From assembly GCF_002042965.1 (NCBI RefSeq), contig NZ_MZNT01000005.1, forward strand, positions 186,001 to 250,000: a stretch of DNA of 64,000 nt. Direction: 5' to 3'. This document shows positions 1-64,000 of this stretch, in pieces. Source of the DNA: Paenibacillus sp. 32352. Lineage in GTDB: Bacteria > Bacillota > Bacilli > Paenibacillales > NBRC-103111. The notes under the pieces were generated by a model. It was not told where the DNA came from. It worked only from the letters and a program-made list of their open reading frames with translations, and ran no database searches. Each line of letters begins with the position of its first letter. The stretch's first letter is position 1. The translations under genes and the position numbers were made by a program.

Positions 1-126
1 GGACCAATCATACAAGCTGATATAGATTCCCTTAACAATCGGGTACACCGTAAATACGCAGAACAACAGCAATGTCGGAAGGATAAACGATGCGACAAAC
101 AACGTTCTTTTGGCTTTGGCGCTCAT
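1..126 (-). CDS. Carbohydrate ABC transporter permease, N-terminal fragment (cut by window edge)
   Basis: Only the first 42 codons are present; the rest lies beyond the window. The peptide starts MSAKAKRTLFVASFILP, then has one hydrophobic helix (LLFCVFTVYPIVKGIYI) and ends SLYDWS. This is the usual first membrane segment of a MalF/UgpA-type sugar permease (binding-protein-dependent transport inner membrane component). An AAAGG sequence sits about 10 bases before the ATG. It lies 84 bases downstream of the solute-binding lipoprotein gene on the same strand, so the two almost certainly form one importer operon. The substrate cannot be told from this fragment. Confidence 0.8.
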   Translation of the reverse strand, partial: MSAKAKRTLFVASFILPTLLLFCVFTVYPIVKGIYISLYDWS

Positions 127-210
127 GATCGTTACCAGCCTTTTCTTGATTATGGTTCGGGCGGGAAGGAAGGAGCCTAATTAGCCCTCTTTCCCCCCTT
201 TGAAAAACGA

Positions 211-1593
211 TTATTTACTTGCCCTTGCCTTCTCTGCAGCCTTTTCCAAACGGTCCGCCCATTCCGCAGGTGTGATCTTGCTCGTAGTCAATGCCACAAT
301 CGCATCGTTTCTCGCTTTTTCCACGTCAGCAGGCAGCACGACCTCCGGAGCGACAACTGTATTAGGCGAATTGTAATATTTCATAGCGGATTTCACGACA
401 TTGCTTGCTTTGGACGATTCCAGATCCGCCTTCACATTCATAAGCGCACCGGTTAATTCCGCCCATCGTACCGCATGCTGCTTGGTGAACAGGAATTGGA
501 TGAACGCTTTGGCAGCCTCCGGATTTTTTGCCTTTTTGGCTACCGCAATCGTGCTTGTATACGGAATGGCGATATACTTGCCGCCCTTCTCTTGCGAGAT
601 GGAAGGAATGAAGCCAAAATCAAAGCCCTGCGGAATGTCCTTCTTCATCTCGTTTTCCAGCCATAATCCATTAGGAATAAAGGCCGCCTTATGCTGGAGC
701 CATAATGCTTGGGAATCCGTATGGTTTAGGGAAACGGAGCCCGGATCGATAAAGCCTTTGTCGCGCAGCTGAACTATCTTATCCAAAGCCTTCATGACGG
801 GCTCGCTCTTGAAAATGCCTGGCTCGAGAGAAGCGACCTTTTTCAAAATCGATGCATCATCTTTATTAGCCGATACGGTGGCCGAATCGAGCAAACCTCC
901 CGCAATATAGTACGGGTACACCCCTGTATGAATATACGGCATCATGCCAGAGGCTTTGATTTTGCCGGATACGGCAAGGAAGCTTTCAAAATCCTTTGGC
1001 TCCTCCCATCCGTTTTTCGTAAATAACGCCTTGTCATAAAAGGTCCCCCACGAGCCGAACACGAGCGGAACCGTATGGTTTTTACCCGGCTCGTACTCCT
1101 CCGGCTTCGATATGAGAAGATCGGACAGCTTCTCCCCGTCGGCATTTTTCAAGTCCTTAAGCCAATCCGTTATGTCCAGTAATTGATCATCTTTCACCAT
1201 TTGCCTTGCATTAGCCCCTGCTCCATCAATGTAGACAAAATCGGGCGGGTTGCCTTGGATCCAGCGAGGCTTCATTTGGTCATTAATTTTGGCTCCGGCG
1301 GATTCTTTAATTTTCAGATCAGGGTATTTCTTTTGAAATTCTGCTATCATTTCCTTCCACCATGCGTCGCCATACCCGCCGACAAAGTATTGAATCTCAA
1401 AATCACCTGTCAGCTTTTTATCGGAAGACGCTTCACCGCCGCTAGGGGCGGCACTCACCGCCGGTTTGGCGTCCGTACCCGGCTTCGTATTCCCCCCGGA
1501 AGGCTGTGCGGCCGGTGCCCCGCAGCCCGCTGCTGACAGTACGAACGTTCCCGCCAAAGCCCAATGTAACCACTTCTTTTTTTTCATCATCAT
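211..1593 (-). CDS. Extracellular solute-binding lipoprotein of a sugar ABC importer
   Basis: About 460 residues, family 1 extracellular solute-binding protein. The start is taken at the ATG run (MMMKKKKWLHWALAGTFVLS), preceded by GGGAGCGAGG; the frame stays open upstream but that stretch encodes a terminator hairpin. The signal peptide ends in SAAGC, a lipobox, so the mature protein is expected to be lipid-anchored outside the membrane. A low-complexity Ala/Pro/Ser linker follows (residues 25-60). Further on are typical features of the fold: a hydrophobic FVYIDG-type segment, many Trp residues, and a KNPEAAKAFIQFLFT helix near the C terminus. It captures a sugar and hands it to the permease encoded immediately downstream. 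The substrate is unknown. Its mRNA leader holds an intrinsic terminator. Confidence 0.88.
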   Translation of the reverse strand: MMMKKKKWLHWALAGTFVLSAAGCGAPAAQPSGGNTKPGTDAKPAVSAAPSGGEASSDKKLTGDFEIQYFVGGYGDAWWKEMIAEFQKKYPDLKIKESAGAKINDQMKPRWIQGNPPDFVYIDGAGANARQMVKDDQLLDITDWLKDLKNADGEKLSDLLISKPEEYEPGKNHTVPLVFGSWGTFYDKALFTKNGWEEPKDFESFLAVSGKIKASGMMPYIHTGVYPYYIAGGLLDSATVSANKDDASILKKVASLEPGIFKSEPVMKALDKIVQLRDKGFIDPGSVSLNHTDSQALWLQHKAAFIPNGLWLENEMKKDIPQGFDFGFIPSISQEKGGKYIAIPYTSTIAVAKKAKNPEAAKAFIQFLFTKQHAVRWAELTGALMNVKADLESSKASNVVKSAMKYYNSPNTVVAPEVVLPADVEKARNDAIVALTTSKITPAEWADRLEKAAEKARASK

Positions 1594-1649
1594 GCCTCGC
1601 TCCCTTTTCACTTCATGAAATGGACCCAAGAACCTCTCATCGGACAAGC

Positions 1650-1700
1650 AAAAAAGGGCATAGTCAGGGGATCTATACAGTTCCCCATAACTAATGCCCT
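1650..1700 (-). terminator. Leader terminator (attenuator) before the solute-binding protein gene
   Basis: On the minus strand a stem of about 16 pairs (GGGCATTAGTTATGGGGA with TCCCCTGACTATGCCC) is followed directly by TTTTTTGC. It lies between a good promoter (1747-1776) and the start codon at 1593, so most transcripts should stop before the importer genes unless something prevents it. Confidence 0.75.
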
Positions 1701-1746
1701 CGAAAGGTAACACGTTATGTGATGAAAGTGTTCATTTGTCGTCTAT

Positions 1747-1776
1747 ACTATAGCACCTGAAATTACGGAACGTCAA
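1747..1776 (-). promoter_or_regulatory. Sigma-A promoter of the sugar importer operon
   Basis: On the minus strand the -35 is TTGACG (1771-1776) and the -10 is TATAGT (1747-1752), 18 bases apart. The predicted RNA start is near 1740, giving a leader of roughly 147 bases that includes the terminator at 1650-1700. Confidence 0.7.
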
Positions 1777-1826
1777 GAAGGATTTGAAAATTTGATTCGT
1801 ATCCTTATTCATTGCAAGGACTGGAT

Positions 1827-1840
1827 TGAAATCGCTTCCA
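1827..1840 (+). promoter_or_regulatory. Candidate cre (CcpA) site
   Basis: TGAAATCGCTTCCA matches the CcpA consensus TGWAANCGNTNWCA with one mismatch. It lies about 50 bases upstream of the importer -35 box, between the importer and the araC-type gene. Catabolite control of a sugar importer is plausible, but a single 13/14 match is modest evidence. Confidence 0.4.
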
Positions 1841-1891
1841 CTTTGATTATACTCTTTCCTGGTGCGGCAGGTAAAGCATGAATTTCCATCA

Positions 1892-2722
1892 TTATTGCAG
1901 ATCGGCCGCGGAAGAAAGCAGCTGCTGTCTGTATTTATTCGGCGACATGTTCATGGCCATTTTGAAGGTCCTATAAAACGTGGGCAGCGACTCGTAACCA
2001 ACTTCAAAGCATATGGAGGCAATATCTTTATCCGATTCGGCAAGCAGCTTCTTGGCAAGTCCCATCCTTACCTCCGCCAAATATTGCATAGGAGTCATCT
2101 GATATTCCTTCTTAAAGATTTTGTTCATCTGACGAATGCTAATGCCGAGCTTGCCGCTGAGCTCTTCTGAAGTCACCGGCTCGTAATAATGCAGGTCAAT
2201 GTAATTCCGGATCCGTTCCGCTCTTAAACCGTTGGCATCCTGCACCTGCTTGGATTCCTTGGCACGAACCATCAGCAAATAAATATCCTGAATCAAGTTA
2301 TGCATAGCCCAGCTGCTAAGCGGATCCGCCTGCTTCTGTTCGAACAATAGCTTTCTAAGCATCAGCCGCATTTCACTTGCGTGAAAGGCATTCAGCTTTA
2401 GGAGCTCGGACCGGGTGAACCTGTACGGCTTCCACTCTTGATGCAGACCATTCTGCTCCAGATCGTCAAAAGCGAGAACGAGCAGCGTCAAATGGGAATC
2501 AGAAGAGACGGCATGTCTGGATCGAGGGTAGATGTATGCCGCATTATCTTGTTCAAAAGCATATTGCTGCCCATCAAGCCAAATACTGCCTTCGCCTTCG
2601 ATGGCGTATAAAATCTGCACATTATCGTGATGATGAATTTTGATTTCATAGCTTTCCTGATGCTTGCTTTCGTACAAATGAATACCAATCATTGTCAAAG
2701 CCCGCCTTGTGAGCGTATTCAA
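1892..2722 (-). CDS. AraC-family transcriptional regulator with N-terminal cupin
   Basis: 276 residues. The N-terminal part (about 20-95) resembles an AraC sugar-binding cupin (KIHHHDNVQILYAIEGEG, then YIYPRSRHAV). The C-terminal 100 residues carry the two helix-turn-helix motifs (SEELSGKLGISIRQMNKIFKK and IASICFEVGYESLPTFYRTFK) and the family ending MSPNKYRQQ. A TTG start is chosen because GGAGGTGA lies 12-15 bases upstream; an in-frame ATG ten codons later has a weaker site. It lies upstream of and collinear with the importer genes, so it most likely senses the imported sugar and controls that operon. The ligand is not known. Confidence 0.88.
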   Translation of the reverse strand: MNTLTRRALTMIGIHLYESKHQESYEIKIHHHDNVQILYAIEGEGSIWLDGQQYAFEQDNAAYIYPRSRHAVSSDSHLTLLVLAFDDLEQNGLHQEWKPYRFTRSELLKLNAFHASEMRLMLRKLLFEQKQADPLSSWAMHNLIQDIYLLMVRAKESKQVQDANGLRAERIRNYIDLHYYEPVTSEELSGKLGISIRQMNKIFKKEYQMTPMQYLAEVRMGLAKKLLAESDKDIASICFEVGYESLPTFYRTFKMAMNMSPNKYRQQLLSSAADLQ

Positions 2723-2853
2723 CCGATGGAAGATTCACCTCCGCATCGTTGTTACCCTATTTTACCGTGTTTGCCTGACGGCAACAAGCCGAGTGCCTGA
2801 AACGCAAACATCCCTCAGCTGACAGGAGCTGAAGGATAACTGCTTGAATTCCG

Positions 2854-3018
2854 TTATTTGATTCTCCTCAATGGGGGATGCTTGCGCTTGCCGGTGAATA
2901 ACCCGAATAACCATTTTCTTTCCCGCTTCTTATGCCTCTGGACCTTCGTTCCCACTTGTTCATCAGCCGGAACGTCGGACTCAGGCCAAAAATATTGACA
3001 TACGAAATCCGCATCCAT
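2854..3018 (-). CDS. Possible small basic protein, 54 residues
   Basis: An ATG-initiated frame starting MDADFVCQYFWPES and ending in a strongly basic tail (KRERKWLFGLFTGKRKH, then LRRIK). AAGGCGG lies about 11 bases before the ATG. It fills part of the 412-base gap between the araC-type gene and the isomerase gene. Upstream in another frame is a further coding-looking stretch (DYNDLSTQRMMDFVFAKVQ), so this may be the tail of a frame-shifted older gene and not a gene in its own right. No family recognised. Confidence 0.3.
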   Translation of the reverse strand: MDADFVCQYFWPESDVPADEQVGTKVQRHKKRERKWLFGLFTGKRKHPPLRRIK

Positions 3019-3134
3019 CGGTTAGGACACCGCCTTCAAAAGAAAGATCGTTCCTTGCACCTTGTACTTTGGCGAATACGAAATCCATCATCCGTTGCGT
3101 GGAGAGATCATTATAATCAAGAAAAGGCCGGATA

Positions 3135-3956
3135 TTACACGTGCTTGATAAATCGATCCTTCGTTAACGCGAAGACATCATCCCCGCTCATATCCCAAAT
3201 GGTCCGGTTGAAAATCTCAACCTCAATGGGGCCATGATACCCGGCGGCTTCGACAGCGCTCCGCATCCGGCGTAAATCAATAACCCCGTCCCCCATCATT
3301 CCGCGACCCATCAACAAATCCGGTGTCGGAACAATCCAATCGGAGACATGAAAGCCTAATATGCGTCCGCTGGCTCTGGAGATTTGTGCGTACAAATCCG
3401 GGTCCCACCATACATGGAAGGCGTCGACGACGACACCGCATTGCTCAGGGCTGTACTGCTCTGCAATCGTATTCGCCTGGGCCAGCGTATTGATGACGGA
3501 GCGTTCGGCCGCATACATCGGATGAAGCGGCTCAATCCCCAGCTTGATTCCGCAGGATTGTGCGTACGGCATCAGCTGGGCAATGCCGTCCTCCACCATC
3601 TGCCTGGCAGCCGCGATATCTTTATCGGGTGCAGGCCCGCAGACTAGCACCAGCACTTCCGCCCCAAGCTCGGCAGCTTCGTCAACGGCTCTACGGTTAT
3701 CATCGATACGCGCTTGACGTTCTGCCGCGGTCGCTGCCGGGAACATTCCTCCCCGGCAAAGACTGGACACCCGCAAGCCCGCATTTTGAACAAGCCGCTT
3801 GCTTTCCGCCAGCCCGGTTTCGGCGACTTTATGGCGCCATAATGCGATCCAGGGCACTTCAGCCCGGGCGCAGCAGTCTACAACCTCCGGCAGGCTTAGC
3901 CGGTCGGCTGTTATTTGATTAAAGCTTAACCGCTCTATAGTTTGCATTGGTTCCAT
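3135..3956 (-). CDS. Sugar phosphate isomerase/epimerase-like TIM barrel protein
   Basis: 273 residues of the xylose isomerase-like TIM barrel (AP endonuclease 2) superfamily. Barrel-end metal-ligand motifs are visible: LGIEPLHP (Glu on the middle strand), VVVDAFHVWWDPDL (Asp and His), FHVSDW, and IEVEIFN near the end. The family isomerises or epimerises sugars and keto-acids using a divalent metal. The ATG is preceded by an ideal AAGGAGGT. It is collinear with the DUF993 and dehydrogenase genes 380 bases upstream, though a repeat and hairpins separate them. Together they look like an oxidise-isomerise-cleave route for an unusual sugar or inositol-like compound. The exact substrate is unknown. 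Confidence 0.85.
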   Translation of the reverse strand: MEPMQTIERLSFNQITADRLSLPEVVDCCARAEVPWIALWRHKVAETGLAESKRLVQNAGLRVSSLCRGGMFPAATAAERQARIDDNRRAVDEAAELGAEVLVLVCGPAPDKDIAAARQMVEDGIAQLMPYAQSCGIKLGIEPLHPMYAAERSVINTLAQANTIAEQYSPEQCGVVVDAFHVWWDPDLYAQISRASGRILGFHVSDWIVPTPDLLMGRGMMGDGVIDLRRMRSAVEAAGYHGPIEVEIFNRTIWDMSGDDVFALTKDRFIKHV

Positions 3957-3971
3957 GGGGTTACCTCCTTA

Positions 3972-4050
3972 GAGTTTTTACGGAATAAAAACTTACTTCG
4001 TAAGCATAAGCTGAGTTTTTACGAAGTAAAAACTAACTTCGTAAGCGGAG
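3972..4050. repeat. Two tandem copies of a ~40-bp hairpin unit
   Basis: The unit begins GAGTTTTTACG and ends CTTCGTAAGC and occurs at about 3972-4012 and 4013-4050 with small differences. Each contains the palindrome TTTTTACGAAGTAAAAA or a variant, which would act as a terminator hairpin on either strand. A third, partial hairpin (CTTACTCCGTAAG) lies at about 4258-4270, on the far side of the repeat element at 4052-4251. Confidence 0.7.
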
Positions 4051-4051
4051 T

Positions 4052-4251
4052 CTGTTGAAAAAAACATAAAGCCTGAACTATTGCCAATATGCTCCAGTGG
4101 GGTATACCCCTCCAGCCGCTATTGAAACCCGCGAAAGGTGATTATTTTTTTGTGGTATTTTCACGGGTTTCAAAGGCGGACGTAAACTCCTCCGAGGCAT
4201 ACCCCACCTCCTTATGTAGCATAGTTCAGGCAAAACAGTTCTTTTCAACAG
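4052..4251 (+). repeat. 200-bp palindromic intergenic element, copy A
   Basis: First of four copies. The ends CTGTTGAAAA and TTTTCAACAG are perfect inverted repeats. Inside are the family's conserved blocks: TTGCCAATATGCTCC, a GTGGGGTATACC arm facing GGCATACCCCACC, the central stem (TGAAACCCGCGAAA facing TTTCACGGGTTTCA), and GGCGGACGTAAACTCCTCCG. It is flanked by related small hairpins (CTAACTTCGTAAGC before, CTTACTCCGTAAGC after). No credible gene lies inside. Orientation here follows the conserved block order; copy D is reversed. Confidence 0.85.
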
Positions 4252-4338
4252 CCTATTCTTACTCCGTAAGCATTTCGATAAGCAAGAGCTTCCCCCCCTT
4301 TATCCTGGATAACCGGAGTAGCCCTTGCTTACGAGATT

Positions 4339-5499
4339 TTAGATTCCAGCGAGAGTCAAAACATTGCGCATCCGTTCGGCAGCCAAATCCGGATTGACCA
4401 GCAAGCCTGCTTTGTCCGCCAGCACGAACAGCTCCGACAGATGAACGACGGATCTTGCGCCCTCGGCTCCGCCGATCATCCGGAAATGGTTTTGATGCCC
4501 GTTCAAATAAGCCATAAATACGATACCGGTTTTATAAGCATAGGTCGGCTTCTGGAAGATATGCCTTGACAAGGCTACCGTTGGCTCCAGCAGCGCATTA
4601 TAACGCGCTTCGTCCCCGGAGTCCAACGCATGAATCGCTGCCGCCGCCGCAGGAGCGATGGCGTCGAAGATTCCGAGCAGAGCGTGGCTGTAGCCTTGCT
4701 CGTCCCCGCGAATAAGCGTCGGGTAATTAAAATCGTCCCCTGTGTACATTTTCACATGAGGCGGAAGCAGCCGGCGCATCCGGATCTCCTTCTCGTCATC
4801 CAGCAGGGAAATCTTAATCCCGTCCACCTTGTCGGCATGGGAACGAATCACCTTCAGACACACTTCCATGGCCGCGTCCAAATCGCGCTCTCCCCAATAC
4901 CCGGCTAATGCGGGATCGAACATATCCCCGAGCCAGTGAAGAATGACAGGCTTGGATACCTGGCTCAATATTCGTCCATAGACCCGTTCATAATCCTCCG
5001 GCCCCTTGGCGCAAGCAGCCAAAGCGCGGCTCGCCATAAGAATAACCTGCCCTCCAAGCCCTTCCACGAAGGCTACCTGCTCCTCATAAGCTTGCTCCAC
5101 CTGCTCCAGCGTTACCTGCGGCCCCGGAGCCAGATGATCGGTACCCGCTCCGCATGCAATTCTGCCCTGTACGGCTTGAGCTTCGGCAATAGAACGGCTG
5201 ATAAGCTGCTTGGCTCGGTACCAATCAAGCCCCATGCCTCTTTGTGCCGTATCCATCGCCTCGGCGACGGAAAGTCCAAGGGACCATAAATGACGGCGAT
5301 AAGCCAAAGTGGCCTCCCAATCGATCTGAGCATGATTCAAGGGATCCGCATCGGCAAATGGATCACAAACTACATGGGCGGCCGAGAACGCGATGCGGCT
5401 TTTCAGCGGGCCTTTGGGCAATTCGATTGGTGCCGATTGTCCCGGCGTATAAGAGTAAAGCGAGCCCCCTGCACGGGGGAGCTGCAATAGACGGCTCAT
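4339..5499 (-). CDS. Dihydrodipicolinate synthase-like protein, DUF993 family
   Basis: 386 residues of a DUF993-type, aldolase-like TIM barrel protein. Visible segments include RIAFSAAHVVCDPFAD near residues 35-50, GLSVAEAMDTAQRG, the ACGAGTDHL stretch, VILHWLGDMFDPALAGYWG, a candidate Schiff-base Lys in VDGIKISLLDDEKE, and KMYTGDDFNYP. The class is related to N-acetylneuraminate lyase/DHDPS enzymes, but no reaction is established to my knowledge. The start has AAGGAGG nine bases upstream. It lies 12 bases after the dehydrogenase stop, so the two are one operon. I infer carbon-carbon cleavage of the product of the dehydrogenase/isomerase. Confidence 0.82.
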   Translation of the reverse strand: MSRLLQLPRAGGSLYSYTPGQSAPIELPKGPLKSRIAFSAAHVVCDPFADADPLNHAQIDWEATLAYRRHLWSLGLSVAEAMDTAQRGMGLDWYRAKQLISRSIAEAQAVQGRIACGAGTDHLAPGPQVTLEQVEQAYEEQVAFVEGLGGQVILMASRALAACAKGPEDYERVYGRILSQVSKPVILHWLGDMFDPALAGYWGERDLDAAMEVCLKVIRSHADKVDGIKISLLDDEKEIRMRRLLPPHVKMYTGDDFNYPTLIRGDEQGYSHALLGIFDAIAPAAAAAIHALDSGDEARYNALLEPTVALSRHIFQKPTYAYKTGIVFMAYLNGHQNHFRMIGGAEGARSVVHLSELFVLADKAGLLVNPDLAAERMRNVLTLAGI

Positions 5500-5511
5500 C
5501 TCGGTTCCTCC

Positions 5512-6702
5512 TTATCGTTTGGCCGAAGCCAGCTGATCCTGGGAGACGGTGTCAAGCTTCAGTTCAGGTACGTCCAGCCAGCGGCGCTCTTCCCAAGAAC
5601 GCAAGCCTAATTCAGCCAGCTGCGTTCCCTTGGCTCCCTCCAGCAGATCCCAAGGGAATGGCGTATCGGCTACGACATGCTTCAAGAACAGCTCCCACTG
5701 CACTTTAAATCCGTTATCAAACAGCTGATTGTCAGGTACCTCCTGCCATTGCTCCTCGAATTTGAACGGATTCGGAATATCCGGATTCCATACCGGCTTA
5801 GGCGTATTAACGCGGTGCTGAACCTTGCAATCGCGCAGACCGGCTACAGCGCTGCCCTCCGTACCGTCGACCTGAATCGTGAGCAGGTCATCTCTGTTCA
5901 CGCGAACCGCCCAGGAGGAATTGGCCTGAACCACGATGCCGCCCTCAAGCTCGAAGGTCGCATACGCCGCATCGTCAGCGGTACATTCATAGGTATTACC
6001 CTGTTCATCGACGCGCTCAGGAATATGAGTCACTCCCAGGCAAGATACCGAACGAACTTCGCCGAATAAGTTATCCAGCACATATCTCCAGTGAGCGAAC
6101 ATATCGACGATAATGCCGCCGCCGTCTTCTTTGCGATAGTTCCAGGAAGGTCTTTGCGCTTGCTGCCAATCCCCTTCAAACACCCAATAGCCAAATTCCA
6201 TGCGGACCGACAGGATTCTGCCGAAGAAGCCCGAATCCACCAATCTTTTCAGCTTTAGCAGCCCTGGGAGGAACAGCTTATCCTGAACAACCCCGTTTTT
6301 AAGTCCTGCCGAGCGGACCAGCTTCGCCAGCTCTAGCGACTCCTCCAAGTTAGTAGCCGTCGGCTTCTCACAATAAATATGTTTACCGGCCGCAACTGCT
6401 TGACGAATGCTTTCGGCGCGGTGTACGGTCGTTTGGGAATCAAAATAAATTGTATTGGCAGGGTCCGCCAGGCATCCGGCCAGATCGGTGCTCCAGCGCG
6501 TCAACCCGTGGGCTTCTGCTAACGCTTTCAATTTATGCTCCTGACGTCCCACCAAGATAGGGTCCGGCATGATGACATCCCCGTTAGGCAGAGTCACGCC
6601 TCCCTGTTTACGAATCGCGAGAATGGATCGGATCAAATGCTGATTCGTCCCCATACGTCCTGTAACCCCGTTCATAATGATGCCAACATTGTGCACTGTC
6701 AT
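5512..6702 (-). CDS. Gfo/Idh/MocA family NAD(P)-dependent sugar dehydrogenase
   Basis: About 396 residues. The N terminus has a Rossmann strand with a modified glycine motif (VGIIMNGVTGRMGTNQH). The family signature EKPTATNLEESLELAK contains the catalytic-site Lys-Pro. The C-terminal half has the beta-sheet dimer domain (WNYRKEDGGGIIVDMFAHWRY). The ATG at 6702 is chosen over one eight codons upstream because GAGAGGGG precedes it. Enzymes of this family oxidise sugars, inositols or their derivatives. It is first in an operon with the DUF993 gene. The promoter upstream carries two palindromes that look like repressor sites. Confidence 0.87.
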   Translation of the reverse strand: MTVHNVGIIMNGVTGRMGTNQHLIRSILAIRKQGGVTLPNGDVIMPDPILVGRQEHKLKALAEAHGLTRWSTDLAGCLADPANTIYFDSQTTVHRAESIRQAVAAGKHIYCEKPTATNLEESLELAKLVRSAGLKNGVVQDKLFLPGLLKLKRLVDSGFFGRILSVRMEFGYWVFEGDWQQAQRPSWNYRKEDGGGIIVDMFAHWRYVLDNLFGEVRSVSCLGVTHIPERVDEQGNTYECTADDAAYATFELEGGIVVQANSSWAVRVNRDDLLTIQVDGTEGSAVAGLRDCKVQHRVNTPKPVWNPDIPNPFKFEEQWQEVPDNQLFDNGFKVQWELFLKHVVADTPFPWDLLEGAKGTQLAELGLRSWEERRWLDVPELKLDTVSQDQLASAKR

Positions 6703-6815
6703 TTGTTTAATCCCCTCTCCATTCATGGTTTTGGTATCTTGGATCCACCATGTGCTGCATGGAACCTTCTATAGTTCATACTAGTTGGAAATCACACTTT
6801 AGTCTTATCACTTTT

Positions 6816-6852
6816 AGAACCGGATTCTAACTATTGGAACCGATTCCGACAA
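6816..6852 (-). promoter_or_regulatory. Promoter with two operator-like palindromes
   Basis: On the minus strand TTGTCG (6847-6852) and TAGAAT (6824-6829) are 17 bases apart. The imperfect palindrome GGAATCGGTTCC occupies the spacer (6836-6847), and AGAATCCGGTTCT (6816-6828) overlaps the -10. Two dyads with a central CG placed on a promoter suggest a LacI-type repressor, not encoded next door. Confidence 0.6.
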
Positions 6853-6864
6853 AGTCCTCCAATA

Positions 6865-6887
6865 AAAATAACCCCGCAGGAGCGGGG
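6865..6887 (-). terminator. Terminator of the dinB gene (first hairpin copy)
   Basis: Read on the minus strand, CCCCGCTCCTGCGGGG is followed by TTATTTTTATT. The same 18 bases (ACCCCGCAGGAGCGGGGC at 6871-6888) are repeated exactly at 7095-7112, on the other side of repeat copy B. Confidence 0.7.
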
Positions 6888-6894
6888 CCAGATT

Positions 6895-7088
6895 GTCGAG
6901 AAACCTATAAGGCTTGAACTATTGCTAATATACTACGGTGGGGTATGCCCCTCCAGCCGCTGTTGAAACCCGTGAAAGGGATCAGATTTAGTGGTATTTT
7001 CACGGGTTTCAAAGGCGGACGTAAACTCTTCCGAGGAATACCCCACCTCCATATTTAGCAAAGTTCTCGCAAAACTAGGTTTCTCGAC
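6895..7088 (+). repeat. 200-bp palindromic intergenic element, copy B, with 18-bp direct repeats
   Basis: Ends GTCGAGAAACCTA and TAGGTTTCTCGAC are perfect 13-base inverted repeats. The inner arms are GGTGGGGTATGCC facing GGAATACCCCACC, with central stem TGAAACCCGTGAAA facing TTTCACGGGTTTCA. It is bracketed by exact 18-bp direct repeats, each a GC-rich hairpin (6871-6888 and 7095-7112). This is the clearest copy for judging a target duplication. Confidence 0.88.
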
Positions 7089-7163
7089 AGACTCACCCCG
7101 CAGGAGCGGGGCTATGATTTCGAAGCCAATATTGGAACCGGAACTTTTTATACAGATATGTCC

Positions 7164-7664
7164 TCAGGAATACCAGAACAAGGCATATTCCGTCATTACC
7201 GAGGCATGACCCATTTGACGCAGCATGGCCGTCAGATTGCCGCGGTGGTATGTGCCGTGATTGACAACCTGCAGGACGATTTCCGAGTAGCTCGTATCCC
7301 GAACACCCGCATACGGGTTATCAAGCGTGATTGTTTCTTCCATATTATCCAGAGAGTCCAGGACAGATGCGAATCGCGATGCCAGCTCGGCGTACAAGGA
7401 TTCCATTTCCAGTACCGTCTTCCCGTACATTTGCTCCTGCAGGGGCAGGGTCAGGGCTAGAGCGTCCGGCATGCTTTTCCCGCTCAATATGTGAAGCCAG
7501 CAGAGATCCACGGTATAAATATGGGAGATGACTTTGGACACAGAGCTGAATACGCTTTGTATTTCCCTTGTATACACATCCTCCGGAAGCTCCTTTAAGC
7601 GGTTAAACATCGTTTGATTCGCCCATACGTGATAGTCGTACATTTTTCTTGCTTGATTTTCCAT
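7164..7664 (-). CDS. DinB/YfiT-like four-helix metal-binding protein
   Basis: 166 residues of the DinB superfamily. The metal-binding histidines expected for the fold are visible: one in SKVISHIYTVDLCWLH and two in VVNHGTYHRGNLTAML. Members are four-helix bundles that bind a divalent metal; several are thiol- or bacillithiol-dependent transferases, but most have no known reaction. The start has GGGAG about 11 bases upstream. It stands alone between two terminators, so it is probably transcribed by itself. Confidence 0.85.
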   Translation of the reverse strand: MENQARKMYDYHVWANQTMFNRLKELPEDVYTREIQSVFSSVSKVISHIYTVDLCWLHILSGKSMPDALALTLPLQEQMYGKTVLEMESLYAELASRFASVLDSLDNMEETITLDNPYAGVRDTSYSEIVLQVVNHGTYHRGNLTAMLRQMGHASVMTEYALFWYS

Positions 7665-7720
7665 AAAATATCGTCTCCCTTTATATACCTAATATATTTG
7701 CGTTTATCCTAATAATAAAA

Positions 7721-7754
7721 CAGCTACCCTGACAACAGTCTGTCAGGGTAGCTG
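7721..7754 (-). terminator. Terminator after the squalene/phytoene synthase gene
   Basis: A perfect 14-pair stem (CAGCTACCCTGACA with TGTCAGGGTAGCTG) around a 6-base loop. On the minus strand it is followed by TTTTATTATT, and on the plus strand by CAAGTTTTTTT, so it could work both ways. Confidence 0.85.
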
Positions 7755-7763
7755 CAAGTTTTT

Positions 7764-8588
7764 TTAGTTCATCACACGGCTGACAATCTTAAGCACCGCA
7801 TCTCTCGTCAATTTATTTCCGCCAGCAGATAGCAGATTCATGGTTGCATGGGCAAGCGCCAGCGGAATTTTGCAAAACTTTAATGCCGGACCTTCCTTCA
7901 GGTCTGCTACGTAGGAGTCGGCGATCTCCAGGTTCCGCCGCGTATACTGCTGCATTTCCTTGAAATCCCAGCCGTCCGGGTAAAAGTCGACGCCGCGTTC
8001 AAGATCTTCTTTCCTGTTGCGAAGAATATTTACGGCCTGCAATCCTCTGCCGAAAGCCACGGCCTTATGAAGATCCGACGGCGTACCGTCATACCACAGC
8101 CACAACTCGGACAGCATCTCCCCTACCATACCTGCCACACTATAGGTATACCGGTCCAGGTCCTCCTCCGTTTGAATGCTCCAGCCGTTTTGAACCCAAT
8201 CGGCCATTTGATGGGACATTTTGCCGATATAGGGGACAATAACCGGTAAAGCTGTAGCAGGACATAGCCGTACCCATTCATCCAGCTGGACGGTGACCTC
8301 CGGTAGCTTGTCCCGATGCGGGGCCATAACCTTCTGTACCTCTTCCGGGATGGTGCCGGATTGGAATGCATCGCGTACCCCGAGTAATAATTGGACCTTT
8401 AACGTATCCGGTAACTGCTCGTGATCTTCAATCTCATCGATGGCTCTCATGCAAAGATACGCAGATGTTACCGCTTCCTTCAAACCTGCTTCCAAGGTGC
8501 TGATCGGAATATAAAAAGTACGGCTTGTTTTTTTCAACATGGTCATTGCATCATTAAGGACGATATTATTGATAAGTGCTCCCTCCAA
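7764..8588 (-). CDS. Squalene/phytoene synthase family protein
   Basis: About 270 residues. Both aspartate-rich motifs for diphosphate-Mg binding are present: MRAIDEIED near residue 50 and NILRNRKEDLERG near 190. The family segment YTYSVAGMVGEML is also present. Such enzymes join two prenyl diphosphates head to head, giving squalene, dehydrosqualene or phytoene. No desaturase or other carotenoid/hopanoid gene is nearby, so the product is unknown. The start is uncertain: the nominal TTG at 8588 overlaps the GGAGGGAG that should be the ribosome site, and the first good ATG is at 8546. It follows araA on the same strand. Confidence 0.85.
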   Translation of the reverse strand: MEGALINNIVLNDAMTMLKKTSRTFYIPISTLEAGLKEAVTSAYLCMRAIDEIEDHEQLPDTLKVQLLLGVRDAFQSGTIPEEVQKVMAPHRDKLPEVTVQLDEWVRLCPATALPVIVPYIGKMSHQMADWVQNGWSIQTEEDLDRYTYSVAGMVGEMLSELWLWYDGTPSDLHKAVAFGRGLQAVNILRNRKEDLERGVDFYPDGWDFKEMQQYTRRNLEIADSYVADLKEGPALKFCKIPLALAHATMNLLSAGGNKLTRDAVLKIVSRVMN

Positions 8589-8726
8589 GTATGCGCTTAG
8601 CTATTCTCTGTTTGTTAGCATTTATTCAATGATATCACAAAATCATACAGCCAAGCCAAACAAGATTGCATTTTCCGGCAGGATAAACCTGTCAATTCAC
8701 AAAACCGAAAAACTTCCGCAAACGGC

Positions 8727-8758
8727 AGCCCCCTGCATTCAAGAAAGTGCAGAGGGCT
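8727..8758 (-). terminator. Hairpin after araA, possible weak terminator
   Basis: AGCCCTCTGCA pairs with TGCAGGGGGCT (one mismatch) across a 10-base loop. No clean T run follows on the minus strand, so termination may be partial, allowing read-through into the synthase gene. Confidence 0.4.
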
Positions 8759-8775
8759 CAAAATAATAACCTTAT

Positions 8776-10266
8776 TTACTTCATGCGCCAATAAAGGTCG
8801 TTCCATCTCAATTCGTTGCGCAGCGACGTAATCGTGCTGCCGAGATTGATTAGGACGGATTCAATTCCTGCCATTTCGGCCCAATCGGCCAGCTGCTCTG
8901 CTGTTACAATGTAGGAGAATGCGGTATGATGCGCACCGCCGGCATGAATCCATGCCTCAGCCGCGAGATTTAACGACGGCTGCGGCTTCCAAAGAACGCG
9001 AGCTACAGGAAGCTTGGGCATAGCCTGCTCCGGCTTCACCGCATCCACTTCGTTCACAATAAGCCGGAACCGGTTGCCCAAGTCAATGATCGATGCATTG
9101 AGCGCCGCACCGTCTCTGCCATCGAAGATAAGCCGTGCAGGATCGGATTTGCCGCCGATCGAGAGGGCATGCACTTCGATTTTAGGGCGAGTTGCGGCAA
9201 TCGTCGGGCAAACCTCGAGCATATGCGACCCCAGGACCAGTTCATTCCCCGGCTCAAAATGATAGGTATAATCCTCCATGAAGGAAGTACCTACATTGCC
9301 TGCGATCAGCTTCATCGTACGTACCAATGCCGCTGTTTTCCAATCCCCTTCTCCTCCGAAGCCGTATCCCTCCGCCATCAAACGCTGGACGGCAAGCCCG
9401 GGGAGCTGCTTCATCCCGTGGAGGTCCTCGAACGTAGTCGTGAACGCGCTAAAGCCGCCTTCCTCCAGAAAAGCTTTCATGCCCAGCTCGATTCGGGCCT
9501 GCTCCAGAATGGCTTCGCGGATCGGACCTGCTTCGCGTGCTTCCGGAGCGATATCATAAAGATCGTTATACTCCTCGAACAGCCGATTCACTTCGTTCTC
9601 CGAAATATCGTTCATTCTTTGAACCAAATCTCCGATGCCATAGCCGTTAACAGACCAGCCGAATTTGATTTGTGCTTCCACTTTATCTCCTTCGGTGACG
9701 GCAACCTGACGCATGTTATCGCCGAATCTGGCAACCTTTAGCTGACGTCCTTCCGTATAAGCGACCGCCGTATTCATCCATCCCGCAATACGGCTGCGCA
9801 CCTGTGCATCTTCCCAATAGCCGACGACCACTTTACGCGCAATCCCCATTCTGGCGCCGATGAAGCCATACTCCCGGTCCCCGTGGGCCGATTGATTCAA
9901 ATTCATGAAATCCATGTCGATGCTGTCCCATGGGATGTCACGGTTAAACTGCGTATGAAGATGAAGCAGCGGCTTGCGCAGCTCGGTCAGCCCTGCGATC
10001 CACATTTTTGCAGGAGAAAAGGTGTGCATCCAGGTTATAATTCCTGCACATGATTCATCGCCGTTAGCCTCGAGACATAATTGGCGAATGGCCTCCGGTG
10101 TCGTTAATACCGGCTTGAATATAACCTGGAATGGAATGGCGGGATCTCGATCCAATCCTTCCGTGATTTGCAGTGAATGCGCGTCCACTTCCTTCAGTGT
10201 TTCCGGACCGTACAAATACTGACTTCCTGTAACAAACCAGAATGTATAAGGCTTAACGGGGATCAT
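8776..10266 (-). CDS. araA: L-arabinose isomerase
   Basis: 496 residues from the ATG at 10266, the same length as the Bacillus subtilis enzyme. An AGGAGG lies 10 bases upstream; the longer frame from 10308 lacks one. The protein begins MIPVKPYTFWFVTGSQYLYG, a typical AraA start. It contains the GEGDWKTAALVRTMK segment and metal-ligand motifs around Glu and His in the second half (ENEVNRL, FMEDYTYHFEPG, HMLEVCPT). It converts L-arabinose to L-ribulose in the cytoplasm using Mn2+. It is last in araD-araB-araA, 56 bases after araB. Confidence 0.96.
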   Translation of the reverse strand: MIPVKPYTFWFVTGSQYLYGPETLKEVDAHSLQITEGLDRDPAIPFQVIFKPVLTTPEAIRQLCLEANGDESCAGIITWMHTFSPAKMWIAGLTELRKPLLHLHTQFNRDIPWDSIDMDFMNLNQSAHGDREYGFIGARMGIARKVVVGYWEDAQVRSRIAGWMNTAVAYTEGRQLKVARFGDNMRQVAVTEGDKVEAQIKFGWSVNGYGIGDLVQRMNDISENEVNRLFEEYNDLYDIAPEAREAGPIREAILEQARIELGMKAFLEEGGFSAFTTTFEDLHGMKQLPGLAVQRLMAEGYGFGGEGDWKTAALVRTMKLIAGNVGTSFMEDYTYHFEPGNELVLGSHMLEVCPTIAATRPKIEVHALSIGGKSDPARLIFDGRDGAALNASIIDLGNRFRLIVNEVDAVKPEQAMPKLPVARVLWKPQPSLNLAAEAWIHAGGAHHTAFSYIVTAEQLADWAEMAGIESVLINLGSTITSLRNELRWNDLYWRMK

Positions 10267-10322
10267 CGTATCATAACCTCCTGAATGAGTTCGTATTTGG
10301 TGAATCAAGAGTACACTAGCAA

Positions 10323-11993
10323 TTAACGTACTGCTTCCTTCATCGCTCTTAATCGTTTCATCACATCATTAGCGCCTCGTCCGAAATAATCATGAAGCTT
10401 GTTGTATTCCTCGTACAGCTTTTCGTATACGGCTACGTTCTCGGGAATAGGCTTGAACGTTTCTTCCCGCACCCGGGCCATCTTCCCGGCGGCCTCCACG
10501 ATCGTATCGTACCCTCCGTTGGCGGCTCCTGCAGCCACCGCACCGAACATCGCCGCTCCCAATGCCGGCGTTTGCTTGGAGTCCGCTACTTTGATCTCGC
10601 GGTTCGTTACATCCGCATAAATTTGCATGAGCAGGCGGTTTTTTTGCGGCAGCCCGCCGCATGCATACAGTTCGTTTACCGTTACTCCGTTCTCGTGAAA
10701 CGCATCCACGATTTTTCTTGTGCCGAATGCCGTCGCTTCCAGCAAGGTGCGGTAAATTTCCTCAGGCTTTGTGAGCAAAGTATAGCCGATCAGCATGCCG
10801 GAGAGATGGGTGTCAACCAGAACGGAACGGTTTCCGTTCCACCAATCCAGTGCCAACAGGCCCGTTTCTCCCGGCTTGTAGGCCGCCGCTCTTTGCTCCA
10901 GCCACTCATGGACGCTAATGCCTTCCGTTTGTGCCGCTTCATGCACATACGCAGGGACGCCTTGCTCCACGTACCAGGCGAAAATATCCCCTACCGCGGA
11001 TTGCCCCGCTTCGTAGCCCAAATACCCGGGAATAATTCCATCCTCGACTACGCCGCACATGCCTTCGACGTGATGCTCCTCCTCACCAAGCAGCATATGG
11101 CAGATTGAAGTCCCCATCGCCATAACCAGCTTGCCGGGGGTCACCACACCGACACCTGGAACAGCCGCATGAGCGTCCACATTGCCGACGGCCACCGCTG
11201 TGCCGGGAAGAAGTCCCATCAGCTCAGCCATTTCTGGCGTAAGCTCTCCCGCCTTTGTTCCTAACGGTACGACCTCGCCGCGAAGCTTCGTGCTGGTCAG
11301 CTTTTCCAGCCTAGGGTCCAATGCTTTAAAGAACGCTTCGCTCGGATATCCGTCCCGCTTATGCCAGATGGCTTTGTAGCCGGCCGTGCAGCTGTTCCGC
11401 TGCGGATTGCCCGTCATCTGGGATACGACCCAATCCGTCGCTTCGAGAAACTGATCGGTCTTGTCGAATATGTAAGGGTCTTCATTAAGAATCTGCCATA
11501 TTTTTGCAATCATCCATTCCGAAGAAATTTTGCCCCCATAGCGCGGCAGGAAGGCTTCTCCCCGCTCCGCAGCCAGCTCATTAATCCGATTCGCTTCATC
11601 CTGCGCCGCATGATGCTTCCATAGCTTGACCCAGCTGTGAGGTCTTTCCCGCAGTTCGGGATCGAAGCATAGTGGATTGCAATTGGAGTCTACCGGCAGC
11701 ATCGTACAAGCCGTGAAGTCTATCCCCAGACCGATAACATCCGCCGGATTTACGCCGGAAGCCTGAATAATAGCGGGCACGGAGCGTTTGAGCACCTCGA
11801 TATAATCTCCAGGATGCTGAAGCGCCCAGTCGTGTTCAAGCTTCAATCCCGAGCCCGGAAGCTCTTCATCAATTACATTATGAGGATACGGCGTGACATG
11901 ATCGGCAACCTCCGTACCATCCGCCAGATCCACCAATACAGCCCGGCCCGATTCAGTACCGTAATCGATCCCTATAGCATATTTTTTAGCCAT
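10323..11993 (-). CDS. araB: L-ribulokinase
   Basis: 556 residues of the FGGY carbohydrate kinase family, near the usual AraB length. The N-terminal phosphate-binding strand is [18 protein letters not shown]. Other family landmarks are [30 protein letters not shown] with the catalytic Asp, and [19 protein letters not shown] in the second domain. It phosphorylates L-ribulose with ATP. The start has GGGAGGAG ten bases upstream. It lies 51 bases after araD in one operon under the AraR site at 12791-12806. Confidence 0.96.
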
Positions 11994-12044
11994 ACGACAA
12001 ACTGCTCCTCCCTGTATCCTAATCTTGTTTCCATGCCAAATCCC

Positions 12045-12737
12045 TTACTGCTTTTGTCCGTAATAAGCATTCGCGCCATGCTTGCGCAAAAAATGCCGGT
12101 CCAGCAGCGTCTGATCCATCGAAGGAACATGGGTATTTAATGCAATGGTGTGATAGCCGATCTTAGCCACTTCCTCCAGCACGACAGCATTATGTACGGC
12201 TTGATGCGGGTCCTTCCCCCAATTGAAAGGAGCATGGGAGTGAACCAGTACACCCGGCACTTGCAGCGGATCGCGTCCCCGGAAGGTCTCGACAATAACG
12301 TTGCCGGTTTCAAGCTCATAAGCGCCCTGAATTTCCGCCTCTGTCATAGCTCTCGTGCATGGGACCTCGCCATAAAAGTAATCCGCATGCGTCGTTCCTA
12401 AAGCCGGGATCCCCTTACCCGCCTGCGCCCAGCTCGTAGCCCACGGCGAATGGGTATGTACAATGCCTCCGATTTGCGGAAACGCTTTGTACAGCACAAG
12501 ATGGGTCGGCGTATCCGAGGAAGGCCTCAGCTTTCCCTCCACAATATTGCCTTCGAGATCGACCACAACCAGGTCCTCAGGCTTCAGCTCCTCGTAGGGA
12601 ACGCCGCTAGGTTTAATAACGACGAGCCCTTGCTCGCGATCGATACCGCTTACATTCCCCCAAGTGAACGTAACAAGGCCGTATTTCGGCAAATCCAGAT
12701 TCGCTTCCCATACGGCCTGTTTGAGTTGTAATAACAA
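12045..12737 (-). CDS. araD: L-ribulose-5-phosphate 4-epimerase
   Basis: 230 residues, class II aldolase/adducin fold. Diagnostic motifs are [41 protein letters not shown], the zinc-binding [18 protein letters not shown], and the later HSHAPFNWG. It converts L-ribulose 5-phosphate to D-xylulose 5-phosphate, completing arabinose entry into the pentose phosphate pathway. Translation starts with TTG, preceded by AAAGGTG. It is first in araD-araB-araA. The promoter region just upstream holds an AraR operator overlapping the likely promoter spacer. Confidence 0.95.
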
Positions 12738-12783
12738 CTTGTATCAACACCTTTCTGAAAAATAGAATAAGTCCGATACTGTT

Positions 12784-12806
12784 ATTATATATTTGTACGT
12801 ACAATT
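12784..12806 (-). promoter_or_regulatory. araDBA promoter with AraR operator
   Basis: ATTTGTACGTACAATT (12791-12806) matches the Bacillus AraR operator ATTTGTACGTACAAAT at 15 of 16 positions. A TATAAT -10 (12784-12789, minus strand) directly follows it, so bound AraR would sit in the promoter spacer and block initiation. The -35 is weak. Confidence 0.85.
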
Positions 12807-12815
12807 TTTCTACCA

Positions 12816-13916
12816 TTATTTTATCGCTGCTGTCGATTCTCTTATAATGAGCTGCGGTGTAATGATCTGATGCATCTCTGCGTTTGCATGTCCTTGTTCA
12901 ACAATCCTCATTAACATCTCCGCAGCCAGGGTCCCCATCTCATCCTTGGGATGCGTTAGGGTCGTCAGCTTCACCTCCGTGGCCACCGCCAGCGGCGAAT
13001 CGTCGAAGCCGACTATCGAGATCTCGTCAGGCACGCTTAAACCCGCCTGTCTTGTGGCTTCCAGAAGCATTACCGCCAGCTCGTCGTTATAGCATACGAA
13101 TGCGGTAGGACGGTTCGGCTGGTCGTTCAGCATCCTTAACCCCGCCTCGAACGGCTTCTTCGCCTTAGTCTCCGTCGTGTAATGAATGACAGCCTCAGGC
13201 GGCAGCGGAATCTGGTAGTCCTGATGCGCTTTAATAAATCCTTTGAGGCGATTGACACCCTGCAAATCGTCCATCTTGAAGAAGCCGGCGATGTTTCGGT
13301 GTCCCAGCTTGATCAGGTGCTCAGCAGCTAAATAGCCCCCCGCCTCATCGTCCACCTTAATGTACGGACAATTTATCTCCGGGTACGTTTCGTTGATCAT
13401 CAAGAATGGAATGTTATGGTAATTCAGTGTCAAATAGTAGCTTAGATTCGGGTTGCCCTCCGCACTCTTGGTCGGCTCGATAATAAGCCCGCTTAACGGC
13501 TGACTCATCATCATCTGCAAGCTTTCTCTTTCCTTGTCCTTGTCGTTATCCGTACTGGACAACAGCATGCGGTATCCTTTGCTGCGCAAAGCCGCTTCGG
13601 CCCCGCGTACGATGTGCGGGAAAATATAATCGGAAATGTAGGTCGTAATAATCCCGATCGTCTGTACGTCCTGCTGCTTCCGGGCCGTTTGCGGATTGGA
13701 GACGAAGGTGCCCTTCCCCTGCACCCGGTAAATCCATCCCTCCTGCTCCAGCACACCGAACGTCTGCCGTACCGTTTGTCTGCTCATCTGAAACTGCTCG
13801 GCAATCTCATGTTCCGTCGGCATCTGGTCGTCCGGCTTGAGCTTGCCTGATTGAAGCCACGTTAAAATCTCCTGCTTTAATTGCATATACTTGGGCTGCT
13901 GCTTGACGTCTGTCAT
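12816..13916 (-). CDS. araR: Arabinose-responsive repressor, GntR DNA-binding with LacI-type ligand domain
   Basis: 366 residues (B. subtilis AraR has 362). Residues about 8-75 form a GntR winged helix (MPTEHEIAEQFQMSRQTVRQT, YRVQGKGTFVSN). Residues about 80-360 form a LacI/periplasmic-binding-like domain (IGIITTYISDYIFPHIVRG, FVCYNDELAVMLLEA, SIVGFDDSPLA). This GntR-LacI fusion is specific to AraR-like regulators. It represses arabinose genes until L-arabinose binds. The ATG has GAGGTGA upstream. The gene precedes araDBA on the same strand; a matched operator lies between them and a second, weaker one upstream of araR. Confidence 0.95.
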   Translation of the reverse strand: MTDVKQQPKYMQLKQEILTWLQSGKLKPDDQMPTEHEIAEQFQMSRQTVRQTFGVLEQEGWIYRVQGKGTFVSNPQTARKQQDVQTIGIITTYISDYIFPHIVRGAEAALRSKGYRMLLSSTDNDKDKERESLQMMMSQPLSGLIIEPTKSAEGNPNLSYYLTLNYHNIPFLMINETYPEINCPYIKVDDEAGGYLAAEHLIKLGHRNIAGFFKMDDLQGVNRLKGFIKAHQDYQIPLPPEAVIHYTTETKAKKPFEAGLRMLNDQPNRPTAFVCYNDELAVMLLEATRQAGLSVPDEISIVGFDDSPLAVATEVKLTTLTHPKDEMGTLAAEMLMRIVEQGHANAEMHQIITPQLIIRESTAAIK

Positions 13917-13989
13917 AGGTCACCTCGAATAGAACCGCTGCTTCTACGCTTATCGTTCAAATTTTTACGTTCATTATATCATTATTCAA

Positions 13990-14005
13990 AGTTGTAAGTA
14001 CATAT
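13990..14005 (-). promoter_or_regulatory. AraR-like box upstream of araR
   Basis: AGTTGTAAGTACATAT matches the AraR operator at 13 of 16 positions. A further weaker match (11 of 16) lies at 13961-13976. Paired boxes 29 bases apart centre to centre upstream of araR suggest autorepression. Confidence 0.55.
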
Positions 14006-14071
14006 TATCCATGGTGACCCTCCGATAATGAACTTCTTTCTTCTTTACTAGGAAGCTTCGATTGATCAAAA

Positions 14072-14121
14072 ATAAAAAAAGGCTGCTTTGCAAGCAACCC
14101 GCGTTGCCTGCAAAACAGCCT
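14072..14121 (-). terminator. Strong terminator after the phosphodiesterase gene
   Basis: On the minus strand AGGCTGTTTTGCAGGCAAC pairs with GGTTGCTTGCAAAGCAGCCT around GCG and is followed by TTTTTTATTTTT. It ends the ugp-like operon. Confidence 0.92.
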
Positions 14122-14140
14122 GACTCATAATGAATATATC

Positions 14141-14857
14141 TTACGGAGTTTCCGTCTCCAAAACGCACTTCTTCCATCTTTCCAGCTCATTAGTGCATAC
14201 CCATACACCCGGATACTGCTTGCGCATTTGGCGCATATGGGTTTCATCATCAATGGTCCATGCGATAAGCTGAATGCCCTTTTCTTCACACAAGCCCACA
14301 TAATCTTGCGTTAGATAGATGTATTTGACCGAGATATATTTGGCGTTCAGCTCTTCGGCGAAACCAAAGATGGACGGCGTCGCGCCATAGATGACGAGCC
14401 CGACCTCTATATCCTTCGATAATTGGCGGATACGCTGAATCGCATAATGGTCGAACGAAGTCACGAACACTTGGTCCTGAACGTCACAGGCGCGTACAAC
14501 CTCCAGCACCTTCTCTTCCATTCCCGCATACAAGTTGCCGCTCTGCTTCAGCTCGATGTCCACCTTCGCCTTGCCTTTAGCCAATCGCAATACCTGCTCG
14601 AGGGTCGGAATGGCTTGCTCTCCGTCTGTCCGCAGCTTTTGCAGCTCCTCCCATGTATAGTCCAGAACAGGACCTTTTCCGTTGGTCGTACGGTTCACCG
14701 TAGGATCGTGAATGACAACCGGAACGCCGTCCTTGGTCAAATTCACATCCAGCTCCAGGTGGCTGTAGGACAGATCCAACGCAGCTTGAAATGAAACAAG
14801 CGTATTCTCCGGGTATTTCTTGGGATACCCACGATGTGCTAATCCGACGATACTCAT
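14141..14857 (-). CDS. ugpQ: Glycerophosphodiester phosphodiesterase
   Basis: 238 residues, GDPD family TIM barrel without a signal peptide, so cytoplasmic. The catalytic pair His8 (AHRGYPKKYPEN) and His50 (VVIHDPTVNRTT) is present. The metal ligands Glu35 and Asp37 (HLELDVNLTKDG) and the later VDIELKQSG are also intact. It hydrolyses glycerophosphodiesters to an alcohol plus sn-glycerol 3-phosphate. It is last in a five-gene operon with a ugp-like importer. Its product would feed GlpD, encoded nearby. AGGAGG lies eight bases before the ATG. A strong terminator follows. Confidence 0.92.
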   Translation of the reverse strand: MSIVGLAHRGYPKKYPENTLVSFQAALDLSYSHLELDVNLTKDGVPVVIHDPTVNRTTNGKGPVLDYTWEELQKLRTDGEQAIPTLEQVLRLAKGKAKVDIELKQSGNLYAGMEEKVLEVVRACDVQDQVFVTSFDHYAIQRIRQLSKDIEVGLVIYGATPSIFGFAEELNAKYISVKYIYLTQDYVGLCEEKGIQLIAWTIDDETHMRQMRKQYPGVWVCTNELERWKKCVLETETP

Positions 14858-14872
14858 TGTTCATCCTCCTGT

Positions 14873-16003
14873 TTAATCGGTCATGGTCAACAGTTGAATA
14901 CGGTCCAGCGCATAGCTGGAGGAAGCCTTGTACATGCTCGCACCGGATTCGAACAACAGGTACAGCGTGTCTTTGGAATAAACGATTCCTTCCGACATAG
15001 GCGGAATTGCCATCGATTCCGGTTTGTTCTTTGAATCCAGGAACCATACGGGAACCGATTCGGAACCGATGACCGCCTTGGTGTGAGGCGGCTCCGCCAG
15101 GACGTTGGTATGCTGGATTAAAGCACTGGCCGCATTCCGTCCGGATGATTGACTTAGCAAAATCTTATTCTTCAAGACTGCCATCCCTTGAACGCTGTCC
15201 GGTATAGATAAAATATAGTCCGGTACTACGGGCGTGTTCGATTGCGCTGCCTTGCCGGCAGGAAGCAAATCGGTCTGCGGATCGAGCTTGAAGCCTACGG
15301 TCCACGCTTTATATTCCTTATCGTCGCGATTGTTCATATAATGCGACTTTTCCGTCGGATAGTCCTTACCATTGGCATATTCACCTACCCACAAGACGCC
15401 ATCACTATACGTCGTAAAAGACGCCCGGGTATCCGTGCGAATGGAGCCCCTGAACATTAATTTGCTCTCATTTGGGGCACTCATCACTTCATCCAGGTTA
15501 AGCTGGAAAACGTGGTTATCGGATGATATCCACACGTGGCTCTTACTGACCGTAACGCCCCCGGCATGACCAGTGTAAGGCTTGTCAGCGTCCTTGTAAA
15601 GCTCCATTACCTTCACCATCGAGCCGGTGCCGGCGTCTATAACCGACAGCAGACTTGGGAGCCCGCCTTCTCGATAATGGCTGATGAGAATCCAGTTCTT
15701 CTCTTCTATAAATCCGATCCCTTGAGGAACCGCCTTCTGCATTAATGCAGGAACGATCGGCCCCTGCTTGGCGGCCTGCAGGAAAGTCTTGATTTCCGGA
15801 AAATCGATCCGGATCTTAATCCCCGCTTCTTCCTGCGTTATTTTCCCGCCGTTGGCTGCGGATTGGTCCTCCGGCTTTTTCGCTGCTGCCGGAGCCGCCT
15901 GCTCCGCTGCTTTCATGGCATTACCCGCCGAAGAAGGCTGACAGCCCGCTGCTGTCACACAGAGCATACAAGATAGTACAATCAGCATAGCTTTTTGCTT
16001 CAA
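14873..16003 (-). CDS. Lipoprotein of unknown function in the ugp-like operon
   Basis: 376 residues with a lipoprotein signal peptide (LIVLSCMLCVTAAGC) and an Ala/Pro/Lys-rich linker to about residue 50. The remainder has repeated short segments that alternate hydrophobic strands with Asp/Gly turns (LLSVIDAGTGSMVKVMEL, VSKSHVWISSDNHVFQL, YSDGVLWVGEYANGK, YSKDTLYLLFESG). That pattern suggests a beta-propeller, possibly an extracellular enzyme or sensor acting on phospholipid-derived substrate. I do not recognise a named family. TTG start with AGGAGG eight bases upstream. It sits between the permease genes and the phosphodiesterase gene, 15 bases before the latter. Confidence 0.78.
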   Translation of the reverse strand: MKQKAMLIVLSCMLCVTAAGCQPSSAGNAMKAAEQAAPAAAKKPEDQSAANGGKITQEEAGIKIRIDFPEIKTFLQAAKQGPIVPALMQKAVPQGIGFIEEKNWILISHYREGGLPSLLSVIDAGTGSMVKVMELYKDADKPYTGHAGGVTVSKSHVWISSDNHVFQLNLDEVMSAPNESKLMFRGSIRTDTRASFTTYSDGVLWVGEYANGKDYPTEKSHYMNNRDDKEYKAWTVGFKLDPQTDLLPAGKAAQSNTPVVPDYILSIPDSVQGMAVLKNKILLSQSSGRNAASALIQHTNVLAEPPHTKAVIGSESVPVWFLDSKNKPESMAIPPMSEGIVYSKDTLYLLFESGASMYKASSSYALDRIQLLTMTD

Positions 16004-16045
16004 AATGACAGCCTCCTTGTTCCCCTTTGTGGGGATACGATCCCA

Positions 16046-16876
16046 TTACTTAAAGGTCGAATTGGCCATGGCCGCCACAATATATTTTTGAGCGAAAACG
16101 AATACCAATACGATCGGCAAAATGACAACCACACTTGCAGCCATCAGCAGATGGAAGTTTAACGCTTCGTTACCAGCGATAGAATCTCTCATCATGGCGA
16201 TACCGACAGTCAGTACGCGCATTTGATTGGAGTTCGTCATAACGAGAGGCCAGAAGTAGGAATTCCAGCTGTGAATAAAGCTGATAACCAGCAGGGTAAT
16301 GACCGTCGGGAACGCCATCGGCGTCAAAATGCGGTACAAAATTTGCACGCGATTCGCTCCGTCCACCTTCGCCGCCTCGATGACGTCGTTATTAATGGAT
16401 TTGAACGTTTGACGCAGCAGGAAGATGCCGTAGGCCGAAGCCGCATGCGGAATGATCAGCGCATAGAACGTATTGATCCAGCCCAGCTTAGACATCATGA
16501 CATATACCGGCACGAAGGTAACCTGATCCGGTACGATCAAGGCAGCCAATACCAGAATGAACAGCTTTTCTCTACCTGGGAATGTTCCTTTGGCAAAAGC
16601 ATAAGCAGCCATAAGTCCGATATTGATTTGAAGGAAGATAATCCCCACCGTTTGGATCAATGTATTGGAGGCAAAGCGCCAGAACGGAATGGTATTGAAG
16701 GCTTGGAAAAAGTTCTGCCACATTAATTTCTCCGGCCAAAAGGTCGGTACGGCCAAGCGAAGCTCCTCCGGCGATTTTAAAGCGGTTACGAGCATCCAGT
16801 ACACTGGGAAAAAGACAATCAGCGTAATGAGAATGGCCGATATATAACGGGTGGTTACCCCTAGTGATTTCGTCAT
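16046..16876 (-). CDS. ugpE: ABC importer permease, UgpE/MalG type
   Basis: 276 residues with six predicted membrane helices, starting after a short cytoplasmic N terminus. The EAA loop that docks the ATPase is present (EAAKVDGANRVQILYRILTP). The C terminus is FAQKYIVAAMANSTFK, the usual MalG-type ending. Its neighbours (a binding lipoprotein, a second permease and a phosphodiesterase) suggest uptake of glycerol 3-phosphate or glycerophosphodiesters, as in Ugp systems. No ATPase gene is present, so a shared MsmX/UgpC-like ATPase is inferred. It lies 11 bases after the partner permease gene. Confidence 0.85.
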   Translation of the reverse strand: MTKSLGVTTRYISAILITLIVFFPVYWMLVTALKSPEELRLAVPTFWPEKLMWQNFFQAFNTIPFWRFASNTLIQTVGIIFLQINIGLMAAYAFAKGTFPGREKLFILVLAALIVPDQVTFVPVYVMMSKLGWINTFYALIIPHAASAYGIFLLRQTFKSINNDVIEAAKVDGANRVQILYRILTPMAFPTVITLLVISFIHSWNSYFWPLVMTNSNQMRVLTVGIAMMRDSIAGNEALNFHLLMAASVVVILPIVLVFVFAQKYIVAAMANSTFK

Positions 16877-16887
16877 TGATCTATAAC

Positions 16888-17841
16888 CTACCCTTCGTAA
16901 TGAACTTTCTTCTTGGAGACGTACATTTGCAGCATGGTCAGAAGAACGATGATGAAGAAGAAAATGATAACCAGCGCAGAGGCCCGGCCTGTTTTAAATT
17001 CGGAGAAAGCCATCGTATAAATCCAGTACACCATCGCTTTGGTCGATTCCAAGGGTCCTCCATTGGTCATAATATCTACGGATTGGAACACCTGCATGGA
17101 AGAAATAAAGTTCGTCACGACAAGGAACAGAGTAATTGGCGACAGCAGCGGAAGCGTAATATGCCAGAACTGCGTCCATTTGCTGGCCCCGTCGATGCTG
17201 GACGCTTCATAGTATTCAACTGGAATCCCGCGCAGGCCGGCGATAAAGATGATCATCGCAAATCCAACGCCCTTCCAGACCGAAACGATGATAAGAACCC
17301 AAAGCGCCGTTTTCGGATTTTGCAGCCACTGTACCTTCTCAATGCCCACTAACTCTAACAGCTCGTTCATTAAGCCGTACTGGGAGTTGAAGATCCACAG
17401 GAAGATCATGGATACGATGACCATGGAAATGTAATGCGGCATAAATAACAGCATTCTTAGGAAATTGAAGAATCGGGACGATACGTTGAACAAAAGCGCT
17501 AACAATAATCCGAAGCCCAAGGTTAGCACTACATCCAGGACCGTATAAGTAAATGTTATTCTTAATACGTTATAGAAGGTCTCGCTGGTAAGCAGCTTCT
17601 CATAATTGTCGAAGCCGACGAATTGCTTCACGGGCTTCGTCATATTCCAGTTCGTAAAGCTTAAGTAGAAGGAATTTACCAATGGATAATAAATGAAGAT
17701 GACCAGAAACGCCAAAGCCGGCAGGGCGAAGGAAAAATCCTTCAACCCCTCCAGCAGGCGGTACGCGGAGCGTCTGCCCGTGCCTGATTTGGCAGCGGAA
17801 TTCACCCGGGCATTGATATTAGTGCTTCCCGTTTCTTTCAT
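16888..17841 (-). CDS. ugpA: ABC importer permease, UgpA/MalF type
   Basis: 317 residues. A polar N terminus of about 30 residues is followed by six membrane helices (ALPALAFLVIFIYYP first). The EAA motif is EYYEASSIDGASKWTQFWHITLP, and MTNGGPLESTKAMVYWIY is a common MalF-family periplasmic/helix segment. It forms the channel with the next gene product. The start follows the binding-protein stop by 20 bases. The Ugp assignment rests mainly on operon context; the proteins alone would fit any CUT1 sugar transporter. Confidence 0.85.
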   Translation of the reverse strand: MKETGSTNINARVNSAAKSGTGRRSAYRLLEGLKDFSFALPALAFLVIFIYYPLVNSFYLSFTNWNMTKPVKQFVGFDNYEKLLTSETFYNVLRITFTYTVLDVVLTLGFGLLLALLFNVSSRFFNFLRMLLFMPHYISMVIVSMIFLWIFNSQYGLMNELLELVGIEKVQWLQNPKTALWVLIIVSVWKGVGFAMIIFIAGLRGIPVEYYEASSIDGASKWTQFWHITLPLLSPITLFLVVTNFISSMQVFQSVDIMTNGGPLESTKAMVYWIYTMAFSEFKTGRASALVIIFFFIIVLLTMLQMYVSKKKVHYEG

Positions 17842-17861
17842 TGTATTGCTCCTTCCCGTGC

Positions 17862-19175
17862 TTACTTGTAATCAGCAATAATTTCGTTGATAGGCTTTAC
17901 CGTTTCTTTCAGCAAAGGTACAGGATCTTCATTATTCAATACCATTTTACCGACAACCTCTTTGTACTTCTCGCTGAACTCAGGATAAGCAGGGTGCTGG
18001 ATGCGTGGAGCTACGTTATCGAAATTCTCGAATACAGCCTTGTATTGCGGCCATTTTTCAAAGTACTTCTTGCCTTCGTCTGTGTTTACAACCGATTTAT
18101 GCGTAGGCAGGTAGCCTGTATAATCCGCCCATTTGATATTGTTTTCTGCAGATACCATGAATTTCAGGAACTTCCAGCCCGCTTCTTTTTGCTTGGCGTT
18201 TGCGCCGTTCATCAGCACGATTCCCGCTCCCCCGATGTGGGATTTTCTCTCTTTATCCCCTGGAATGAACGATACGCCAACCTCGAATTTCGCGTTTTGC
18301 ACGTACGTTTTGATGATGGCCGAGGAATGCTGCACCATACCGACCTTGCCTTCAAGGAACATTTGTCTCATAACATCGGATGCGCCTTTTCCGTAACCCA
18401 TTTGCATGGAGCCGTCTTTAATCCATTTTTGGAAGTTTTGCGCCCAGCGCAGGCTGTCCGGCTGATCGAAGCCCGATTTATTATCCTTGGTCAGGATCGT
18501 ACCGCCGCCGTTGGAGATCCAAGGATCGTAATACCATGTATCCCAGCCTGGAACGGAGAACGCGTAGCGGGTGGTTTTACCGTTTTCCTTCACGGTCACC
18601 TTCTTGTTGAACTCCTCAATCTCGCTCCAGGTTTGCGGAGGCTTCACGCCCAATTGATCGAACATCGTTTTGTTGTATACCATGACACTCGTGCTTACAA
18701 TGAGCGGAAATCCGTACTGCTTATCTTTAAAGGAATAGGCTTGCAGCATACCTTTGGAAAAGTCGTTCAAGTCCACGCCGTCCCGCTTAATATATGGACC
18801 GAGGTCTGCAAACACTCCGCCATCCGCAAAGTTAGGCAGCGCCGATACCTCAACGTTCGTAACGGCTGGAACATCATTGGCTGCAACCGCCGCTTGCAAT
18901 TTTTTATGTAAATCCGTATAGCCGCCTTGGAACACAGGCTCGACCGTAATATTCGGATATTTCTTGTTGAACTCGCTGATCATGTAGTTCACTCCGGCCA
19001 TCTGCTCTTCCGAGTGGGAATGCCAATATTGTATCGTGATCGGAGAATTATCCTCCGCTGCTGTTTTTGCGTCCTCAATTTTCTCGCCGGCACCTGTGCT
19101 GGAGTTGGAGCAGCCGATGACAGAGCCGAATAGTGCAGCCATGACAGTCAAAGATAACCATTTCTTATGTTTCAT
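17862..19175 (-). CDS. ugpB: ABC importer solute-binding lipoprotein, UgpB-like
   Basis: 437 residues from the ATG at 19175, preceded by GAGAGGGG. The signal peptide ends FGSVIGC (lipobox). The mature part fits UgpB-like binding proteins: ITIQYWHSHSEEQMAGVNYM near residue 45, VPAVTNVEVSALPNFADGG, and QKEAGWKFLKFMVSAENNIKWADYTGYLP, the last being especially typical of UgpB. It binds substrate outside the membrane and is first in the five-gene operon. The leader of about 240 bases contains a candidate terminator that may be under GlpP control. Confidence 0.85.
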   Translation of the reverse strand: MKHKKWLSLTVMAALFGSVIGCSNSSTGAGEKIEDAKTAAEDNSPITIQYWHSHSEEQMAGVNYMISEFNKKYPNITVEPVFQGGYTDLHKKLQAAVAANDVPAVTNVEVSALPNFADGGVFADLGPYIKRDGVDLNDFSKGMLQAYSFKDKQYGFPLIVSTSVMVYNKTMFDQLGVKPPQTWSEIEEFNKKVTVKENGKTTRYAFSVPGWDTWYYDPWISNGGGTILTKDNKSGFDQPDSLRWAQNFQKWIKDGSMQMGYGKGASDVMRQMFLEGKVGMVQHSSAIIKTYVQNAKFEVGVSFIPGDKERKSHIGGAGIVLMNGANAKQKEAGWKFLKFMVSAENNIKWADYTGYLPTHKSVVNTDEGKKYFEKWPQYKAVFENFDNVAPRIQHPAYPEFSEKYKEVVGKMVLNNEDPVPLLKETVKPINEIIADYK

Positions 19176-19283
19176 TCTAAATACCCCTCTCAGTTTGCAT
19201 TCGTGTTTGAATATGAAAAGGCTTACAACGGTCTCAAGACCGACTAGCGATGCGGGTCTCACCTCCAAATAGGATCAGGCAGA

Positions 19284-19355
19284 CAAAAAAAGACCAAGAG
19301 AACGTCTAGAGACACATGCCGCGCAATAAGCACAGGCAAGAAGATTGTCCCTTGG
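19284..19355 (-). terminator. Candidate leader terminator of the ugp-like operon
   Basis: On the minus strand CCAAGGGA pairs with TCTCTTGG (one G-U) across a 46-base loop that has further pairing, followed by TCTTTTTTTG. ATGAGATAA occurs just before the stem, recalling ATGAGACTAA in the glpD leader. The stem is short, so this is weaker than the two glp leaders. Confidence 0.45.
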
Positions 19356-19424
19356 ATTATCTCATGATCTCCGCATCCAAGTTAGTATGATGTGTTGTAC
19401 TGTGTAATACCTCTTACGTTGAAA

Positions 19425-19454
19425 AGTATGCCATAGGGTATAACGGATTGTCAA
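19425..19454 (-). promoter_or_regulatory. Promoter of the ugp-like operon
   Basis: TTGACA (19449-19454) and CATACT (19425-19430) on the minus strand, 18 bases apart. The perfect -35 makes this the best promoter candidate in the 355-base gap before ugpB. Confidence 0.6.
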
Positions 19455-19530
19455 TCCTTTGATATGTTAATAAATTATTAATGATACCACTATTCCGCTA
19501 GACATACAAGAGTATTCTCGCAAGCTTGAT

Positions 19531-20292
19531 TTATACGGTAGGAGCTCTGCCCGGCTCCAAATTACCCGGCAGCTTCCACGGGGAAGCCTCCAGGGAAATG
19601 ATCTCTTCAGCGCTTAAGGCCGTTATGGTCTGAATCGCCCGCATCAGCTTTTCGGAGTGAGTTGTTTTTACGTTGAACTTCAGCTCCATAACAGGGACAT
19701 CTCCATCGGGGCTATGATGAGGCTCCTCCGACTTCATTTTCACCGTAACGATCTGGATCCCCTGTTCGCCAAAGACAGTGGAGATCTTGCCCATCACGCC
19801 CGGACGGTCATACACTTTGATGACCACCTCCTGATGCCTCCGGTTGCGCATTAGATACCGTTCCCATTTGTTCAAGGCGAACAGGCTGAGGAAGACTAGA
19901 ACGGTTGCCAGAGCCGCGCAATAATAAAAGCCTGCCCCTACGCAAAGTCCGATTGCGGCCACGACCCAGATTGAAGCAGCTGTGGTCAAACCGGATATGG
20001 TCGAGCCCGTTCTGATAATGGCCCCCGCACCCAGAAACCCGATCCCGCTGATAACCTGAGCCGCCAAACGAGCAGGGTCCATTCTTACGTTGGGCTCTAC
20101 GGCAAATTCCCCGAAGCCGTAGATGGACAGCAGCATGATGGCGGCAGCTCCGACACACACGAGAATATGGGTGCGAAGCCCTGCGGCATGGTTGCTCCAT
20201 TCCCGTTCAAAGCCTATCAGTCCTCCCATCGCAGCCGCAGTCAAGATGCGCAGGGTCAGGTCGAATTGAGAAATGTGCCATATACTGTTCAT
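19531..20292 (-). CDS. MgtC/SapB family membrane protein
   Basis: 253 residues. The N-terminal 145 residues form the MgtC membrane domain, with signatures GGLIGFEREWSNHAAGLRTH, GIGFLGAGAIIR and GLTTAASIWVVAAIGL. The C-terminal 100 residues are a soluble ACT-like domain (VVIKVYDRPGVMGKISTVFG). The family affects growth at low magnesium and may act by regulating other membrane enzymes; the biochemical role is unsettled. GGGGGAG lies nine bases upstream of the ATG. It starts 15 bases after glpD and may be co-transcribed with it. Confidence 0.9.
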   Translation of the reverse strand: MNSIWHISQFDLTLRILTAAAMGGLIGFEREWSNHAAGLRTHILVCVGAAAIMLLSIYGFGEFAVEPNVRMDPARLAAQVISGIGFLGAGAIIRTGSTISGLTTAASIWVVAAIGLCVGAGFYYCAALATVLVFLSLFALNKWERYLMRNRRHQEVVIKVYDRPGVMGKISTVFGEQGIQIVTVKMKSEEPHHSPDGDVPVMELKFNVKTTHSEKLMRAIQTITALSAEEIISLEASPWKLPGNLEPGRAPTV

Positions 20293-20307
20293 ATTTCGAC
20301 TCCCCCT

Positions 20308-22002
20308 TTACGATGAAGCTTTCTGCAGCCTGGTATCGCTTGCCGGAAGCTCGTGGATATGATGAAACAGCTGATTCAGCTGCTCCAGCTGCATATCCTT
20401 TTGATGTGTATCAAGACCTAATAGATCGCCTAGCATCTTCTCGACGATATTTCGGTATTTCTCCGCCTTGGCCAGCTGAAAGTAGGACCATCCTGAACGA
20501 AGCCTTAGAAAGTCGGAGGCGGTGACCGTCATTTCCTCCTCTACGGAGTAGCGGAGCTGCGCAAAGAGCCACTGCAGGTTATCCGGTACATGATGCTTCC
20601 GGGCATCCGGCAAATAATTGAGAATGTTCAATGCATTGGAGCCATAGGTGTCGATCCACTCCTGCATGACGGCCGTGCTGACCCCGAGGGCAACGCCTGT
20701 TTTCAGCATCTCTTGCTTCCATTCGGCAAAGGTGAAGCCTTCCTTAGTCTCGCCGCCGGTAATCACGATTTGATCGGTTGTGCAGCCCGGGTAGACTTTG
20801 CCGGTTTCCTTGCCCAGAAATTCGGCTACCAGGTCGACCACCTTCTCCGCCATTTTACGGAACCCGGTCAGCTTCCCTCCGGCAATCGTTATCAGCCTGC
20901 TCTCGGAGATAAATACTTCGTCTTTTCTCGACAGCTCGGAAGGACCTTTACCCTCTTCATAGATGAGTGGCCGAAGTCCCGCCCAGTGAGATTTCACATC
21001 CTGCCGGGTGAGCTTAACTGCTGGAAACATCGCATTGACGGCTCGGAGAAGGTACTCCCTGTCCTCCTGCGTCGTTCTCGGCTGATCGATGGAATCGGAG
21101 TAAGCCGTATCCGTCGTGCCGATATAGGTGATATCCCCTCGGGGAATGACGAAGACCATTCTGCCGTCCGGCGTATCGAAGTAGGCGGATTGATGCACCG
21201 GCAATCTATGGTAATCGACGACCAGGTGCACCCCTTTTGTCAAAAACAACCGTTTGCCCTTGAGCGAGCCGTCCAAATCCCTGACTTGATCAGCCCATGG
21301 TCCGGCTGCATTGACGATGTGCTTCGCACGGATCACCATCCTTCTTCCGCTGATGCTGTCATGAACCTCAACACCGGCTGCTCGCCCGTTCTCGTAAATT
21401 ATCTTCTTTGCTTCGGCATAATTGACGGCTAGAGCCCCTCTTTGTGAAGCCGTTTTCATGATATCCAGCGTTAAACGCGCATCATCCGTACGGTACTCAA
21501 AGTATAAGCCCCCGCCCTTCAGCCCTTCCTTCTTCAGCAAGGGTTCTATCTCCATCACTTCTCTGCGGCCGAGCATCTTCCTGCGCTCCTTGCGGGCGAC
21601 GCCGGCAAGCCAATCATAAAGGTATAGGCCTATGGAGGAAGCCAGATAGCCGTAGGTGCCTCCCTTATACACCGGCAGAAGCATAGGGGCCGGAATGACA
21701 AGATGAGGCGCGTTTCTGTATAGGATCGCCCGTTCGCGGCCCACCTCCCGTACCAGCTTGAAATCTCCCTGCTTCAAATATCGCAGCCCCCCGTGGATCA
21801 GCTTCGTCGATCGGCTGCTCGTACCCGAACCAAAATCATTCTTCTCGAGTACACCTACTTTGATCCCTCGGGTGATGGCATCCAAGGCTATACCTGCTCC
21901 TGTAATCCCGCCGCCAATAACAAGTAAATCGAGCTCGCTTTCCGCCATCGAATGCAGTCTGGCCGTTCTGCTTGCTGATGAAAAAGCTCCGTGACGGTTC
22001 AT
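20308..22002 (-). CDS. glpD: Aerobic glycerol-3-phosphate dehydrogenase
   Basis: 564 residues from the ATG at 22002, which has an excellent GGAGGTGAA; B. subtilis GlpD is about 555. The frame is open further upstream, but that region is the leader terminator. The FAD-binding motif is LDLLVIGGGITGAGIALDA. FGSGTSSRSTKLIHGGLRYL follows, then the GlpD C-terminal helical domain. The membrane-associated enzyme oxidises glycerol 3-phosphate to dihydroxyacetone phosphate and passes electrons to quinone. It is third in HAD phosphatase-glpP-glpD. The terminator between glpP and glpD implies antitermination by GlpP. Confidence 0.95.
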   Translation of the reverse strand: MNRHGAFSSASRTARLHSMAESELDLLVIGGGITGAGIALDAITRGIKVGVLEKNDFGSGTSSRSTKLIHGGLRYLKQGDFKLVREVGRERAILYRNAPHLVIPAPMLLPVYKGGTYGYLASSIGLYLYDWLAGVARKERRKMLGRREVMEIEPLLKKEGLKGGGLYFEYRTDDARLTLDIMKTASQRGALAVNYAEAKKIIYENGRAAGVEVHDSISGRRMVIRAKHIVNAAGPWADQVRDLDGSLKGKRLFLTKGVHLVVDYHRLPVHQSAYFDTPDGRMVFVIPRGDITYIGTTDTAYSDSIDQPRTTQEDREYLLRAVNAMFPAVKLTRQDVKSHWAGLRPLIYEEGKGPSELSRKDEVFISESRLITIAGGKLTGFRKMAEKVVDLVAEFLGKETGKVYPGCTTDQIVITGGETKEGFTFAEWKQEMLKTGVALGVSTAVMQEWIDTYGSNALNILNYLPDARKHHVPDNLQWLFAQLRYSVEEEMTVTASDFLRLRSGWSYFQLAKAEKYRNIVEKMLGDLLGLDTHQKDMQLEQLNQLFHHIHELPASDTRLQKASS

Positions 22003-22038
22003 CGTATTCACCTCCAGAAAGTTCAGATTCGGGAATAG

Positions 22039-22103
22039 AAAAAACCTCCATGAAAAAGAACAACCGACAAGTCCCGGCCGCACTTTTTCAAAGAGGTTTC
22101 TCC
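22039..22103 (-). terminator. GlpP-type leader terminator of glpD
   Basis: On the minus strand GGAGAAACC (22095-22103) leads into a stem (AACCTCTTTGAAAAAG with CTTTTTCATGGAGGTT) followed by TTTTTTC. It lies between the glpP stop and the glpD start. The same GGAGAAACC precedes the terminator at 23603-23672. GlpP antitermination at such leaders is known in B. subtilis. Confidence 0.85.
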
Positions 22104-22146
22104 TTAGTCTCATCCCGCTTTGAATCTGCTATTGTGTATTTAGTTG

Positions 22147-22701
22147 TTACCACAAGCTCGATGTACCGGCTGACACCGCTAATGCGCCCGCTCTTAACGC
22201 TTCATCAATCTCCTCTTGATTGCCGACCAACCCTCCGGCAATGATCGGCAGCGGTGTCATATTCGTCATCTCTCGGATGATGCGGGGCATAATGCCCGGC
22301 ATCACCTCTATCGCATCCGGCTGACTTTGCTCAACGGCTTTAATGCCTCTTGTCACTGCGCTGCGGTCTATAAGAAAAATACGCTGGATGGCCATCAGGT
22401 GTAAGTCTTTGGCCACTCGAATCAAGTTGCTTTTGGTAGAAATGATGCCCGTCGGTTTGATATTCAGCGCCATATAAGTAACCCCGCTTTTATCAGGGGA
22501 TATGCCGTCAATAAACTCCATGTGAGGAAATACGTGCTTACCCGACGCTTTCACTTTATCTACCAATTCTTTGATGTTGAAGATGGAGCCCGTCAATAAA
22601 AAAATGATGTTGGCTTCGCTTTGCAGGGCAAGCTCCAGGTCTTCTTCTCTCTGCACGGCCGCGATAGTTTGATGCTCGACCAAATCGACGATCGGATACA
22701 T
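22147..22701 (-). CDS. glpP: Glycerol uptake operon antiterminator GlpP
   Basis: 184 residues (B. subtilis GlpP is about 190). The ATG at 22701 is chosen for the AAAGGGGGA before it; an in-frame ATG ten codons upstream has none. The TIM-barrel-like protein shows family segments NIIFLLTGSIFNIKELV, FPHMEFIDGISPDKSGV, IISTKSNLIRVAKD, IEVMPGIMPRII and PIIAGGLV. With glycerol 3-phosphate bound it attaches to leader RNA and prevents termination. It lies between the HAD phosphatase and glpD genes, and both flanking leaders carry the same motif before a terminator, so it probably controls its own operon. Confidence 0.92.
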   Translation of the reverse strand: MYPIVDLVEHQTIAAVQREEDLELALQSEANIIFLLTGSIFNIKELVDKVKASGKHVFPHMEFIDGISPDKSGVTYMALNIKPTGIISTKSNLIRVAKDLHLMAIQRIFLIDRSAVTRGIKAVEQSQPDAIEVMPGIMPRIIREMTNMTPLPIIAGGLVGNQEEIDEALRAGALAVSAGTSSLW

Positions 22702-22746
22702 TCGTCTCCCCCTTTCTGCAAGTAGAACCATTATACCATGATTCCT

Positions 22747-23517
22747 CTAGAGGCGGACGATTTCTTTGATGCTCGGGATGACATGTCTAGGCTTAAACTC
22801 TGAGGCTGCAGCCATCTCCGCCGTTGCAACGCCGGTTAACACCAGAACCGATGCCATCCCTGCATCGTTGCCCATCTTGATATCCGTTTCCAACCGATCC
22901 CCGATCATGAAGCAGTCCTCATACTTCAATCCCAGGTGCTCCACAGCCGCTTCTGCCGCAATGAGCGAAGGCTTTCCTACCACCAGGTCGATCGATCGGC
23001 CCGTCGCTGCCTCCAACGCTGCGATAAAGGTGCCCGTATCGGGAATTTGGCCGTTATCCAGCGGACAGGTCGCATCCGGGTTCGATGCAATGATTTTGGA
23101 ACCGCTTACTGCGGCTTGATAGACAAGGTTCAGCTTGTCGTAAGTGAACTGGCGGTCCCAGGATAACACGACATAATCAGGTCTCACGCTGTCCCCGGTG
23201 ATTGGAATGCCATGCTCATGCAGCTCATCATGGATGGGCTGCTCACCAATGACATACACTTTCTCGCCAGGCTGCAGCTTTTTTTGCAAGTAGCGAGCGA
23301 CTATCAGGGAGGAATTCAGGACATCCTCGACACGGGTCGGAATGCCCATTTTCGTCAGCTTTTCTGAATAAGACTGCCGTGTGGCGATCGGTTTGTTAGA
23401 TAAAAAGACGACCTTATCCCCCCGTTCTCTCAACGTTCGAATCGTTTCAGCAGCGCCCTCAATCATTTTGTCCCCTAAATAAACGGTACCATCCAGATCA
23501 AATATGTAACCTCTCAT
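22747..23517 (-). CDS. HAD-family NagD/AraL-like sugar phosphatase
   Basis: 256 residues from the ATG at 23517 (GAGG and AGAGG upstream). HAD motif I is YIFDLDGTVYLGD, motif II VVFLSNKP, motif III Lys in LVVGKPS, and motif IV MIGDRLETDIKMG. The C2-type cap matches NagD/AraL/phosphoglycolate phosphatase-like enzymes. It is first in an operon with glpP and glpD and behind the same type of leader. Dephosphorylation of glycerol 3-phosphate or dihydroxyacetone phosphate, as overflow control, is therefore an inference from context. The natural substrate is not shown by sequence. Confidence 0.88.
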   Translation of the reverse strand: MRGYIFDLDGTVYLGDKMIEGAAETIRTLRERGDKVVFLSNKPIATRQSYSEKLTKMGIPTRVEDVLNSSLIVARYLQKKLQPGEKVYVIGEQPIHDELHEHGIPITGDSVRPDYVVLSWDRQFTYDKLNLVYQAAVSGSKIIASNPDATCPLDNGQIPDTGTFIAALEAATGRSIDLVVGKPSLIAAEAAVEHLGLKYEDCFMIGDRLETDIKMGNDAGMASVLVLTGVATAEMAAASEFKPRHVIPSIKEIVRL

Positions 23518-23602
23518 ATCCTCTTCCTCGCTTTTATAAAAGGTAAATAAATCTTTGTCCGGTATCCGCGCGGAAATACGATTCGAATCATTCAAACAAT
23601 AA

Positions 23603-23672
23603 CAAAAAACCCCTATCAACAGTAAACACACCCTCCAACAAGAAGGGCATGATTACGGATAAGGGTTTCTCC
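23603..23672 (-). terminator. GlpP-type leader terminator of the HAD-glpP-glpD operon
   Basis: On the minus strand GGAGAAACC (23664-23672) opens the stem AACCCTTATC with GATAGGGGTT, followed by TTTTTTG. It sits between a consensus promoter and the first gene and repeats the arrangement before glpD. Confidence 0.82.
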
Positions 23673-23711
23673 ATCTACTCGAACCTACCGTATATCAATG
23701 CATTGAATTGA

Positions 23712-23740
23712 ATTATAAAACCGCTTTCCTTATTTGTCAA
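23712..23740 (-). promoter_or_regulatory. Consensus sigma-A promoter of HAD-glpP-glpD
   Basis: TTGACA (23735-23740) and TATAAT (23712-23717) with a 17-base spacer on the minus strand, a full match to consensus. Bases 23714-23750 also form AAAACCG/CGGTTTT, a likely terminator of the upstream hydrolase gene overlapping this promoter. Confidence 0.92.
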
Positions 23741-23758
23741 CGGTTTTTTACAATAACT

Positions 23759-24763
23759 TCAAAGACATTCCTTAAAAATAGCTTCCGTTCGGTCGATGAT
23801 TCCGTCTTCTTTCGTGTAATCCTGGTTGGACAGCATGATGAGGACCTGCTTACGTTCCGGAAACTGCCTGAATTTGCACCAATAACCGGGCAGCCAGCCT
23901 CCATGTCCACGGCTTCCATGGTATATGGACCATCCGTAGCCGTAGTGGCGGATCTCGTCTATGTAGGCATGGGGAGCGAACATCTTGCGGAGCAGCTCCT
24001 CCGAAACCAGATGTCCGGGATAGAGCGCCCGGTCCCATTTCAGCAGGTCCTCCGCAGTCGAAACCATATGGCCCGAAGCCAAGAAGTTACCTAGCTCAAA
24101 GTAACGGGCTTTGACTTGCTCCCCTTTTTCGTTCAACGAATAGCCCTGTGCCAGTCCGTGCACAATGCTATCCGAGCTTCCGAAGCCGGTAGAATCCATG
24201 CCAAGAGGAGCAAGGATGTTCTGCGTCACAAATTCCGCATAGCTCATGCCGGTTACCGTCTCAATCAGAACGCCCAGCAAATTGTAGCCCGTATTGCAAT
24301 ATTCCCACTTCGTGCCCGGCACTGATGGCTGCGGGTCATGCTGAATCAATTGCAGGATATCCAGACCTTCGTATAGCGTTCTTTCCAGCCCGCCTGCAAA
24401 CCCAGGCAGCTTCTCAAAATCGCGAATGCCCGATGTGTGCGTAAGCAGTTGATGGATCGTAATGCAGGAATCGAGCCCGTCTGCTACCGGGAGGTAATCG
24501 CCAATCCTCCCTCGAATATCGATAACCCCCCGCTCTTCCAGCATAAGCGCAGCCATAGCCGTGATTGGCTTCGTAATCGAAGCGATCTGGAATTTGGTCT
24601 CGCCGGTATTCGGAACCTGATGCTCGCAATTGGCAAGGCCATAGGATCTATGAAAGCAAATATGCCCCTCTTCTGCTGCCAAAATCGTTCCGCTGAACTG
24701 CCTCTCCAAAGCATAAGCTTCAAAATGCTCCGTCAGCTTGCGTTCCAAAAGCTGCTGTCTCAC
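23759..24763 (-). CDS. Serine hydrolase, beta-lactamase/class C penicillin-binding-like
   Basis: About 334 residues from the GTG at 24763, which follows AGGGAGGGAGAAGG; an ATG at 24796 overlaps the end of alr and has no ribosome site. The active site is intact: Ser-x-x-Lys in QIASITKPITAM (about residues 62-65), Tyr-x-Asn in YCNTGYNLLG, and HGGWLPGY near the C terminus in place of KTG. No signal peptide is seen, so the enzyme is probably cytoplasmic and acts as an esterase or peptidase on small or D-amino-acid substrates. It lies directly after alr, consistent with D-alanine metabolism, but this is only context. Confidence 0.87.
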   Translation of the reverse strand: MRQQLLERKLTEHFEAYALERQFSGTILAAEEGHICFHRSYGLANCEHQVPNTGETKFQIASITKPITAMAALMLEERGVIDIRGRIGDYLPVADGLDSCITIHQLLTHTSGIRDFEKLPGFAGGLERTLYEGLDILQLIQHDPQPSVPGTKWEYCNTGYNLLGVLIETVTGMSYAEFVTQNILAPLGMDSTGFGSSDSIVHGLAQGYSLNEKGEQVKARYFELGNFLASGHMVSTAEDLLKWDRALYPGHLVSEELLRKMFAPHAYIDEIRHYGYGWSIYHGSRGHGGWLPGYWCKFRQFPERKQVLIMLSNQDYTKEDGIIDRTEAIFKECL

Positions 24764-24782
24764 CCTTCTCCCTCCCTGCTCA

Positions 24783-25967
24783 TCAGAATGCAGCATCTAA
24801 TAACGTGCTGGAGTAGCCGATAACTTGTCCGTCACGCAGATACAAGCGGGGAACTCTCCTGCCGACGGTACATACGATCTCGTAGTTAATGGTTTGCTGC
24901 AGTGCCGCCGCTTCATCCATCGAGATGCCGCAGCTGCAGCTCCCTTCTGTCCCTCCGTAGAGGATCACCTCGTCTCCGACCCGAACATCCTCCATGTCCG
25001 TTACATCAAGCATGGTTTGGTCCATGCAGATCGTGCCAACGATAGGAGCCCTATGCCCGTGGATCAAGACGGACCCCCGATTGGATAAAGCCCGGGATAA
25101 TCCATCGGCATATCCGATCGGAATTACGGCAATCATGCTCTCCCGCTCCGGACGGAAGGTGCCTCCGTAGCTGATCGGCTGGCCGGCAGGGATTTGTTTT
25201 AAGGAGGCGACCGAGGATTTTAATTGAAATGCCTGCCGGAGTCCGACAGCCGCACCCTTCATGCCCGGTGATGGGATCAATCCATACAAGCTGATCCCTA
25301 TTCGAACCATATCCATATGCATGGAAGGAAATCGCTGTGCCGCCGCACTGTTGCAGCAATGCGCTATTGGGATGGACAGCCCTTCCTGCTTTAACCGCCT
25401 CAGGATGGCAGCAAAAGCTTCATACTGCCTCCATGTATACGACGTATCGTCATGATCCGCTTGGGCAAAATGGGTGAATATCCCTTCCACCCGGATATAA
25501 GGACTTCGGCCTGCTTTCCTGAAAAAGGCCAGCACCTCGTCCTCTTCGGTTATACCAAGACGGGACATGCCCGTATCTATCTTGATATGAAGGACTGCCG
25601 GCTGCTGCAGCCGGTACGAACAGTCCATCACACAGTCCAATACCTCGTTCGTGAAGACAGTCAGCGCAATACGGTGGCGAATCGCCGCTTCCACGGCACG
25701 GGGCGCCGTGTAGCCCAGAACGAGAATCGGGCACTCGATTCCCGCCTTCCGAAGCTGCAGCGCTTCGTCAACGATGGCAACCCCCAAATAATCGGCCCCG
25801 GCGGCAACAGCCGCTTTGGCTGTTTCTACCGCACCGTGCCCGTATGCATCTGCCTTGACAACGGCCATCATTCGGCACGAATCACCTATCTTTTGCTTAA
25901 ACCAAGCTGTATTGAAGGCTATCGCATCGAGCGATACTTCAGCCCTAGTATCCCGGTAGCTATACAT
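24783..25967 (-). CDS. alr: Alanine racemase
   Basis: 394 residues, PLP-dependent fold III. The PLP lysine is Lys38 in MAVVKADAYGHG. The catalytic Tyr is in QPISYGGTFRPERES, and PIGYADGLSRALSNRG and VGTICMDQTMLDVTD are family blocks. It interconverts L- and D-alanine for peptidoglycan or for alanine catabolism. The start has GGGGGA about ten bases upstream. It lies 43 bases after ald. In such a cluster it is often a second, catabolic or sporulation-linked racemase; whether another alr exists cannot be seen here. Confidence 0.95.
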   Translation of the reverse strand: MYSYRDTRAEVSLDAIAFNTAWFKQKIGDSCRMMAVVKADAYGHGAVETAKAAVAAGADYLGVAIVDEALQLRKAGIECPILVLGYTAPRAVEAAIRHRIALTVFTNEVLDCVMDCSYRLQQPAVLHIKIDTGMSRLGITEEDEVLAFFRKAGRSPYIRVEGIFTHFAQADHDDTSYTWRQYEAFAAILRRLKQEGLSIPIAHCCNSAAAQRFPSMHMDMVRIGISLYGLIPSPGMKGAAVGLRQAFQLKSSVASLKQIPAGQPISYGGTFRPERESMIAVIPIGYADGLSRALSNRGSVLIHGHRAPIVGTICMDQTMLDVTDMEDVRVGDEVILYGGTEGSCSCGISMDEAAALQQTINYEIVCTVGRRVPRLYLRDGQVIGYSSTLLDAAF

Positions 25968-26010
25968 GCAGCCGTGTTCCCCCTCATTAGTTCAGCAGCC
26001 CGCGTTCTGA

Positions 26011-27120
26011 CTAAACCGCGCTTTCTACGGGAACGTAGTCGTATTGCAGGTCTCTGGCGACAGTCCGATGCGTGACGCAGCCTCCCATCACGTTGACTCC
26101 GCCCCCAAGCGCCGCATTATCGAGAATTGCCTGCTTGACGCCGTGATTGGCCATTTGCAGCACATAAGGAAGCGTTACGTTTGTCAGGGCAAACGTGGAG
26201 GTTCTCGGTACGGCGCCCGGCATATTGGCAACGGCATAATGCAGCACACCGTGCTTGATGTATACAGGATCGTCATGCGTCGTCGTCCGGTCGGCCGTTT
26301 CGACGATTCCGCCTTGGTCGATCGCTATATCGACAATGACCGAGCCCTGCCCCATCGATTTCACCATCTGTTCCGTGATAAGCTTGGGCGCCTTGGCTCC
26401 CGGGATCAGTACCGCACCGATAACCAGATCGGATTGCTCCACCGCTTCGGCAATATTGGCCGGGTTAGACATTAAGGTCTGAATTCGCGGACCGAAGATA
26501 TCGTCCAAATACCGGAGACGCTCCGCATTCAAGTCGATAACCGTAACGTCCGCTCCTAAACCGACAGCGATTTGTACCGCATGAATGCCTGCCACGCCCC
26601 CGCCGACGACCGTGACTTTGCCCTTCTTGACCCCAGGCACTCCGCTTAGCAGGAGCCCTTTGCCGCCATGAGGCTTTTCCAAAAATTGCGCTCCGATTTG
26701 TGCCGACATCCTGCCTGCGATTTCGCTCATCGGCACCAGCAAAGGAAGCGTTCTCCCTGCCTGAACGGTTTCATAAGCGACCGCGGTTACCCCTTTAGCG
26801 ACGAGCTCTCGGGCCAGATCCGGCACTGCAGCCAAATGCAGGTAAGTAAACAACGTCAGGTCCGGACGGAAATACCGGTATTCACCGGGCAGAGGCTCTT
26901 TGACCTTCAATACCATATCCGCAGCCCACACATCCTCCGCCTGATCCAACAATCTGGCTCCAGCCGCCATATAAGCCTCGTCGGAGATACCGCTTCCAAT
27001 TCCGGCCCCTCTCTCTATCCAAACCTCATGGCCGCTGCCGACCAGCTCCGCAGCACCTGCAGGGGTTATGGCAACGCGATTCTCATTGTTTTTGATTTCC
27101 TTTGGAACGCCGATTTTCAT
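26011..27120 (-). CDS. ald: Alanine dehydrogenase
   Basis: 369 residues, the usual Ald length. It starts [20 protein letters not shown] with the substrate-binding Arg/Lys region. [10 protein letters not shown] and the catalytic His region ([13 protein letters not shown]) follow, then the NAD-binding Rossmann motif [14 protein letters not shown]. It oxidatively deaminates L-alanine to pyruvate and ammonium and matters during sporulation in Bacillus. GGGGAGG precedes the ATG. Its promoter region (27121-27234) has a TATAAT but a poor -35, as expected for an activator-dependent gene. The adjacent upstream gene encodes the likely activator. Confidence 0.96.
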
Positions 27121-27234
27121 GTTAAGTCCTCCCCAAATGTGTTTCTAATGAGGATTATAAAATGCTTAACAAGCTTTGGCTTTGTATAAAAATGAGAATT
27201 TTGGCCCTTCCTTTTGTATTCATCCAACAAATCG

Positions 27235-28476
27235 TTACTTCGAAAGCTTCATCAGCCGGAGATCCAGATACAAGGATACCTTGTGATCCATGTTCTTCAT
27301 ATCCATGCCGCCGATTTCCGTTATGCGCTTTAATCTATAGTTCAACGTGTTGATATGGATATGAAGCGCATCGGCCGTATCCTTCAGGCTGCTGTCGTGA
27401 TGGAGAAATACCTCCAGCGTTTCAAGCAGGCAGCTGTTATGCTCGCGGTCATATTCCTGCAGCTTCAGAAGACTGCTATTAGTATATAAAGGTGTGCCGT
27501 CGGGATGAGTCATCACTGGAATATACCGGTAAAAGCCGAGGTCACGATGCTGATGAACTTCTCGGAGCGCGTCCGGAAAACGCCTCTTCAGCTCCAATAC
27601 CTGTACCGCTTCCTGCCACGCTTTCTCCACCATGGTATAATCCTCATACTCGCCGCCACAGGCACCGTCGATGGGGGCAATGCCGAATCGTTCCCTCATC
27701 TGCCTCATAAATTCATCGATAAAGCCTATCATCGTCTTATCGGGATCAGATGCTCTACGGAAGTCCCTTCGGGATGTGAGCAGAACAAGCTGGACACCGT
27801 CAACAACATGAAGCACGATCCTGACGGATTGGGTGGTGGTGATCATGTATTGAATCCGCTGAAGCACGGACTCTGTAATTTCCTGTTCAAACTGAAACAC
27901 CGTCACTTGAAATGAGGCCGGAAGCGAAATATGAAACAGCTTGGCCTGCTCCTTAATGGCCGGTGCCGATTTAAGATGGCCTGTCAGCAGCTGCCAGAAT
28001 AAATTTTGCTGGCCTTCCTCTTCCTTCCGCTTTTGAATCTGAAGCTGCTGCATCAAATGTCTTGAGGCCTGCGCCGCACGTTTTAATAAAGCCAATTCCT
28101 GGGGGCCGAGCCGTTCGTTCTCTTCCATCACCCAGATGTAACCTAGAACCTCATTATGCTTGCGGATCGCAATCGCTATTCGACCCCCAAGTCCAACGTC
28201 ATGCACAGCCTCAACCCTTACCGGGTCCTCACACTCCATCAGCTTCTGAATGACGCCATTTCTCCAGAGTGCGCTGATGACCTGCTCAGGCACCCGTCTC
28301 CCGACAATCGTCGCGATCCTTGCCTGATCGGTTTGCGGACTATGCGAGCTGTAGGCAATAAGCTGGTGATTGGCGTTCTCAATCGTAATCGGACATTGCA
28401 GCGTTTCACAAATCAAGTCCGCCAAGCTGGTAAAATTGTCGAAATGTCGGTCAAAAGGGTCTTTCTCCATAGGCAT
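27235..28476 (-). CDS. adeR: PucR/CdaR-family regulator, likely activator of ald
   Basis: About 413 residues. The start is placed at the ATG after GGGGAGCAACC; a TTG 25 codons upstream lacks a ribosome site. The N-terminal half is GAF-like (LICETLQCPITIENANHQLIAY). The C terminus has the PucR helix-turn-helix: LETLEVFLHHDSSLKDTADA then LHIHINTLNYRLKRI. B. subtilis AdeR, of the same family and next to ald, activates alanine dehydrogenase expression in response to alanine. Position and architecture match, so the name is inferred from both. Confidence 0.85.
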   Translation of the reverse strand: MPMEKDPFDRHFDNFTSLADLICETLQCPITIENANHQLIAYSSHSPQTDQARIATIVGRRVPEQVISALWRNGVIQKLMECEDPVRVEAVHDVGLGGRIAIAIRKHNEVLGYIWVMEENERLGPQELALLKRAAQASRHLMQQLQIQKRKEEEGQQNLFWQLLTGHLKSAPAIKEQAKLFHISLPASFQVTVFQFEQEITESVLQRIQYMITTTQSVRIVLHVVDGVQLVLLTSRRDFRRASDPDKTMIGFIDEFMRQMRERFGIAPIDGACGGEYEDYTMVEKAWQEAVQVLELKRRFPDALREVHQHRDLGFYRYIPVMTHPDGTPLYTNSSLLKLQEYDREHNSCLLETLEVFLHHDSSLKDTADALHIHINTLNYRLKRITEIGGMDMKNMDHKVSLYLDLRLMKLSK

Positions 28477-28569
28477 ATGGCTGGTTGCTCCCCGAACTAT
28501 GTAATAGAAAAATTCTTTCTCATTGTAAGGCACCTTCCCTTTTGTAATCAACTAGGAAGAAAAAATAGG

Positions 28570-28598
28570 TTGAGAACTAAAGAAACTGGCTTTATAGT
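28570..28598 (+). promoter_or_regulatory. Promoter of the metallophosphatase gene
   Basis: TTGAGA (28570-28575) and TATAGT (28593-28598), spacer 17 bases, in the gap between the divergent adeR and phosphatase genes. Confidence 0.65.
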
Positions 28599-28666
28599 TA
28601 ATTTTTATAGAGGAATTTTAACTTCAGTGGTATGTCAGCCACCGCATATTGGAGAGGAGGGTCTCT

Positions 28667-29407
28667 TTGAACAGAACCCTGGTCATTAGCGATATTCACG
28701 GCTGCTACGAATCGTTTAATCTACTATTGCATACCGCCGGGTACGATGCGCAGAAGGATCAGCTCATACTTCTCGGGGACTTCGTCGACCGCGGTCCTAA
28801 CAGCAGACAAGTCGTCGAACAAGTTATCGGCATGGTCCATGCGGGGCAAGCCGTAGCGCTTCGCGGGAACCACGATCAACGATTTCTTGAGATCATGGAT
28901 GGAACAGCTTCAGAGCGTGCTGTCCAAAAATTTTTCGAGCACGGGGGTCACCAAACGCTGATCAGCTACTGCTCTGATACAGGCCTATGGAACAGAGATT
29001 ATGACGTGACCCGACTGGGTCCGGTGAGGAACTTTATTCAACAAACCTATGGGCATCATCTCCATTTTTTGCGCCAGCTTCCTTATTATTACGAGGACGA
29101 GCATCATATTTATGCCCATGCGGGGATTAATCCGGAATATCCGGATTGGAAGAAACAGCCTTTGTTTGATTTCCTGTGGATTCGGGATCCGTTCTACAGC
29201 AGGCCTACTAATGCGGAAAAAACAGTCGTCTTCGGGCATACAAGAGCTGTCCAATTTCACGATTCGGCTCATATCTGGTACGGAGGAGACAAAATAGGCA
29301 TAGACGGCGGCTGCGCTTATGGAATGCAGTTAAACTGTCTAGAAATTACGGGGGAGCGCAGCTACGCCGCTCACCATGTGGACGCAATTGAAAACAAGGC
29401 CAAATAA
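28667..29407 (+). CDS. Calcineurin-like metallophosphatase (Ser/Thr phosphatase or Ap4A hydrolase type)
   Basis: 246 residues from a TTG start placed six bases after GGAGAGGAGG. All signature motifs of the PPP-type metallophosphatases are present: ISDIHGCYESF (DxH), LLGDFVDRGPNS (GDxxDRG), ALRGNHDQ (GNHD), a His in YAHAGINPEYP, and VFGHTRAV. These bind two metals. Bacterial members dephosphorylate phosphoproteins or cleave diadenosine tetraphosphate; sequence alone does not separate these. It is a single gene divergent from adeR and followed by a terminator. Confidence 0.9.
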   Translation: MNRTLVISDIHGCYESFNLLLHTAGYDAQKDQLILLGDFVDRGPNSRQVVEQVIGMVHAGQAVALRGNHDQRFLEIMDGTASERAVQKFFEHGGHQTLISYCSDTGLWNRDYDVTRLGPVRNFIQQTYGHHLHFLRQLPYYYEDEHHIYAHAGINPEYPDWKKQPLFDFLWIRDPFYSRPTNAEKTVVFGHTRAVQFHDSAHIWYGGDKIGIDGGCAYGMQLNCLEITGERSYAAHHVDAIENKAK

Positions 29408-29410
29408 GAC

Positions 29411-29440
29411 AAAGCCCCTGCCTGCAACGGCAAGGGCTTT
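29411..29440. terminator. Bidirectional terminator between convergent genes
   Basis: AAAGCCCCTGCC and GGCAAGGGCTTT pair (one mismatch) around a TGCAAC loop, with TTTG following on the plus strand. Confidence 0.75.
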
Positions 29441-29465
29441 GTTGCACCTATGATTATGGAATGGG

Positions 29466-29762
29466 TTACTTCATGCCGTTAACACTGGCAAAAAAAGCTC
29501 CAAAAATGAGAACGAAGAAAACAATATATATGGCAATACCGATAAGTGCCCACAGCAGGCTTGCTTTCGCATAATTAGCCTTGGAAGGATTTGCGCCGCC
29601 TCCAAAGGCCCATACGAACAGCATAATTAAGTTGACTACCGGGATGATCAAAAGCAAGATCGTCAGCATCCAATCCTTTACCGAAATAACCGGCGCCGCT
29701 TGTTGTTGGTATCCAGGTGCAGGATAACCGAGATTTTGATTCTGATTTACATTTGGTTCCAC
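29466..29762 (-). CDS. Small two-helix membrane protein, function unknown
   Basis: 98 residues. The N-terminal 28 residues are Asn/Gln/Pro-rich (NVNQNQNLGYPAPGYQQQ). Two hydrophobic helices follow (WMLTILLLIIPVVNLIMLFV and LLWALIGIAIYIVFFVLIF), joined by a short GGGANPSKANYAKA loop. This layout is common among small uncharacterised Firmicute membrane proteins. There is no operon partner. I cannot assign a function. Confidence 0.72.
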   Translation of the reverse strand: MEPNVNQNQNLGYPAPGYQQQAAPVISVKDWMLTILLLIIPVVNLIMLFVWAFGGGANPSKANYAKASLLWALIGIAIYIVFFVLIFGAFFASVNGMK

Positions 29763-30091
29763 GTGATTTCCCCTTAAAAGCTTATTTTGAGCAGCAAAAA
29801 AAGCTCCCTTCCCTTATCAGGTCACAGTCGCTTTTCCTGTTTTTGATTCGCTCAATAGCTATATATTATGGGATAATGTGTAAAATCGCAACAACAATTT
29901 TCCATTTTTTACTCCCGCTTGTCCATTTATCGGCACTAACCCTGCCCGCGAAGGCAGGGTCCGTCCGCTTATTCCGGGTCACTGAGGCTGGTTGTTTTCT
30001 GTAATATGGCAGCACTTGAACCCAAATTTCAGGGTGATCCTCCTCCCGCTTATGACCGAACTGGAGGCGCCGCCAGCGCCGAATACAAAAA
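29763..30091. other. Non-coding gap, one hairpin, no gene seen
   Basis: No convincing gene lies here. ACCCTGCCCGCGAAGGCAGGGT (29939-29960) is a perfect hairpin without a T run on either side. A 77-codon open frame on the minus strand (29866-30099) has no ribosome site and unusual composition. Confidence 0.5.
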
Positions 30092-30143
30092 AGTTGCATT
30101 TACAACGATTCTATTAATCGTTATAATAGTGGCGCATGCAACT
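30092..30143 (+). promoter_or_regulatory. marR-MFS promoter with nested palindromes
   Basis: TTACAA (30100-30105) and TATAAT (30122-30127) are 16 bases apart. ACGATT and AATCGT form a dyad in the spacer, and AGTTGCAT (30092-30099) and ATGCAACT (30136-30143) form an outer dyad around the whole promoter. This is the natural place for the MarR protein to bind and repress its own operon. Confidence 0.7.
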
Positions 30144-30171
30144 ATCAATCGGGAATAGGAGTCTGCCGCAG

Positions 30172-30612
30172 ATGGATCATAAAAGCACAATTCCCCGCTG
30201 GGTCTCTCTATTGTATCGATATGGCCATATGTATATCGGTGATCGTCTCAAGCACCTGGATATCGGCCGGGGGCAGCATATTTTTCTGAACACGCTGTAC
30301 CGGGAGGATGGGCTCAGTCAGGAGGAAATCTCAAATCATCTTAAGATCGACAAAGGCACAACCGCCAAGGCTTTAAAAAAGCTGGAGGAGCAAGGCTACG
30401 TCGTGAGAAAAGTAAGAGAGGATGACAAGCGCTCCTATCAGGTTTTTTTAACGGAAAAGGCAATGCTTATCAAAGACGAAGTAAAGTCCGTCCTAACCGA
30501 CTGGCGTAATCTTATATCCCAAGGCTTAACGGAGGAGGAGAAGCATATGGCGCTGGTTCTCTTGGAGAAGATGGGCACGAACGCAGCGCGAATTAATGAG
30601 ACCGGGGATTGA
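30172..30612 (+). CDS. MarR-family transcriptional regulator
   Basis: 146 residues from the ATG at 30172 (AGGAG ten bases upstream). The winged helix is clear: GRGQHIFLNTLYREDGLSQE then ISNHLKIDKGTTAKALKKLE, with the wing arginines in VRKVREDDKRSYQVFLT. Helices at both ends form the dimer. It is followed 57 bases later by an MFS transporter gene on the same strand, the usual pairing for a repressor that responds to a compound the pump exports. Palindromes over the promoter support autorepression. The effector is unknown. Confidence 0.9.
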   Translation: MDHKSTIPRWVSLLYRYGHMYIGDRLKHLDIGRGQHIFLNTLYREDGLSQEEISNHLKIDKGTTAKALKKLEEQGYVVRKVREDDKRSYQVFLTEKAMLIKDEVKSVLTDWRNLISQGLTEEEKHMALVLLEKMGTNAARINETGD

Positions 30613-30669
30613 ACCAAAAGATCAACAAAGAGCGTGTGTCCGCCTATGACGCTAGGAAGGTGAACGAAA

Positions 30670-31929
30670 TTGAACATGAAAGCGATGGGCCAGCGGGTCA
30701 TTAACAACCATTTCCATGCCCTGACGCATCAAAATTACCGGTATTTCTGGTTCGGCCAATGTATTTCATTAATTGGCACCTGGATGCAAAACATAGGTCA
30801 ATCGTGGCTTGTATTAACGTTAACCGGCTCGCCGTTATTGTTGGGGCTGGTCGGCAGCATTCAGTTTTTGCCTATTACCTGCTTTTCCTTATTTGCGGGT
30901 GCCCTCATAGACAAATTTCCTAAGAAGCAGATTCTTCTTGTTACGCAGACGGTCTCCATGATCTTGGCCTTCGTCTTGGCTATTCTGGTGTTTACCGACA
31001 CGGTTCAGTACGGCTATGTGCTGATTATCGCTTTTATATTGGGTCTGACCAATACCTTCGATATGCCGACCCGACAATCGTTCAACATTGAAATCGTCGG
31101 CAAGGAAGATTTGATGAATGCCATCGCATTGAACTCGACTACGTTTAATCTGGCGCGTATTCTTGGACCGTCTATCGGAGCTGCCATGATGGCCCTGCTT
31201 GGACCTGCCTGGTGCTTTTTATTGAACGGACTCAGCTTTATCGCCGTCCTGTACGGGCTGCTGCGTATTAAAACAACCCCTTATGTTCGCCAGAAGAAAA
31301 AGGATGTCAGCATTTTCAAGGAAATCAAAGACGGTATGGTGTACATAGCGAGAGATAAACGCCTGGCACAAACGCTCCTACTCGTAACGGTTATCGGTAC
31401 GTTCGCGTATAATTTTGCCATCCTGATTCCTGTCTTCACAAAAGGCGTACTGCATATGGAGGAACGAACCTATGGAATGCTGATGTCCTGTCTCGGGGTC
31501 GGTTCGCTTATCGGGGCTTTAACCGTATCGCTGCGAAGCAAGAGCGGACCCAAGATGAAGGTGATCGCTGCCGCTTCCATCCTTATCGGAATTTTCCTGT
31601 GCATTACCGGATGGACGAGCTCTCCTTATTTGACCGGATTGTTCCTGGCGTGTACGGGCGTGTGTAATATTTTGTTCGCGACCAACTGCAACTCTTCATT
31701 GCAGATTCATTCCAAGGACGAATACAGGGCCCGTGTCATGAGCGTGTACTCCCTGGTCTTTGCCGGGTCTACACCGGTAGGCAATCTATTCGCGGGCTAC
31801 ATGGCCGACCGGTTCGGAGCGGATGGGGCTTTCATCGCCTGCGGTCTCCTGTGCTTGATCCCTTGTGCGATTATTTTATTCCTGTTTCGTAAAAAGAAGT
31901 CAGAGCAGACGGAGCTCCCCGCCGCATAG
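30670..31929 (+). CDS. MFS efflux transporter, EntS/MFS_3-like
   Basis: About 419 residues with 12 predicted membrane helices. The N-terminal LTHQNYRYFWFGQCISLIGT and WMQNIGQSWLVLTLTGSP are typical of the MFS_3/EntS-like branch, as is TNTFDMPTRQSFNIEIVG after helix 4. A motif-A-like loop is GALIDKFPKK. The TTG start at 30670 is six to seven bases after AAGGTGA; an ATG two codons later is also possible. It follows a marR gene, so drug or metabolite export is likely. A strong terminator ends the operon. Confidence 0.88.
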   Translation: MNMKAMGQRVINNHFHALTHQNYRYFWFGQCISLIGTWMQNIGQSWLVLTLTGSPLLLGLVGSIQFLPITCFSLFAGALIDKFPKKQILLVTQTVSMILAFVLAILVFTDTVQYGYVLIIAFILGLTNTFDMPTRQSFNIEIVGKEDLMNAIALNSTTFNLARILGPSIGAAMMALLGPAWCFLLNGLSFIAVLYGLLRIKTTPYVRQKKKDVSIFKEIKDGMVYIARDKRLAQTLLLVTVIGTFAYNFAILIPVFTKGVLHMEERTYGMLMSCLGVGSLIGALTVSLRSKSGPKMKVIAAASILIGIFLCITGWTSSPYLTGLFLACTGVCNILFATNCNSSLQIHSKDEYRARVMSVYSLVFAGSTPVGNLFAGYMADRFGADGAFIACGLLCLIPCAIILFLFRKKKSEQTELPAA

Positions 31930-31932
31930 AAC

Positions 31933-31980
31933 AAAAAAAGCTGTCCTCTCATCTTCAGGATGAAGAGAACAGCTTTTTTT
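31933..31980 (+). terminator. Strong terminator after the MFS gene
   Basis: AAAAAAAGCTGTCCTCTCATC pairs with GATGAAGAGAACAGCTTTTTTT around TTCAG. It reads well on both strands and also ends the converging LysM-GH18 transcript. Confidence 0.92.
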
Positions 31981-32076
31981 GTTAGGCGGCTTCCTTCGGA
32001 CAGATGACAAGCTCGAAGGTACAGCCTTCTTTGTTCCGACGGTCTCCCACTTCTCGCGTTAAGATGTCGATCGCGA

Positions 32077-33594
32077 TTATGTGACGCTCTTTCGGATCAC
32101 GAAGTGATCCCTCATCATAGTCCAGATAGCCGGGTCTTCCATCCCCAGCCTCCACAGAGCGATACCGCGAATGCCCAGCTGGTTCGCAAGATCCATCTTT
32201 GCCTGGATGCTGGCTGCATTCTCGAACCATACTTCATGCTGGTTGCCCGACTCGTCGGTGTAAGCGAACATAGGCGTCTGGGTCTTTTCGTCAAAAATGA
32301 CCTCTTTGTTGTATTTCTTCGCTAAATCCATAGCCATCTGGTAAGTAGCATACGTATTGCGATTGGTCGTCAGGTTGAAGTCGAAGCCAAATACGGATAC
32401 GGCCGCCGTGATTTTACTGGCAGGCATTTTGGTTAACGCATAGTTGACTACGGTTCTCATCCATCCGATGGAAACGACAGGGCCAGGTCCGCTCCCCGGC
32501 CAGCCATGCTCGTTATAAAGCATCAGCACCAGCTCATCGACCACTTCACCGAGGACGGAATAATTAAACGGCGCGGAGAACGGATTGGTAGGCTCATCCG
32601 ACGTTCTTGAAGGCACATCGACGGAATAATAGTAGCCTCTCTCCTTCAATGCGGCGCCCAGCTCCCGGTAAAAGGCGGACAGCTTCTCCCTGTCCTCGTA
32701 ATGGACATCTTCAAAATCGATATTGACCCCGTCAAAGTTGTAGGTTTGAATCAGCTGGATAATGCTCGATATAAACGCAGAACGGTTTTCCCGGGTAGCC
32801 AGCATGCCGCGAATCACATCTTTATTGACATTCTGATTTCCGCGTTCATACAGCAAATTGTGGACCGTCGGCATCATCTTGACATTATGACGGTGCCCGA
32901 AGCTGACGACACCCTTCATATATTCATCGGTGAAGGTAGCCGGGAACTTTTCAATCTCCGTAGGATTTTGCCTATTGATTCGGAAATGAAACATACCTAC
33001 ATTGGACAAATGGGCCGTTTGGGCGGTGAACACCTCGTGCGAGCTTGGAAGCGTCGGCCCCTCCTCTTCGGTATAGAAACCGAATACCTCCTGTACCGGG
33101 CGCCGTCCGTCATGCGGGACTATAGTAACCTGGTGCCGGCTTACCCAGCCCAGTCGTCCGTTATAGATACGAACCTGCACCCATTCCCCGATAATTCCGG
33201 TGACGGGAAGGCGGGCTCCTCTGACCATTTGTGTCAGGACGGGAGCTTGAGCGCTGGCATGGGCCCGTATATCAGCCGTACTTGTTCTCACAATGACTTC
33301 CGTATAAATGGGAATTCGTAAGGTTTGACCGACATGCAGGCTTGTGGATGTGAGCGAGTTTAACCGCATAATGGCCTCAACGGTTGTATTGAACATTTTG
33401 GCAATACGGTGGAGCGTATCGTGGGCCTTCACAACATAAGTAACAGGGCCGGAAACAGGTATGGATAGCTGCTGCCCTATCTGAAGCGCGGGTGATGTTA
33501 ACCGGTTCGCCTTCATCAACGCATCTACCGTAACTCCATACCGCTGGGCAATCAAATACAACGTATCTCCTTGCTGAACCACATAAGTAATCAC
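32077..33594 (-). CDS. LysM-SH3-GH18 protein, spore/cell-wall N-acetylglucosaminidase type
   Basis: 505 residues from the GTG at 33594, preceded by AAGGAG. Two LysM domains come first (TYVVQQGDTLYLIAQRYGV and VTYVVKAHDTLHRIAKMFNT). An SH3-like segment follows (about 110-165, IIGEWVQVRIYNGRLGWVSR). The rest is a GH18 catalytic domain with the DxxDxDxE motif intact in FDGVNIDFEDV and the late strand GIRGIALWRLG. The architecture resembles YdhD and SleL/YaaH, spore-associated enzymes that cleave cortex muropeptides. No signal peptide is seen, consistent with loading onto the forespore from the mother cell. A role in germination is inferred. Confidence 0.9.
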   Translation of the reverse strand: MITYVVQQGDTLYLIAQRYGVTVDALMKANRLTSPALQIGQQLSIPVSGPVTYVVKAHDTLHRIAKMFNTTVEAIMRLNSLTSTSLHVGQTLRIPIYTEVIVRTSTADIRAHASAQAPVLTQMVRGARLPVTGIIGEWVQVRIYNGRLGWVSRHQVTIVPHDGRRPVQEVFGFYTEEEGPTLPSSHEVFTAQTAHLSNVGMFHFRINRQNPTEIEKFPATFTDEYMKGVVSFGHRHNVKMMPTVHNLLYERGNQNVNKDVIRGMLATRENRSAFISSIIQLIQTYNFDGVNIDFEDVHYEDREKLSAFYRELGAALKERGYYYSVDVPSRTSDEPTNPFSAPFNYSVLGEVVDELVLMLYNEHGWPGSGPGPVVSIGWMRTVVNYALTKMPASKITAAVSVFGFDFNLTTNRNTYATYQMAMDLAKKYNKEVIFDEKTQTPMFAYTDESGNQHEVWFENAASIQAKMDLANQLGIRGIALWRLGMEDPAIWTMMRDHFVIRKSVT

Positions 33595-33743
33595 TGGGTA
33601 TGCTCCTTTATGCAACTTGTTATCCTTATGTTATTCAGAACGCCCATAAGTTGAGATCAATTCCGGAGATTTTTACAAAAATAATTAGATGGACGACACC
33701 GAAGCAGTGAGCTCTCCCATTGTCAGATATAGACGGTACAAGC

Positions 33744-33796
33744 AAAAAGGCGTTTGCTCTCAACCAATCAAGGTCAGTAAAGCAATCGCCTTTTTC
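33744..33796 (-). terminator. Terminator after the nucleotidyltransferase gene
   Basis: On the minus strand AAAAAGGCGATTGCTTT pairs with GAGCAAACGCCTTTTT across a 20-base loop and ends in a T run. Confidence 0.75.
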
Positions 33797-33800
33797 TCTT

Positions 33801-34796
33801 CTATACAGCGTGCGGCTGCAGGTCTCCCCTGGCTTCCTCAAACATCAGGATCCACTGCTTCACATCATCCAAAGTCATGGTATCCATGTCCAGGAAATGG
33901 TACAGCTCGGGAAACTGTCGTGCAAAATCCGGCCGATCGTAAAAATCCTCGGGATAGCTCTCATGTCCGTGCATTCGGTGGACGCAATATTTATAGACGT
34001 ACACAATACTTTGATGATGCCCCCATTCCAGATTGCCATCCACTGCGTTTTTTAGAAAGGCGGAGGTATTGCTGCCCCAGGACGTGTCTGATAATTGGAA
34101 AATATCCCGCTGAGCATTCTGCAGAGCGTCTTTATGCGTTTTCCTTGGATTTTCCAGCCCAAAGACCTGGATAAAAGCGTCGTACAGCTTGGTATTCCCT
34201 ATGACTTGCGAATTTTTATGTAAAAAGTATATCGTTCGGTTCTGGCTCCTCGGAAGTATGTGATGATGCCAATAAACGGCTAGCAGCAGAAAATTCAAGC
34301 CGACTCGCAAATGAGCCGCTGCGGTTCTGTAATTGCCCCGGGCAACCTGTTCCCGAGCCTTGTCCAGCTTGGCATCGGCCTGTTTCAAGGCTTCTTTCTC
34401 TTTAAATTTCGTACTATGCTCGTGAAATAAATAGGAATCATACCGTTTTTTGAATGCATTCAGAAGCTGTTCGGGATCGTGTAAGATTTTGCATTTGTAT
34501 ATTTGAATCGGGAATCCCAGTATGGACCTATCCGGTTCACCGGACTGCTCCGTAAATTCCTTCATCCGGCTTTTGGTAATTTGAATGATTTCTACTCCCA
34601 TGGAGTCCATATAGTTAAAATGCTGAAGCTCCTCGATACGCCGCTCCACAACTAGGCACAGCTCCAGATCAGAATGCTTCCACATCTGCCCTCTTCCAAT
34701 ACTTCCTCCCAAGGCAACACCCGCGACTCCCGTATGACTGCAAAAAGGCTCCGCTATCCGATAGGCTTTCTCCAACATTTGACGTTTCCAATGCAC
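33801..34796 (-). CDS. Nucleotidyltransferase-fold protein of unknown substrate
   Basis: 331 residues. The N terminus has the polymerase-beta-like nucleotidyltransferase signature GVALGGSIGRGQMWKHSDLE, with Gly-Gly-Ser, then SDLEL giving the first carboxylate pair and VEIIQI as a possible third. The C-terminal two thirds is helical (KFKEKEALKQADAKLDKARE, AAAHLRVGLNFLLLAVYWHH), similar to antibiotic nucleotidyltransferases and their substrate domains. It starts with GTG after GGAAGGTG. It is a lone gene. Resistance to an aminoglycoside-like compound is possible, but the sequence does not show it. Confidence 0.75.
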   Translation of the reverse strand: MHWKRQMLEKAYRIAEPFCSHTGVAGVALGGSIGRGQMWKHSDLELCLVVERRIEELQHFNYMDSMGVEIIQITKSRMKEFTEQSGEPDRSILGFPIQIYKCKILHDPEQLLNAFKKRYDSYLFHEHSTKFKEKEALKQADAKLDKAREQVARGNYRTAAAHLRVGLNFLLLAVYWHHHILPRSQNRTIYFLHKNSQVIGNTKLYDAFIQVFGLENPRKTHKDALQNAQRDIFQLSDTSWGSNTSAFLKNAVDGNLEWGHHQSIVYVYKYCVHRMHGHESYPEDFYDRPDFARQFPELYHFLDMDTMTLDDVKQWILMFEEARGDLQPHAV

Positions 34797-34999
34797 GATG
34801 GACTACACCTTCCTTAGAGTATGGGTTGCATATCCTGCCATCAAAATCTAATGCACAAGATAGGTATATACCTCGATGTTGTCTGTCAAAGAAGAAGTTA
34901 GACGGCATATATTGCCATTATATCGGACTGTCCCGTCATGTCGATATCAAATTTATGCTTCGTATAAAAGTATTTTCCACTAAAGCTTGACTCCTATCC

Positions 35000-35959
35000 T
35001 TATTGTAAGGTACGGATAGGCGAGCCGTTCAAAAATGCATGGATATCTTCCACCGCATCGCGATAAAAAATCCGGTAATTCCCCTCAGATACGTACCCTA
35101 GGTGAGGTGTAGTCAAAATATGGGGAAGCGTTCTGAAAATATGATCCTTCGGCAGCGGCTCAATATCGTAAACATCTACTCCCGCCCCGGCAATCCAGTG
35201 GTTTTGCAGCGCTTCAATAAGTGCCTGCTGATCGACTATGACCGCACGGGACGTGTTGATCAAATACGACGTCGGTTTCATCCGGCGCAGCTCCTCGGCC
35301 CCTATCAGACCTCTGGTACGGTCGCTCAGCACAAGATGAACAGAAACAAAATCGCTCGTTTCCAGCAGCTCTTCCTTTGAGCCGGTAAGCCGGACGCCGC
35401 ACTCCTCTGCCCGCTCCTGCGTCAGATTCTGGCTCCAGGCAGCCACTTCCATACCGAAGGCTTGACCGATGCGCGCCACTCGGCTCCCGATTTTACCAAG
35501 GCCGAGCAATCCCAGTCTCTTGCCGCCCAGATCCGCCCCTATCGTGCTCTGCCACGGGCCATTGGTCCGAAGGGCGTTATATTCCTGGGGAATATGTCTT
35601 GCCAGCCCTAAGATCAAGGCCCATGTCAGCTCGGTTGTCGGCTCCGGCTTGCCTGCCGTTCCGCAGACGACGACGCCATGGGAAGCGGCGGCCGCCAGAT
35701 CAATAGAGGCATTTCGCATTCCTGTTGTCACGAGCAGCTTCAGCTGGGGGAGCCGGGCAAATAACGATTTGGGGAAAGGCGTACGTTCCCGCATGATCAC
35801 GACAATATCATAGTCCCGAATAGCCTCGGCTACCTCATCCTCATGGCTCATATGCTCCGTGAAGACGGTCAATTCCACTTTATCCTGAAGGGAAGACCAA
35901 TCCGCCAGGTCCAAAGCCGCGTTCTGATAGTCATCCAATATCGCACAGCGAAGCTTCAT
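35000..35959 (-). CDS. D-2-hydroxyacid dehydrogenase
   Basis: 319 residues. The NAD motif is GLLGLGKIGSRVARIGQAF. The catalytic Arg is in INTSRAVIVDQQAL. A Glu (VYDIEPLPKDH) and a His (TTPHLGYVSEGN) complete the triad. The N-terminal substrate-binding domain includes VTTGMRNASIDLAAA. The family reduces 2-keto acids or oxidises D-2-hydroxy acids (glyoxylate/hydroxypyruvate, phosphoglycerate and others); this member is shorter than SerA and lacks an ACT domain. GGAGGAGGAA precedes the ATG. No pathway neighbours. Confidence 0.9.
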   Translation of the reverse strand: MKLRCAILDDYQNAALDLADWSSLQDKVELTVFTEHMSHEDEVAEAIRDYDIVVIMRERTPFPKSLFARLPQLKLLVTTGMRNASIDLAAAASHGVVVCGTAGKPEPTTELTWALILGLARHIPQEYNALRTNGPWQSTIGADLGGKRLGLLGLGKIGSRVARIGQAFGMEVAAWSQNLTQERAEECGVRLTGSKEELLETSDFVSVHLVLSDRTRGLIGAEELRRMKPTSYLINTSRAVIVDQQALIEALQNHWIAGAGVDVYDIEPLPKDHIFRTLPHILTTPHLGYVSEGNYRIFYRDAVEDIHAFLNGSPIRTLQ

Positions 35960-36071
35960 CTGTCTATTCCTCCTCCAAAACGATTTAAAAAATTCATGCT
36001 GCCAGTTACACTGGATAAGCAGGCAGGTTTATACTATTGGAATAGTATACAACAAAACGGGGGTGAAAGCT

Positions 36072-36539
36072 TTGGCAGGTATATATCGTCTCTGTGCCGC
36101 CAGTTTGCTTATAACGTTTACCGGATTTTATATGGTAGAGCATTTATTTACGATACGGCCGGAGCGGATATCCGGCAACGGAAACCTTGGACTGCTCGTC
36201 ATTATGATACTATTTCCCTTTCTAGTAGTCAGTTTGGTTCTTACCTTTGCATCAGCAAGAAGGATAGGGAAAACCACCCCTCTCCGTCTCAAATTCATCC
36301 TGCCGATTACTGTCACTGTCATTGCCATATTGCTTGGCTGCATCCTCTATAACGTCGTGGAGCTCATCCATGCACTTGGAGGGACGCCCGACAATCCGAA
36401 ATCGAGAATCTACCGCTATGGTTGGTTTAATCAGTATACGAACAGCTTCTATTTCAATACGTATACTTTTTTACTCGTCCATACATTAAGCTGCTCTGCC
36501 GGACTGCTGTCAGTTATTGGGAAACGCGAAGATCTTTGA
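36072..36539 (+). CDS. Membrane protein of unknown function
   Basis: About 155 residues with four predicted helices (LCAASLLITFTGFYMVEHLF, LVIMILFPFLVVSLVLTFA, FILPITVTVIAILLGCILY, FLLVHTLSCSAGLLSVIG). A polar stretch (GGTPDNPKSRIYRYGWFNQY) lies between helices 3 and 4. The TTG at 36072 is preferred because GGGGGTGAAAGC lies just before it; a GTG three codons upstream overlaps that site. No family recognised. Confidence 0.65.
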   Translation: MAGIYRLCAASLLITFTGFYMVEHLFTIRPERISGNGNLGLLVIMILFPFLVVSLVLTFASARRIGKTTPLRLKFILPITVTVIAILLGCILYNVVELIHALGGTPDNPKSRIYRYGWFNQYTNSFYFNTYTFLLVHTLSCSAGLLSVIGKREDL

Positions 36540-36754
36540 TGTTATCTCCAGAAAGGAAGACCAAACAGCAACTAGACGAGGCTTGCCCCGTATGCCTTGG
36601 GTTTCTTTCAAAAATTATAATAGGGCGGCCTGCTTTTCATAAAATCAAAGTTAGACTTTTTCATAATCGCCCTCCTTCTATCAAAACTCCTAATAACATA
36701 TTCCTTATCACCCTCCAATTCCCTTCCATTTCCAATCACAACTGCCCATTAATG
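36540..36754. other. Non-coding gap, nothing recognised
   Basis: AT-rich sequence without a credible frame. GGGCG and CGCCC about 40 bases apart (near 36624 and 36668) could pair weakly around an A/T-rich loop. No promoter for either flanking gene is expected here, as both end towards it. Confidence 0.4.
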
Positions 36755-36776
36755 AAAAAAGCTGCCGAAGCAGCCT
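36755..36776 (-). terminator. Terminator after the GyrB-like gene
   Basis: Minus strand GGCTGC TTCG GCAGC followed by TTTTTTC, a compact UUCG-loop terminator. Confidence 0.88.
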
Positions 36777-36784
36777 CCTATCTA

Positions 36785-37312
36785 CTAACTCCTGGAAGAA
36801 TGAACTTGCACCTTTAAACCGGGATACCCCTGCGTCAATTCAAGAGCCCCATTTTCCAGTCGGTTCCTGTCAAAAGGTTGATTGAACCGCTCAGCTTGCA
36901 CCTCCAGCGTGACACTTGTTCCCGTTTCCTTCGTCGAACCAATAGGGATTACACCTGATTGCGGAATACCATCCATATAATCCTGCCTGTAGATGGTTCC
37001 CTCTCTGCGAATTTCAACAAATAATCTGTGGGACAAGGCATTGACGGCGGCGGCGCTAATTTCTGTATTAGCGTTCGGCAAGCTGGTCGAGCTTAAGTCT
37101 GAACCTGCATTTCCGGTCAATACCGTTTGGACATTAAGCTCATCGCTTACAGGTATCCCTCTCCCGTTATCGGACAGGGTAACCATAGTCCCGCTATGCA
37201 GATAAATATCGACTTCCGTACAATATCCAGCCTGATGCTCCAAGATGCTGTTGTCCAGCAGCGCCCACACCAGAGTGTGAGGATCGTACTGATTACGGTT
37301 ATCTTGAGTCAC
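36785..37312 (-). CDS. Stand-alone GyrB-like ATPase domain with degenerate active site
   Basis: 175 residues that align only to the N-terminal ATPase domain of GyrB/ParE. DNSILEHQAGYCTEVDIYLH and TLSDNGRGIPV match gyrase closely, as do AAVNALSHRLFVEIRREG and a GTSVTLEV strand. The Mg-binding Asn (Asn21) and the ATP-binding Asp48-x-Gly50 remain. The catalytic Glu position (gyrase FEVVDN) is Ala17 here (VWALLDN). The glycine-rich lid before the VNALS helix is replaced by TSLPNANTEISAAA. There is no transducer, Toprim or DNA-binding part. It may bind but is unlikely to hydrolyse ATP. GTG start after GGAGGCG. Own promoter region and terminator. Confidence 0.8.
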   Translation of the reverse strand: MTQDNRNQYDPHTLVWALLDNSILEHQAGYCTEVDIYLHSGTMVTLSDNGRGIPVSDELNVQTVLTGNAGSDLSSTSLPNANTEISAAAVNALSHRLFVEIRREGTIYRQDYMDGIPQSGVIPIGSTKETGTSVTLEVQAERFNQPFDRNRLENGALELTQGYPGLKVQVHSSRS

Positions 37313-37336
37313 AAGAATCGCCTCCAGATTATTTAT

Positions 37337-37360
37337 TTACGTAATTATTGTATTACGTAA
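37337..37360. promoter_or_regulatory. Paired TTACGTAA palindromes upstream of the GyrB-like gene
   Basis: TTACGTAA occurs at 37337-37344 and 37353-37360, 16 bases centre to centre, with flanking symmetry (ATTACGTAAT-like). They end 25 bases before the start codon at 37312, where they would overlap the transcription start. The binding protein is unknown. Confidence 0.55.
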
Positions 37361-37464
37361 TTAGATAATATCATTCGTCGATTATTTTGTAAATATATCC
37401 AAAATATAACATCCCCACAAAGTGGGACCAAGGCTTCAAAGCTTATTCGTGTTGAGTTTTTGCG

Positions 37465-37500
37465 GCAAAAAAGAAACCCCGATCCGCTAAGGAATCGGGG
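37465..37500 (-). terminator. Terminator after spoVB-like gene
   Basis: Minus strand CCCCGATTCC then GGATCGGGG stem around TTAGC, followed by TTTCTTTTTT. Confidence 0.88.
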
Positions 37501-37510
37501 ATAATTTGAA

Positions 37511-39073
37511 CTACAATTTCGTAAAAAAGCCTTTCACAGAACCGCTTCGATCCGTTATTTTTAAAGTATTCGTAGCCATAAGGGATAATAAGTACATCAG
37601 CAGCGAGGCGAGAATAGACCCGGTAACGACCCACGCAAGCGGATAACCGGCATGGTTCATAAATACATAAACCGCTTGGCCCCCAATCGCCATAATCGTT
37701 AAGCAAAGGGCCGTTTTAAGGTAATGGCGCACGTCCAGCGAAATGCCGATAAACGTAGATATCGACAAAAAGTTCAGCATGGTTATAATGCATATGCCGA
37801 AATTGATGCCAGTAGCAACGCCGTAAATCCCCCATTCCGAACCGAAAATATACATCGCTATCGCTTGAAGCAAGGTGCTCATGATGAAGTTCCACATGAC
37901 GGTCTTCACTTTACCGATACCCAGCAGGACAGCGTGAAACGGCTCCTCAAAATAATGCAGCAGAAAAAATGGAGCCAACAGCTTCAGAAGATTCCCTGCT
38001 TCCGGGGCATGATACATGACCGTCGTTAACGGAATTGCCCACATATACAGCACCAGGGTGCAGGGTGCCCCAATCATGAAGGCAAGACGAATCGCTTGGT
38101 CAATCCGCTGGTGTATCAGCTTGCGGTTATAGGTTGCATAAGCTTCACTAATGGAGGGCATTAGGGCTGCAGATAAGGAATGCATGATGAATGTAGGAAA
38201 CATCAACAGCGGAAAAGCATACCCTGCCAGCAGTCCGTACTGCTTGGTCGCAAGCGCTGTACCCACCCCTGCCACGGCCAGGCTTTTGATAACTAATGCA
38301 GGCTTGATCGCTCTGTAGATCGAATGGATAAAGCCTTGTCCTGTCGTCGGAAGACCAATATGCAGGAGCTCATAGACGGTTTCCTTTTTACTTGGCATGG
38401 CATGAGAGGATTCCGGCTGATTTCTGCGGATTTTCTTTTTATGCAGGGAGTACATAATGATTAAGTAAATCAATCCCCCGCCCTCGCCAAGCACGGTACA
38501 GATTACAGCTCCGGCCGCGGCATATTCAATGCCATAAGGCAGCAGCATCTGGATAATCCCTACCAGCAGGGTAATATGGACGATATTTTCGATTACATCA
38601 GAGATCGCTATCGGCTTCATGTTCTGTTTGCCGCGAAAATATCCCTTCAGAACGGACGATATGGCCACGAGAGGAGTGATCGGAATAATCGCAAGCATCG
38701 CATAATAGGCCCGTTGATCAGCCAGTATCCAGGAAGCGATGGGCTTGGCGCCAAAGACGCTGCCGAGCGTCAGTACCACACTTAGCGTTACCGTCAAGGT
38801 TAACGATACTTGCAAAATTCTTTTGATCTTCGCCTCATCATCCCGAGCCTCCGCCTCAGCAACCAGCTTGGAAATGGCGACAGGCAGCCCAAGACTGGTC
38901 AATGTGATCATCATTGGGACAAGCGGATGTGCCATCATCAATAAACCGATACCTTCCGGTCCTAAATAACGCGCTAAAATGATGCTGTTCAAAAAACCGA
39001 GTATTCGCGTAATGAATGCCGCCGCCGTGAGAATGAACGTACCCCGTACAAAAGAAGAGTCTTGTTTATCCAT
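37511..39073 (-). CDS. spoVB: Polysaccharide/lipid flippase, SpoVB (MOP superfamily)
   Basis: 520 residues with about 14 predicted helices, as in SpoVB and related lipid II flippase-like proteins. The N terminus FILTAAAFITRILGFLNSI and RYLGPEGIGLLMMAHPL are typical, as are LGLPVAISKLVAEAEARDD and SVLKGYFRGKQNM. B. subtilis SpoVB is needed for spore cortex synthesis; several paralogues (YtgP, YkvU) look alike, so the exact name is likely but not certain. GAGAGGAAGG precedes the ATG. It is followed by a terminator and is transcribed alone. Confidence 0.85.
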   Translation of the reverse strand: MDKQDSSFVRGTFILTAAAFITRILGFLNSIILARYLGPEGIGLLMMAHPLVPMMITLTSLGLPVAISKLVAEAEARDDEAKIKRILQVSLTLTVTLSVVLTLGSVFGAKPIASWILADQRAYYAMLAIIPITPLVAISSVLKGYFRGKQNMKPIAISDVIENIVHITLLVGIIQMLLPYGIEYAAAGAVICTVLGEGGGLIYLIIMYSLHKKKIRRNQPESSHAMPSKKETVYELLHIGLPTTGQGFIHSIYRAIKPALVIKSLAVAGVGTALATKQYGLLAGYAFPLLMFPTFIMHSLSAALMPSISEAYATYNRKLIHQRIDQAIRLAFMIGAPCTLVLYMWAIPLTTVMYHAPEAGNLLKLLAPFFLLHYFEEPFHAVLLGIGKVKTVMWNFIMSTLLQAIAMYIFGSEWGIYGVATGINFGICIITMLNFLSISTFIGISLDVRHYLKTALCLTIMAIGGQAVYVFMNHAGYPLAWVVTGSILASLLMYLLSLMATNTLKITDRSGSVKGFFTKL

Positions 39074-39134
39074 GTCGCCTTCCTCTCCATATCTCTATAC
39101 TTAAAGTTATATATATTCGATAGGGAGGGCTTGT

Positions 39135-39503
39135 ATGCGAACAAGCCGTCAGGAATGGCAATTAGGCTTGAACATAGGCGATACCTTGGGGCTGGTCATC
39201 GTTCTTACCCTAGTTAATCCTATTTTGGAGGAATGGTATTGGCGGGGGTTTCTATTGCAAAAGCTGCATGGCAAGAAGAGTGCCACTTGGATTTCCTCCT
39301 TATTTTACAGTCTGTATCATGGCATTGTACTTCTGCCTCTATTCGAACTTCCTTTTTCACTGCTTTCCTGTATTCCCGTATTTGCTGCCGGTATGATCTG
39401 GGGCTGGATGTCCTCCAAATATCGCAGCTTGTGCGGCTCCATTCTTTCCCATGCTATGGCCGACGCGGGTATTATGGTACTCTATTTCCAAATAGTTCTA
39501 TGA
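39135..39503 (+). CDS. Minimal CPBP/Abi-family membrane protease-like protein
   Basis: 122 residues. All three CPBP motifs are present: EEWYWRG (Glu-Glu-x3-Arg), FYSLYHG (Phe-x3-His) and HAMAD (His-x3-Asp), each in a hydrophobic helix. Normal family members have 180-300 residues, so the first helices are missing. AGGGAGGG precedes the ATG, so translation really begins here. CPBP members include the eukaryotic CAAX protease Rce1 and bacteriocin immunity proteins. It abuts the converging S51 peptidase gene with no gap. It may be a complete small form or a truncated gene. Confidence 0.7.
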   Translation: MRTSRQEWQLGLNIGDTLGLVIVLTLVNPILEEWYWRGFLLQKLHGKKSATWISSLFYSLYHGIVLLPLFELPFSLLSCIPVFAAGMIWGWMSSKYRSLCGSILSHAMADAGIMVLYFQIVL

Positions 39504-40154
39504 TTAGGACACCTCCGTAGAACGAATATAGCTTGCCATGCCGTCCTGAATCACAAGCGCATCGCCATCCTCTATTCTGACATAAGTCCTGCCTCGGCTT
39601 AGCTCCAGCTGCTGTAAGCTTTGTTCAAAATCCGGATTATCCGCAATAAACCGGTTATAATGAGGGACTACCGCACAACGGGTTAATCCGACCGCATCGT
39701 AATCCGTTAGCTCCTCCAAATCCATATTCTCATAGCCGATGATACGGTTCAGCTCGTTCACATGCTCCAATGTATCTGCAAGCACCATAGCACCGGCACT
39801 GACGCCTACGATAAGGTTGCCCTGGTCCGCCAGTTGTCTTATTAGGCCCATCGCATTTCGACGCTTCATTTGGAGCAGGAGGTAGAACGGGTTTCCGCCG
39901 TTAAGATGAATAACGTCATATTCCCGGAGGATCTGAGGATCGTCAAACTCAATATCTACGAGCTCGCAGCTGGATAGGCCTAATTGCAGGAGGCGAGCCT
40001 GATCGTTTAAAGCAGTTTGACTTTGATGCTTTTTGGAGGATGCCGTCGTGACGATGCAGGATTTCAGTTTAGATGGAGGGGCATCGAGTATGGACAGGAT
40101 CTGCCTTTCAATGGCGCTGCTGCTGATTCCGTCTGAAGTTAATATAAGCTTCAT
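39504..40154 (-). CDS. Peptidase S51 family (dipeptidase E/cyanophycinase-like)
   Basis: 216 residues. The nucleophile elbow GVSAGAMVLAD holds the catalytic Ser. The oxyanion strand YDVIHLNGGNPFYLL and VVPHYNRF, with the likely His, complete the PepE-like active site. Members cleave dipeptides with N-terminal Asp or act on cyanophycin. The ATG has GAAAGGAGAG upstream. It follows a DUF6886-like gene by 13 bases, so they form a two-gene operon. Its stop codon abuts that of the CPBP gene on the other strand. Confidence 0.87.
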   Translation of the reverse strand: MKLILTSDGISSSAIERQILSILDAPPSKLKSCIVTTASSKKHQSQTALNDQARLLQLGLSSCELVDIEFDDPQILREYDVIHLNGGNPFYLLLQMKRRNAMGLIRQLADQGNLIVGVSAGAMVLADTLEHVNELNRIIGYENMDLEELTDYDAVGLTRCAVVPHYNRFIADNPDFEQSLQQLELSRGRTYVRIEDGDALVIQDGMASYIRSTEVS

Positions 40155-40167
40155 GCTTCTCTCCTTT

Positions 40168-40674
40168 CTACCCCTTGGCGTACTTCATGCGAATCATAGA
40201 AAAATTCACCGTCGATTGGAGAACTGCTTCACGTAACGATAGTAGTGATGGAGTGATTCTTAATTCAATCCCAGCCCTACCTATTTCGGTTAGTAAATCC
40301 CCTACAGGCTCAACAGAAACGGGAGATACCTCCTGCAATGATGTATAATACCCGGCATTGGCGTCATACAGCTTGAAATCACGGTCATGAAAAGAATATC
40401 GATAAAGCTTGGTGTCTCGCATAGCTTCTAGCCATTCTGTCTCTATGGCCATCATCCGCGGTACCGACGACTGTCCAAAGAACCGATGCTTATCCTCATC
40501 AGACGTGCCCGTATCCGCCCAAATACATACCCTGGGACAGTTTCTCGGAAAATAGTAATGAGCCGCGTGAAACCCATCTATTGCCCATACTTGGGCCGGC
40601 TCCTCCGGACGGTATTCTAATGTTCTCGGCACAAAGCTGCGGATGTCCGGTTCTTCACTGAAATGATACAGCAT
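40168..40674 (-). CDS. DUF6886-like conserved protein
   Basis: 168 residues beginning MLYHFSEEPDIRSFVPR. Conserved-looking blocks are QVWAIDGFHAAHYYFPRNCP, RVCIWAD, and FKLYDANAGYYTSLQEVSP. I recognise the start as that of a widespread Firmicute family of unknown function. The LYHFS opening, an aromatic-rich middle and a late Glu recall ADP-ribosyltransferase-like folds, but this is only a pattern impression. AGGAGGACG precedes the ATG. It is co-transcribed with the S51 peptidase gene. Confidence 0.75.
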   Translation of the reverse strand: MLYHFSEEPDIRSFVPRTLEYRPEEPAQVWAIDGFHAAHYYFPRNCPRVCIWADTGTSDEDKHRFFGQSSVPRMMAIETEWLEAMRDTKLYRYSFHDRDFKLYDANAGYYTSLQEVSPVSVEPVGDLLTEIGRAGIELRITPSLLSLREAVLQSTVNFSMIRMKYAKG

Positions 40675-40825
40675 TCCAGGCGTCCTCCTGTCGGTTTTCC
40701 TGAGAGTTTCACAAAAATCATATGGTATTTTTCGGAAAAAGTATAGACTATTTGTTTATCTCTTGATAAAGTTAGATGTACTGTACTGCTAATCCCTTGC
40801 GAATGCTAACGTACATGCCCATTAT

Positions 40826-40852
40826 AAACCGCCATGAGCTCTGGTGGTTTTT
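40826..40852 (+). terminator. Leader terminator before the parB gene
   Basis: AAACCGCCA and TGGTGGTTT pair around TGAGCTC, followed by TTC. It ends 22 bases before the parB ATG and after a possible promoter (TTGATA near 40764), so it could attenuate parB. Confidence 0.65.
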
Positions 40853-40874
40853 CTATATTATATGAAAGGACAAG

Positions 40875-41930
40875 ATGACTTCGATGGACATCATTGAAAT
40901 TCCGACTCATTTGATAGATGAAGATACGGATCAACCCAGATACCAATTCGATGAAGATGCGCTGCAGGAATTAATGAAAAGCATTGAGGAGCTGGGACTT
41001 CTTTCTCCCATTAAGGTCAGAAGCATTAAGGATGGCCGATATAAGATCATTTACGGCAACCGTCGCTACAAGGCGTGCAAAATGCTCGGCCGCCCCTCCA
41101 TCCCGTGCATCGTCTCCGACATTACGGATGAAACGGAGATCTATCTGGAGCAAATTGCGGAAAACTTGACCAGGGAAGGGTTCTCTCCGATCGAAGAAGC
41201 GGAAGCCTTTCATAAGCTGCTTAACGATCCTAAATTCAGCAGCTCAACCAAATTTTTATCCAGCCGGCTCGGCAAACCGGAGGCCTACATAAAAAATAAA
41301 TGTGAACTGCTTAAATTCAGCAATGCCGTCAAAAAAATCATTGTCGCAGGCACCGAAATTAGAAAGGACCGGCTGACGGAGGATCAGCTGCTCCCCCTCA
41401 AGGATTTGCCTTTGGAGCATCGCGATTCCCTAGCTTTGATCGTAGCCCGGGATGAGATGCCGGTCAGCGACGTGAAGAAGATCGCCCGATTATTCAAGGA
41501 TAAAACGATCTCGGCAAATACGAAGGACAAGCTTTTATACAAATCCGGCCATGAGCTGCTGGAAACCTGGTCAACATTCGAGGCGAATAAAGCGGAACGC
41601 GCCAAAAAGGCGGAGCCCAGAGAGCCGAAAGAAACCGTGAAAAAGGAAATACCGGTCATGTCCGAGCAGGAACCGATTGTAGCATCTCTAGCTCCATCGG
41701 CAACAGCTGCTCCCGCCAAAGCTCCTATTGAAGGCAAGCTTCAGCGTCTGCTGGATTTTCTTCCGGCCCATGCCCCGCAGTCTGCCGATCTTAAGAACCT
41801 TCAGGAAGAGGACAAAGAGATTTTAACCCGTGATATGGAAAAACTGATTGAGCAGCTGGAACAGCAGCTGGCCGAATGGAAAAGCTTAAAGGACAGCGTG
41901 AAATCTGTTACAGAGCCTGTAACTTCCTAA
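40875..41930 (+). CDS. Orphan ParB/Spo0J-family protein
   Basis: 351 residues. The N-terminal ParB/sulfiredoxin domain has DTDQPRYQFDEDALQELM, GLLSPIKVR, the CTP-binding GNRRYKACKMLG, and QIAENLTREGFSPIEEAEAF. A helix-turn-helix region follows (FLSSRLGKPEAYIKNKCELL). Residues about 240-285 are a Lys/Glu/Pro/Ala-rich linker, then a charged C-terminal helix that may dimerise. There is no parA or gid gene beside it and no parS site seen, so it is not the chromosomal soj-spo0J locus. AAAGGA precedes the ATG. It might be a Noc-like occlusion factor, a mobile-element partition remnant or a regulator. Confidence 0.85.
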   Translation: MTSMDIIEIPTHLIDEDTDQPRYQFDEDALQELMKSIEELGLLSPIKVRSIKDGRYKIIYGNRRYKACKMLGRPSIPCIVSDITDETEIYLEQIAENLTREGFSPIEEAEAFHKLLNDPKFSSSTKFLSSRLGKPEAYIKNKCELLKFSNAVKKIIVAGTEIRKDRLTEDQLLPLKDLPLEHRDSLALIVARDEMPVSDVKKIARLFKDKTISANTKDKLLYKSGHELLETWSTFEANKAERAKKAEPREPKETVKKEIPVMSEQEPIVASLAPSATAAPAKAPIEGKLQRLLDFLPAHAPQSADLKNLQEEDKEILTRDMEKLIEQLEQQLAEWKSLKDSVKSVTEPVTS

Positions 41931-41950
41931 GGAAATAGATTCTCTAATAT

Positions 41951-41987
41951 AAAAAGAAGATGGAGACAATTGGTCCATCTTCTTTTT
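41951..41987. terminator. Bidirectional terminator between parB and the dockerin pseudogene
   Basis: AAAAAGAAGATGGA and TCCATCTTCTTTTT form a perfect 14-pair stem around GACAATTGG. Confidence 0.92.
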
Positions 41988-42000
41988 CTTCTAACAGCTT

Positions 42001-43725
42001 TTAATTCTTCTTAACTATTTTATCAGCAACATACTGTATATCTTTCTTATCAATAACCCCGTCGTTGTTTAAATCAAATAATGGATCATATAAAGGGTTG
42101 CCCATACGGACATCATTATAATGCGAAATGATAACAAGATCACTAAGATTGACTTGTCCATCTCGATTAAAATCAAGATCCCCGACATGTATACTGAAAC
42201 TTACTGGATTCAACATTGTGAGTTGACCTTTCGAATCGGAGATTTGTGATTCTGTGGACAGGGATAAGGATCCATTGCCGTTGCGCAAAGCATTCAGTTT
42301 AACGGTCACCAGCTTAATATTTCCGTATTTACCCTGTACATTTCCTAACAATACTCCGGTTAGGTCGAAGTGAGCTGCCCCTGGTTCATTTCTTCCTACT
42401 ATTGCATCAACATTTTCGGATCCAAACTCGGAATGAAGTTCAATTTGCTCTATTTCAAACATGTTTGGATCGTAATCTAATTTCAATAAAAATCCATATA
42501 AATCTACTGCATCTTTCACACCAATGTTTACATCAAACGTAGATCCTGCCTGAATAAATTCTCCGTTAGTCTCAAAATAAGCTTCTGGCGAAGTGGAAAT
42601 TACATCAGGTACCTTATAAATAATTGCTAGACCATGGTTGGTTATATTTCCAGCATAATCCATAGCCTTAACCTCAAACCGAATAATGCTATTTGGAACT
42701 AGATTGTATATATTATACGACGTTATACTACTGTCCAAAGTTGCGTAATGAGCACCATCACTGTAAATCAAATATTGCTTTACACCGACATTATCATGAG
42801 CCGGATCCCAAGACAGCTTTATACTCTTGTAGCTAGCTTCTGTAACCGTTAATTTTGCACCTGGGTTCCAGTAAGGCGGAGTCGTATCAAAGTATACTCC
42901 TGTCGTTACTGTCGTCGTTGGGTTGTTGATACTATTCCCCCACTCATTATTTGCCTCAACCATAAACCGATATGATCCGCCTGGAGAAAGACCATCAACA
43001 TGATATTTATAAACATTACCACTAACCGTATCTATCCGGTTACCATCCTTATATATATTATAATGATTAATTTCATATAAACTAACCGCATGCTGCCATT
43101 GAAGATCTGCACTCGTATAAGTTGAATTAGTTACGGTAAGTACATTGTCAGACGGCCACATAGGAACAGTTGCATCATAGTAAATAAAATAACGGCTTAA
43201 ATCCTCATAGCGGACGTTTGCTGTCTCCTCTTTATTTGTAGTTGAATGTCTAATTGTATATTGGTTTCCATGATAGTCTTGCAAAGTAATGTAATCTAAT
43301 ATATATACTCCCTTACTATCAGCAGAGTCAAAGCGAATAGTACCTGAAAACTGGCCCTGGTCATTTCGAAAAAGGCTAAAGTTCTTATTATAGTAACGGG
43401 TGCTATTAATGGGTTTATATCCACCCTATACATAAATTTGTTCAGACTCGTCATATACATCCGCTGTAATAGTCACGCTCTCATCTGCTTTTGCAGTGAT
43501 GCTAGATATATTTAGCGATTTTAAAATAGGCGGCGTAACATCCGCTGCTATAGTAACTGGTTGATCCGGAGAGGCCTGATTCGAAGATAGCTGGAGCGAA
43601 TTAAATGTAGGACGATCATTGTCACCCGCTTGTGCTTGGGCAAAGGAAGCAAATAGGAATAACGATAAGAACATGATGAAAACTGCAATAAGACTTTTTG
43701 AATAACATTTCATTATACACAACAC
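42001..43725 (-). pseudogene. Secreted Fn3-cohesin-dockerin protein interrupted by one amber codon
   Basis: A single frame of 575 codons on the minus strand is broken only by TAG at 43426-43428, after DESEQIYV. Reading continues in the same frame with GGYKPINSTRYYNKNFSLFR. The first part has a signal peptide (LIAVFIMFLSLFLFASFAQA). After the stop come two fibronectin III-like domains (each with a Trp strand, SADLQWQ and SIKLSWD), then a cohesin-like domain (FDVNIGVKDAVDLYGFLLKL). A dockerin ends the protein, with two calcium loops (DLDFNRDGQVNLSDL and DLNNDGVIDKKDI). A TGG to TAG change is the simplest cause. Without read-through only a 99-residue secreted stub is made. Sequencing error is not excluded. 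Confidence 0.85.
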
Positions 43726-43812
43726 ATCCCTTTTTAGTTTTGTTACTACTCACGCAGTTCTACCCGGGTAAACTTCATGAACCACGTTACATGGATAATA
43801 ATTACAATTAAA

Positions 43813-43841
43813 ATTGTACAGAACATATGTTCGTATGTCAA
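43813..43841 (-). promoter_or_regulatory. Sigma-A promoter with LexA-like box in the spacer
   Basis: TTGACA (43836-43841) and TACAAT (43813-43818) with a 17-base spacer on the minus strand. The spacer contains CGAACATATGTTCT (43820-43833), 13 of 14 matches to the Firmicute LexA consensus CGAACRNRYGTTYC. It drives the dockerin pseudogene, 88 bases before its TTG start. Confidence 0.8.
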
Positions 43842-44014
43842 TATATGAAATCTCTTACAATTTTCTAGTTTTTCATTCAAGTTGCTCTTCGCCCGGACAT
43901 CAAGTATATTGAAATTGTTGGCAATTTTTCATGATTCATTTCAAAGATAATGACCGCTGGAACGGAACTTTATTAGCAGCCAGAAGATAAAGCGGCGTCC
44001 TGGAGGTAGATTCT

Positions 44015-45748
44015 ATGATTGTTTTGAAAAGCAAACGTTGGCATGTACTCGTCCTGCTCATTTTCATCCTCTCCCTCACCGTTCTGAACAGTCCGGTAAG
44101 CCTTTCTGCCGGTAACGAAGCTGCGTCAGCGTGGGTAACCTACGGACCGGATGGAAAACTGGTTTATAAAAAAGATGAATCCGGTAACCGCATCATGGAC
44201 TTTTCCACTGCTGGTTATATGGGAGGCGGCGTTGCAATCCCTGAAGTCCCAGTCGTCAAAACTATCCAGCCATCCGGCGGCGACGATACGACCGCCATTC
44301 AAAATGCGATCAACGAAGTGTCGGCCATGCCCCTTAAAGACGGATTCCGCGGGGCGCTTTTGCTTGGTCCGGGGACTTTTATCACAACCAAGCAAATCAA
44401 TATTAAGACAAGCGGCGTCGTTGTTCGCGGCAGCGGGTCCGGTGATGGCGGGACCGTCATTCAAATGAACGGAACCCCTTTTCTGCTGTTCAACCTAGCT
44501 GGAACCGGCACCCATACATCTGGCGTAAGCACGAATATTGCGGACTCCTTTGTTCCTTCGGGAACCGATACCGTAACGGTCAGCAGCGCCTCCGGCTTCA
44601 AAGAAGGGGATAATGTGCTGATCAGCCGTACGGCCACCAAGGACTGGATTCAATTTATGGGAATGGATGCATTAGTCAGAGACGGGAAGGCACAGACCTG
44701 GATCGCTCCCGGCAGCAAAATGACAACAGACCGGGTTATCAAATCGATATCGGGCAATAAATTGACATTCGACGCCCCGTTGACCGACTCTTTCGACTCC
44801 AAATATTTGGGCAGCCCGGTAGGGACTGTCGCCAAATATACGTTTCCCGGCAGAATATCGCAGGTTGGACTGGAAAATGTTAAAATCCAGGCTCCGGCTG
44901 CCGTGGAAAGATACAGGGCCGTCTATATGAACGCAATTATCGACTCCTGGGTAAGGAATGTCATCATCCAAGACGGTACGGATAATTTTACGGTCGATAA
45001 GGCCTCCAAACGGATTACGGTAGATAATGTGGCAGTGAATCATACGGTCTCCTCTACCGACTCGGCTGCGCCTGCAAGCTTTACGTGCACGGGAACGCAA
45101 ATATTGTTCAACAAGAGCCAGGCTAATGATTTCCAGAACAAAGGCAAAGGCTCCTGGGCGTTCGTCACGCAAAATCAAGGGACTGGCCCCATCGTCATTT
45201 TGAATTTTACGTCCACGGAGAAAAACGGAATAGCCCCCCATCAGCGATGGACGACAGGCATTCTGGTAGATAACAGCCGTTTTACCAATCCTGGCAATGA
45301 TGCCGAGGGCATTGTATTTATGAATCGAACGACAGCAGGCTCCGGGCACGGCTGGCCTATGGGCTGGTCCGTCGCCTGGAATGTGGAGGCCCCGCAAATT
45401 CTCGTGTCCCAGGCTCCCGGAACAATGAACTGGTGCATCGGCTGTGTCGGGAAAAAGATGTCCTCCAAGGAGCCCGAGGGCCAGTATGATTCCTGGGGAG
45501 CCAAGGTCAATCCGGAGAGCTTGTACCTTGCGCAGCTGAAAGAACGCCTTGGAGCGGAGGCGCTGACGAATATTGGTTATTCAGCTGCGGTCGCTAAGGC
45601 GGCAGAAACAGATACGCCGGCAAAGCCTGCAGAAAATCCGTTAAAAGGACAGCTCTGGTGGATGTTATCCGGACTTGGGTTTATCGCGGCTGTTATTGGA
45701 TGGGCGATTTATTCCATATTCCGGAAGGATCATTCGCGTTCTGCATGA
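44015..45748 (+). CDS. Secreted/anchored right-handed beta-helix protein
   Basis: 577 residues. A signal peptide (LVLLIFILSLTVLNSPVSLSA) is followed by a pectate-lyase-superfamily beta-helix. It opens with DDTTAIQNAINEVSAMPLKD and FRGALLLGPGTFITTKQINI, then repeats short strands with Asn/Ile stacks (VGLENVKIQAP, WVRNVIIQDGTDNF, RITVDNVAVNH). A C-terminal helix (GLGFIAAVIGWAIYSIF) and basic tail (RKDHSRSA) would anchor it in the membrane, with the enzyme outside. The late CIGCVG pair could form a disulfide. Polysaccharide lyase or hydrolase activity is likely but the substrate is unknown. TGGAGG precedes the ATG. Confidence 0.8.
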   Translation: MIVLKSKRWHVLVLLIFILSLTVLNSPVSLSAGNEAASAWVTYGPDGKLVYKKDESGNRIMDFSTAGYMGGGVAIPEVPVVKTIQPSGGDDTTAIQNAINEVSAMPLKDGFRGALLLGPGTFITTKQINIKTSGVVVRGSGSGDGGTVIQMNGTPFLLFNLAGTGTHTSGVSTNIADSFVPSGTDTVTVSSASGFKEGDNVLISRTATKDWIQFMGMDALVRDGKAQTWIAPGSKMTTDRVIKSISGNKLTFDAPLTDSFDSKYLGSPVGTVAKYTFPGRISQVGLENVKIQAPAAVERYRAVYMNAIIDSWVRNVIIQDGTDNFTVDKASKRITVDNVAVNHTVSSTDSAAPASFTCTGTQILFNKSQANDFQNKGKGSWAFVTQNQGTGPIVILNFTSTEKNGIAPHQRWTTGILVDNSRFTNPGNDAEGIVFMNRTTAGSGHGWPMGWSVAWNVEAPQILVSQAPGTMNWCIGCVGKKMSSKEPEGQYDSWGAKVNPESLYLAQLKERLGAEALTNIGYSAAVAKAAETDTPAKPAENPLKGQLWWMLSGLGFIAAVIGWAIYSIFRKDHSRSA

Positions 45749-45863
45749 AAAAAAAGCCGTTGAGACGCCTTCGGAAAAAATTCCGGTTTCATTTTCGCAT
45801 CCTGAAGTGAAATAGTGTACAATGCAATAAAGAGAATGATTTAGAACAATAGGAGATGCTTGG

Positions 45864-46337
45864 ATGGCACATGAAGAAATTATTTTAACACCAGACGGAC
45901 TGGCCAAATTAGAGCAAGAGCTCGAGGAGCTCAAAACTGTAAAACGAAAAGAGCTTGCCAGCCGCATCAAAACCGCGATCAGCTATGGTGACCTGAAGGA
46001 AAACAGCGAGTACCATTCCGCCAAGGAAGAGCAGTCGCACATGGAAACAAGAATTCTCACCATAGAGAAGATGCTCAAAAGAGCGCGTGTTGTAGATAAA
46101 GTGGATACGTCCTCTGTCAATGTTGGTTCCGTTGTCGTCCTGCTGGACGTGGAGTTCGCCGAGAAAATCGAATACAAAATTGTAGGCCCGTCCGAAGCCG
46201 ACGTTGCTGATAATAAAATATCCTACGAAAGTCCAATGGGCGCCGCGCTCATGGGCAAATCCGTAGGAGATACAATTATTGTCAATGCTCCTGTGGGTGA
46301 CATCAAATACGAGCTGCTGGAGATTAGAGCTGAATAA
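45864..46337 (+). CDS. greA: Transcription elongation factor GreA
   Basis: 157 residues, standard length. The N-terminal coiled coil carries the acidic tip (AISYGDLKENSEYHSAKEEQ, with Asp and Glu that position Mg2+ for RNA cleavage). The C-terminal FKBP-like domain includes YKIVGPSEADVADNKIS and SPMGAALMGKSVGD. It rescues backtracked RNA polymerase. AGGAGATG precedes the ATG, and a TACAAT -10 lies about 45 bases upstream. It is a single gene with a convergent terminator after it. Confidence 0.97.
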   Translation: MAHEEIILTPDGLAKLEQELEELKTVKRKELASRIKTAISYGDLKENSEYHSAKEEQSHMETRILTIEKMLKRARVVDKVDTSSVNVGSVVVLLDVEFAEKIEYKIVGPSEADVADNKISYESPMGAALMGKSVGDTIIVNAPVGDIKYELLEIRAE

Positions 46338-46364
46338 GACCGGAGGCTTCTCCCAAACAAACAT

Positions 46365-46392
46365 AAGAGGCATGCCCATTCGCATGCCTCTT
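46365..46392. terminator. Bidirectional terminator between greA and the kinase gene
   Basis: AAGAGGCATGC and GCATGCCTCTT are a perfect 11-pair stem around CCATTC. Confidence 0.85.
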
Positions 46393-46394
46393 CC

Positions 46395-47423
46395 TTATTT
46401 CACCATGATTCCTTCAGGCCCCAACCAGGTATCCAGATGGTCCCAATGTTCGGTCAGCCAGAGCATTTCCTCGGCGAACCGTTTGGGCGGTACGCTGAAC
46501 ATATCCATGTTTGTTTTGAGCCACCAATGCGCTTCCCGGCACCATAATAATTGCATAGATAATGATAACCGTCCCGGAGCAAACGGACTTTCCTCTCGAT
46601 AGCCCTTCAAGAACGCCGCCGTCGGCCCAATCTGAAGCTGACCGTCACGTAACGCGCCGGATAGGATCACTCTCGCAACATCGACCTCCGGATACCCCCA
46701 TTGTACCGTATCGAAGTCGACCAAACGAATGTCACCGTCTGCTCCAATCAGCATATTATCGACCCATAAATCCCAATGGGCCCAGCCCGGTACCAATGTA
46801 TCAAATATCGATAGATCCAGCTGGTGCAATAACTCCCCCTGTCGTTCAAGAGCCCGCTTCAGCCGCGTCGGCAAAGACGGCAGCTCCATGGATTGATCCA
46901 TTTGTATTTGCCATTTCTCCTGCATAGTAGTGAGTACAGGTCTCCACGGGGCCCCTTGTTCCGGATATTGAGATAAGACGGCATGCATTCGCCCTGAAGC
47001 CTGTCCCAGCCGATACATCATATTAGCGTCCAAACAGCCGGCACGGGGAGGGGTCCCATCAAAATGCTCCATCACGACATAAAAATAGCCCGAGTCCGAT
47101 TGTATAATCATTTCCCCGTTATGCATCATTACATCAGGACATACATTTGCCCTTTCATGCAACAAACGTTGGAAGGACAGGGATCTGGCGATGGATATTT
47201 TATGCTTGGGCTCGTCAAGCCGGTATCGTTTGGGGTGGTAGCATTTGACGAACAGCTCATTGTCTGGAGTGTTGACCACCCACTTCCAATTGGACAGCCC
47301 CCTATAAACAGCGCTATAGCCGCATACCTCGATATTCCATTCACGGCTCAAATGGGCGAAAACATCCTCCCTGGCCAAGGATTCTTCTATTGCAAGTGCC
47401 TCTGTTGGATTCTTCAAAGCCAT
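46395..47423 (-). CDS. APH-fold phosphotransferase, CotS/YsxE-like
   Basis: About 342 residues from the ATG at 47423 (GGAAGGGGA just upstream); a TTG 24 codons earlier has no ribosome site. It has the aminoglycoside-phosphotransferase/choline-kinase fold: a Lys in FVKCYHPKRYRLDEPK, YVVMEHFDG at the hinge, the catalytic loop AHWDLWVDNMLI and the metal motif IRLVDFDTVQWG. Spore coat CotS-family proteins of Bacillus share this fold. The substrate is unknown. A compact promoter-like/terminator unit lies in its 310-base upstream region. Confidence 0.82.
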   Translation of the reverse strand: MALKNPTEALAIEESLAREDVFAHLSREWNIEVCGYSAVYRGLSNWKWVVNTPDNELFVKCYHPKRYRLDEPKHKISIARSLSFQRLLHERANVCPDVMMHNGEMIIQSDSGYFYVVMEHFDGTPPRAGCLDANMMYRLGQASGRMHAVLSQYPEQGAPWRPVLTTMQEKWQIQMDQSMELPSLPTRLKRALERQGELLHQLDLSIFDTLVPGWAHWDLWVDNMLIGADGDIRLVDFDTVQWGYPEVDVARVILSGALRDGQLQIGPTAAFLKGYREESPFAPGRLSLSMQLLWCREAHWWLKTNMDMFSVPPKRFAEEMLWLTEHWDHLDTWLGPEGIMVK

Positions 47424-47560
47424 TCCCCTTCCGCGAGACTTCTTTTTGCAAGGACCATAAATGAAATTACTGTTCTCCTCATCAACATTCCCCAATAAAT
47501 TCCATATTTCAAGAAGTATTCGTTAAAGGAACTCCTAAATCCTTCATCAATCCCTTTACA

Positions 47561-47636
47561 AAAAAAGAGACCCGCATCAACGGGATGCGAGCCTTAAGGT
47601 TATATATATTAAAAAGGGGGTCTTGAGTACATTATA
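47561..47636 (-). other. Possible short RNA or attenuated leader
   Basis: On the minus strand a TATAAT (47631-47636) is followed about 45 bases later by a hairpin (GCATCCCGTTGATGC or CCCG/CGGG) and CTCTTTTTTT (47561-47588). AAGACCC near the predicted 5' end can pair instead with GGGTCT next to the T run, so two folds compete. It could be a roughly 65-base RNA or an attenuator for the kinase gene. The -35 is weak. No gene lies between 47424 and 47732. Confidence 0.4.
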
Positions 47637-47732
47637 GACCTTGAACATTAAATCCAGGTAAAAAACAGATTACAAAATGATTACAAAATTATACCATTCA
47701 GCTGGACGCTGCAAACCTTCCTTTTCTCCTTA

Positions 47733-48314
47733 TCATCTCAAGTAGCTCTCCAGCTTCAGCTTGATTTGAGGCCATTCTTCCTCCAATATGCTGTACACGC
47801 AGGTATCGCGTATATAACCATCGTTCAATATCCGGTTCCGCCGCAGCTCTCCCTCCTTGGTTGCTCCCAGCCTTTGAATCGCTTGGTTGGACCGGGCGTT
47901 TCGCTTATCTGCACAAAATTGCACACGTACGGCGTGCAAATCCTCGAAGGCGTGCCTCAGCAGCAAATATTTGCACTCCGTGTTGATGCGCGTCCTCCAT
48001 ACGGACGGATGGTACCATGTCCAACCGATTTCCAGGCTGCGATGAGCCGGGGCGATTTGGATATAGCGTGTAGAGCCGACGAGCCTTCCTGTTTCTTGAT
48101 CCCGTACGACAAAGGGAAGCTCTCCCCCTTTTTCCTGTTCGGCCAAAGCCTTTTCTATCCATTTGCGTGTGTCCTCTATAGAATCAATTTTCTCTGGAAG
48201 ATAGGTCCAGATATCCGGATGCGCCGCGGCCGCAAACAATTCCTCGGCGTGGTCTTTGTTTAATGGAAGTAACTGGGCCCGAACTCCAGTAAGCTCTACT
48301 GATTGTACATTCAT
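47733..48314 (-). CDS. GNAT-family N-acetyltransferase, RimJ/RimL-like
   Basis: 193 residues with the Acetyltransf_3 pattern: LLPLNKDHAEELFAAAAHPD at the start, FVVRDQETGRLVGSTRYI as the first core strands, and SLEIGWTWYHPSVWRTRINT, then HAVRVQFCADKRNARSNQAI as the acetyl-CoA region, and RLGATKEGELRRN. This subgroup (RimJ/RimL) acetylates ribosomal proteins, amino acids or antibiotics. AGGGGAT lies before the ATG. It is a lone gene with no partner to suggest the substrate. Confidence 0.88.
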   Translation of the reverse strand: MNVQSVELTGVRAQLLPLNKDHAEELFAAAAHPDIWTYLPEKIDSIEDTRKWIEKALAEQEKGGELPFVVRDQETGRLVGSTRYIQIAPAHRSLEIGWTWYHPSVWRTRINTECKYLLLRHAFEDLHAVRVQFCADKRNARSNQAIQRLGATKEGELRRNRILNDGYIRDTCVYSILEEEWPQIKLKLESYLR

Positions 48315-48494
48315 AGGAATCCCCTGCTTTCGACGTTTACTTTTGCATAAGCCTCATATTAAGCTAGGAGGGACAAGGAAATAAAGTGCCAATTTCCCCT
48401 TTTTCTATTAGTCCACTGCATTTTTTCAAGAGGATTCCAACCTTTTCCGATATAGAGACACTATCTTAATGACCGGTCATAAAGGAGGTTAAGA

Positions 48495-50135
48495 ATGAGC
48501 GCTCATTCGACCGAAACGACGTCGGATATCCTCCGGCAGTACGCCAAACCCATATTCGGATTCGCCCTGAATCGAACGCACAATCGGGAGGAAGCCGAGG
48601 ATTTGGCTCAAGACATTTTGCTCCAGCTTGTCAAATCTATTTCATCTGGCATCAGGATTGATCAGCTTGACTCCTACATTTGGACCGTTGCGAAATATAC
48701 CTGGTTTCATTGGCTGAAAAAACGCAGCGGCCAGCCGGTGAGCCTGGAAATGAACGGATTCTTGGATGAGTTGTCCTGTTCCGGGCCGCAGCCGGTCGAT
48801 CAGCTGATCAACAATGAGCACTATCAAATGCTGCGCCGTGAGCTCGCCTACCTGTCCAGCATACAGAGACAAGTTGTAGTCAAGTACTACTACGAAGGCC
48901 TCAAGCAGCAGGAAATTGCCGTCTCCCTAGGCATTCCATTAGGAACGGTGAAGTGGCATCTCCATGATGCCAAGAAGGAAATCAAGAAGGGAATGAATCG
49001 CATGCGCCCAAGCGGACAGTTGAGCTTCAACCCCATTCAATTAACAGGTACAGGTCACAGCGGTCAACCGGGTAAGCTGGGAGAAACCTTTGACTTTTTG
49101 AAAAGAAGCTTGACCCAAAATATCGTTTACGCTATGTATCACAAGCCCATGAGCGTTCATGAGCTTGCCGTAGAGCTCGGCACGCCTGCCCATTTTATTG
49201 AGGATGAGGTACGTTATTTGGAGGAGTACGGATTCGTGACGGAAGCCGGTTCGAACAAGTACAGGACCGATTTTATTATTTGGGATTACACGCGGGAGCA
49301 ACTTCAAGCCATCCACGAGCTCTATAATGCTAGTGCAGCGCAGCTCGCCGATCTCCACTATGAAGCGTTGATGGATGTTCGCAAGGATATCGAAGCGACT
49401 TCATTGTATTATCCCGATAGGGATTACGAATTTCTTCTCTGGACCTTGCTGCCCAAGGATATAGAAAGGCAAGGCTCTTCCATTCTCTCCATGGCGCCGG
49501 AGGGAAAACTTATCCTTCCCGTTCGTAAAGACGGCGGACGATATATCGCATACGCTCAGTTGAAGCAAGAACCCTTAGAGGACCTCGGCTTCGAGCCCGG
49601 CAAATACGCCTTTAATGGTGCCATGACACGCAATGGGGGCGGGAGCTTATCCCTCTGGCAGTTTGATACGCATTGGAGTGACCGTCCGGGCTGGAGAAGT
49701 CTGACATTCAAGGATGCACAGCTATGTCACGCCTTTATGAAAGGAGAGCTTCCCGATAAGAAAGCCCATGAGGAGGATTATGCTTTTCTTCTCTCCAAGC
49801 AATATTTGCTTAAAACCGAAGACGAAGGATATAAGCTGAACTTGGTTTGGGTCGATGAGCCTCAAACCTGGCAAACGGTCCTCTCCCTGATCCCGGATCT
49901 GGCTTCCGCTTATACTCCGGTCGTTAGTAAGCTGTATGAGCAGCTGCTTAATATAGCCATGTCCAGTCAGCCTAAGCATCTGGAAGCCCAGATCGCTTAT
50001 ATGATACGTCTGAATGCGGCCGGCGGCAAATGGATTCCTTATATGCTAAATGAGCTGATCGACCGTAACAAGCTGAACCCGCCGCTTCCGCATCAAAGGA
50101 AAACCGTCACAACATTAATGGGCCTGTTGAAGTAG
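48495..50135 (+). CDS. ECF-type sigma factor with a 380-residue C-terminal extension
   Basis: 546 residues, about three times the usual ECF length. Sigma region 2 is near residues 15-75 (FGFALNRTHNREEAEDLAQD). Region 4 is near 105-165 (LAYLSSIQRQVVVKYYYEGL, then KQQEIAVSLGIPLGTVKWHL). After a linker, residues about 205-260 look like a winged helix (MSVHELAVELGTPAHFIEDE, YLEEYGFVTEAGSNKY). The remaining 280 residues have no family I know and may sense a signal in place of an anti-sigma factor, since none is encoded beside it. The ribosome site AAAGGAGG is ideal. A terminator follows. Confidence 0.85.
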   Translation: MSAHSTETTSDILRQYAKPIFGFALNRTHNREEAEDLAQDILLQLVKSISSGIRIDQLDSYIWTVAKYTWFHWLKKRSGQPVSLEMNGFLDELSCSGPQPVDQLINNEHYQMLRRELAYLSSIQRQVVVKYYYEGLKQQEIAVSLGIPLGTVKWHLHDAKKEIKKGMNRMRPSGQLSFNPIQLTGTGHSGQPGKLGETFDFLKRSLTQNIVYAMYHKPMSVHELAVELGTPAHFIEDEVRYLEEYGFVTEAGSNKYRTDFIIWDYTREQLQAIHELYNASAAQLADLHYEALMDVRKDIEATSLYYPDRDYEFLLWTLLPKDIERQGSSILSMAPEGKLILPVRKDGGRYIAYAQLKQEPLEDLGFEPGKYAFNGAMTRNGGGSLSLWQFDTHWSDRPGWRSLTFKDAQLCHAFMKGELPDKKAHEEDYAFLLSKQYLLKTEDEGYKLNLVWVDEPQTWQTVLSLIPDLASAYTPVVSKLYEQLLNIAMSSQPKHLEAQIAYMIRLNAAGGKWIPYMLNELIDRNKLNPPLPHQRKTVTTLMGLLK

Positions 50136-50166
50136 AATGGCCCTTACATGTACGAAATAAATCACG

Positions 50167-50195
50167 CAAGCCGGTCCTCCTGGGTAACCGGCTTG
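50167..50195. terminator. Terminator between the sigma factor gene and a small convergent gene
   Basis: CAAGCCGGT and ACCGGCTTG pair around CCTCCTGGGTA, with TTTGTCTG after it on the plus strand. Confidence 0.75.
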
Positions 50196-50207
50196 TTTGT
50201 CTGTCTG

Positions 50208-50399
50208 CTATTTCGTATCCGCTGAGGGATATTCCGCCTTTAATTCCTCTAACGTAAGAAACCTTGGTGTCTCAAAAACAAACTTGGCTGGAGCTTTATC
50301 CGTTTTATCCTTCACAATATGCCCATAAAACTTACCGTCTTTCACGAAAACAACCATCGTACGGCCTGGCTCATTGGCCAATGGATACTTTTCAACCAT
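50208..50399 (-). CDS. Small conserved-looking hypothetical protein, 63 residues
   Basis: The ATG at 50399 has GAGGTGA ten bases upstream; the frame extends 20 codons further but without a ribosome site. The protein begins MVEKYPLANEPGRTMVVFVK and continues DGKFYGHIVKDKTDKAPAKF, ending in a helix (LTLEELKAEY). It resembles a small beta-sheet domain followed by a helix. No signal peptide. No family recognised. It converges on the sigma factor gene. Confidence 0.68.
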   Translation of the reverse strand: MVEKYPLANEPGRTMVVFVKDGKFYGHIVKDKTDKAPAKFVFETPRFLTLEELKAEYPSADTK

Positions 50400-50551
50400 G
50401 GATTCGTCACCTCGATAAGGTAATTCGTGAGAATCGTCGCCTATTCCTCTTTTTACCAAATGTTTGATTCTTTTTTAACTATATCCATTCTACTTCTCTG
50501 CTCCTTATGGTATTCTGGGAAGAGATTCTACATAGAAAACAGGAGGCAGTT

Positions 50552-51562
50552 ATGGAACCAATACAATCCAAAGCTTATGAGGCGACATATCAGGGGGAAC
50601 GCGCAGTATTCTTGGCGTATGGTCCCTATGAAGCTATTATTTTACCCGAGATCGGCGGGAATTGCATTGCCTTTCGCGATACCGTAAACCAATACCGTTT
50701 TTTGCATGAGCCTGCACCGGAGGAAATGGCTGCTTTCAAGGAAAAACCGATCATTCACGGAATACCCGTCCTGTTTCCTCCGAACCGGTATGAGGACGGC
50801 AAATTTCCATGGAATGGAAAACGCTATGAGTTTCCTGTCAATGAACCGAGCACAGGCAATCATCTTCACGGATTTTTGCACAATATCCCTTGGGAAGTGG
50901 AGCAATTCCATGCAGATCCTTATGCTAGCCGAATCACTCTGGTACAGAAGGTTGATACGAACCATCCGGTCTATCGCTACTTCCCTCATGAATTTACAAT
51001 CAAGCTCAGCTATACCGTGAACGAGTTGGGCCTGCACCAGCATATTCTCGTTCGTAACGACGGACACGAGTCCATGCCTTGCCTGTTAGCATTCCATACC
51101 TCCATCAATGCGCCGTTCGCCGCCAACAGTCAGGCATCGGATTATCGCTTTACACTGACCACCGGACGCCGCTGGGCTCTGAATGATCGCATGCTGCCAA
51201 CCGGTCAATATCAGCCGTTGACGGCCGACGAAGAGCTTATGAGAACAACGGGGATCTCTCCTTTTTTTGAGGCGATGGACAACCATTACACGTCCCAGCC
51301 CCGCAACGGGCGCAACCGGATGGAGCTGACCGATACCCGCAATCAAGTTACTCTTGTATATGATGTAGGTACGTCGTTCAAGCACTGGATGATTTGGAAT
51401 AACAACGCGACGGAGGGCTTCTTCTGTCCGGAGCCGCAGATCAATCTCGTGAATGCTCCTTCGTTTTCCCTCCCATCCGAAGACATCGGCTTGATTTCCT
51501 TGAATCCTGGGGAGATTTGGGAGGAAACGGGACGTTTATACTGCATTCCGCAGCAAAAGTAA
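50552..51562 (+). CDS. Aldose 1-epimerase (galactose mutarotase-like)
   Basis: 336 residues from the ATG at 50552 with AGGAGGCA; an upstream in-frame start at 50507 lacks one. Family landmarks are ILPEIGGNCIAFRD near the N terminus, GIPVLFPPNRYEDG, the catalytic-region His in GNHLHGFLHNIPWEV, and HWMIWNNNATEGFFCPEPQ with a Glu near the C terminus. It interconverts sugar anomers in the cytoplasm. It is a single gene, so the sugar is unknown; it could serve any of the sugar pathways in the window. Confidence 0.88.
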   Translation: MEPIQSKAYEATYQGERAVFLAYGPYEAIILPEIGGNCIAFRDTVNQYRFLHEPAPEEMAAFKEKPIIHGIPVLFPPNRYEDGKFPWNGKRYEFPVNEPSTGNHLHGFLHNIPWEVEQFHADPYASRITLVQKVDTNHPVYRYFPHEFTIKLSYTVNELGLHQHILVRNDGHESMPCLLAFHTSINAPFAANSQASDYRFTLTTGRRWALNDRMLPTGQYQPLTADEELMRTTGISPFFEAMDNHYTSQPRNGRNRMELTDTRNQVTLVYDVGTSFKHWMIWNNNATEGFFCPEPQINLVNAPSFSLPSEDIGLISLNPGEIWEETGRLYCIPQQK

Positions 51563-51656
51563 GTACAGGCTCTTTAAATATAAGGCCTGTCCCGTACTTA
51601 GCCGAGTGGGTCAGACCCTTTTTGCGTAGGGTTCCAGTTCTTTACTAAGTTGCGGC

Positions 51657-51687
51657 AAAAAGAGGCAGGGGAATGGTGTCCTCTGCC
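51657..51687 (-). terminator. Terminator of the gerP operon
   Basis: Minus strand GGCAGAGGA and TCCCCTGCC (one mismatch) around CACCAT, followed by TCTTTTTGCC. Confidence 0.75.
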
Positions 51688-51705
51688 CTTTCTTTCACTC
51701 TCCTG

Positions 51706-52158
51706 TTACGGAAACTCAATGGTTGCTTGATAGAACGGCTCTTCCTTTCCCAGCTTGCGAAGCAGCAGCTGCAGAGCCCCTTCCTTGTAAACGGCTTTAC
51801 AGCTCGCCGGATCCACAGGATGCGGGAGACGAAACCATTGGATTTCCCGGTTATCCTTGCTTTCAAGCTTGATCTGATGGTTCGCCGTAAAAACCTTCAG
51901 CTTCTGGGCTTCAGTCCTATCGGGGATTTTTATTTTAAACAGCAGATGTTCAACCGTCTCCATAATTTCGGTATCATAACGCTTGGCATTGGAAGCGGAT
52001 TGCATGTCGGGCACGTTGTCCTTCAATACCTGACGTACATAATCCTCAATCCAATTGGTCTTCTTGGATATATCGGAATTTTGCGGTAAGATGCCTTGAA
52101 AGTACTTCTCAAATTCATTCCAGTCAAATTGTGAAAAGGGATGATTCCTCGGATCCAT
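51706..52158 (-). CDS. Hsp20/alpha-crystallin-like spore protein, GerT-like
   Basis: 150 residues. The N-terminal half is helical and acidic (PFSQFDWNEFEKYFQGI, NWIEDYVRQVLKDNVPDM). The C-terminal half is an alpha-crystallin-type sandwich (TVEHLLFKIKIPDRTEAQ, LKVFTANHQIKLESKDN, REIQWFRLPHPVDPASCKA). Coat-associated GerT and CotP of Bacillus have this type of domain. It starts 36 bases after gerPF and precedes the terminator, so it is the last gene of the gerP operon, which supports a coat or germination role. GAGGGGG precedes the ATG. Confidence 0.78.
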   Translation of the reverse strand: MDPRNHPFSQFDWNEFEKYFQGILPQNSDISKKTNWIEDYVRQVLKDNVPDMQSASNAKRYDTEIMETVEHLLFKIKIPDRTEAQKLKVFTANHQIKLESKDNREIQWFRLPHPVDPASCKAVYKEGALQLLLRKLGKEEPFYQATIEFP

Positions 52159-52194
52159 AGTTGCCTACCCCCTCATTGGCTGACAGTTCATGAC

Positions 52195-52404
52195 TTACGG
52201 TACAGTAGGCTGGTCGATTAAAGCCGCATTCAATACATTATTGACATTCGGACCGTTCAACGTATTGACGATATTTCCCGTATTGCTTCCGCCCTGACCT
52301 GAAACCGATTTTGTACTGGATACAGGTACAATACTCAAAGTATCTCCAAAATTGACCGTCCCGCTGTTCGTATTAATATTGACGGACTGTACAATGGATG
52401 GCAA
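52195..52404 (-). CDS. gerPF: Spore germination protein GerPF
   Basis: 69 residues from a TTG (GAAGGGGGAATTGC upstream) placing the usual MPSIV at the N terminus. The family pattern is clear: VNINTNSGTVNFGDTLSI, then a Ser/Gly-rich middle (SVSGQGGSNTGNIVNTLNGP). GerPA and GerPF share this layout; order in the operon and the short length favour GerPF. These small proteins sit in the inner coat and let germinants reach the inner membrane. Confidence 0.87.
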   Translation of the reverse strand: MPSIVQSVNINTNSGTVNFGDTLSIVPVSSTKSVSGQGGSNTGNIVNTLNGPNVNNVLNAALIDQPTVP

Positions 52405-52428
52405 AGCAATTCCCCCTTCCAAAAAGGT

Positions 52429-52812
52429 TTAAGTCGCAGCAGGTCTTTCTCTCAGTAAATGCCGAATATGCTTGATCCGTGACTGGGCGATCAAATTATC
52501 GCTTGAACCGATATGAGCAATAGAAGAAGAGTTCACCAAAAACATGTTGATCCTGTCTACGCGAATGTTAGGCGATACATTGGTTCGCTTCATAGACAAG
52601 CTTTCATGAATAACAGGATCCAATAACGGCCGGGAGAATAAGCTGTAATCGGAGAATCGAAATTCATTCTGGATAAAGATTGCCTGCTCCCTCTGCACTG
52701 CAATCGTATAGTTAAACGGGGTAAGCTTCTCGGAATCGCCTACCTCCAGAACGGTCGAGGTCCCAAGTGTGTTGAGCTTCATATAACCAACAGTTGTTAC
52801 TCTATAGTCCAT
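52429..52812 (-). CDS. gerPE: Spore germination protein GerPE
   Basis: 127 residues from the ATG at 52812 (GAGGAGGGG upstream). It begins MDYRVTTVGYMKLNTLGTST and continues VLEVGDSEKLTPFNYTIAVQ, a GerPE pattern. A middle region rich in Arg/Phe follows, then VDRINMFLVNSSSIAHIGSS near the end. It is fifth in gerPA-gerPF and coat-associated. It lies 24 bases before gerPF and 31 bases after gerPD. Confidence 0.87.
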   Translation of the reverse strand: MDYRVTTVGYMKLNTLGTSTVLEVGDSEKLTPFNYTIAVQREQAIFIQNEFRFSDYSLFSRPLLDPVIHESLSMKRTNVSPNIRVDRINMFLVNSSSIAHIGSSDNLIAQSRIKHIRHLLRERPAAT

Positions 52813-52843
52813 GCTACCCCTCCTCACATCGCCTTAATGCCGC

Positions 52844-53020
52844 CTATTCAACGAAAGGAAGAACCGTTACTCCAACAATCACTTTTTCCGGAGGTGTTTC
52901 GAAAGCGCCGTACAGGGTGATGGTCCGGATATCCCCTACAAGGAACACGGATGCGGTACTTAGGTAGGTAATGTCAATAGAGCCGACATGAAGCTCGCAG
53001 TTAATCACTTCAAATTCCAT
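52844..53020 (-). CDS. gerPD: Spore germination protein GerPD
   Basis: 58 residues, easily missed because it is short. It begins MEFEVINCELHVGSIDITYL and continues STASVFLVGDIRTITLYGAF, then ETPPEKVIVGV. The (S)VFLVGD and FETPPE blocks are typical of GerPD. Its ATG overlaps the gerPC stop as TGATG, with GGAGGG upstream, so the two are translationally coupled. Its presence completes the six-gene gerP set in canonical order. Confidence 0.9.
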   Translation of the reverse strand: MEFEVINCELHVGSIDITYLSTASVFLVGDIRTITLYGAFETPPEKVIVGVTVLPFVE

Positions 53021-53670
53021 CAGAACCCTCCGTCTCTGCGCGGTAAATTTTTGATAAATGCTTCGAAGGTGCGTTCAATATCGCGTTTGACCTCTTCAAA
53101 GATCGCGTTATGATTCCGGTCCGATCCCATCTTAGCCATATAATACTGGATTCGTTTGTCTATTTGTTTCTTAACATCCTCTATAATAAATTTCCGGTAC
53201 GGTTCATCCAGCGGATTCTGATACATCTGCTCGTAATACTCCAAAGCCCGGTAAGCATCGCCGCTGAAATAATCATCAACCTGACTTTGAACCCCTTCAT
53301 AATCCGGTGAAGAACTTGTGTCATCCGAGGATGGCGTACTTACCGACTGTCCGACTGAATACTCGTCTATAGAAGAGTCCGAATCCTTTGCATTCGGGTT
53401 AATGCCAATGTTCAACGTACCTTCGAGTTTCTCCACCTTTAACAAGTCAAACTTATATTCGTTGCGGACCATGGAGGGTTCACTGGAGGGCTTTTTCTTC
53501 ATATCGCTGATTTCCTTCATCAGCCCATCCATTTTGTCATTAAGCTGCTTTATTTGCTCATTCTGATATTGAATATACTCGTTCAGCTGTTGAATTTGCT
53601 GATTCTGGTATTGTAAGCACTCATTCACCTGCTGTAAGTAGCGCATCACTTCCGGGCTCAAGTAGTACAT
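53020..53670 (-). CDS. gerPC: Spore germination protein GerPC
   Basis: 216 residues from the ATG at 53670 (GGGAGAGG upstream). Residues about 1-65 are a long Gln/Asn-rich coiled coil with a near-regular repeat (YLQQVNECLQYQNQQIQQLN, EYIQYQNEQIKQLNDKMD). A Ser/Asp-rich linker follows (about 95-130) and then a helical C terminus. GerPC is the largest GerP protein and the only one with a coiled coil; it probably forms part of the coat channel. Its end overlaps gerPD by one base. Confidence 0.9.
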   Translation of the reverse strand: MYYLSPEVMRYLQQVNECLQYQNQQIQQLNEYIQYQNEQIKQLNDKMDGLMKEISDMKKKPSSEPSMVRNEYKFDLLKVEKLEGTLNIGINPNAKDSDSSIDEYSVGQSVSTPSSDDTSSSPDYEGVQSQVDDYFSGDAYRALEYYEQMYQNPLDEPYRKFIIEDVKKQIDKRIQYYMAKMGSDRNHNAIFEEVKRDIERTFEAFIKNLPRRDGGF

Positions 53671-53732
53671 ATCGATCAACCTCTCCCACAATACCTGCCG
53701 GGTTTATGCTGCGGAAAGCCACAACTCGATTC

Positions 53733-53936
53733 TTAAAATCTGGGTGATGATAAGGGTATGAAAGGAACTACAGATCCTCCGGCAGCCGGAGCAGGCCCCG
53801 TGAAGCCTCCTGTATTAAACAGCTGCGATATCGGTTTGATGATCCCGGCGCTGCCGATTTGAAGGACCGATGAGTTCGATATCGCTTCGATTCTCAAAGT
53901 ATGAATCACAATGTTTTGCTGGATAAACAAGTTCAT
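53733..53936 (-). CDS. gerPB: Spore germination protein GerPB
   Basis: 67 residues beginning MNLFIQQNIVIHTLRIEAIS, followed by NSSVLQIGSAGIIKPISQLF and a Gly/Pro-rich tail (NTGGFTGPAPAAGG). This is the GerPB signature. It overlaps the end of gerPA by four bases (ATGA), with GGAGGGG upstream. Role as for the other GerP coat proteins. Confidence 0.9.
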   Translation of the reverse strand: MNLFIQQNIVIHTLRIEAISNSSVLQIGSAGIIKPISQLFNTGGFTGPAPAAGGSVVPFIPLSSPRF

Positions 53937-54187
53937 GATGTCTGCCCCTCCTCCTGGATATTCGTAATACTCGGTGCGGCGGTAAGGCTTCTTTGCTCGT
54001 ATGCTGCCGAATCATAGACGTTGATCACGGTCGGCTCATTGTGAATATTCAACGTATTGCCGGAATTGAACGATCCCCCGCCCGCATATGTTGTACTAAA
54101 CGTACTTGGAGATATAATTCCAGCGTCGCCCACATTGAATACTCCGGTAATCATATTCACATTAATCACTCCAACTAAAGCCGGCAT
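53933..54187 (-). CDS. gerPA: Spore germination protein GerPA
   Basis: 84 residues beginning MPALVGVINVNMITGVFNVG then DAGIISPSTFSTTYAGGGSF and NSGNTLNIHNEPTVINVYDS, matching the GerPA/GerPF family. It is first in the operon, so GerPA. AAAGGATG precedes the ATG. Upstream is a sigma-K-like -10 (CATAAACTA), consistent with late mother-cell expression as in B. subtilis. Confidence 0.9.
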   Translation of the reverse strand: MPALVGVINVNMITGVFNVGDAGIISPSTFSTTYAGGGSFNSGNTLNIHNEPTVINVYDSAAYEQRSLTAAPSITNIQEEGQTS

Positions 54188-54222
54188 AACACGACATCCT
54201 TTATAATAAAATGTCCTTAATG

Positions 54223-54231
54223 TAGTTTATG
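54223..54231 (-). promoter_or_regulatory. Sigma-K-like -10 of the gerP operon
   Basis: CATAAACTA on the minus strand fits the sigma-K -10 pattern CATAnnnTA, 36 bases before the gerPA ATG. The -35 (AC) is present but loosely placed. gerP is known to be sigma-K dependent in Bacillus. Confidence 0.55.
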
Positions 54232-54280
54232 ACGGGTGTTCCCATGTATTCATCCATTTCTGGAAGGAGAGAGGTCTATC

Positions 54281-54505
54281 TTGAAAATGACCGTAAATAA
54301 TAAGTGTATTCGTGTCGGTGATATGAAGATAAGTGGCGTCGGCGGCGCATCGGTGGTTCTCGTTGGAGACACGGAACGCATCGCAAGCTCCTCCTACTTT
54401 GATACGCCCGCAAGCTCGTTTATTAACAGCCCCCACATTCCATTGGATCCGGAGTTTAAGAGAGAGGACCGCGCAAGCAATGATCACTCTAAAGATATGA
54501 AGTAA
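54281..54505 (+). CDS. Second GerPD-like germination protein, divergent from gerPA
   Basis: 74 residues from a TTG eight bases after GGAGAGAGG (an ATG two codons later is also possible). The core KCIRVGDMKISGVGGASVVL, VGDTERIASSSYFDTPASSF matches GerPD (VGD and FDTP blocks). An acidic/basic tail follows (KREDRASNDHSKDM). It is transcribed away from the gerP operon with only 93 bases between starts. It is likely a coat protein of the same system, expressed at the same time. A terminator follows. Confidence 0.78.
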   Translation: MKMTVNNKCIRVGDMKISGVGGASVVLVGDTERIASSSYFDTPASSFINSPHIPLDPEFKREDRASNDHSKDMK

Positions 54506-54528
54506 ATGGTTTTATGTCTTCTACATAT

Positions 54529-54573
54529 AGGACAAAGTCGGATGGTCTGGTTCGTCCGTTTTGTCCTTTTTTC
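54529..54573 (+). terminator. Terminator after the gerPD paralogue
   Basis: AGGACAAA and TTTGTCCT, extended by GTCGG/TCCG, around a large loop, followed by TTTTTTC. Confidence 0.75.
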
Positions 54574-54584
54574 ATATGGACCTT

Positions 54585-54679
54585 GTAACAGCCGTAAAAA
54601 GGAGAAAATGGAAGAATTACAGCTGTTATACTTCTATTCTCAGGGTACCGCTCGGAATATACCACCTGAAGTATGCTAA
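54585..54679 (+). promoter_or_regulatory. Inverted repeat exposing a 23-codon upstream reading frame
   Basis: GTAACAGCCGTAA (54585-54597) and TTACAGCTGTTAT (54617-54629) are near-perfect inverted repeats. The 19-base loop holds GGAG and the ATG of a short frame, MEELQLLYFYSQGTARNIPP then EVC, ending at 54679. It lies before the ABC exporter genes. It may be a leader peptide, or the repeat may be a regulator site; spacing of GGAG to ATG is short. Confidence 0.4.
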
Positions 54680-54685
54680 GAGCGG

Positions 54686-54714
54686 GTGAAATATTTAGTG
54701 TGCCGAAGTATAAT
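54686..54714 (+). promoter_or_regulatory. Promoter of the ABC exporter operon
   Basis: GTGAAA (54686-54691) and a perfect TATAAT (54709-54714), 17 bases apart. RNA would start near 54721. Confidence 0.6.
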
Positions 54715-54742
54715 AAAAAATCGAGACCATAAAACAAACAGG

Positions 54743-56512
54743 ATGTGGATTGTATTGAAACAACGGCGACTGCTCGCGGATTACCTGAAAGCTCATTGGA
54801 TGTTTTATTTACTGGCTATTGTTCTCATCAGCGTTGCAAATATCACGCAATCTTATTATCCGAAGGTGCTTGGTAACTTCACAGATCAGCTGCAATCGGA
54901 TGGGATCACCCAGAGCACCATTGTTCATTACAGTGTGCTTTTATTGGAAATCGGTCTGATATACGGAATTTTGGCCGGACTCGGCCAATACACCGTCATG
55001 CGGCTCGGAAGAAAGTTTGAATTTGTTACCCGACGCAGGCTGTTCCAGCATTTTCTGACGCTTAGCGAAAGCTACTATTCCAAGAACGGGGTCGGCAGGC
55101 TGCTAAGCTACGTGATGAACGATGTGACCAGCGTAAGGGAGTCCATCTCCAGCGGCTTCAACCAAACGACGAACGCGGTCATCCTTATCGTATCGGTTAT
55201 TGTCATGATGTCTTTATCCGCTATTCCTTTATATCTCATTCTCGTCTGTATTATTCCACTTCTCGCCATTCCTTTTGTCGTCGTATACTTCGGGCCGCTT
55301 ATTCGCAAACGGTCGCTGAAGGTACAGGAATCTTTGGCCAAAATGACCGAATCGGCGGAGGAGCAATTCGGCGGCATACGGGTAACCAAAAAGTTCGCGG
55401 TCGAGGGCATCATGCGTAACCGGTTCGGCAAAACCGTCGACAACATTACAGAGAACCAGCTTCGGTTAGTCCGGCTCTCCTCTTTGTTTCAGGCCATCCT
55501 TCCTTTTTTGGGAGCGCTGTCTCTGATTGTCTCTATTCTGTACGGCGGCTATCTGACGATTCAGCATCAAATAACTTTAGGTAATTTCGTCTCTCTAACC
55601 TTGTACCTGCGCATGATGGTGAACCCGCTTCAACAAATTGGCAACGTTATCAATACGATGCAGCGATCCCGGGCTTCGCTGGAGCGAATCAATCAGCTTC
55701 TGGATTTGAAGCCGGATATTCAGGAAGAGCCGCAGGCCAAGCCGCTTCAGCTTCATTCTGCAGGGATAAGCATCAAAGGTTTAACGTTTGCATACCCGGA
55801 TTCCTCTAAATCCGCTTTGCAGGATATTAACCTGACCATTCAGCCCGGCAAGACCGTCGGGATCATCGGAAAAACAGGAAGCGGCAAAACAACCCTCGTC
55901 AAGCTGCTGCTGCGCATCTATGATCCTCCGGCGGGGACGATTACGATCGGCAACGAGGACATCCGCAGCCTTACGCTGAACAGTCTGCGTAATGATATCG
56001 CCTATGTTCCCCAGGACGGCTTTCTGTTCAGTACAACCATTCGAGACAACATTGCTTTCTTCAACAGGGATTCCGCTTTCGATGCCATCGCCAAAGCGGC
56101 CAAACAGGCGCAAATTTACGATAATATCATGGAATTCCCCGACCAATTCGAGACGAAGCTCGGTGAACGCGGGGTTACCTTATCCGGCGGTCAACGGCAA
56201 AGAACGAGTCTGGCCAGGGGCTTCATCAAAAATGCGCCCATCCTGATCCTGGATGACAGCGTCAGCGCAGTCGATGCGGTCACGGAGACGAAGATCATCG
56301 AAAATCTTCGCTTGGGCCGGAAAAACAAAACGACGATTATTATCGCCCATCGAATCAGCGCTATCAAGCACGCGGATGAAATTATCGTATTGGATGAGGG
56401 AAGGATCGTTCAAAGAGGGACTCACCATCAATTGATGGCGGAGGACGGAATTTATGCAACCCTGTATTCCATTCAGGAGGAGGGAACCCGTTATGCCGAA
56501 GGAAACCGGTAA
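54743..56512 (+). CDS. Heterodimeric ABC exporter half-transporter with degenerate Walker B
   Basis: About 590 residues. The start is uncertain: ATG at 54743 or TTG at 54755. Six membrane helices are followed by one nucleotide-binding domain: Walker A GIIGKTGSGKTTLVK, Q-loop YVPQDGFLFS, signature LSGGQRQR, Walker B ILILDDSVSAVD, switch His IIIAHRISAIKH. The catalytic Glu after Walker B is Asp, as in BmrC, TM287 and LmrC. It pairs with the next gene, overlapping it by 20 bases. Such pumps export drugs, lipids or peptides. Confidence 0.9.
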   Translation: MWIVLKQRRLLADYLKAHWMFYLLAIVLISVANITQSYYPKVLGNFTDQLQSDGITQSTIVHYSVLLLEIGLIYGILAGLGQYTVMRLGRKFEFVTRRRLFQHFLTLSESYYSKNGVGRLLSYVMNDVTSVRESISSGFNQTTNAVILIVSVIVMMSLSAIPLYLILVCIIPLLAIPFVVVYFGPLIRKRSLKVQESLAKMTESAEEQFGGIRVTKKFAVEGIMRNRFGKTVDNITENQLRLVRLSSLFQAILPFLGALSLIVSILYGGYLTIQHQITLGNFVSLTLYLRMMVNPLQQIGNVINTMQRSRASLERINQLLDLKPDIQEEPQAKPLQLHSAGISIKGLTFAYPDSSKSALQDINLTIQPGKTVGIIGKTGSGKTTLVKLLLRIYDPPAGTITIGNEDIRSLTLNSLRNDIAYVPQDGFLFSTTIRDNIAFFNRDSAFDAIAKAAKQAQIYDNIMEFPDQFETKLGERGVTLSGGQRQRTSLARGFIKNAPILILDDSVSAVDAVTETKIIENLRLGRKNKTTIIIAHRISAIKHADEIIVLDEGRIVQRGTHHQLMAEDGIYATLYSIQEEGTRYAEGNR

Positions 56513-58319
56513 GATGAAACCGCAGGAGGAAATCAGCAGCGCTTACCATGTCAGCAAGGAAGACCGCCGGGCCGCCTTTCGTTCCACTTTGGCTTATGCG
56601 AAGCCTCACCGCTGGAAGTTCCTGTTAATCTTTTGCTGTACTATGCTTGTGATCGCGGCTGATTTGCTCCAGCCCTATTTGGTGAAGATCGCGATCGATA
56701 ACAACCTGCTGATCGGCAAGAACGATTTCAGCATGCTAATCTGGATCTGCGGCGTGTATTTGCTGCTATCCGTCATCAGCCTTGTGTTCACCTATATTCA
56801 GAACAATCTGCTGCAGTATACGGGACAAAACATTGTCGGCCGGATACGTAAAGAGCTGTTCGAGCATATATCCAAGCTGTCGATGCCGTTCTTCGACCGG
56901 TTCCAGAGCGGCAGTCTCGTTACCCACGTATCGAGCGATACAGAATCGCTGAACCAGTTCTTCACTCAAGTATTTCTAAGCTTGATCCGGGATGGGATGA
57001 CATTGGTGTTCATCATCCTCCTGATGTTCCATCTTGATCCTGTACTGGCCGGATACAGCATGCTTCTGCTGCCTATTATCGCGGTTATAGCCATCGGCTT
57101 TCGCTCTTATATGCGCAAAACCTACCAGATCGCGCGCACGCAGCTGTCCCGTTTGATCGCCTTCGTAGCCGAAAATTTGGCCGGCATGAATTTGATTCAG
57201 GCATTCCACCAGGAGAAGGAGCAGGATAAGCGGTTTACGGAACAAAACACCCGGTACTACCGGGCGAATCTTCGGGAAATTCGCACCAATGTGCTGTTTA
57301 ACCGTTCATTTGACATTCTGGGCAACTTATCCGTCGCCTTCTTGACATGGATCGGGGGCATGGCGGTATTCCATCATTCTATAGAATTCGGTGTTCTTTA
57401 TGCGTTCATAACGTATATTCGGCAGTTTTTCCAGCCTATCAACTCCATTACCCAGCAATGGAACACGCTGCAATCCACGACGGTCTCCATGGACCGGCTG
57501 TACCGGATTTTCTCGGTGAAACCGGATATTAAAGATGCTGAATCCCCTGCCCAAATCAACATGGCGGAGGTTAAGGGCCAAATCGATTATAATCACGTTC
57601 AATTCGGTTACCAGGAAGGCATTCCGGTTATCCGCGATCTGGATCTGCATATCCGTGCAGGGGAAATGATCGGTATCGTAGGAACGACCGGCGCAGGCAA
57701 AAGCTCGCTGATGAGCCTTCTATGCCGATTCTATGATGTAACTAAGGGAAGCATTCTCATTGACGGCACCGACATTCGGACCATTCCGCAGGAGCAGCTC
57801 CACCGGATCATCGGCCTTGTTCAGCAGGAACCGTTTCTCTATTCAGGAAGCATCATTGACAATGTAAGATTGTTCGATGAATCGATCAGCCGCGAGCAAG
57901 TCATTGAAGCCTGTACCTTCGTAGGAGCGGATTCGCTAATTCAGCGGTTAAAGGACGGCTACGATACGCAGCTTTCGGAGAGAGGAAGCGGGCTGTCTGC
58001 CGGTGAACGGCAGCTGATCTCTTTTGCAAGGATTGTTGTGTTCCAGCCGAAAATACTCATTCTCGACGAAGCAACCGCCAATCTCGACTCCCAGACGGAG
58101 CAGCTGGTCCAAATGGCGCTGAATGTCGTTTCCGCCGGCAGAACCACGCTCGTCATTGCCCATCGGCTGTCAACGATTATGCAGGCGGATCGTATCATTG
58201 TGATGAAGCAGGGAGAAATCGTAGAGGAAGGAAATCATACTCAGCTGCTTGAAAAGCAAGGCTACTACGACCAATTGTACCGTCATTCTCAAGGAAAGAT
58301 GGCTATGGGTTCGATGTAG
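56493..58319 (+). CDS. Heterodimeric ABC exporter half-transporter with catalytic Walker B
   Basis: About 608 residues from the ATG at 56493 (GGAGGAGGG upstream); an ATG at 56514 is also possible. Six helices, then Walker A GIVGTTGAGKSSLMS, Q-loop LVQQEPFLYSG, a non-canonical signature LSAGERQL, Walker B ILILDEATANLD with the catalytic Glu, and VIAHRLSTIMQ. The altered signature pairs with the Asp Walker B of its partner to make the dead site, leaving one working ATP site. This matches BmrD/YfiC/TM288-type subunits. It overlaps the preceding gene and ends at a terminator. Confidence 0.92.
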   Translation: MPKETGKMKPQEEISSAYHVSKEDRRAAFRSTLAYAKPHRWKFLLIFCCTMLVIAADLLQPYLVKIAIDNNLLIGKNDFSMLIWICGVYLLLSVISLVFTYIQNNLLQYTGQNIVGRIRKELFEHISKLSMPFFDRFQSGSLVTHVSSDTESLNQFFTQVFLSLIRDGMTLVFIILLMFHLDPVLAGYSMLLLPIIAVIAIGFRSYMRKTYQIARTQLSRLIAFVAENLAGMNLIQAFHQEKEQDKRFTEQNTRYYRANLREIRTNVLFNRSFDILGNLSVAFLTWIGGMAVFHHSIEFGVLYAFITYIRQFFQPINSITQQWNTLQSTTVSMDRLYRIFSVKPDIKDAESPAQINMAEVKGQIDYNHVQFGYQEGIPVIRDLDLHIRAGEMIGIVGTTGAGKSSLMSLLCRFYDVTKGSILIDGTDIRTIPQEQLHRIIGLVQQEPFLYSGSIIDNVRLFDESISREQVIEACTFVGADSLIQRLKDGYDTQLSERGSGLSAGERQLISFARIVVFQPKILILDEATANLDSQTEQLVQMALNVVSAGRTTLVIAHRLSTIMQADRIIVMKQGEIVEEGNHTQLLEKQGYYDQLYRHSQGKMAMGSM

Positions 58320-58322
58320 AAC

Positions 58323-58355
58323 AAAAAACGCTCCGGTTTCGGGAGCGTTTTTTGT
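58323..58355. terminator. Terminator after the ABC exporter genes (first hairpin copy)
   Basis: AAAAAACGCTCCGGTTTCGG then GAGCGTTTTTT. A degenerate second copy (CGCTCCAGTTTCGGAGCG, then TTCTTTG) lies at 58561-58585 on the other side of repeat copy C. Confidence 0.88.
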
Positions 58356-58357
58356 TT

Positions 58358-58553
58358 GGTGAGAACCCTAAAGAGCTTGAACTATTGCCAATATACTCCG
58401 GTGGGGTATGCCCCTCCAGCCACTGTTGTTCTCGGGAAACTTGAATATATTTTCTTGCAGGTGTTTCCCGAGAACAAAGGCGGACGTAAACTCCTCCGAG
58501 GCATACCCCACCTCCATATGTAGCATATTTCTCGCAAAACAAGGCTTCTCAAC
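58358..58553 (+). repeat. 200-bp palindromic intergenic element, copy C (different central stem)
   Basis: The conserved blocks match the other copies (ACTATTGCCAATATACTCCG, GGTGGGGTATGCC facing GGCATACCCCACC, GGCGGACGTAAACTCCTCCG). Ends TGAGAA and TTCTCA pair. The central stem is TTCTCGGGAAAC facing GTTTCCCGAGAA, with no sequence similarity to the TGAAACCCGTGAAA stem of the other copies. Pairing is kept while sequence has changed completely. Flanked by duplicated terminator hairpins. Confidence 0.88.
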
Positions 58554-58589
58554 AACCCTGCGCTCCAGTTTCGGAGCGTTCTTTGTTTG

Positions 58590-60281
58590 TTATTGTAGAT
58601 GAAGTGCTCTCGTATAAGCAGATTGAACAAATTCAACAATGGGCTCCGGCTGCTCCAGGCTGTGAGGATGATGCCCGACACCGGGCTTCAGGATCACCTG
58701 CGGCTGACCGCCGAGCTGGCTCAGCTTTCTCTCGAACACCGCCGTATTCTCCTCTAATGGAACCACTTCATCCGCGTCCCCCGCAACAATCAGCATTGGA
58801 ATCCCCGCGTTGGCCAAGATCTCTGCCTTGTCCAGCGGATTGCCTTTAAAAGCTTCTACGGTGGATTCGGTTAAGCCGTATACCGCCAGGCAGTCCTCCC
58901 AGTTTTGGAGTGACCGCTTGCCCTTTCCTCTCCCTCCAGGCCAGCTGGAAATGTCAAGGACAGGCGCGTCCAGGTAAAGCGCCAGGACATCACTCGGATA
59001 AGCGGCCGCATATTGCACCGCATACAGCCCGCCGCGGCTAAAGCCGAACAATGCCGGTTTGTCTCCAAGGCTAAACTGCCCCATAACATAGGTGTGGAAC
59101 CGCCGCATCCGCTCCACAGCTCCGGCACATCCGTACATATGACTGATTCTGTAATAGGCAATATGCCAGCCCTGCTCGAGCAGCGCCCTGTCGGCATAGG
59201 CAAAAGCGCCAAAAAATTCCGTTCTCCATATCCAAGGCTGTCCGGCGGCAGCGGCTTTCGGCTCAATGATGATGGCCTCCCGCCCTTCGAAGACAGTATC
59301 CGTACGCCGGTATCCTTTCCACTCGGAAAAGGTCTTCAGGTGAACCCTGTTGTACTCAGTTACGGCGCCTCGGATCTGCAAATCCAGCTCCGCTGCTCTA
59401 GCGAGAGCTTCAGCCAATGGAAGCGCCTGCGTTTTGTTGGGATTCGTATGGCCAACATGCTCCTTCCAGCTTGCACTCAGCATGCGGTGACGTTCAAGGA
59501 CCAGCCTGAACCATTGAGGTTGCTCGCTTTCCGGCTGTGATACATACTCCGGTACCCGCTCCAATGTAATATTGAATAAACGGCCCAGCAAGGTTCGGGC
59601 AATAACCCAATGTCCCCTTGCATTCGGATGAATGCCGTCTCCGGAAGAATAATCCGGATTCTGCGCATGAGCCTGCTCAAAATCCTTGGCCAACGGATCA
59701 TAAATATTAACGACTGCATCCACTTCGTCCTGAAGAGTCAGGCACCATTCCGCATACGCTTTCAAAACATCATTATACTTGACATAAGGGTTTTTCCAGC
59801 TATAGGAAGAGGCTGCTTCCTCCCCGACAGGCTGTTCCGCCAATTCCCGTTTGATCGATTTGACATCGAATGGAGGCGGCGTCATCACAATAGCCTTGGC
59901 ACCGGCCTGCTTGATCTTATGTACCAGCGACAGCATCCCGCTCCGATACGCTGCAAAGCGGTCCTCCGATAAGGGATGGTAGATGCCGTCATTCATCCCG
60001 TAGCAAGCGACAACCCAATCCGGTCGGCTCTCTCTAAGCGCAGCTTCTATTCGCTCATGAATACAAGGCCGAGGAAACGGATGCTCCGGCTCGCTAAGTC
60101 CTGAAGCGGTTTCACTGCTGACGCCAAGATTGATGAATGTCAGGTGTTGCTCCGGCATATACTGGGCAAAATAAGCGTGTAAAAACGCAATATATCGTCC
60201 GTTATCGGTTATGCTGTCCCCCAAAAAGGCGATCCTGAGGGAGCGAGGCACAGCCCCATCCTTAAGAAATATAGTCCCCAT
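58590..60281 (-). CDS. Fusion of a GDSL/SGNH esterase and an alpha/beta hydrolase
   Basis: 563 residues, two hydrolase domains. Residues about 1-240 are SGNH: block I IAFLGDSITDNGRY, the Asn block CYGMNDGIYHP, and block V GDGIHPNARGH with Asp and His. Residues about 290-560 are an alpha/beta hydrolase: nucleophile elbow GFSRGGLYAV, acid in AGDADEVVP, and His in GVGHHPHSLEQP. No signal peptide, so cytoplasmic. It probably removes acyl or acetyl groups from sugars, fitting the plant-polysaccharide setting. GGGAGG lies 11 bases before the ATG. Single gene. Confidence 0.88.
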   Translation of the reverse strand: MGTIFLKDGAVPRSLRIAFLGDSITDNGRYIAFLHAYFAQYMPEQHLTFINLGVSSETASGLSEPEHPFPRPCIHERIEAALRESRPDWVVACYGMNDGIYHPLSEDRFAAYRSGMLSLVHKIKQAGAKAIVMTPPPFDVKSIKRELAEQPVGEEAASSYSWKNPYVKYNDVLKAYAEWCLTLQDEVDAVVNIYDPLAKDFEQAHAQNPDYSSGDGIHPNARGHWVIARTLLGRLFNITLERVPEYVSQPESEQPQWFRLVLERHRMLSASWKEHVGHTNPNKTQALPLAEALARAAELDLQIRGAVTEYNRVHLKTFSEWKGYRRTDTVFEGREAIIIEPKAAAAGQPWIWRTEFFGAFAYADRALLEQGWHIAYYRISHMYGCAGAVERMRRFHTYVMGQFSLGDKPALFGFSRGGLYAVQYAAAYPSDVLALYLDAPVLDISSWPGGRGKGKRSLQNWEDCLAVYGLTESTVEAFKGNPLDKAEILANAGIPMLIVAGDADEVVPLEENTAVFERKLSQLGGQPQVILKPGVGHHPHSLEQPEPIVEFVQSAYTRALHLQ

Positions 60282-60450
60282 AGGTAATGAATCCTCCCGT
60301 AATGTAATCGCTCTATTATATCATGTTAACGTGTTCAACTGGCGCTTCTTGGGAATTTAATAAGATTTTATTCGCAGATAGAGGAATTTGAAACAGGAAG
60401 ACCGAATCATCAGAAGCGTTGGGCCAAAATGTAAGGAAAGGGTGCAAACC

Positions 60451-60753
60451 ATGAGTAATGCAAGAATTGCTATGCTTGTAACAGCTTTACTGGAAGGGAT
60501 CTTGGGAATCCCGCTTTTGGGTGGGTCCATTGTCATCGGATTCAGCTACACGCCTTTGTTTGTTATGTTTGTGCTTCATATTATTACCCTCGTGCTGGCT
60601 TTAAAGGAATACAAGGATATCCACGGCAGTATCGCAGGTATCATTACCTCCTGCATCGCATGGATTCCAATTGTAGGCATGATTTGTCATATCCTAACGG
60701 CCATTCTGCTTTTCGTAAGCTACTTCAAATATCAATATGGCAGATGGCGCTGA
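60451..60753 (+). CDS. Small three-helix membrane protein, function unknown
   Basis: 100 residues from the ATG at 60451 (AAAGGGTG upstream). Three helices: IAMLVTALLEGILGIPLLGG, PLFVMFVLHIITLVLALKE and GIITSCIAWIPIVGMICHIL, then a short basic tail. The layout is common in small uncharacterised Firmicute membrane proteins. The reading frame that begins just before its stop (60737-60865) looks partly coding, so the C terminus may have been altered by a frameshift. Confidence 0.7.
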   Translation: MSNARIAMLVTALLEGILGIPLLGGSIVIGFSYTPLFVMFVLHIITLVLALKEYKDIHGSIAGIITSCIAWIPIVGMICHILTAILLFVSYFKYQYGRWR

Positions 60754-60865
60754 GCGCGGAACCACCACAATTGTCGAACGTCCGATTGCCGGAGCGGTCG
60801 CAGTTCCGGCCATACAGCCGGAATCCGAAAGTCCCCTTGCCACATTCTTCTGGGAAAGAAGCTGA
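60737..60865 (+). CDS. Possible 42-residue frame overlapping the end of the small membrane protein
   Basis: An ATG frame, one base out of phase with the upstream gene, encoding MADGAERGTTTIVERPIAGA then VAVPAIQPESESPLATFFWE. Composition looks protein-like. There is no clear ribosome site. It may be the displaced tail of the upstream membrane protein. Beyond it, 60866-61006 holds nothing I can name. Confidence 0.25.
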   Translation: MADGAERGTTTIVERPIAGAVAVPAIQPESESPLATFFWERS

Positions 60866-61006
60866 CAGGCACCATAATACCGGGAATGACCGGCTCCCAG
60901 GCAATCCGACCTTTATCCAATCCAAAACTAGCTTGCTAGCCTATTCTTCCCCTTCGCATGACTTGACTTCCTGGGGAGGTTTGATAGCTCATCTATCTGG
61001 GCAGCA

Positions 61007-62452
61007 TTAGTTCAGCATACTCTTCACTTTCTCCGCAAGAACATCCTTATCCGTGTAGTTATTGTACAGCCGCGAGGACACCTTTACGGAATCCCCAAAG
61101 AAGAACCTCTCGTACAAGCTCTGCCTTCCTGCAAAGGAGCTGGTGCTTAGCTCCCATGCCAGCCGGAACAGGCGTACCTTGAGCTGCGCATCCGTTTCGA
61201 TCCCTTTTAAATATCTTGCTAAATCCGGTCCGATTTCCGACTTGAAATCCTGATCGTTAGGAATCATCACCAGGCCGCTGGCTCCAAGCAGCTGAACAAT
61301 ATCCATTAAGCGCGGAATCACTTTAGGATACAGACAGTTTGCCGCATAGAGAGAGCTTGGATTCGGAAGCATAGTCCCCCATTGATCCGGTTGTGCGAGA
61401 GCCTCTGAAGCAATCAGCAATGCCTTTAAGCTTTCCAGTATCGTCATCACTTCCGCTGCTTTCTCGATAACCTGCGTATAGGCACGGAGCCCGAGTGCCT
61501 GGATAATGGATTCGACAACTCCAAGCATTAATTCCGTCTTGGCGATGCACCTGCAAAGCACTTGATGCGTAGCATGGGTATGGAAATGGCTTTGTTCGAT
61601 AAATTGGTTAAGCACCACCTCATCCCCGTATACAAACACACGATCAAGGGGAACGACGACATGATCCAGCACCACTAACGCATCCATCTCCTCAAACCTG
61701 GAGCTAAGTGGATAATCCGCTTCCGAATCGCCTGCGACCAGACTCTCTCTGCAAATCAATTTGAGGCCCGGCAGGTTATTGGGTATCGCAAAGGCGAAAG
61801 CATGCGGATTCTCTTCGGCAAACGAAGGAAGCGCCGGCGGGAAGATCAGGATTTCATCCGCTGTAGCCCCTTGGGTTGCCAGCAAAAAGGCTCCGCTAAC
61901 TACAAGCCCCTCCTTCGTCTTCTCGATAACCCTCGGGGCATCCGGCTCCTCCAAGGTCCGCAAGAAGCTTGACATTCTTGCCGTTGGCGGGAGGATAAAC
62001 GCATGGGACAGCGTAATATCGTTCTCCCGGCAATACTCATAGTACTTTTTCATGTTCTCGGCATATTGCGGATGGTTCTCCTTCAGCAGATCCGCTGCTG
62101 CGCCGAACGCCATGATGGCGGTATTCATATAATCGGGTGCGCGGCCCAACAATCCGTGATGGCGATCGCACCAAAGCGACATCATGACTCTTCGCCTCTC
62201 CAGATCAGCCTTCGATTCGGGTCTAAGAAAAGATAGCCCTACCGGATCGCCGGATGTCGGAGACGTATAAGTCATCCGTGACCTATATTCGTCCTGTCCC
62301 TGCATGTCGTACAATAAGGCCTGGGTAGCGACAAGTCCGCGAAAAGCAGGATGGCTCGTTATAGGACCCCTCACCTGCTCTCCACGGACCCAAACATGCG
62401 CATTGGATTTATTCAAACGATCGACATACTGCTTTCCGTTCTTGATCGGCAC
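61007..62452 (-). CDS. hpaB: 4-hydroxyphenylacetate 3-monooxygenase oxygenase component (HpaB family)
   Basis: 481 residues from the GTG at 62452 (GAGGAGGTGG upstream), near the usual HpaB length. Family features: VWVRGEQVRGPITSHPAFRG at the start, DRHHGLLGRAPDYMN, the FADH2/substrate region (ENDITLSHAFILPPTARM, SGAFLLATQGATADEILIFP), and HVVVPLDRVFVYGD. The enzyme hydroxylates phenolic rings using FADH2 from a separate reductase (HpaC), not encoded here. It may act on plant phenolics; related enzymes use other phenols, so the substrate is open. No partner genes. Confidence 0.88.
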   Translation of the reverse strand: MPIKNGKQYVDRLNKSNAHVWVRGEQVRGPITSHPAFRGLVATQALLYDMQGQDEYRSRMTYTSPTSGDPVGLSFLRPESKADLERRRVMMSLWCDRHHGLLGRAPDYMNTAIMAFGAAADLLKENHPQYAENMKKYYEYCRENDITLSHAFILPPTARMSSFLRTLEEPDAPRVIEKTKEGLVVSGAFLLATQGATADEILIFPPALPSFAEENPHAFAFAIPNNLPGLKLICRESLVAGDSEADYPLSSRFEEMDALVVLDHVVVPLDRVFVYGDEVVLNQFIEQSHFHTHATHQVLCRCIAKTELMLGVVESIIQALGLRAYTQVIEKAAEVMTILESLKALLIASEALAQPDQWGTMLPNPSSLYAANCLYPKVIPRLMDIVQLLGASGLVMIPNDQDFKSEIGPDLARYLKGIETDAQLKVRLFRLAWELSTSSFAGRQSLYERFFFGDSVKVSSRLYNNYTDKDVLAEKVKSMLN

Positions 62453-62566
62453 AGGAAACCACCTCCTCGGAATTTGATATATCATACGTCACCCTTATCA
62501 GATGGATAGGGCGTCCGCATAGCGGCTCCAAAAAAATAGGATGGGCCCCTACCCTCGAACACAAAA

Positions 62567-62588
62567 ATGCCGGCTTTTCAGCCGGCAT
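62567..62588. terminator. Hairpin after hpaB promoter region (first copy)
   Basis: ATGCCGGCTTTTCAGCCGGCAT, a perfect hairpin. A slightly shorter copy (ACCAGCTTTCAGCCGGCAT, 62794-62812) lies beyond repeat copy D. On the minus strand it is followed by TTTTTGTG, so it would end the GH105 transcript. Confidence 0.75.
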
Positions 62589-62590
62589 CA

Positions 62591-62792
62591 GATTGTTGAG
62601 AAACTCTTTTTTGCGAGAACTTTGCTGCATATGGAGGTGGGGTATGCCTCGGAGGAGTTTACGTCCGCCTTTGAAACCCGTGAAAATACCATTAAATAAA
62701 TCTTATTTCACGGGTTTCAACAGCGGCTGGAGGGGCATACCCCATCGGAATGTATTGGCAATAGTTCAAGCTCTACAGGTTTCTCTACAATC
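62591..62792 (-). repeat. 200-bp palindromic intergenic element, copy D (reverse orientation)
   Basis: Ends GATTGTTGAGAAAC and GTTTCTCTACAATC (one mismatch). Inside, in reverse order relative to copies A-C: GGTGGGGTATGCC, CGGAGGAGTTTACGTCCGCC, the central stem (TTGAAACCCGTGAAA facing TTTCACGGGTTTCAA), GGCTGGAGGGGCATACCCC and TGTATTGGCAATAGTTCAAG. Bracketed by two copies of a GCCGGC hairpin. Confidence 0.88.
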
Positions 62793-62826
62793 TACCAGCT
62801 TTCAGCCGGCATTGTTCCCCTGTTCA

Positions 62827-63858
62827 TTACCACTCTTGCCGCGTCAACAGCGATGACAGGAAGACCAGCGCCAAGCCTTGGCCCCATCCCTGTACCCGTT
62901 TGTACGGAACCCCTTTGTATCCTTCTGCGTCGCGCATGACAGCCGTTCCGGCAGAAACGCCTCTCACCGATCCGTCCTCGTCAATGCGCCCCAATATGCC
63001 TGTAATGGATTTATTGACATACTTGTTGTACATCTTTCCGCTCGAGATCAATGCGGCGGCAATCCCGGCCGAGCCGGATGTTTCCGTGTAGGAGGCCGGA
63101 TCGTTCAGCACCGTATGCCATAGCCCCGAATCCGACTGCAGCCGCACCAGAGCAGCTAGCTGATCCCGTAAGGAGCCTTCAATGACCATAAAGGATGGAT
63201 GGGTCACATGAATTAACTTCAAGGCTCTAGCCATCGTGATCGCCGCCCAGGAATTGCCGCGGGCCCAATAAATACCGGACATATGGCTCTGGGCGAGATT
63301 ATCCCAGCCATGATAATACAGATTGGTCGAAGGGTCCTGCAAAAAGTCTTCATGGCCATGATACTGCTTGATGCCGTCCTCCAAATAATCGCTGCGGTTT
63401 AATAGGGTTCCGATTCGGACCAGGAAGTACCCCGCCATAAACATCGTGTCTACCCAGGCTTGCTCCGGGAAGTTATAGTCCTCGGAATTCACCGTGTGCT
63501 GAAAAATACCGTCTGCAAACCGCTCTGCGTCATTTTTCAGGAAATCCGCCATTTGGATGGCAAAATCCAGGTACTTTTGCTCCCCTGTCGCCTTATACAA
63601 GCTTAGAAGCGAATGACCAATGGAAACTCCGTTTACGGTCAGCTTCGGCAAACCGTCCTCCAGCTGCTCGTCCACCCAAGCCTGCAGCAGCTTGATATAT
63701 TCCTGGTTCCCTGTCGCTTCATAAGCTTCCGCCACACCGTAGAAAGCGACTCCGCCCGGCCAATCCCAGTTAAAATCCATTTGGAATGTGCGGCGAACGA
63801 CACGATCGATCATCGTTCTGATTTCTTGTTCGTCATAAATAAGTGCTGGCATATCCAT
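62827..63858 (-). CDS. Unsaturated glycosyl hydrolase, GH88/GH105 (YteR/YesR-like)
   Basis: 343 residues, an (alpha/alpha)6 barrel. The start MDMPALIYDEQEIRTMIDRV and family blocks DWPGGVAFYGVAEAYEATGN, QAWVDTMFMAGYFLVRIG with the catalytic Asp, YYHGWDN, and SGIYWARGNSWAAI fit YteR/YesR-type unsaturated rhamnogalacturonyl hydrolases. They hydrate the unsaturated galacturonyl end left by pectin lyases. No signal peptide, so it acts on imported disaccharides. GAGGAGGAG precedes the ATG. It follows an ABC permease gene by 67 bases in one operon. Confidence 0.9.
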   Translation of the reverse strand: MDMPALIYDEQEIRTMIDRVVRRTFQMDFNWDWPGGVAFYGVAEAYEATGNQEYIKLLQAWVDEQLEDGLPKLTVNGVSIGHSLLSLYKATGEQKYLDFAIQMADFLKNDAERFADGIFQHTVNSEDYNFPEQAWVDTMFMAGYFLVRIGTLLNRSDYLEDGIKQYHGHEDFLQDPSTNLYYHGWDNLAQSHMSGIYWARGNSWAAITMARALKLIHVTHPSFMVIEGSLRDQLAALVRLQSDSGLWHTVLNDPASYTETSGSAGIAAALISSGKMYNKYVNKSITGILGRIDEDGSVRGVSAGTAVMRDAEGYKGVPYKRVQGWGQGLALVFLSSLLTRQEW

Positions 63859-63878
63859 AACTCCTCCTCTAAGTAGAA

Positions 63879-63906
63879 GAGTCTGCCGGATGCTCCGAAC
63901 AGACTC
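63879..63906. terminator. Hairpin between the ABC permease and GH105 genes
   Basis: GAGTCTG and CAGACTC pair around CCGGATGCTCCGAA, where CCGGA/TCCG can pair too. On the minus strand the T tract is poor (TTCTACTT), so it may only reduce read-through or stabilise the upstream mRNA. Confidence 0.45.
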
Positions 63907-63925
63907 AAGTTTTTTAGACTCATTT

Positions 63926-64000
63926 TTACCCTTTCAAACCACTGGTGCTGATACCCTCGACGATATATTTTTGGAAGATAAAGAACACAATAACGATAGG
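63926..64000 (-). CDS. Carbohydrate ABC transporter permease, C-terminal fragment (cut by window edge)
   Basis: Only the last 24 codons are in the window: PIVIVFFIFQKYIVEGISTS then GLKG and a stop. This is the near-universal C terminus of MalG-type (YtcP/LplC-like) sugar permeases. It precedes the GH105 gene on the same strand, so the importer probably brings in unsaturated rhamnogalacturonan disaccharides for that enzyme. Confidence 0.85.
   Translation of the reverse strand, partial: PIVIVFFIFQKYIVEGISTSGLKG

Follow-up and report, generated by a model that had tools for sequence, protein, structure and literature searches.

Paenibacillus repeats inserted at terminator-like hairpins have IS1182-type ends and a conserved core that may be selected as RNA

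Introduction

Four non-coding palindromic sequences of about 200 bp lie in a 64,000-nucleotide stretch of the genome of Paenibacillus sp. 32352 (GCF_002042965.1, contig NZ_MZNT01000005.1, positions 186,001 to 250,000), the whole of which is here called the window. They raise the question of whether such a family is a structured RNA or a mobile element recognised by its structure. A first-pass annotation made from the sequence had left these two possibilities side by side, proposing a covariance search in the full genome and in relatives, a test for covariation and a mapping of the copies against genes. Both halves of the alternative are supported by our data: the mobile half by duplicated targets, by identity among copies and by empty sites, the targets themselves being hairpins, and, less firmly, the RNA half by covariation among 106 sequences, by a strand-biased wobble in the core and by the orientation of the copies in three of four sets.

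Results

Four copies in the window

All four copies were recovered at their reported places, aligning with one another over about 200 bp. Their conserved part is a core of about 100 nt in which two stems, P1 and P2, surround conserved loops. A covariance model of this core (R2), built from 40 diverse cores, finds exactly these four copies in the window, with scores of 95.9 to 112.5 bits, together with four weak shadows on the opposite strand. The features are:

4053..4250, plus strand: copy 1, with TGT...ACA ends; core 4099-4203
4036..4046, no strand: degenerate sequence ACTTCGTAAGC that may be the left target duplication of copy 1, with its right partner ACTCCGTAAGC at 4261-4271
6889..7094, plus strand: copy 2, which measures 206 bp and separates two duplicated hairpins; core 6940-7042
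6871..6888, no strand: terminator-like hairpin ACCCCGCAGGAGCGGGGC, left duplicate at copy 2; score 18, identical (locus L002)
7095..7112, no strand: right duplicated hairpin of copy 2, from the flank alignment
58357..58554, plus strand: copy 3; core 58403-58507
58329..58356, no strand: left duplicated terminator of copy 3 (hairpin and T-rich run); right partner 58561-58587, score 18
62594..62789, minus strand: copy 4; core 62641-62743
62800..62812, no strand: part, on one side, of the duplicated hairpin of copy 4; score 13 (locus L017)
62576-62588, no strand: hairpin partner of copy 4, inside ATGCCGGCTGAAAAGCCGGCAT (62567-62588)

The sequence blocks described as common to all four copies are not identical in all of them, copy 2 having TTGCTAATATACTACG and GGAATACCCCACC and copy 1 having GTATACC in their place; in copy 3 the central stem is swapped as a unit (TTCTCGGGAAAC / GTTTCCCGAGAA). 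The fold of the repeat as one long hairpin proved far above chance, copy 2 with its flanks reaching -119.5 kcal/mol (z -10.0) and the opposite strand of the element alone reaching z -10.5. What the earlier anatomy had missed are the duplicated hairpins outside the element ends. Copies 2, 3 and 4 have clear flank repeats (scores 18, 18 and 13), and the score of copy 1, which is 8 and thus below the control 99% point of 10, is not significant on its own. To the left of copy 1, the interval 3974-4046 holds tandem-like palindromes (TTTTTACGAAGTAAAAACT, ACTTCGTAAGC), being perhaps repeated targets or a separate small repeat, and a mechanically called open reading frame of 102 amino acids (4089-4397) in the ORF list overlaps this copy.

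At least 119 places in one genome

The full-genome covariance search extended the family far beyond four copies. The full-length model R1 identified at least 119 distinct places, obtained from 130 matches after removing by hand 11 reverse-strand rows with the same coordinates, with 150 of 1783 candidates scored. A blastn search with copy 2 (40 of 120 candidates scored) gave 50 rows, comprising at least 40 near-full-length places, 3 partial ones and 7 reverse-strand rows. Five copies, including copy 2, are identical across 207 bp; two of these lie at contig ends with matching flanks and may represent a single copy. Contigs of this assembly start or stop within identical copies at L004, L005, L059, L060 and L061, so that further copies, and any repeated autonomous insertion sequence, may be missing from it. 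The elements are short, non-coding and numerous, have inverted ends and target duplications and differ in presence and absence among relatives, as is general for MITEs.

A subclass has an accessory hairpin inserted in the core, with similar sequences among the members (GCTTCCGAnGnAGCTTTC..GAAAGC or GGCTTTGC..GCAAAGCC, by eye), namely at L010, L228-L231 and L234, and also at L417, L421, L423, L427, L435, L418 and L442. By eye, its site is the 5' internal loop in the Paenibacillus sp. 32352 genome and the vicinity of the P2 3' strand in genomes of f2, another family of the same order. At one locus (L225, G000:C70:247412-248156) two core elements adjoin in opposite orientation, the second being bordered on both sides by GGTGAGATACCTCACC, a palindrome which resembles a P1 arm and not a terminator.

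Whole hairpins are duplicated at the insertion sites

Reading of the flanks showed most copies to be bordered on both sides by a short palindrome, often with an A-run and a T-run as in an intrinsic terminator. We aligned the left with the right flank of each copy locally and used mismatched flank pairs as control, taking their 99% point as threshold. In class A of this genome the two flanks repeat each other above the threshold in 23 of 28 copies (the exceptions being L021, L024, L028, L029 and L030), and the repeated segment is nearly always a whole terminator-like hairpin. The same holds above control for 6 of 11 class B copies, for 3 of 4 copies of the 243-nt class and for 10 of 14 copies of the genus g19. 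Replacement of the stem-loop as known from IS1272, in which the target is deleted and no duplication arises, does not fit these copies, the class A flanks repeating at the frequency given above. An empty site was found for copy 2: the orthologous intergenic region in two genomes of the same genus (G007 and G010) consists of one hairpin of other sequence, without the element.

The ends are of the IS1182 type

The termini CAGATTGTCGAGAAACC and CTCGACAGRCTC of the repeats match the CAGGCTGTCGAGAAA..TTTCTCGACAATCTG ends of IS1182 relatives or close variants of these, in the opposite reading order in the relatives that were read. A scan for such relatives left 79 loci, from which 40 loci from about 15 genomes were chosen for the flank test; most genomes being represented more than once among them (several copies per genome), it is the sites and not the genomes that are independent. 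Both ends were recognised in 38 of the 40 (all except L094 and L127). The flanks repeat above the control 99% point in 35 of the 38 and as a palindrome in 34; L104, L108 and L113 fall below this point, and L119 lies above it with a repeat that is not palindromic. The repeats and the IS1182 relatives thus share the type of target duplication, i.e. a repeat of a whole hairpin. Taken together, we hold with high confidence that the copies in the Paenibacillus sp. 32352 genome are MITEs with IS1182-type ends.

An intact IS1182 transposase was not found in the 70-contig assembly, in which PF13751 gave two fragments only; the assembly is broken at repeats, and a transposase copy may therefore have been missed. 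The absence lowers the claim of a resident partner and leaves that of a past action of IS1182 as it is. One fragment (L057:3458-4057) corresponds to positions 297-486 of the 488 positions of NCBIfam NF033551 (E 1.8e-62), scoring 211.8 bits against a whole-protein cut-off of 270, as expected from its truncation, and 80 bp away from it a 65-bp segment is 86-88% identical to the MITE end. This neighbourhood and the recurrence at L057 of the extra hairpin of L010 might point to an origin of the MITE by internal deletion from L057, but the 243-nt MITE subclass (L228-L231, L234) has the same hairpin, so that L057 may be a chimera.

The earlier annotation had named an exact match to a named repeat family or to a MITE of a known insertion sequence as an outcome that would argue against a new structured family. 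Such a match is partial here and concerns the ends, which are of the IS1182 type, but not the core: among 59 loci with IS1182 relatives the core model gave 2 matches, both outside the insertion sequence, and none inside it.

The core occurs with other ends in another family of the order

Beyond its own genome, the core is spread widely. In a sample of 299 genomes of the class, R2 detected it in 26, i.e. the Paenibacillus sp. 32352 genome and 25 of the 26 listed f2 genomes; every listed genome of other orders was negative, as were 253 further genomes outside the list. Two of the named relatives, P. baekrokdamisoli (L084) and a Paenibacillus sp. (L148), have the core, and from the named relatives we infer the order carrying it to be Paenibacillales. 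In G346, a complete f2 genome, at least 93 core matches were obtained (150 of 2150 candidates scored). With blastn in the genus g19, most of the matches listed span the interior alone, approximately query positions 42-164, and at other loci the same core is found, by eye, in differing arms such as AGTGAGTTCAAATTGT (L207), TTGGAGCGTGTTCAAAATG (L209) and CTAGAAGTGCGGTGAA (L214).

Many elements in G346 end in TATATAAATTGAACTAAA or near variants (65 matches with at most 2 mismatches). One of them (L292) is filled in G346, G410 and G193 and empty in G204 and G363, as judged by reading, and in G407, as judged by coordinates; the empty site in G204 and G363 is CTCTATTTAAAATTC. A duplication of TA fits best by the symmetry of the ends, and an 8-bp duplication of TATTTAAA fits the coordinates equally well, either of which is unlike the hairpin duplication of the IS1182 type. 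Among 18 loci with the f2 end sequence, 8 have the core motif, another 3 (L417, L421, L435) combine the core with an additional hairpin, L438 is a deletion form and L433 shows an end only; no full element without core was seen among the 18, of which the remaining 5 read away from the element and are uninformative. The deletion form, from G420, is a shortened element in which most of P2 is gone and both ends are kept, i.e. a natural deletion. There are accordingly at least two vehicles: the IS1182 type duplicates a whole hairpin, and the type with TATAAATTGAACTAAA ends duplicates either TA or 8 bp. Found through the order, including in elements whose ends differ and which duplicate no hairpin, the core predates its IS1182-type vehicle.

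The stems of the core covary

In the diverse set, arms pair within an element and not between elements (P1 9.9 versus 5.2, distal arms 10.8 versus 5.7). In class A and in g19, swapped arms pair about as well as real ones (P1 in class A 8.0 versus 8.6), as is expected from copies that are nearly identical. The covariation proposed as a check is present: across 106 cores, 13 base pairs are formed in 96.5% of cells and 9 of the 13 show double changes. Smaller sets contain compensatory changes as well. Double-changed cells number 278 in these 106 cores compared to 92.5 after shuffling and at most 72 after sliding, in an alignment which was fitted to the model and so leans towards the structure, and in which the copies are related by descent and the counts are not independent. 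Within class A alone, P1 has no double change and 11 of the 13 pairs depart from pairing via unpaired cells only. A candidate pseudoknot, in which the apical loop motif would pair with the CCGCT strand, was dismissed, showing no apparent covariation by eye.

Wobble pairs, and folding in some sets, favour the complementary strand

An A-C apposition on the strand used in the first-pass annotation corresponds to a G-U pair on its complement, so that counting both kinds of mismatch, with one nearly fixed position omitted, compares the two strands. In P1 and P2 together, A-C and T-G stand at 77 to 15, whereas the distal arms, i.e. the transposon ends, stand at 137 to 121 (Fisher 1.1e-7). With every group, position and pair entered a single time, the core stems stand at 51 to 14 and the distal arms at 103 to 84 (p 0.001), and counting per element (of 162) gives 50 versus 7 for the core and 49 versus 48 for the distal arms. 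The distal arms of class A are biased as well (13 elements to 3), the internal control thus holding for the pooled data only. With the core stems biased and the pooled distal arms balanced, the core stems look selected, more than the arms do, as a complementary-strand RNA; the same balance disfavours a uniform mutation bias as the source of the asymmetry.

Folding of the core with P1 points the same way in several sets, the complementary strand folding better in 63 of 70 elements of G346, in 23 of 24 of the other f2 genomes and in 23 of 27 of class A. It is not clearly better in class B (10 of 15), g19 (6 of 14) and the diverse set (11 of 17), and with the core alone class B favours the opposite way (3 of 15). 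For copies 1-3, the strand taken as plus in the first-pass annotation is probably antisense to the relevant RNA.

Orientation along genes and replication

Mapping of the copies against genes, called by a simple longest-ORF method, showed the favoured RNA strand to be mostly gene-sense in three of four sets but reversed in the fourth. Between tandem genes of G346, 36 of 47 copies are sense and 11 antisense (p 3.5e-4; 70 of the 93 places used). The counts are 14 sense versus 3 antisense in class A (28 placed) and 19 versus 3 in the other f2 genomes (27, orthologues kept in), compared to 5 versus 10 in the diverse set from the same family, f1 (28).

Replication has to be weighed alongside, being coupled to gene direction. 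In G346 the sense strand of the copies is the leading strand in 52 of 70, including 15 of 15 between divergent genes, so that replication could add to the orientation bias. The orientation of the core on C1 of G346 tracks the replichore, with 12 plus and 26 minus before 3.45 Mb and 45 plus and 10 minus after it. At tandem loci of G346 with head-on genes, 5 of 7 copies follow the genes.

Discussion

Our data suggest a model according to which the repeats would be non-autonomous transposons, moved now or recently in trans by a DDE transposase of the IS1182 family. This enzyme would recognise CAGATTGTCGAGAAACC-type ends and attack palindromes, in many cases intrinsic terminators, at their 5' feet, and after gap repair the element would be flanked by two complete hairpins. 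Of these, the upstream one would be without a T-run and the downstream one would keep it, with transcription predicted to read through and end at the downstream hairpin, so that the element should join the 3' end of the upstream transcript. There the core may act in cis as an RNA domain within the host transcript, being a protein-binding site or a target of processing, and, more weakly, the most likely function of this domain would be to make the insertions tolerable to the host.

The layers of this model differ in strength. Covariation and wobble make it fairly probable that the core is selected as RNA. The joint reading, in which a terminator-inserting MITE moved by an IS1182-type enzyme carries such an RNA-selected core, cannot be firmer than this RNA layer, and class A fails the distal-arm control; we consider it likely to the same degree. 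A wider reading, which we regard as plausible rather than probable, takes the core for a mobile RNA domain, occurring some hundred times in each of the two genomes counted, throughout the order and in at least two vehicles, which would be selected as RNA in host transcripts while the DNA arms serve transposition. The specific role of the core as a cis-acting RNA is more tentative again, though possible.

The strongest alternative, which we nevertheless judge unlikely, is that the core is kept as DNA, i.e. as a folded single strand or cruciform needed by the transposase or a host factor, the ends diverging with the enzymes. The copies are indeed mobile palindromes whose core rides with ends and duplications that differ, the excess of leading sense strands in G346 might stem from a single-strand mechanism linked to replication, and a conserved U-G pair, found in 103 of the 106 cores, is on the strand other than the favoured RNA. 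A DNA role sits poorly, however, with a wobble in P1 and P2 that is biased to one strand while the pooled distal arms are balanced, and with IS1182 relatives that have like ends and move without the core, the core model matching at 2 of 59 loci and there outside the insertion sequence.

That the core is instead a host regulator of the riboswitch or leader type, captured several times by MITE ends, we consider improbable. Several f2 copies lie just 5' of start codons and by eye are co-directional with them (L269, L276, L277, L285), and in the sense tandem class the next gene lies a median of 66 nt from the edge of the core span, both as a leader would have it. Against this stand the sheer number of places, at least 93 in one genome and at least 119 in another, recent differences in presence and absence, and the copies within terminators or between convergent genes. 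Very improbable is an ordinary young MITE burst, in which conservation reflects recent common origin only: the five identical 207-bp copies would suit it, whereas the loops and the pairing are kept across genera while both sides of the stems change, and the outer arms differ among genera. A REP/IS200-type element moved by an HUH (Y1) transposase is scarcely credible, since its hairpin with conserved unpaired bases and its replication-strand bias would be matched here, but not the long hairpin target duplications and IS1182-matching ends of the Paenibacillus sp. 32352 genome.

The preferred reading, a MITE of IS1182 type with an RNA-like core, can be set against known systems. IS1272 and TnSha1 of staphylococci, both of the IS1182 family, target palindromes or terminator hairpins without a sequence consensus and delete the stem-loop wholly or partly without duplication (PMC5678879, PMC4923244). 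The same transposase family, as assigned by NCBIfam to the fragment in this genome, and the palindrome and terminator targets are common to both. Unlike in these elements as there described, the whole stem-loop is here duplicated on both sides, which corresponds to the duplicating alternative with attack at the 5' foot in the model of Wan et al. (pathway b, PMC5678879), and the repeats contain no transposase and have an unrelated core. Similar to RUP and BOX of pneumococcus (PMC3049150) and to QMITE2 (PMC10969869), the repeats are short and non-coding with terminal inverted repeats, about 100 copies and predicted stable folded transcripts; in contrast to what the accessible parts of these papers describe, a core is common to differing ends and duplications, with covarying stems and a one-strand wobble throughout the order. 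As MITEs, the repeats are of a known kind, and it is the shared RNA-like core and the whole-hairpin duplication that set this variant apart.

If this is right, a selfish element would hold a conserved RNA part other than its transposition signal, the same part being used by different vehicles, and would offer a direct handle on the question of how a genome copes with a hundred insertions at transcript ends. Apart from this, the whole-hairpin duplication allows structure-dependent DDE transposition to be tested cleanly by comparison, the alternative duplicating pathway of Wan et al. (PMC5678879) being observed here in 34 of 38 IS1182-family copies.

Searches for a previous description included a literature search, without subscription papers or ISfinder, in which no account of such a Paenibacillus repeat was found; the accessible parts of a paper on Paracoccus IS1182 (PMC3281130) and of PMC9208149 contained nothing useful for the repeat. 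A plasmid collection gave no match for either form. With its conserved loops and variable stems the core resembles the structured RNA families of Rfam 15, which gave no match in the window at the gathering score. A named family, the other outcome that would have counted against novelty, is likewise missing for the element in Rfam, and an RNA family this widespread and unlisted there would, if the reading is right, be worth adding.

At E values up to 1, 15 loci with elements gave three Rfam matches below the gathering score, two of them near chance (E 0.6 and 0.9). A credible T-box lies beside the element at L216 (1106-1360, below the gathering score, 82.2 bits, E 1.1e-16). The core element of this locus is located near position 1499, between the T-box leader and the start of a gene which, from its first residues, we take to resemble alanyl-tRNA synthetase.
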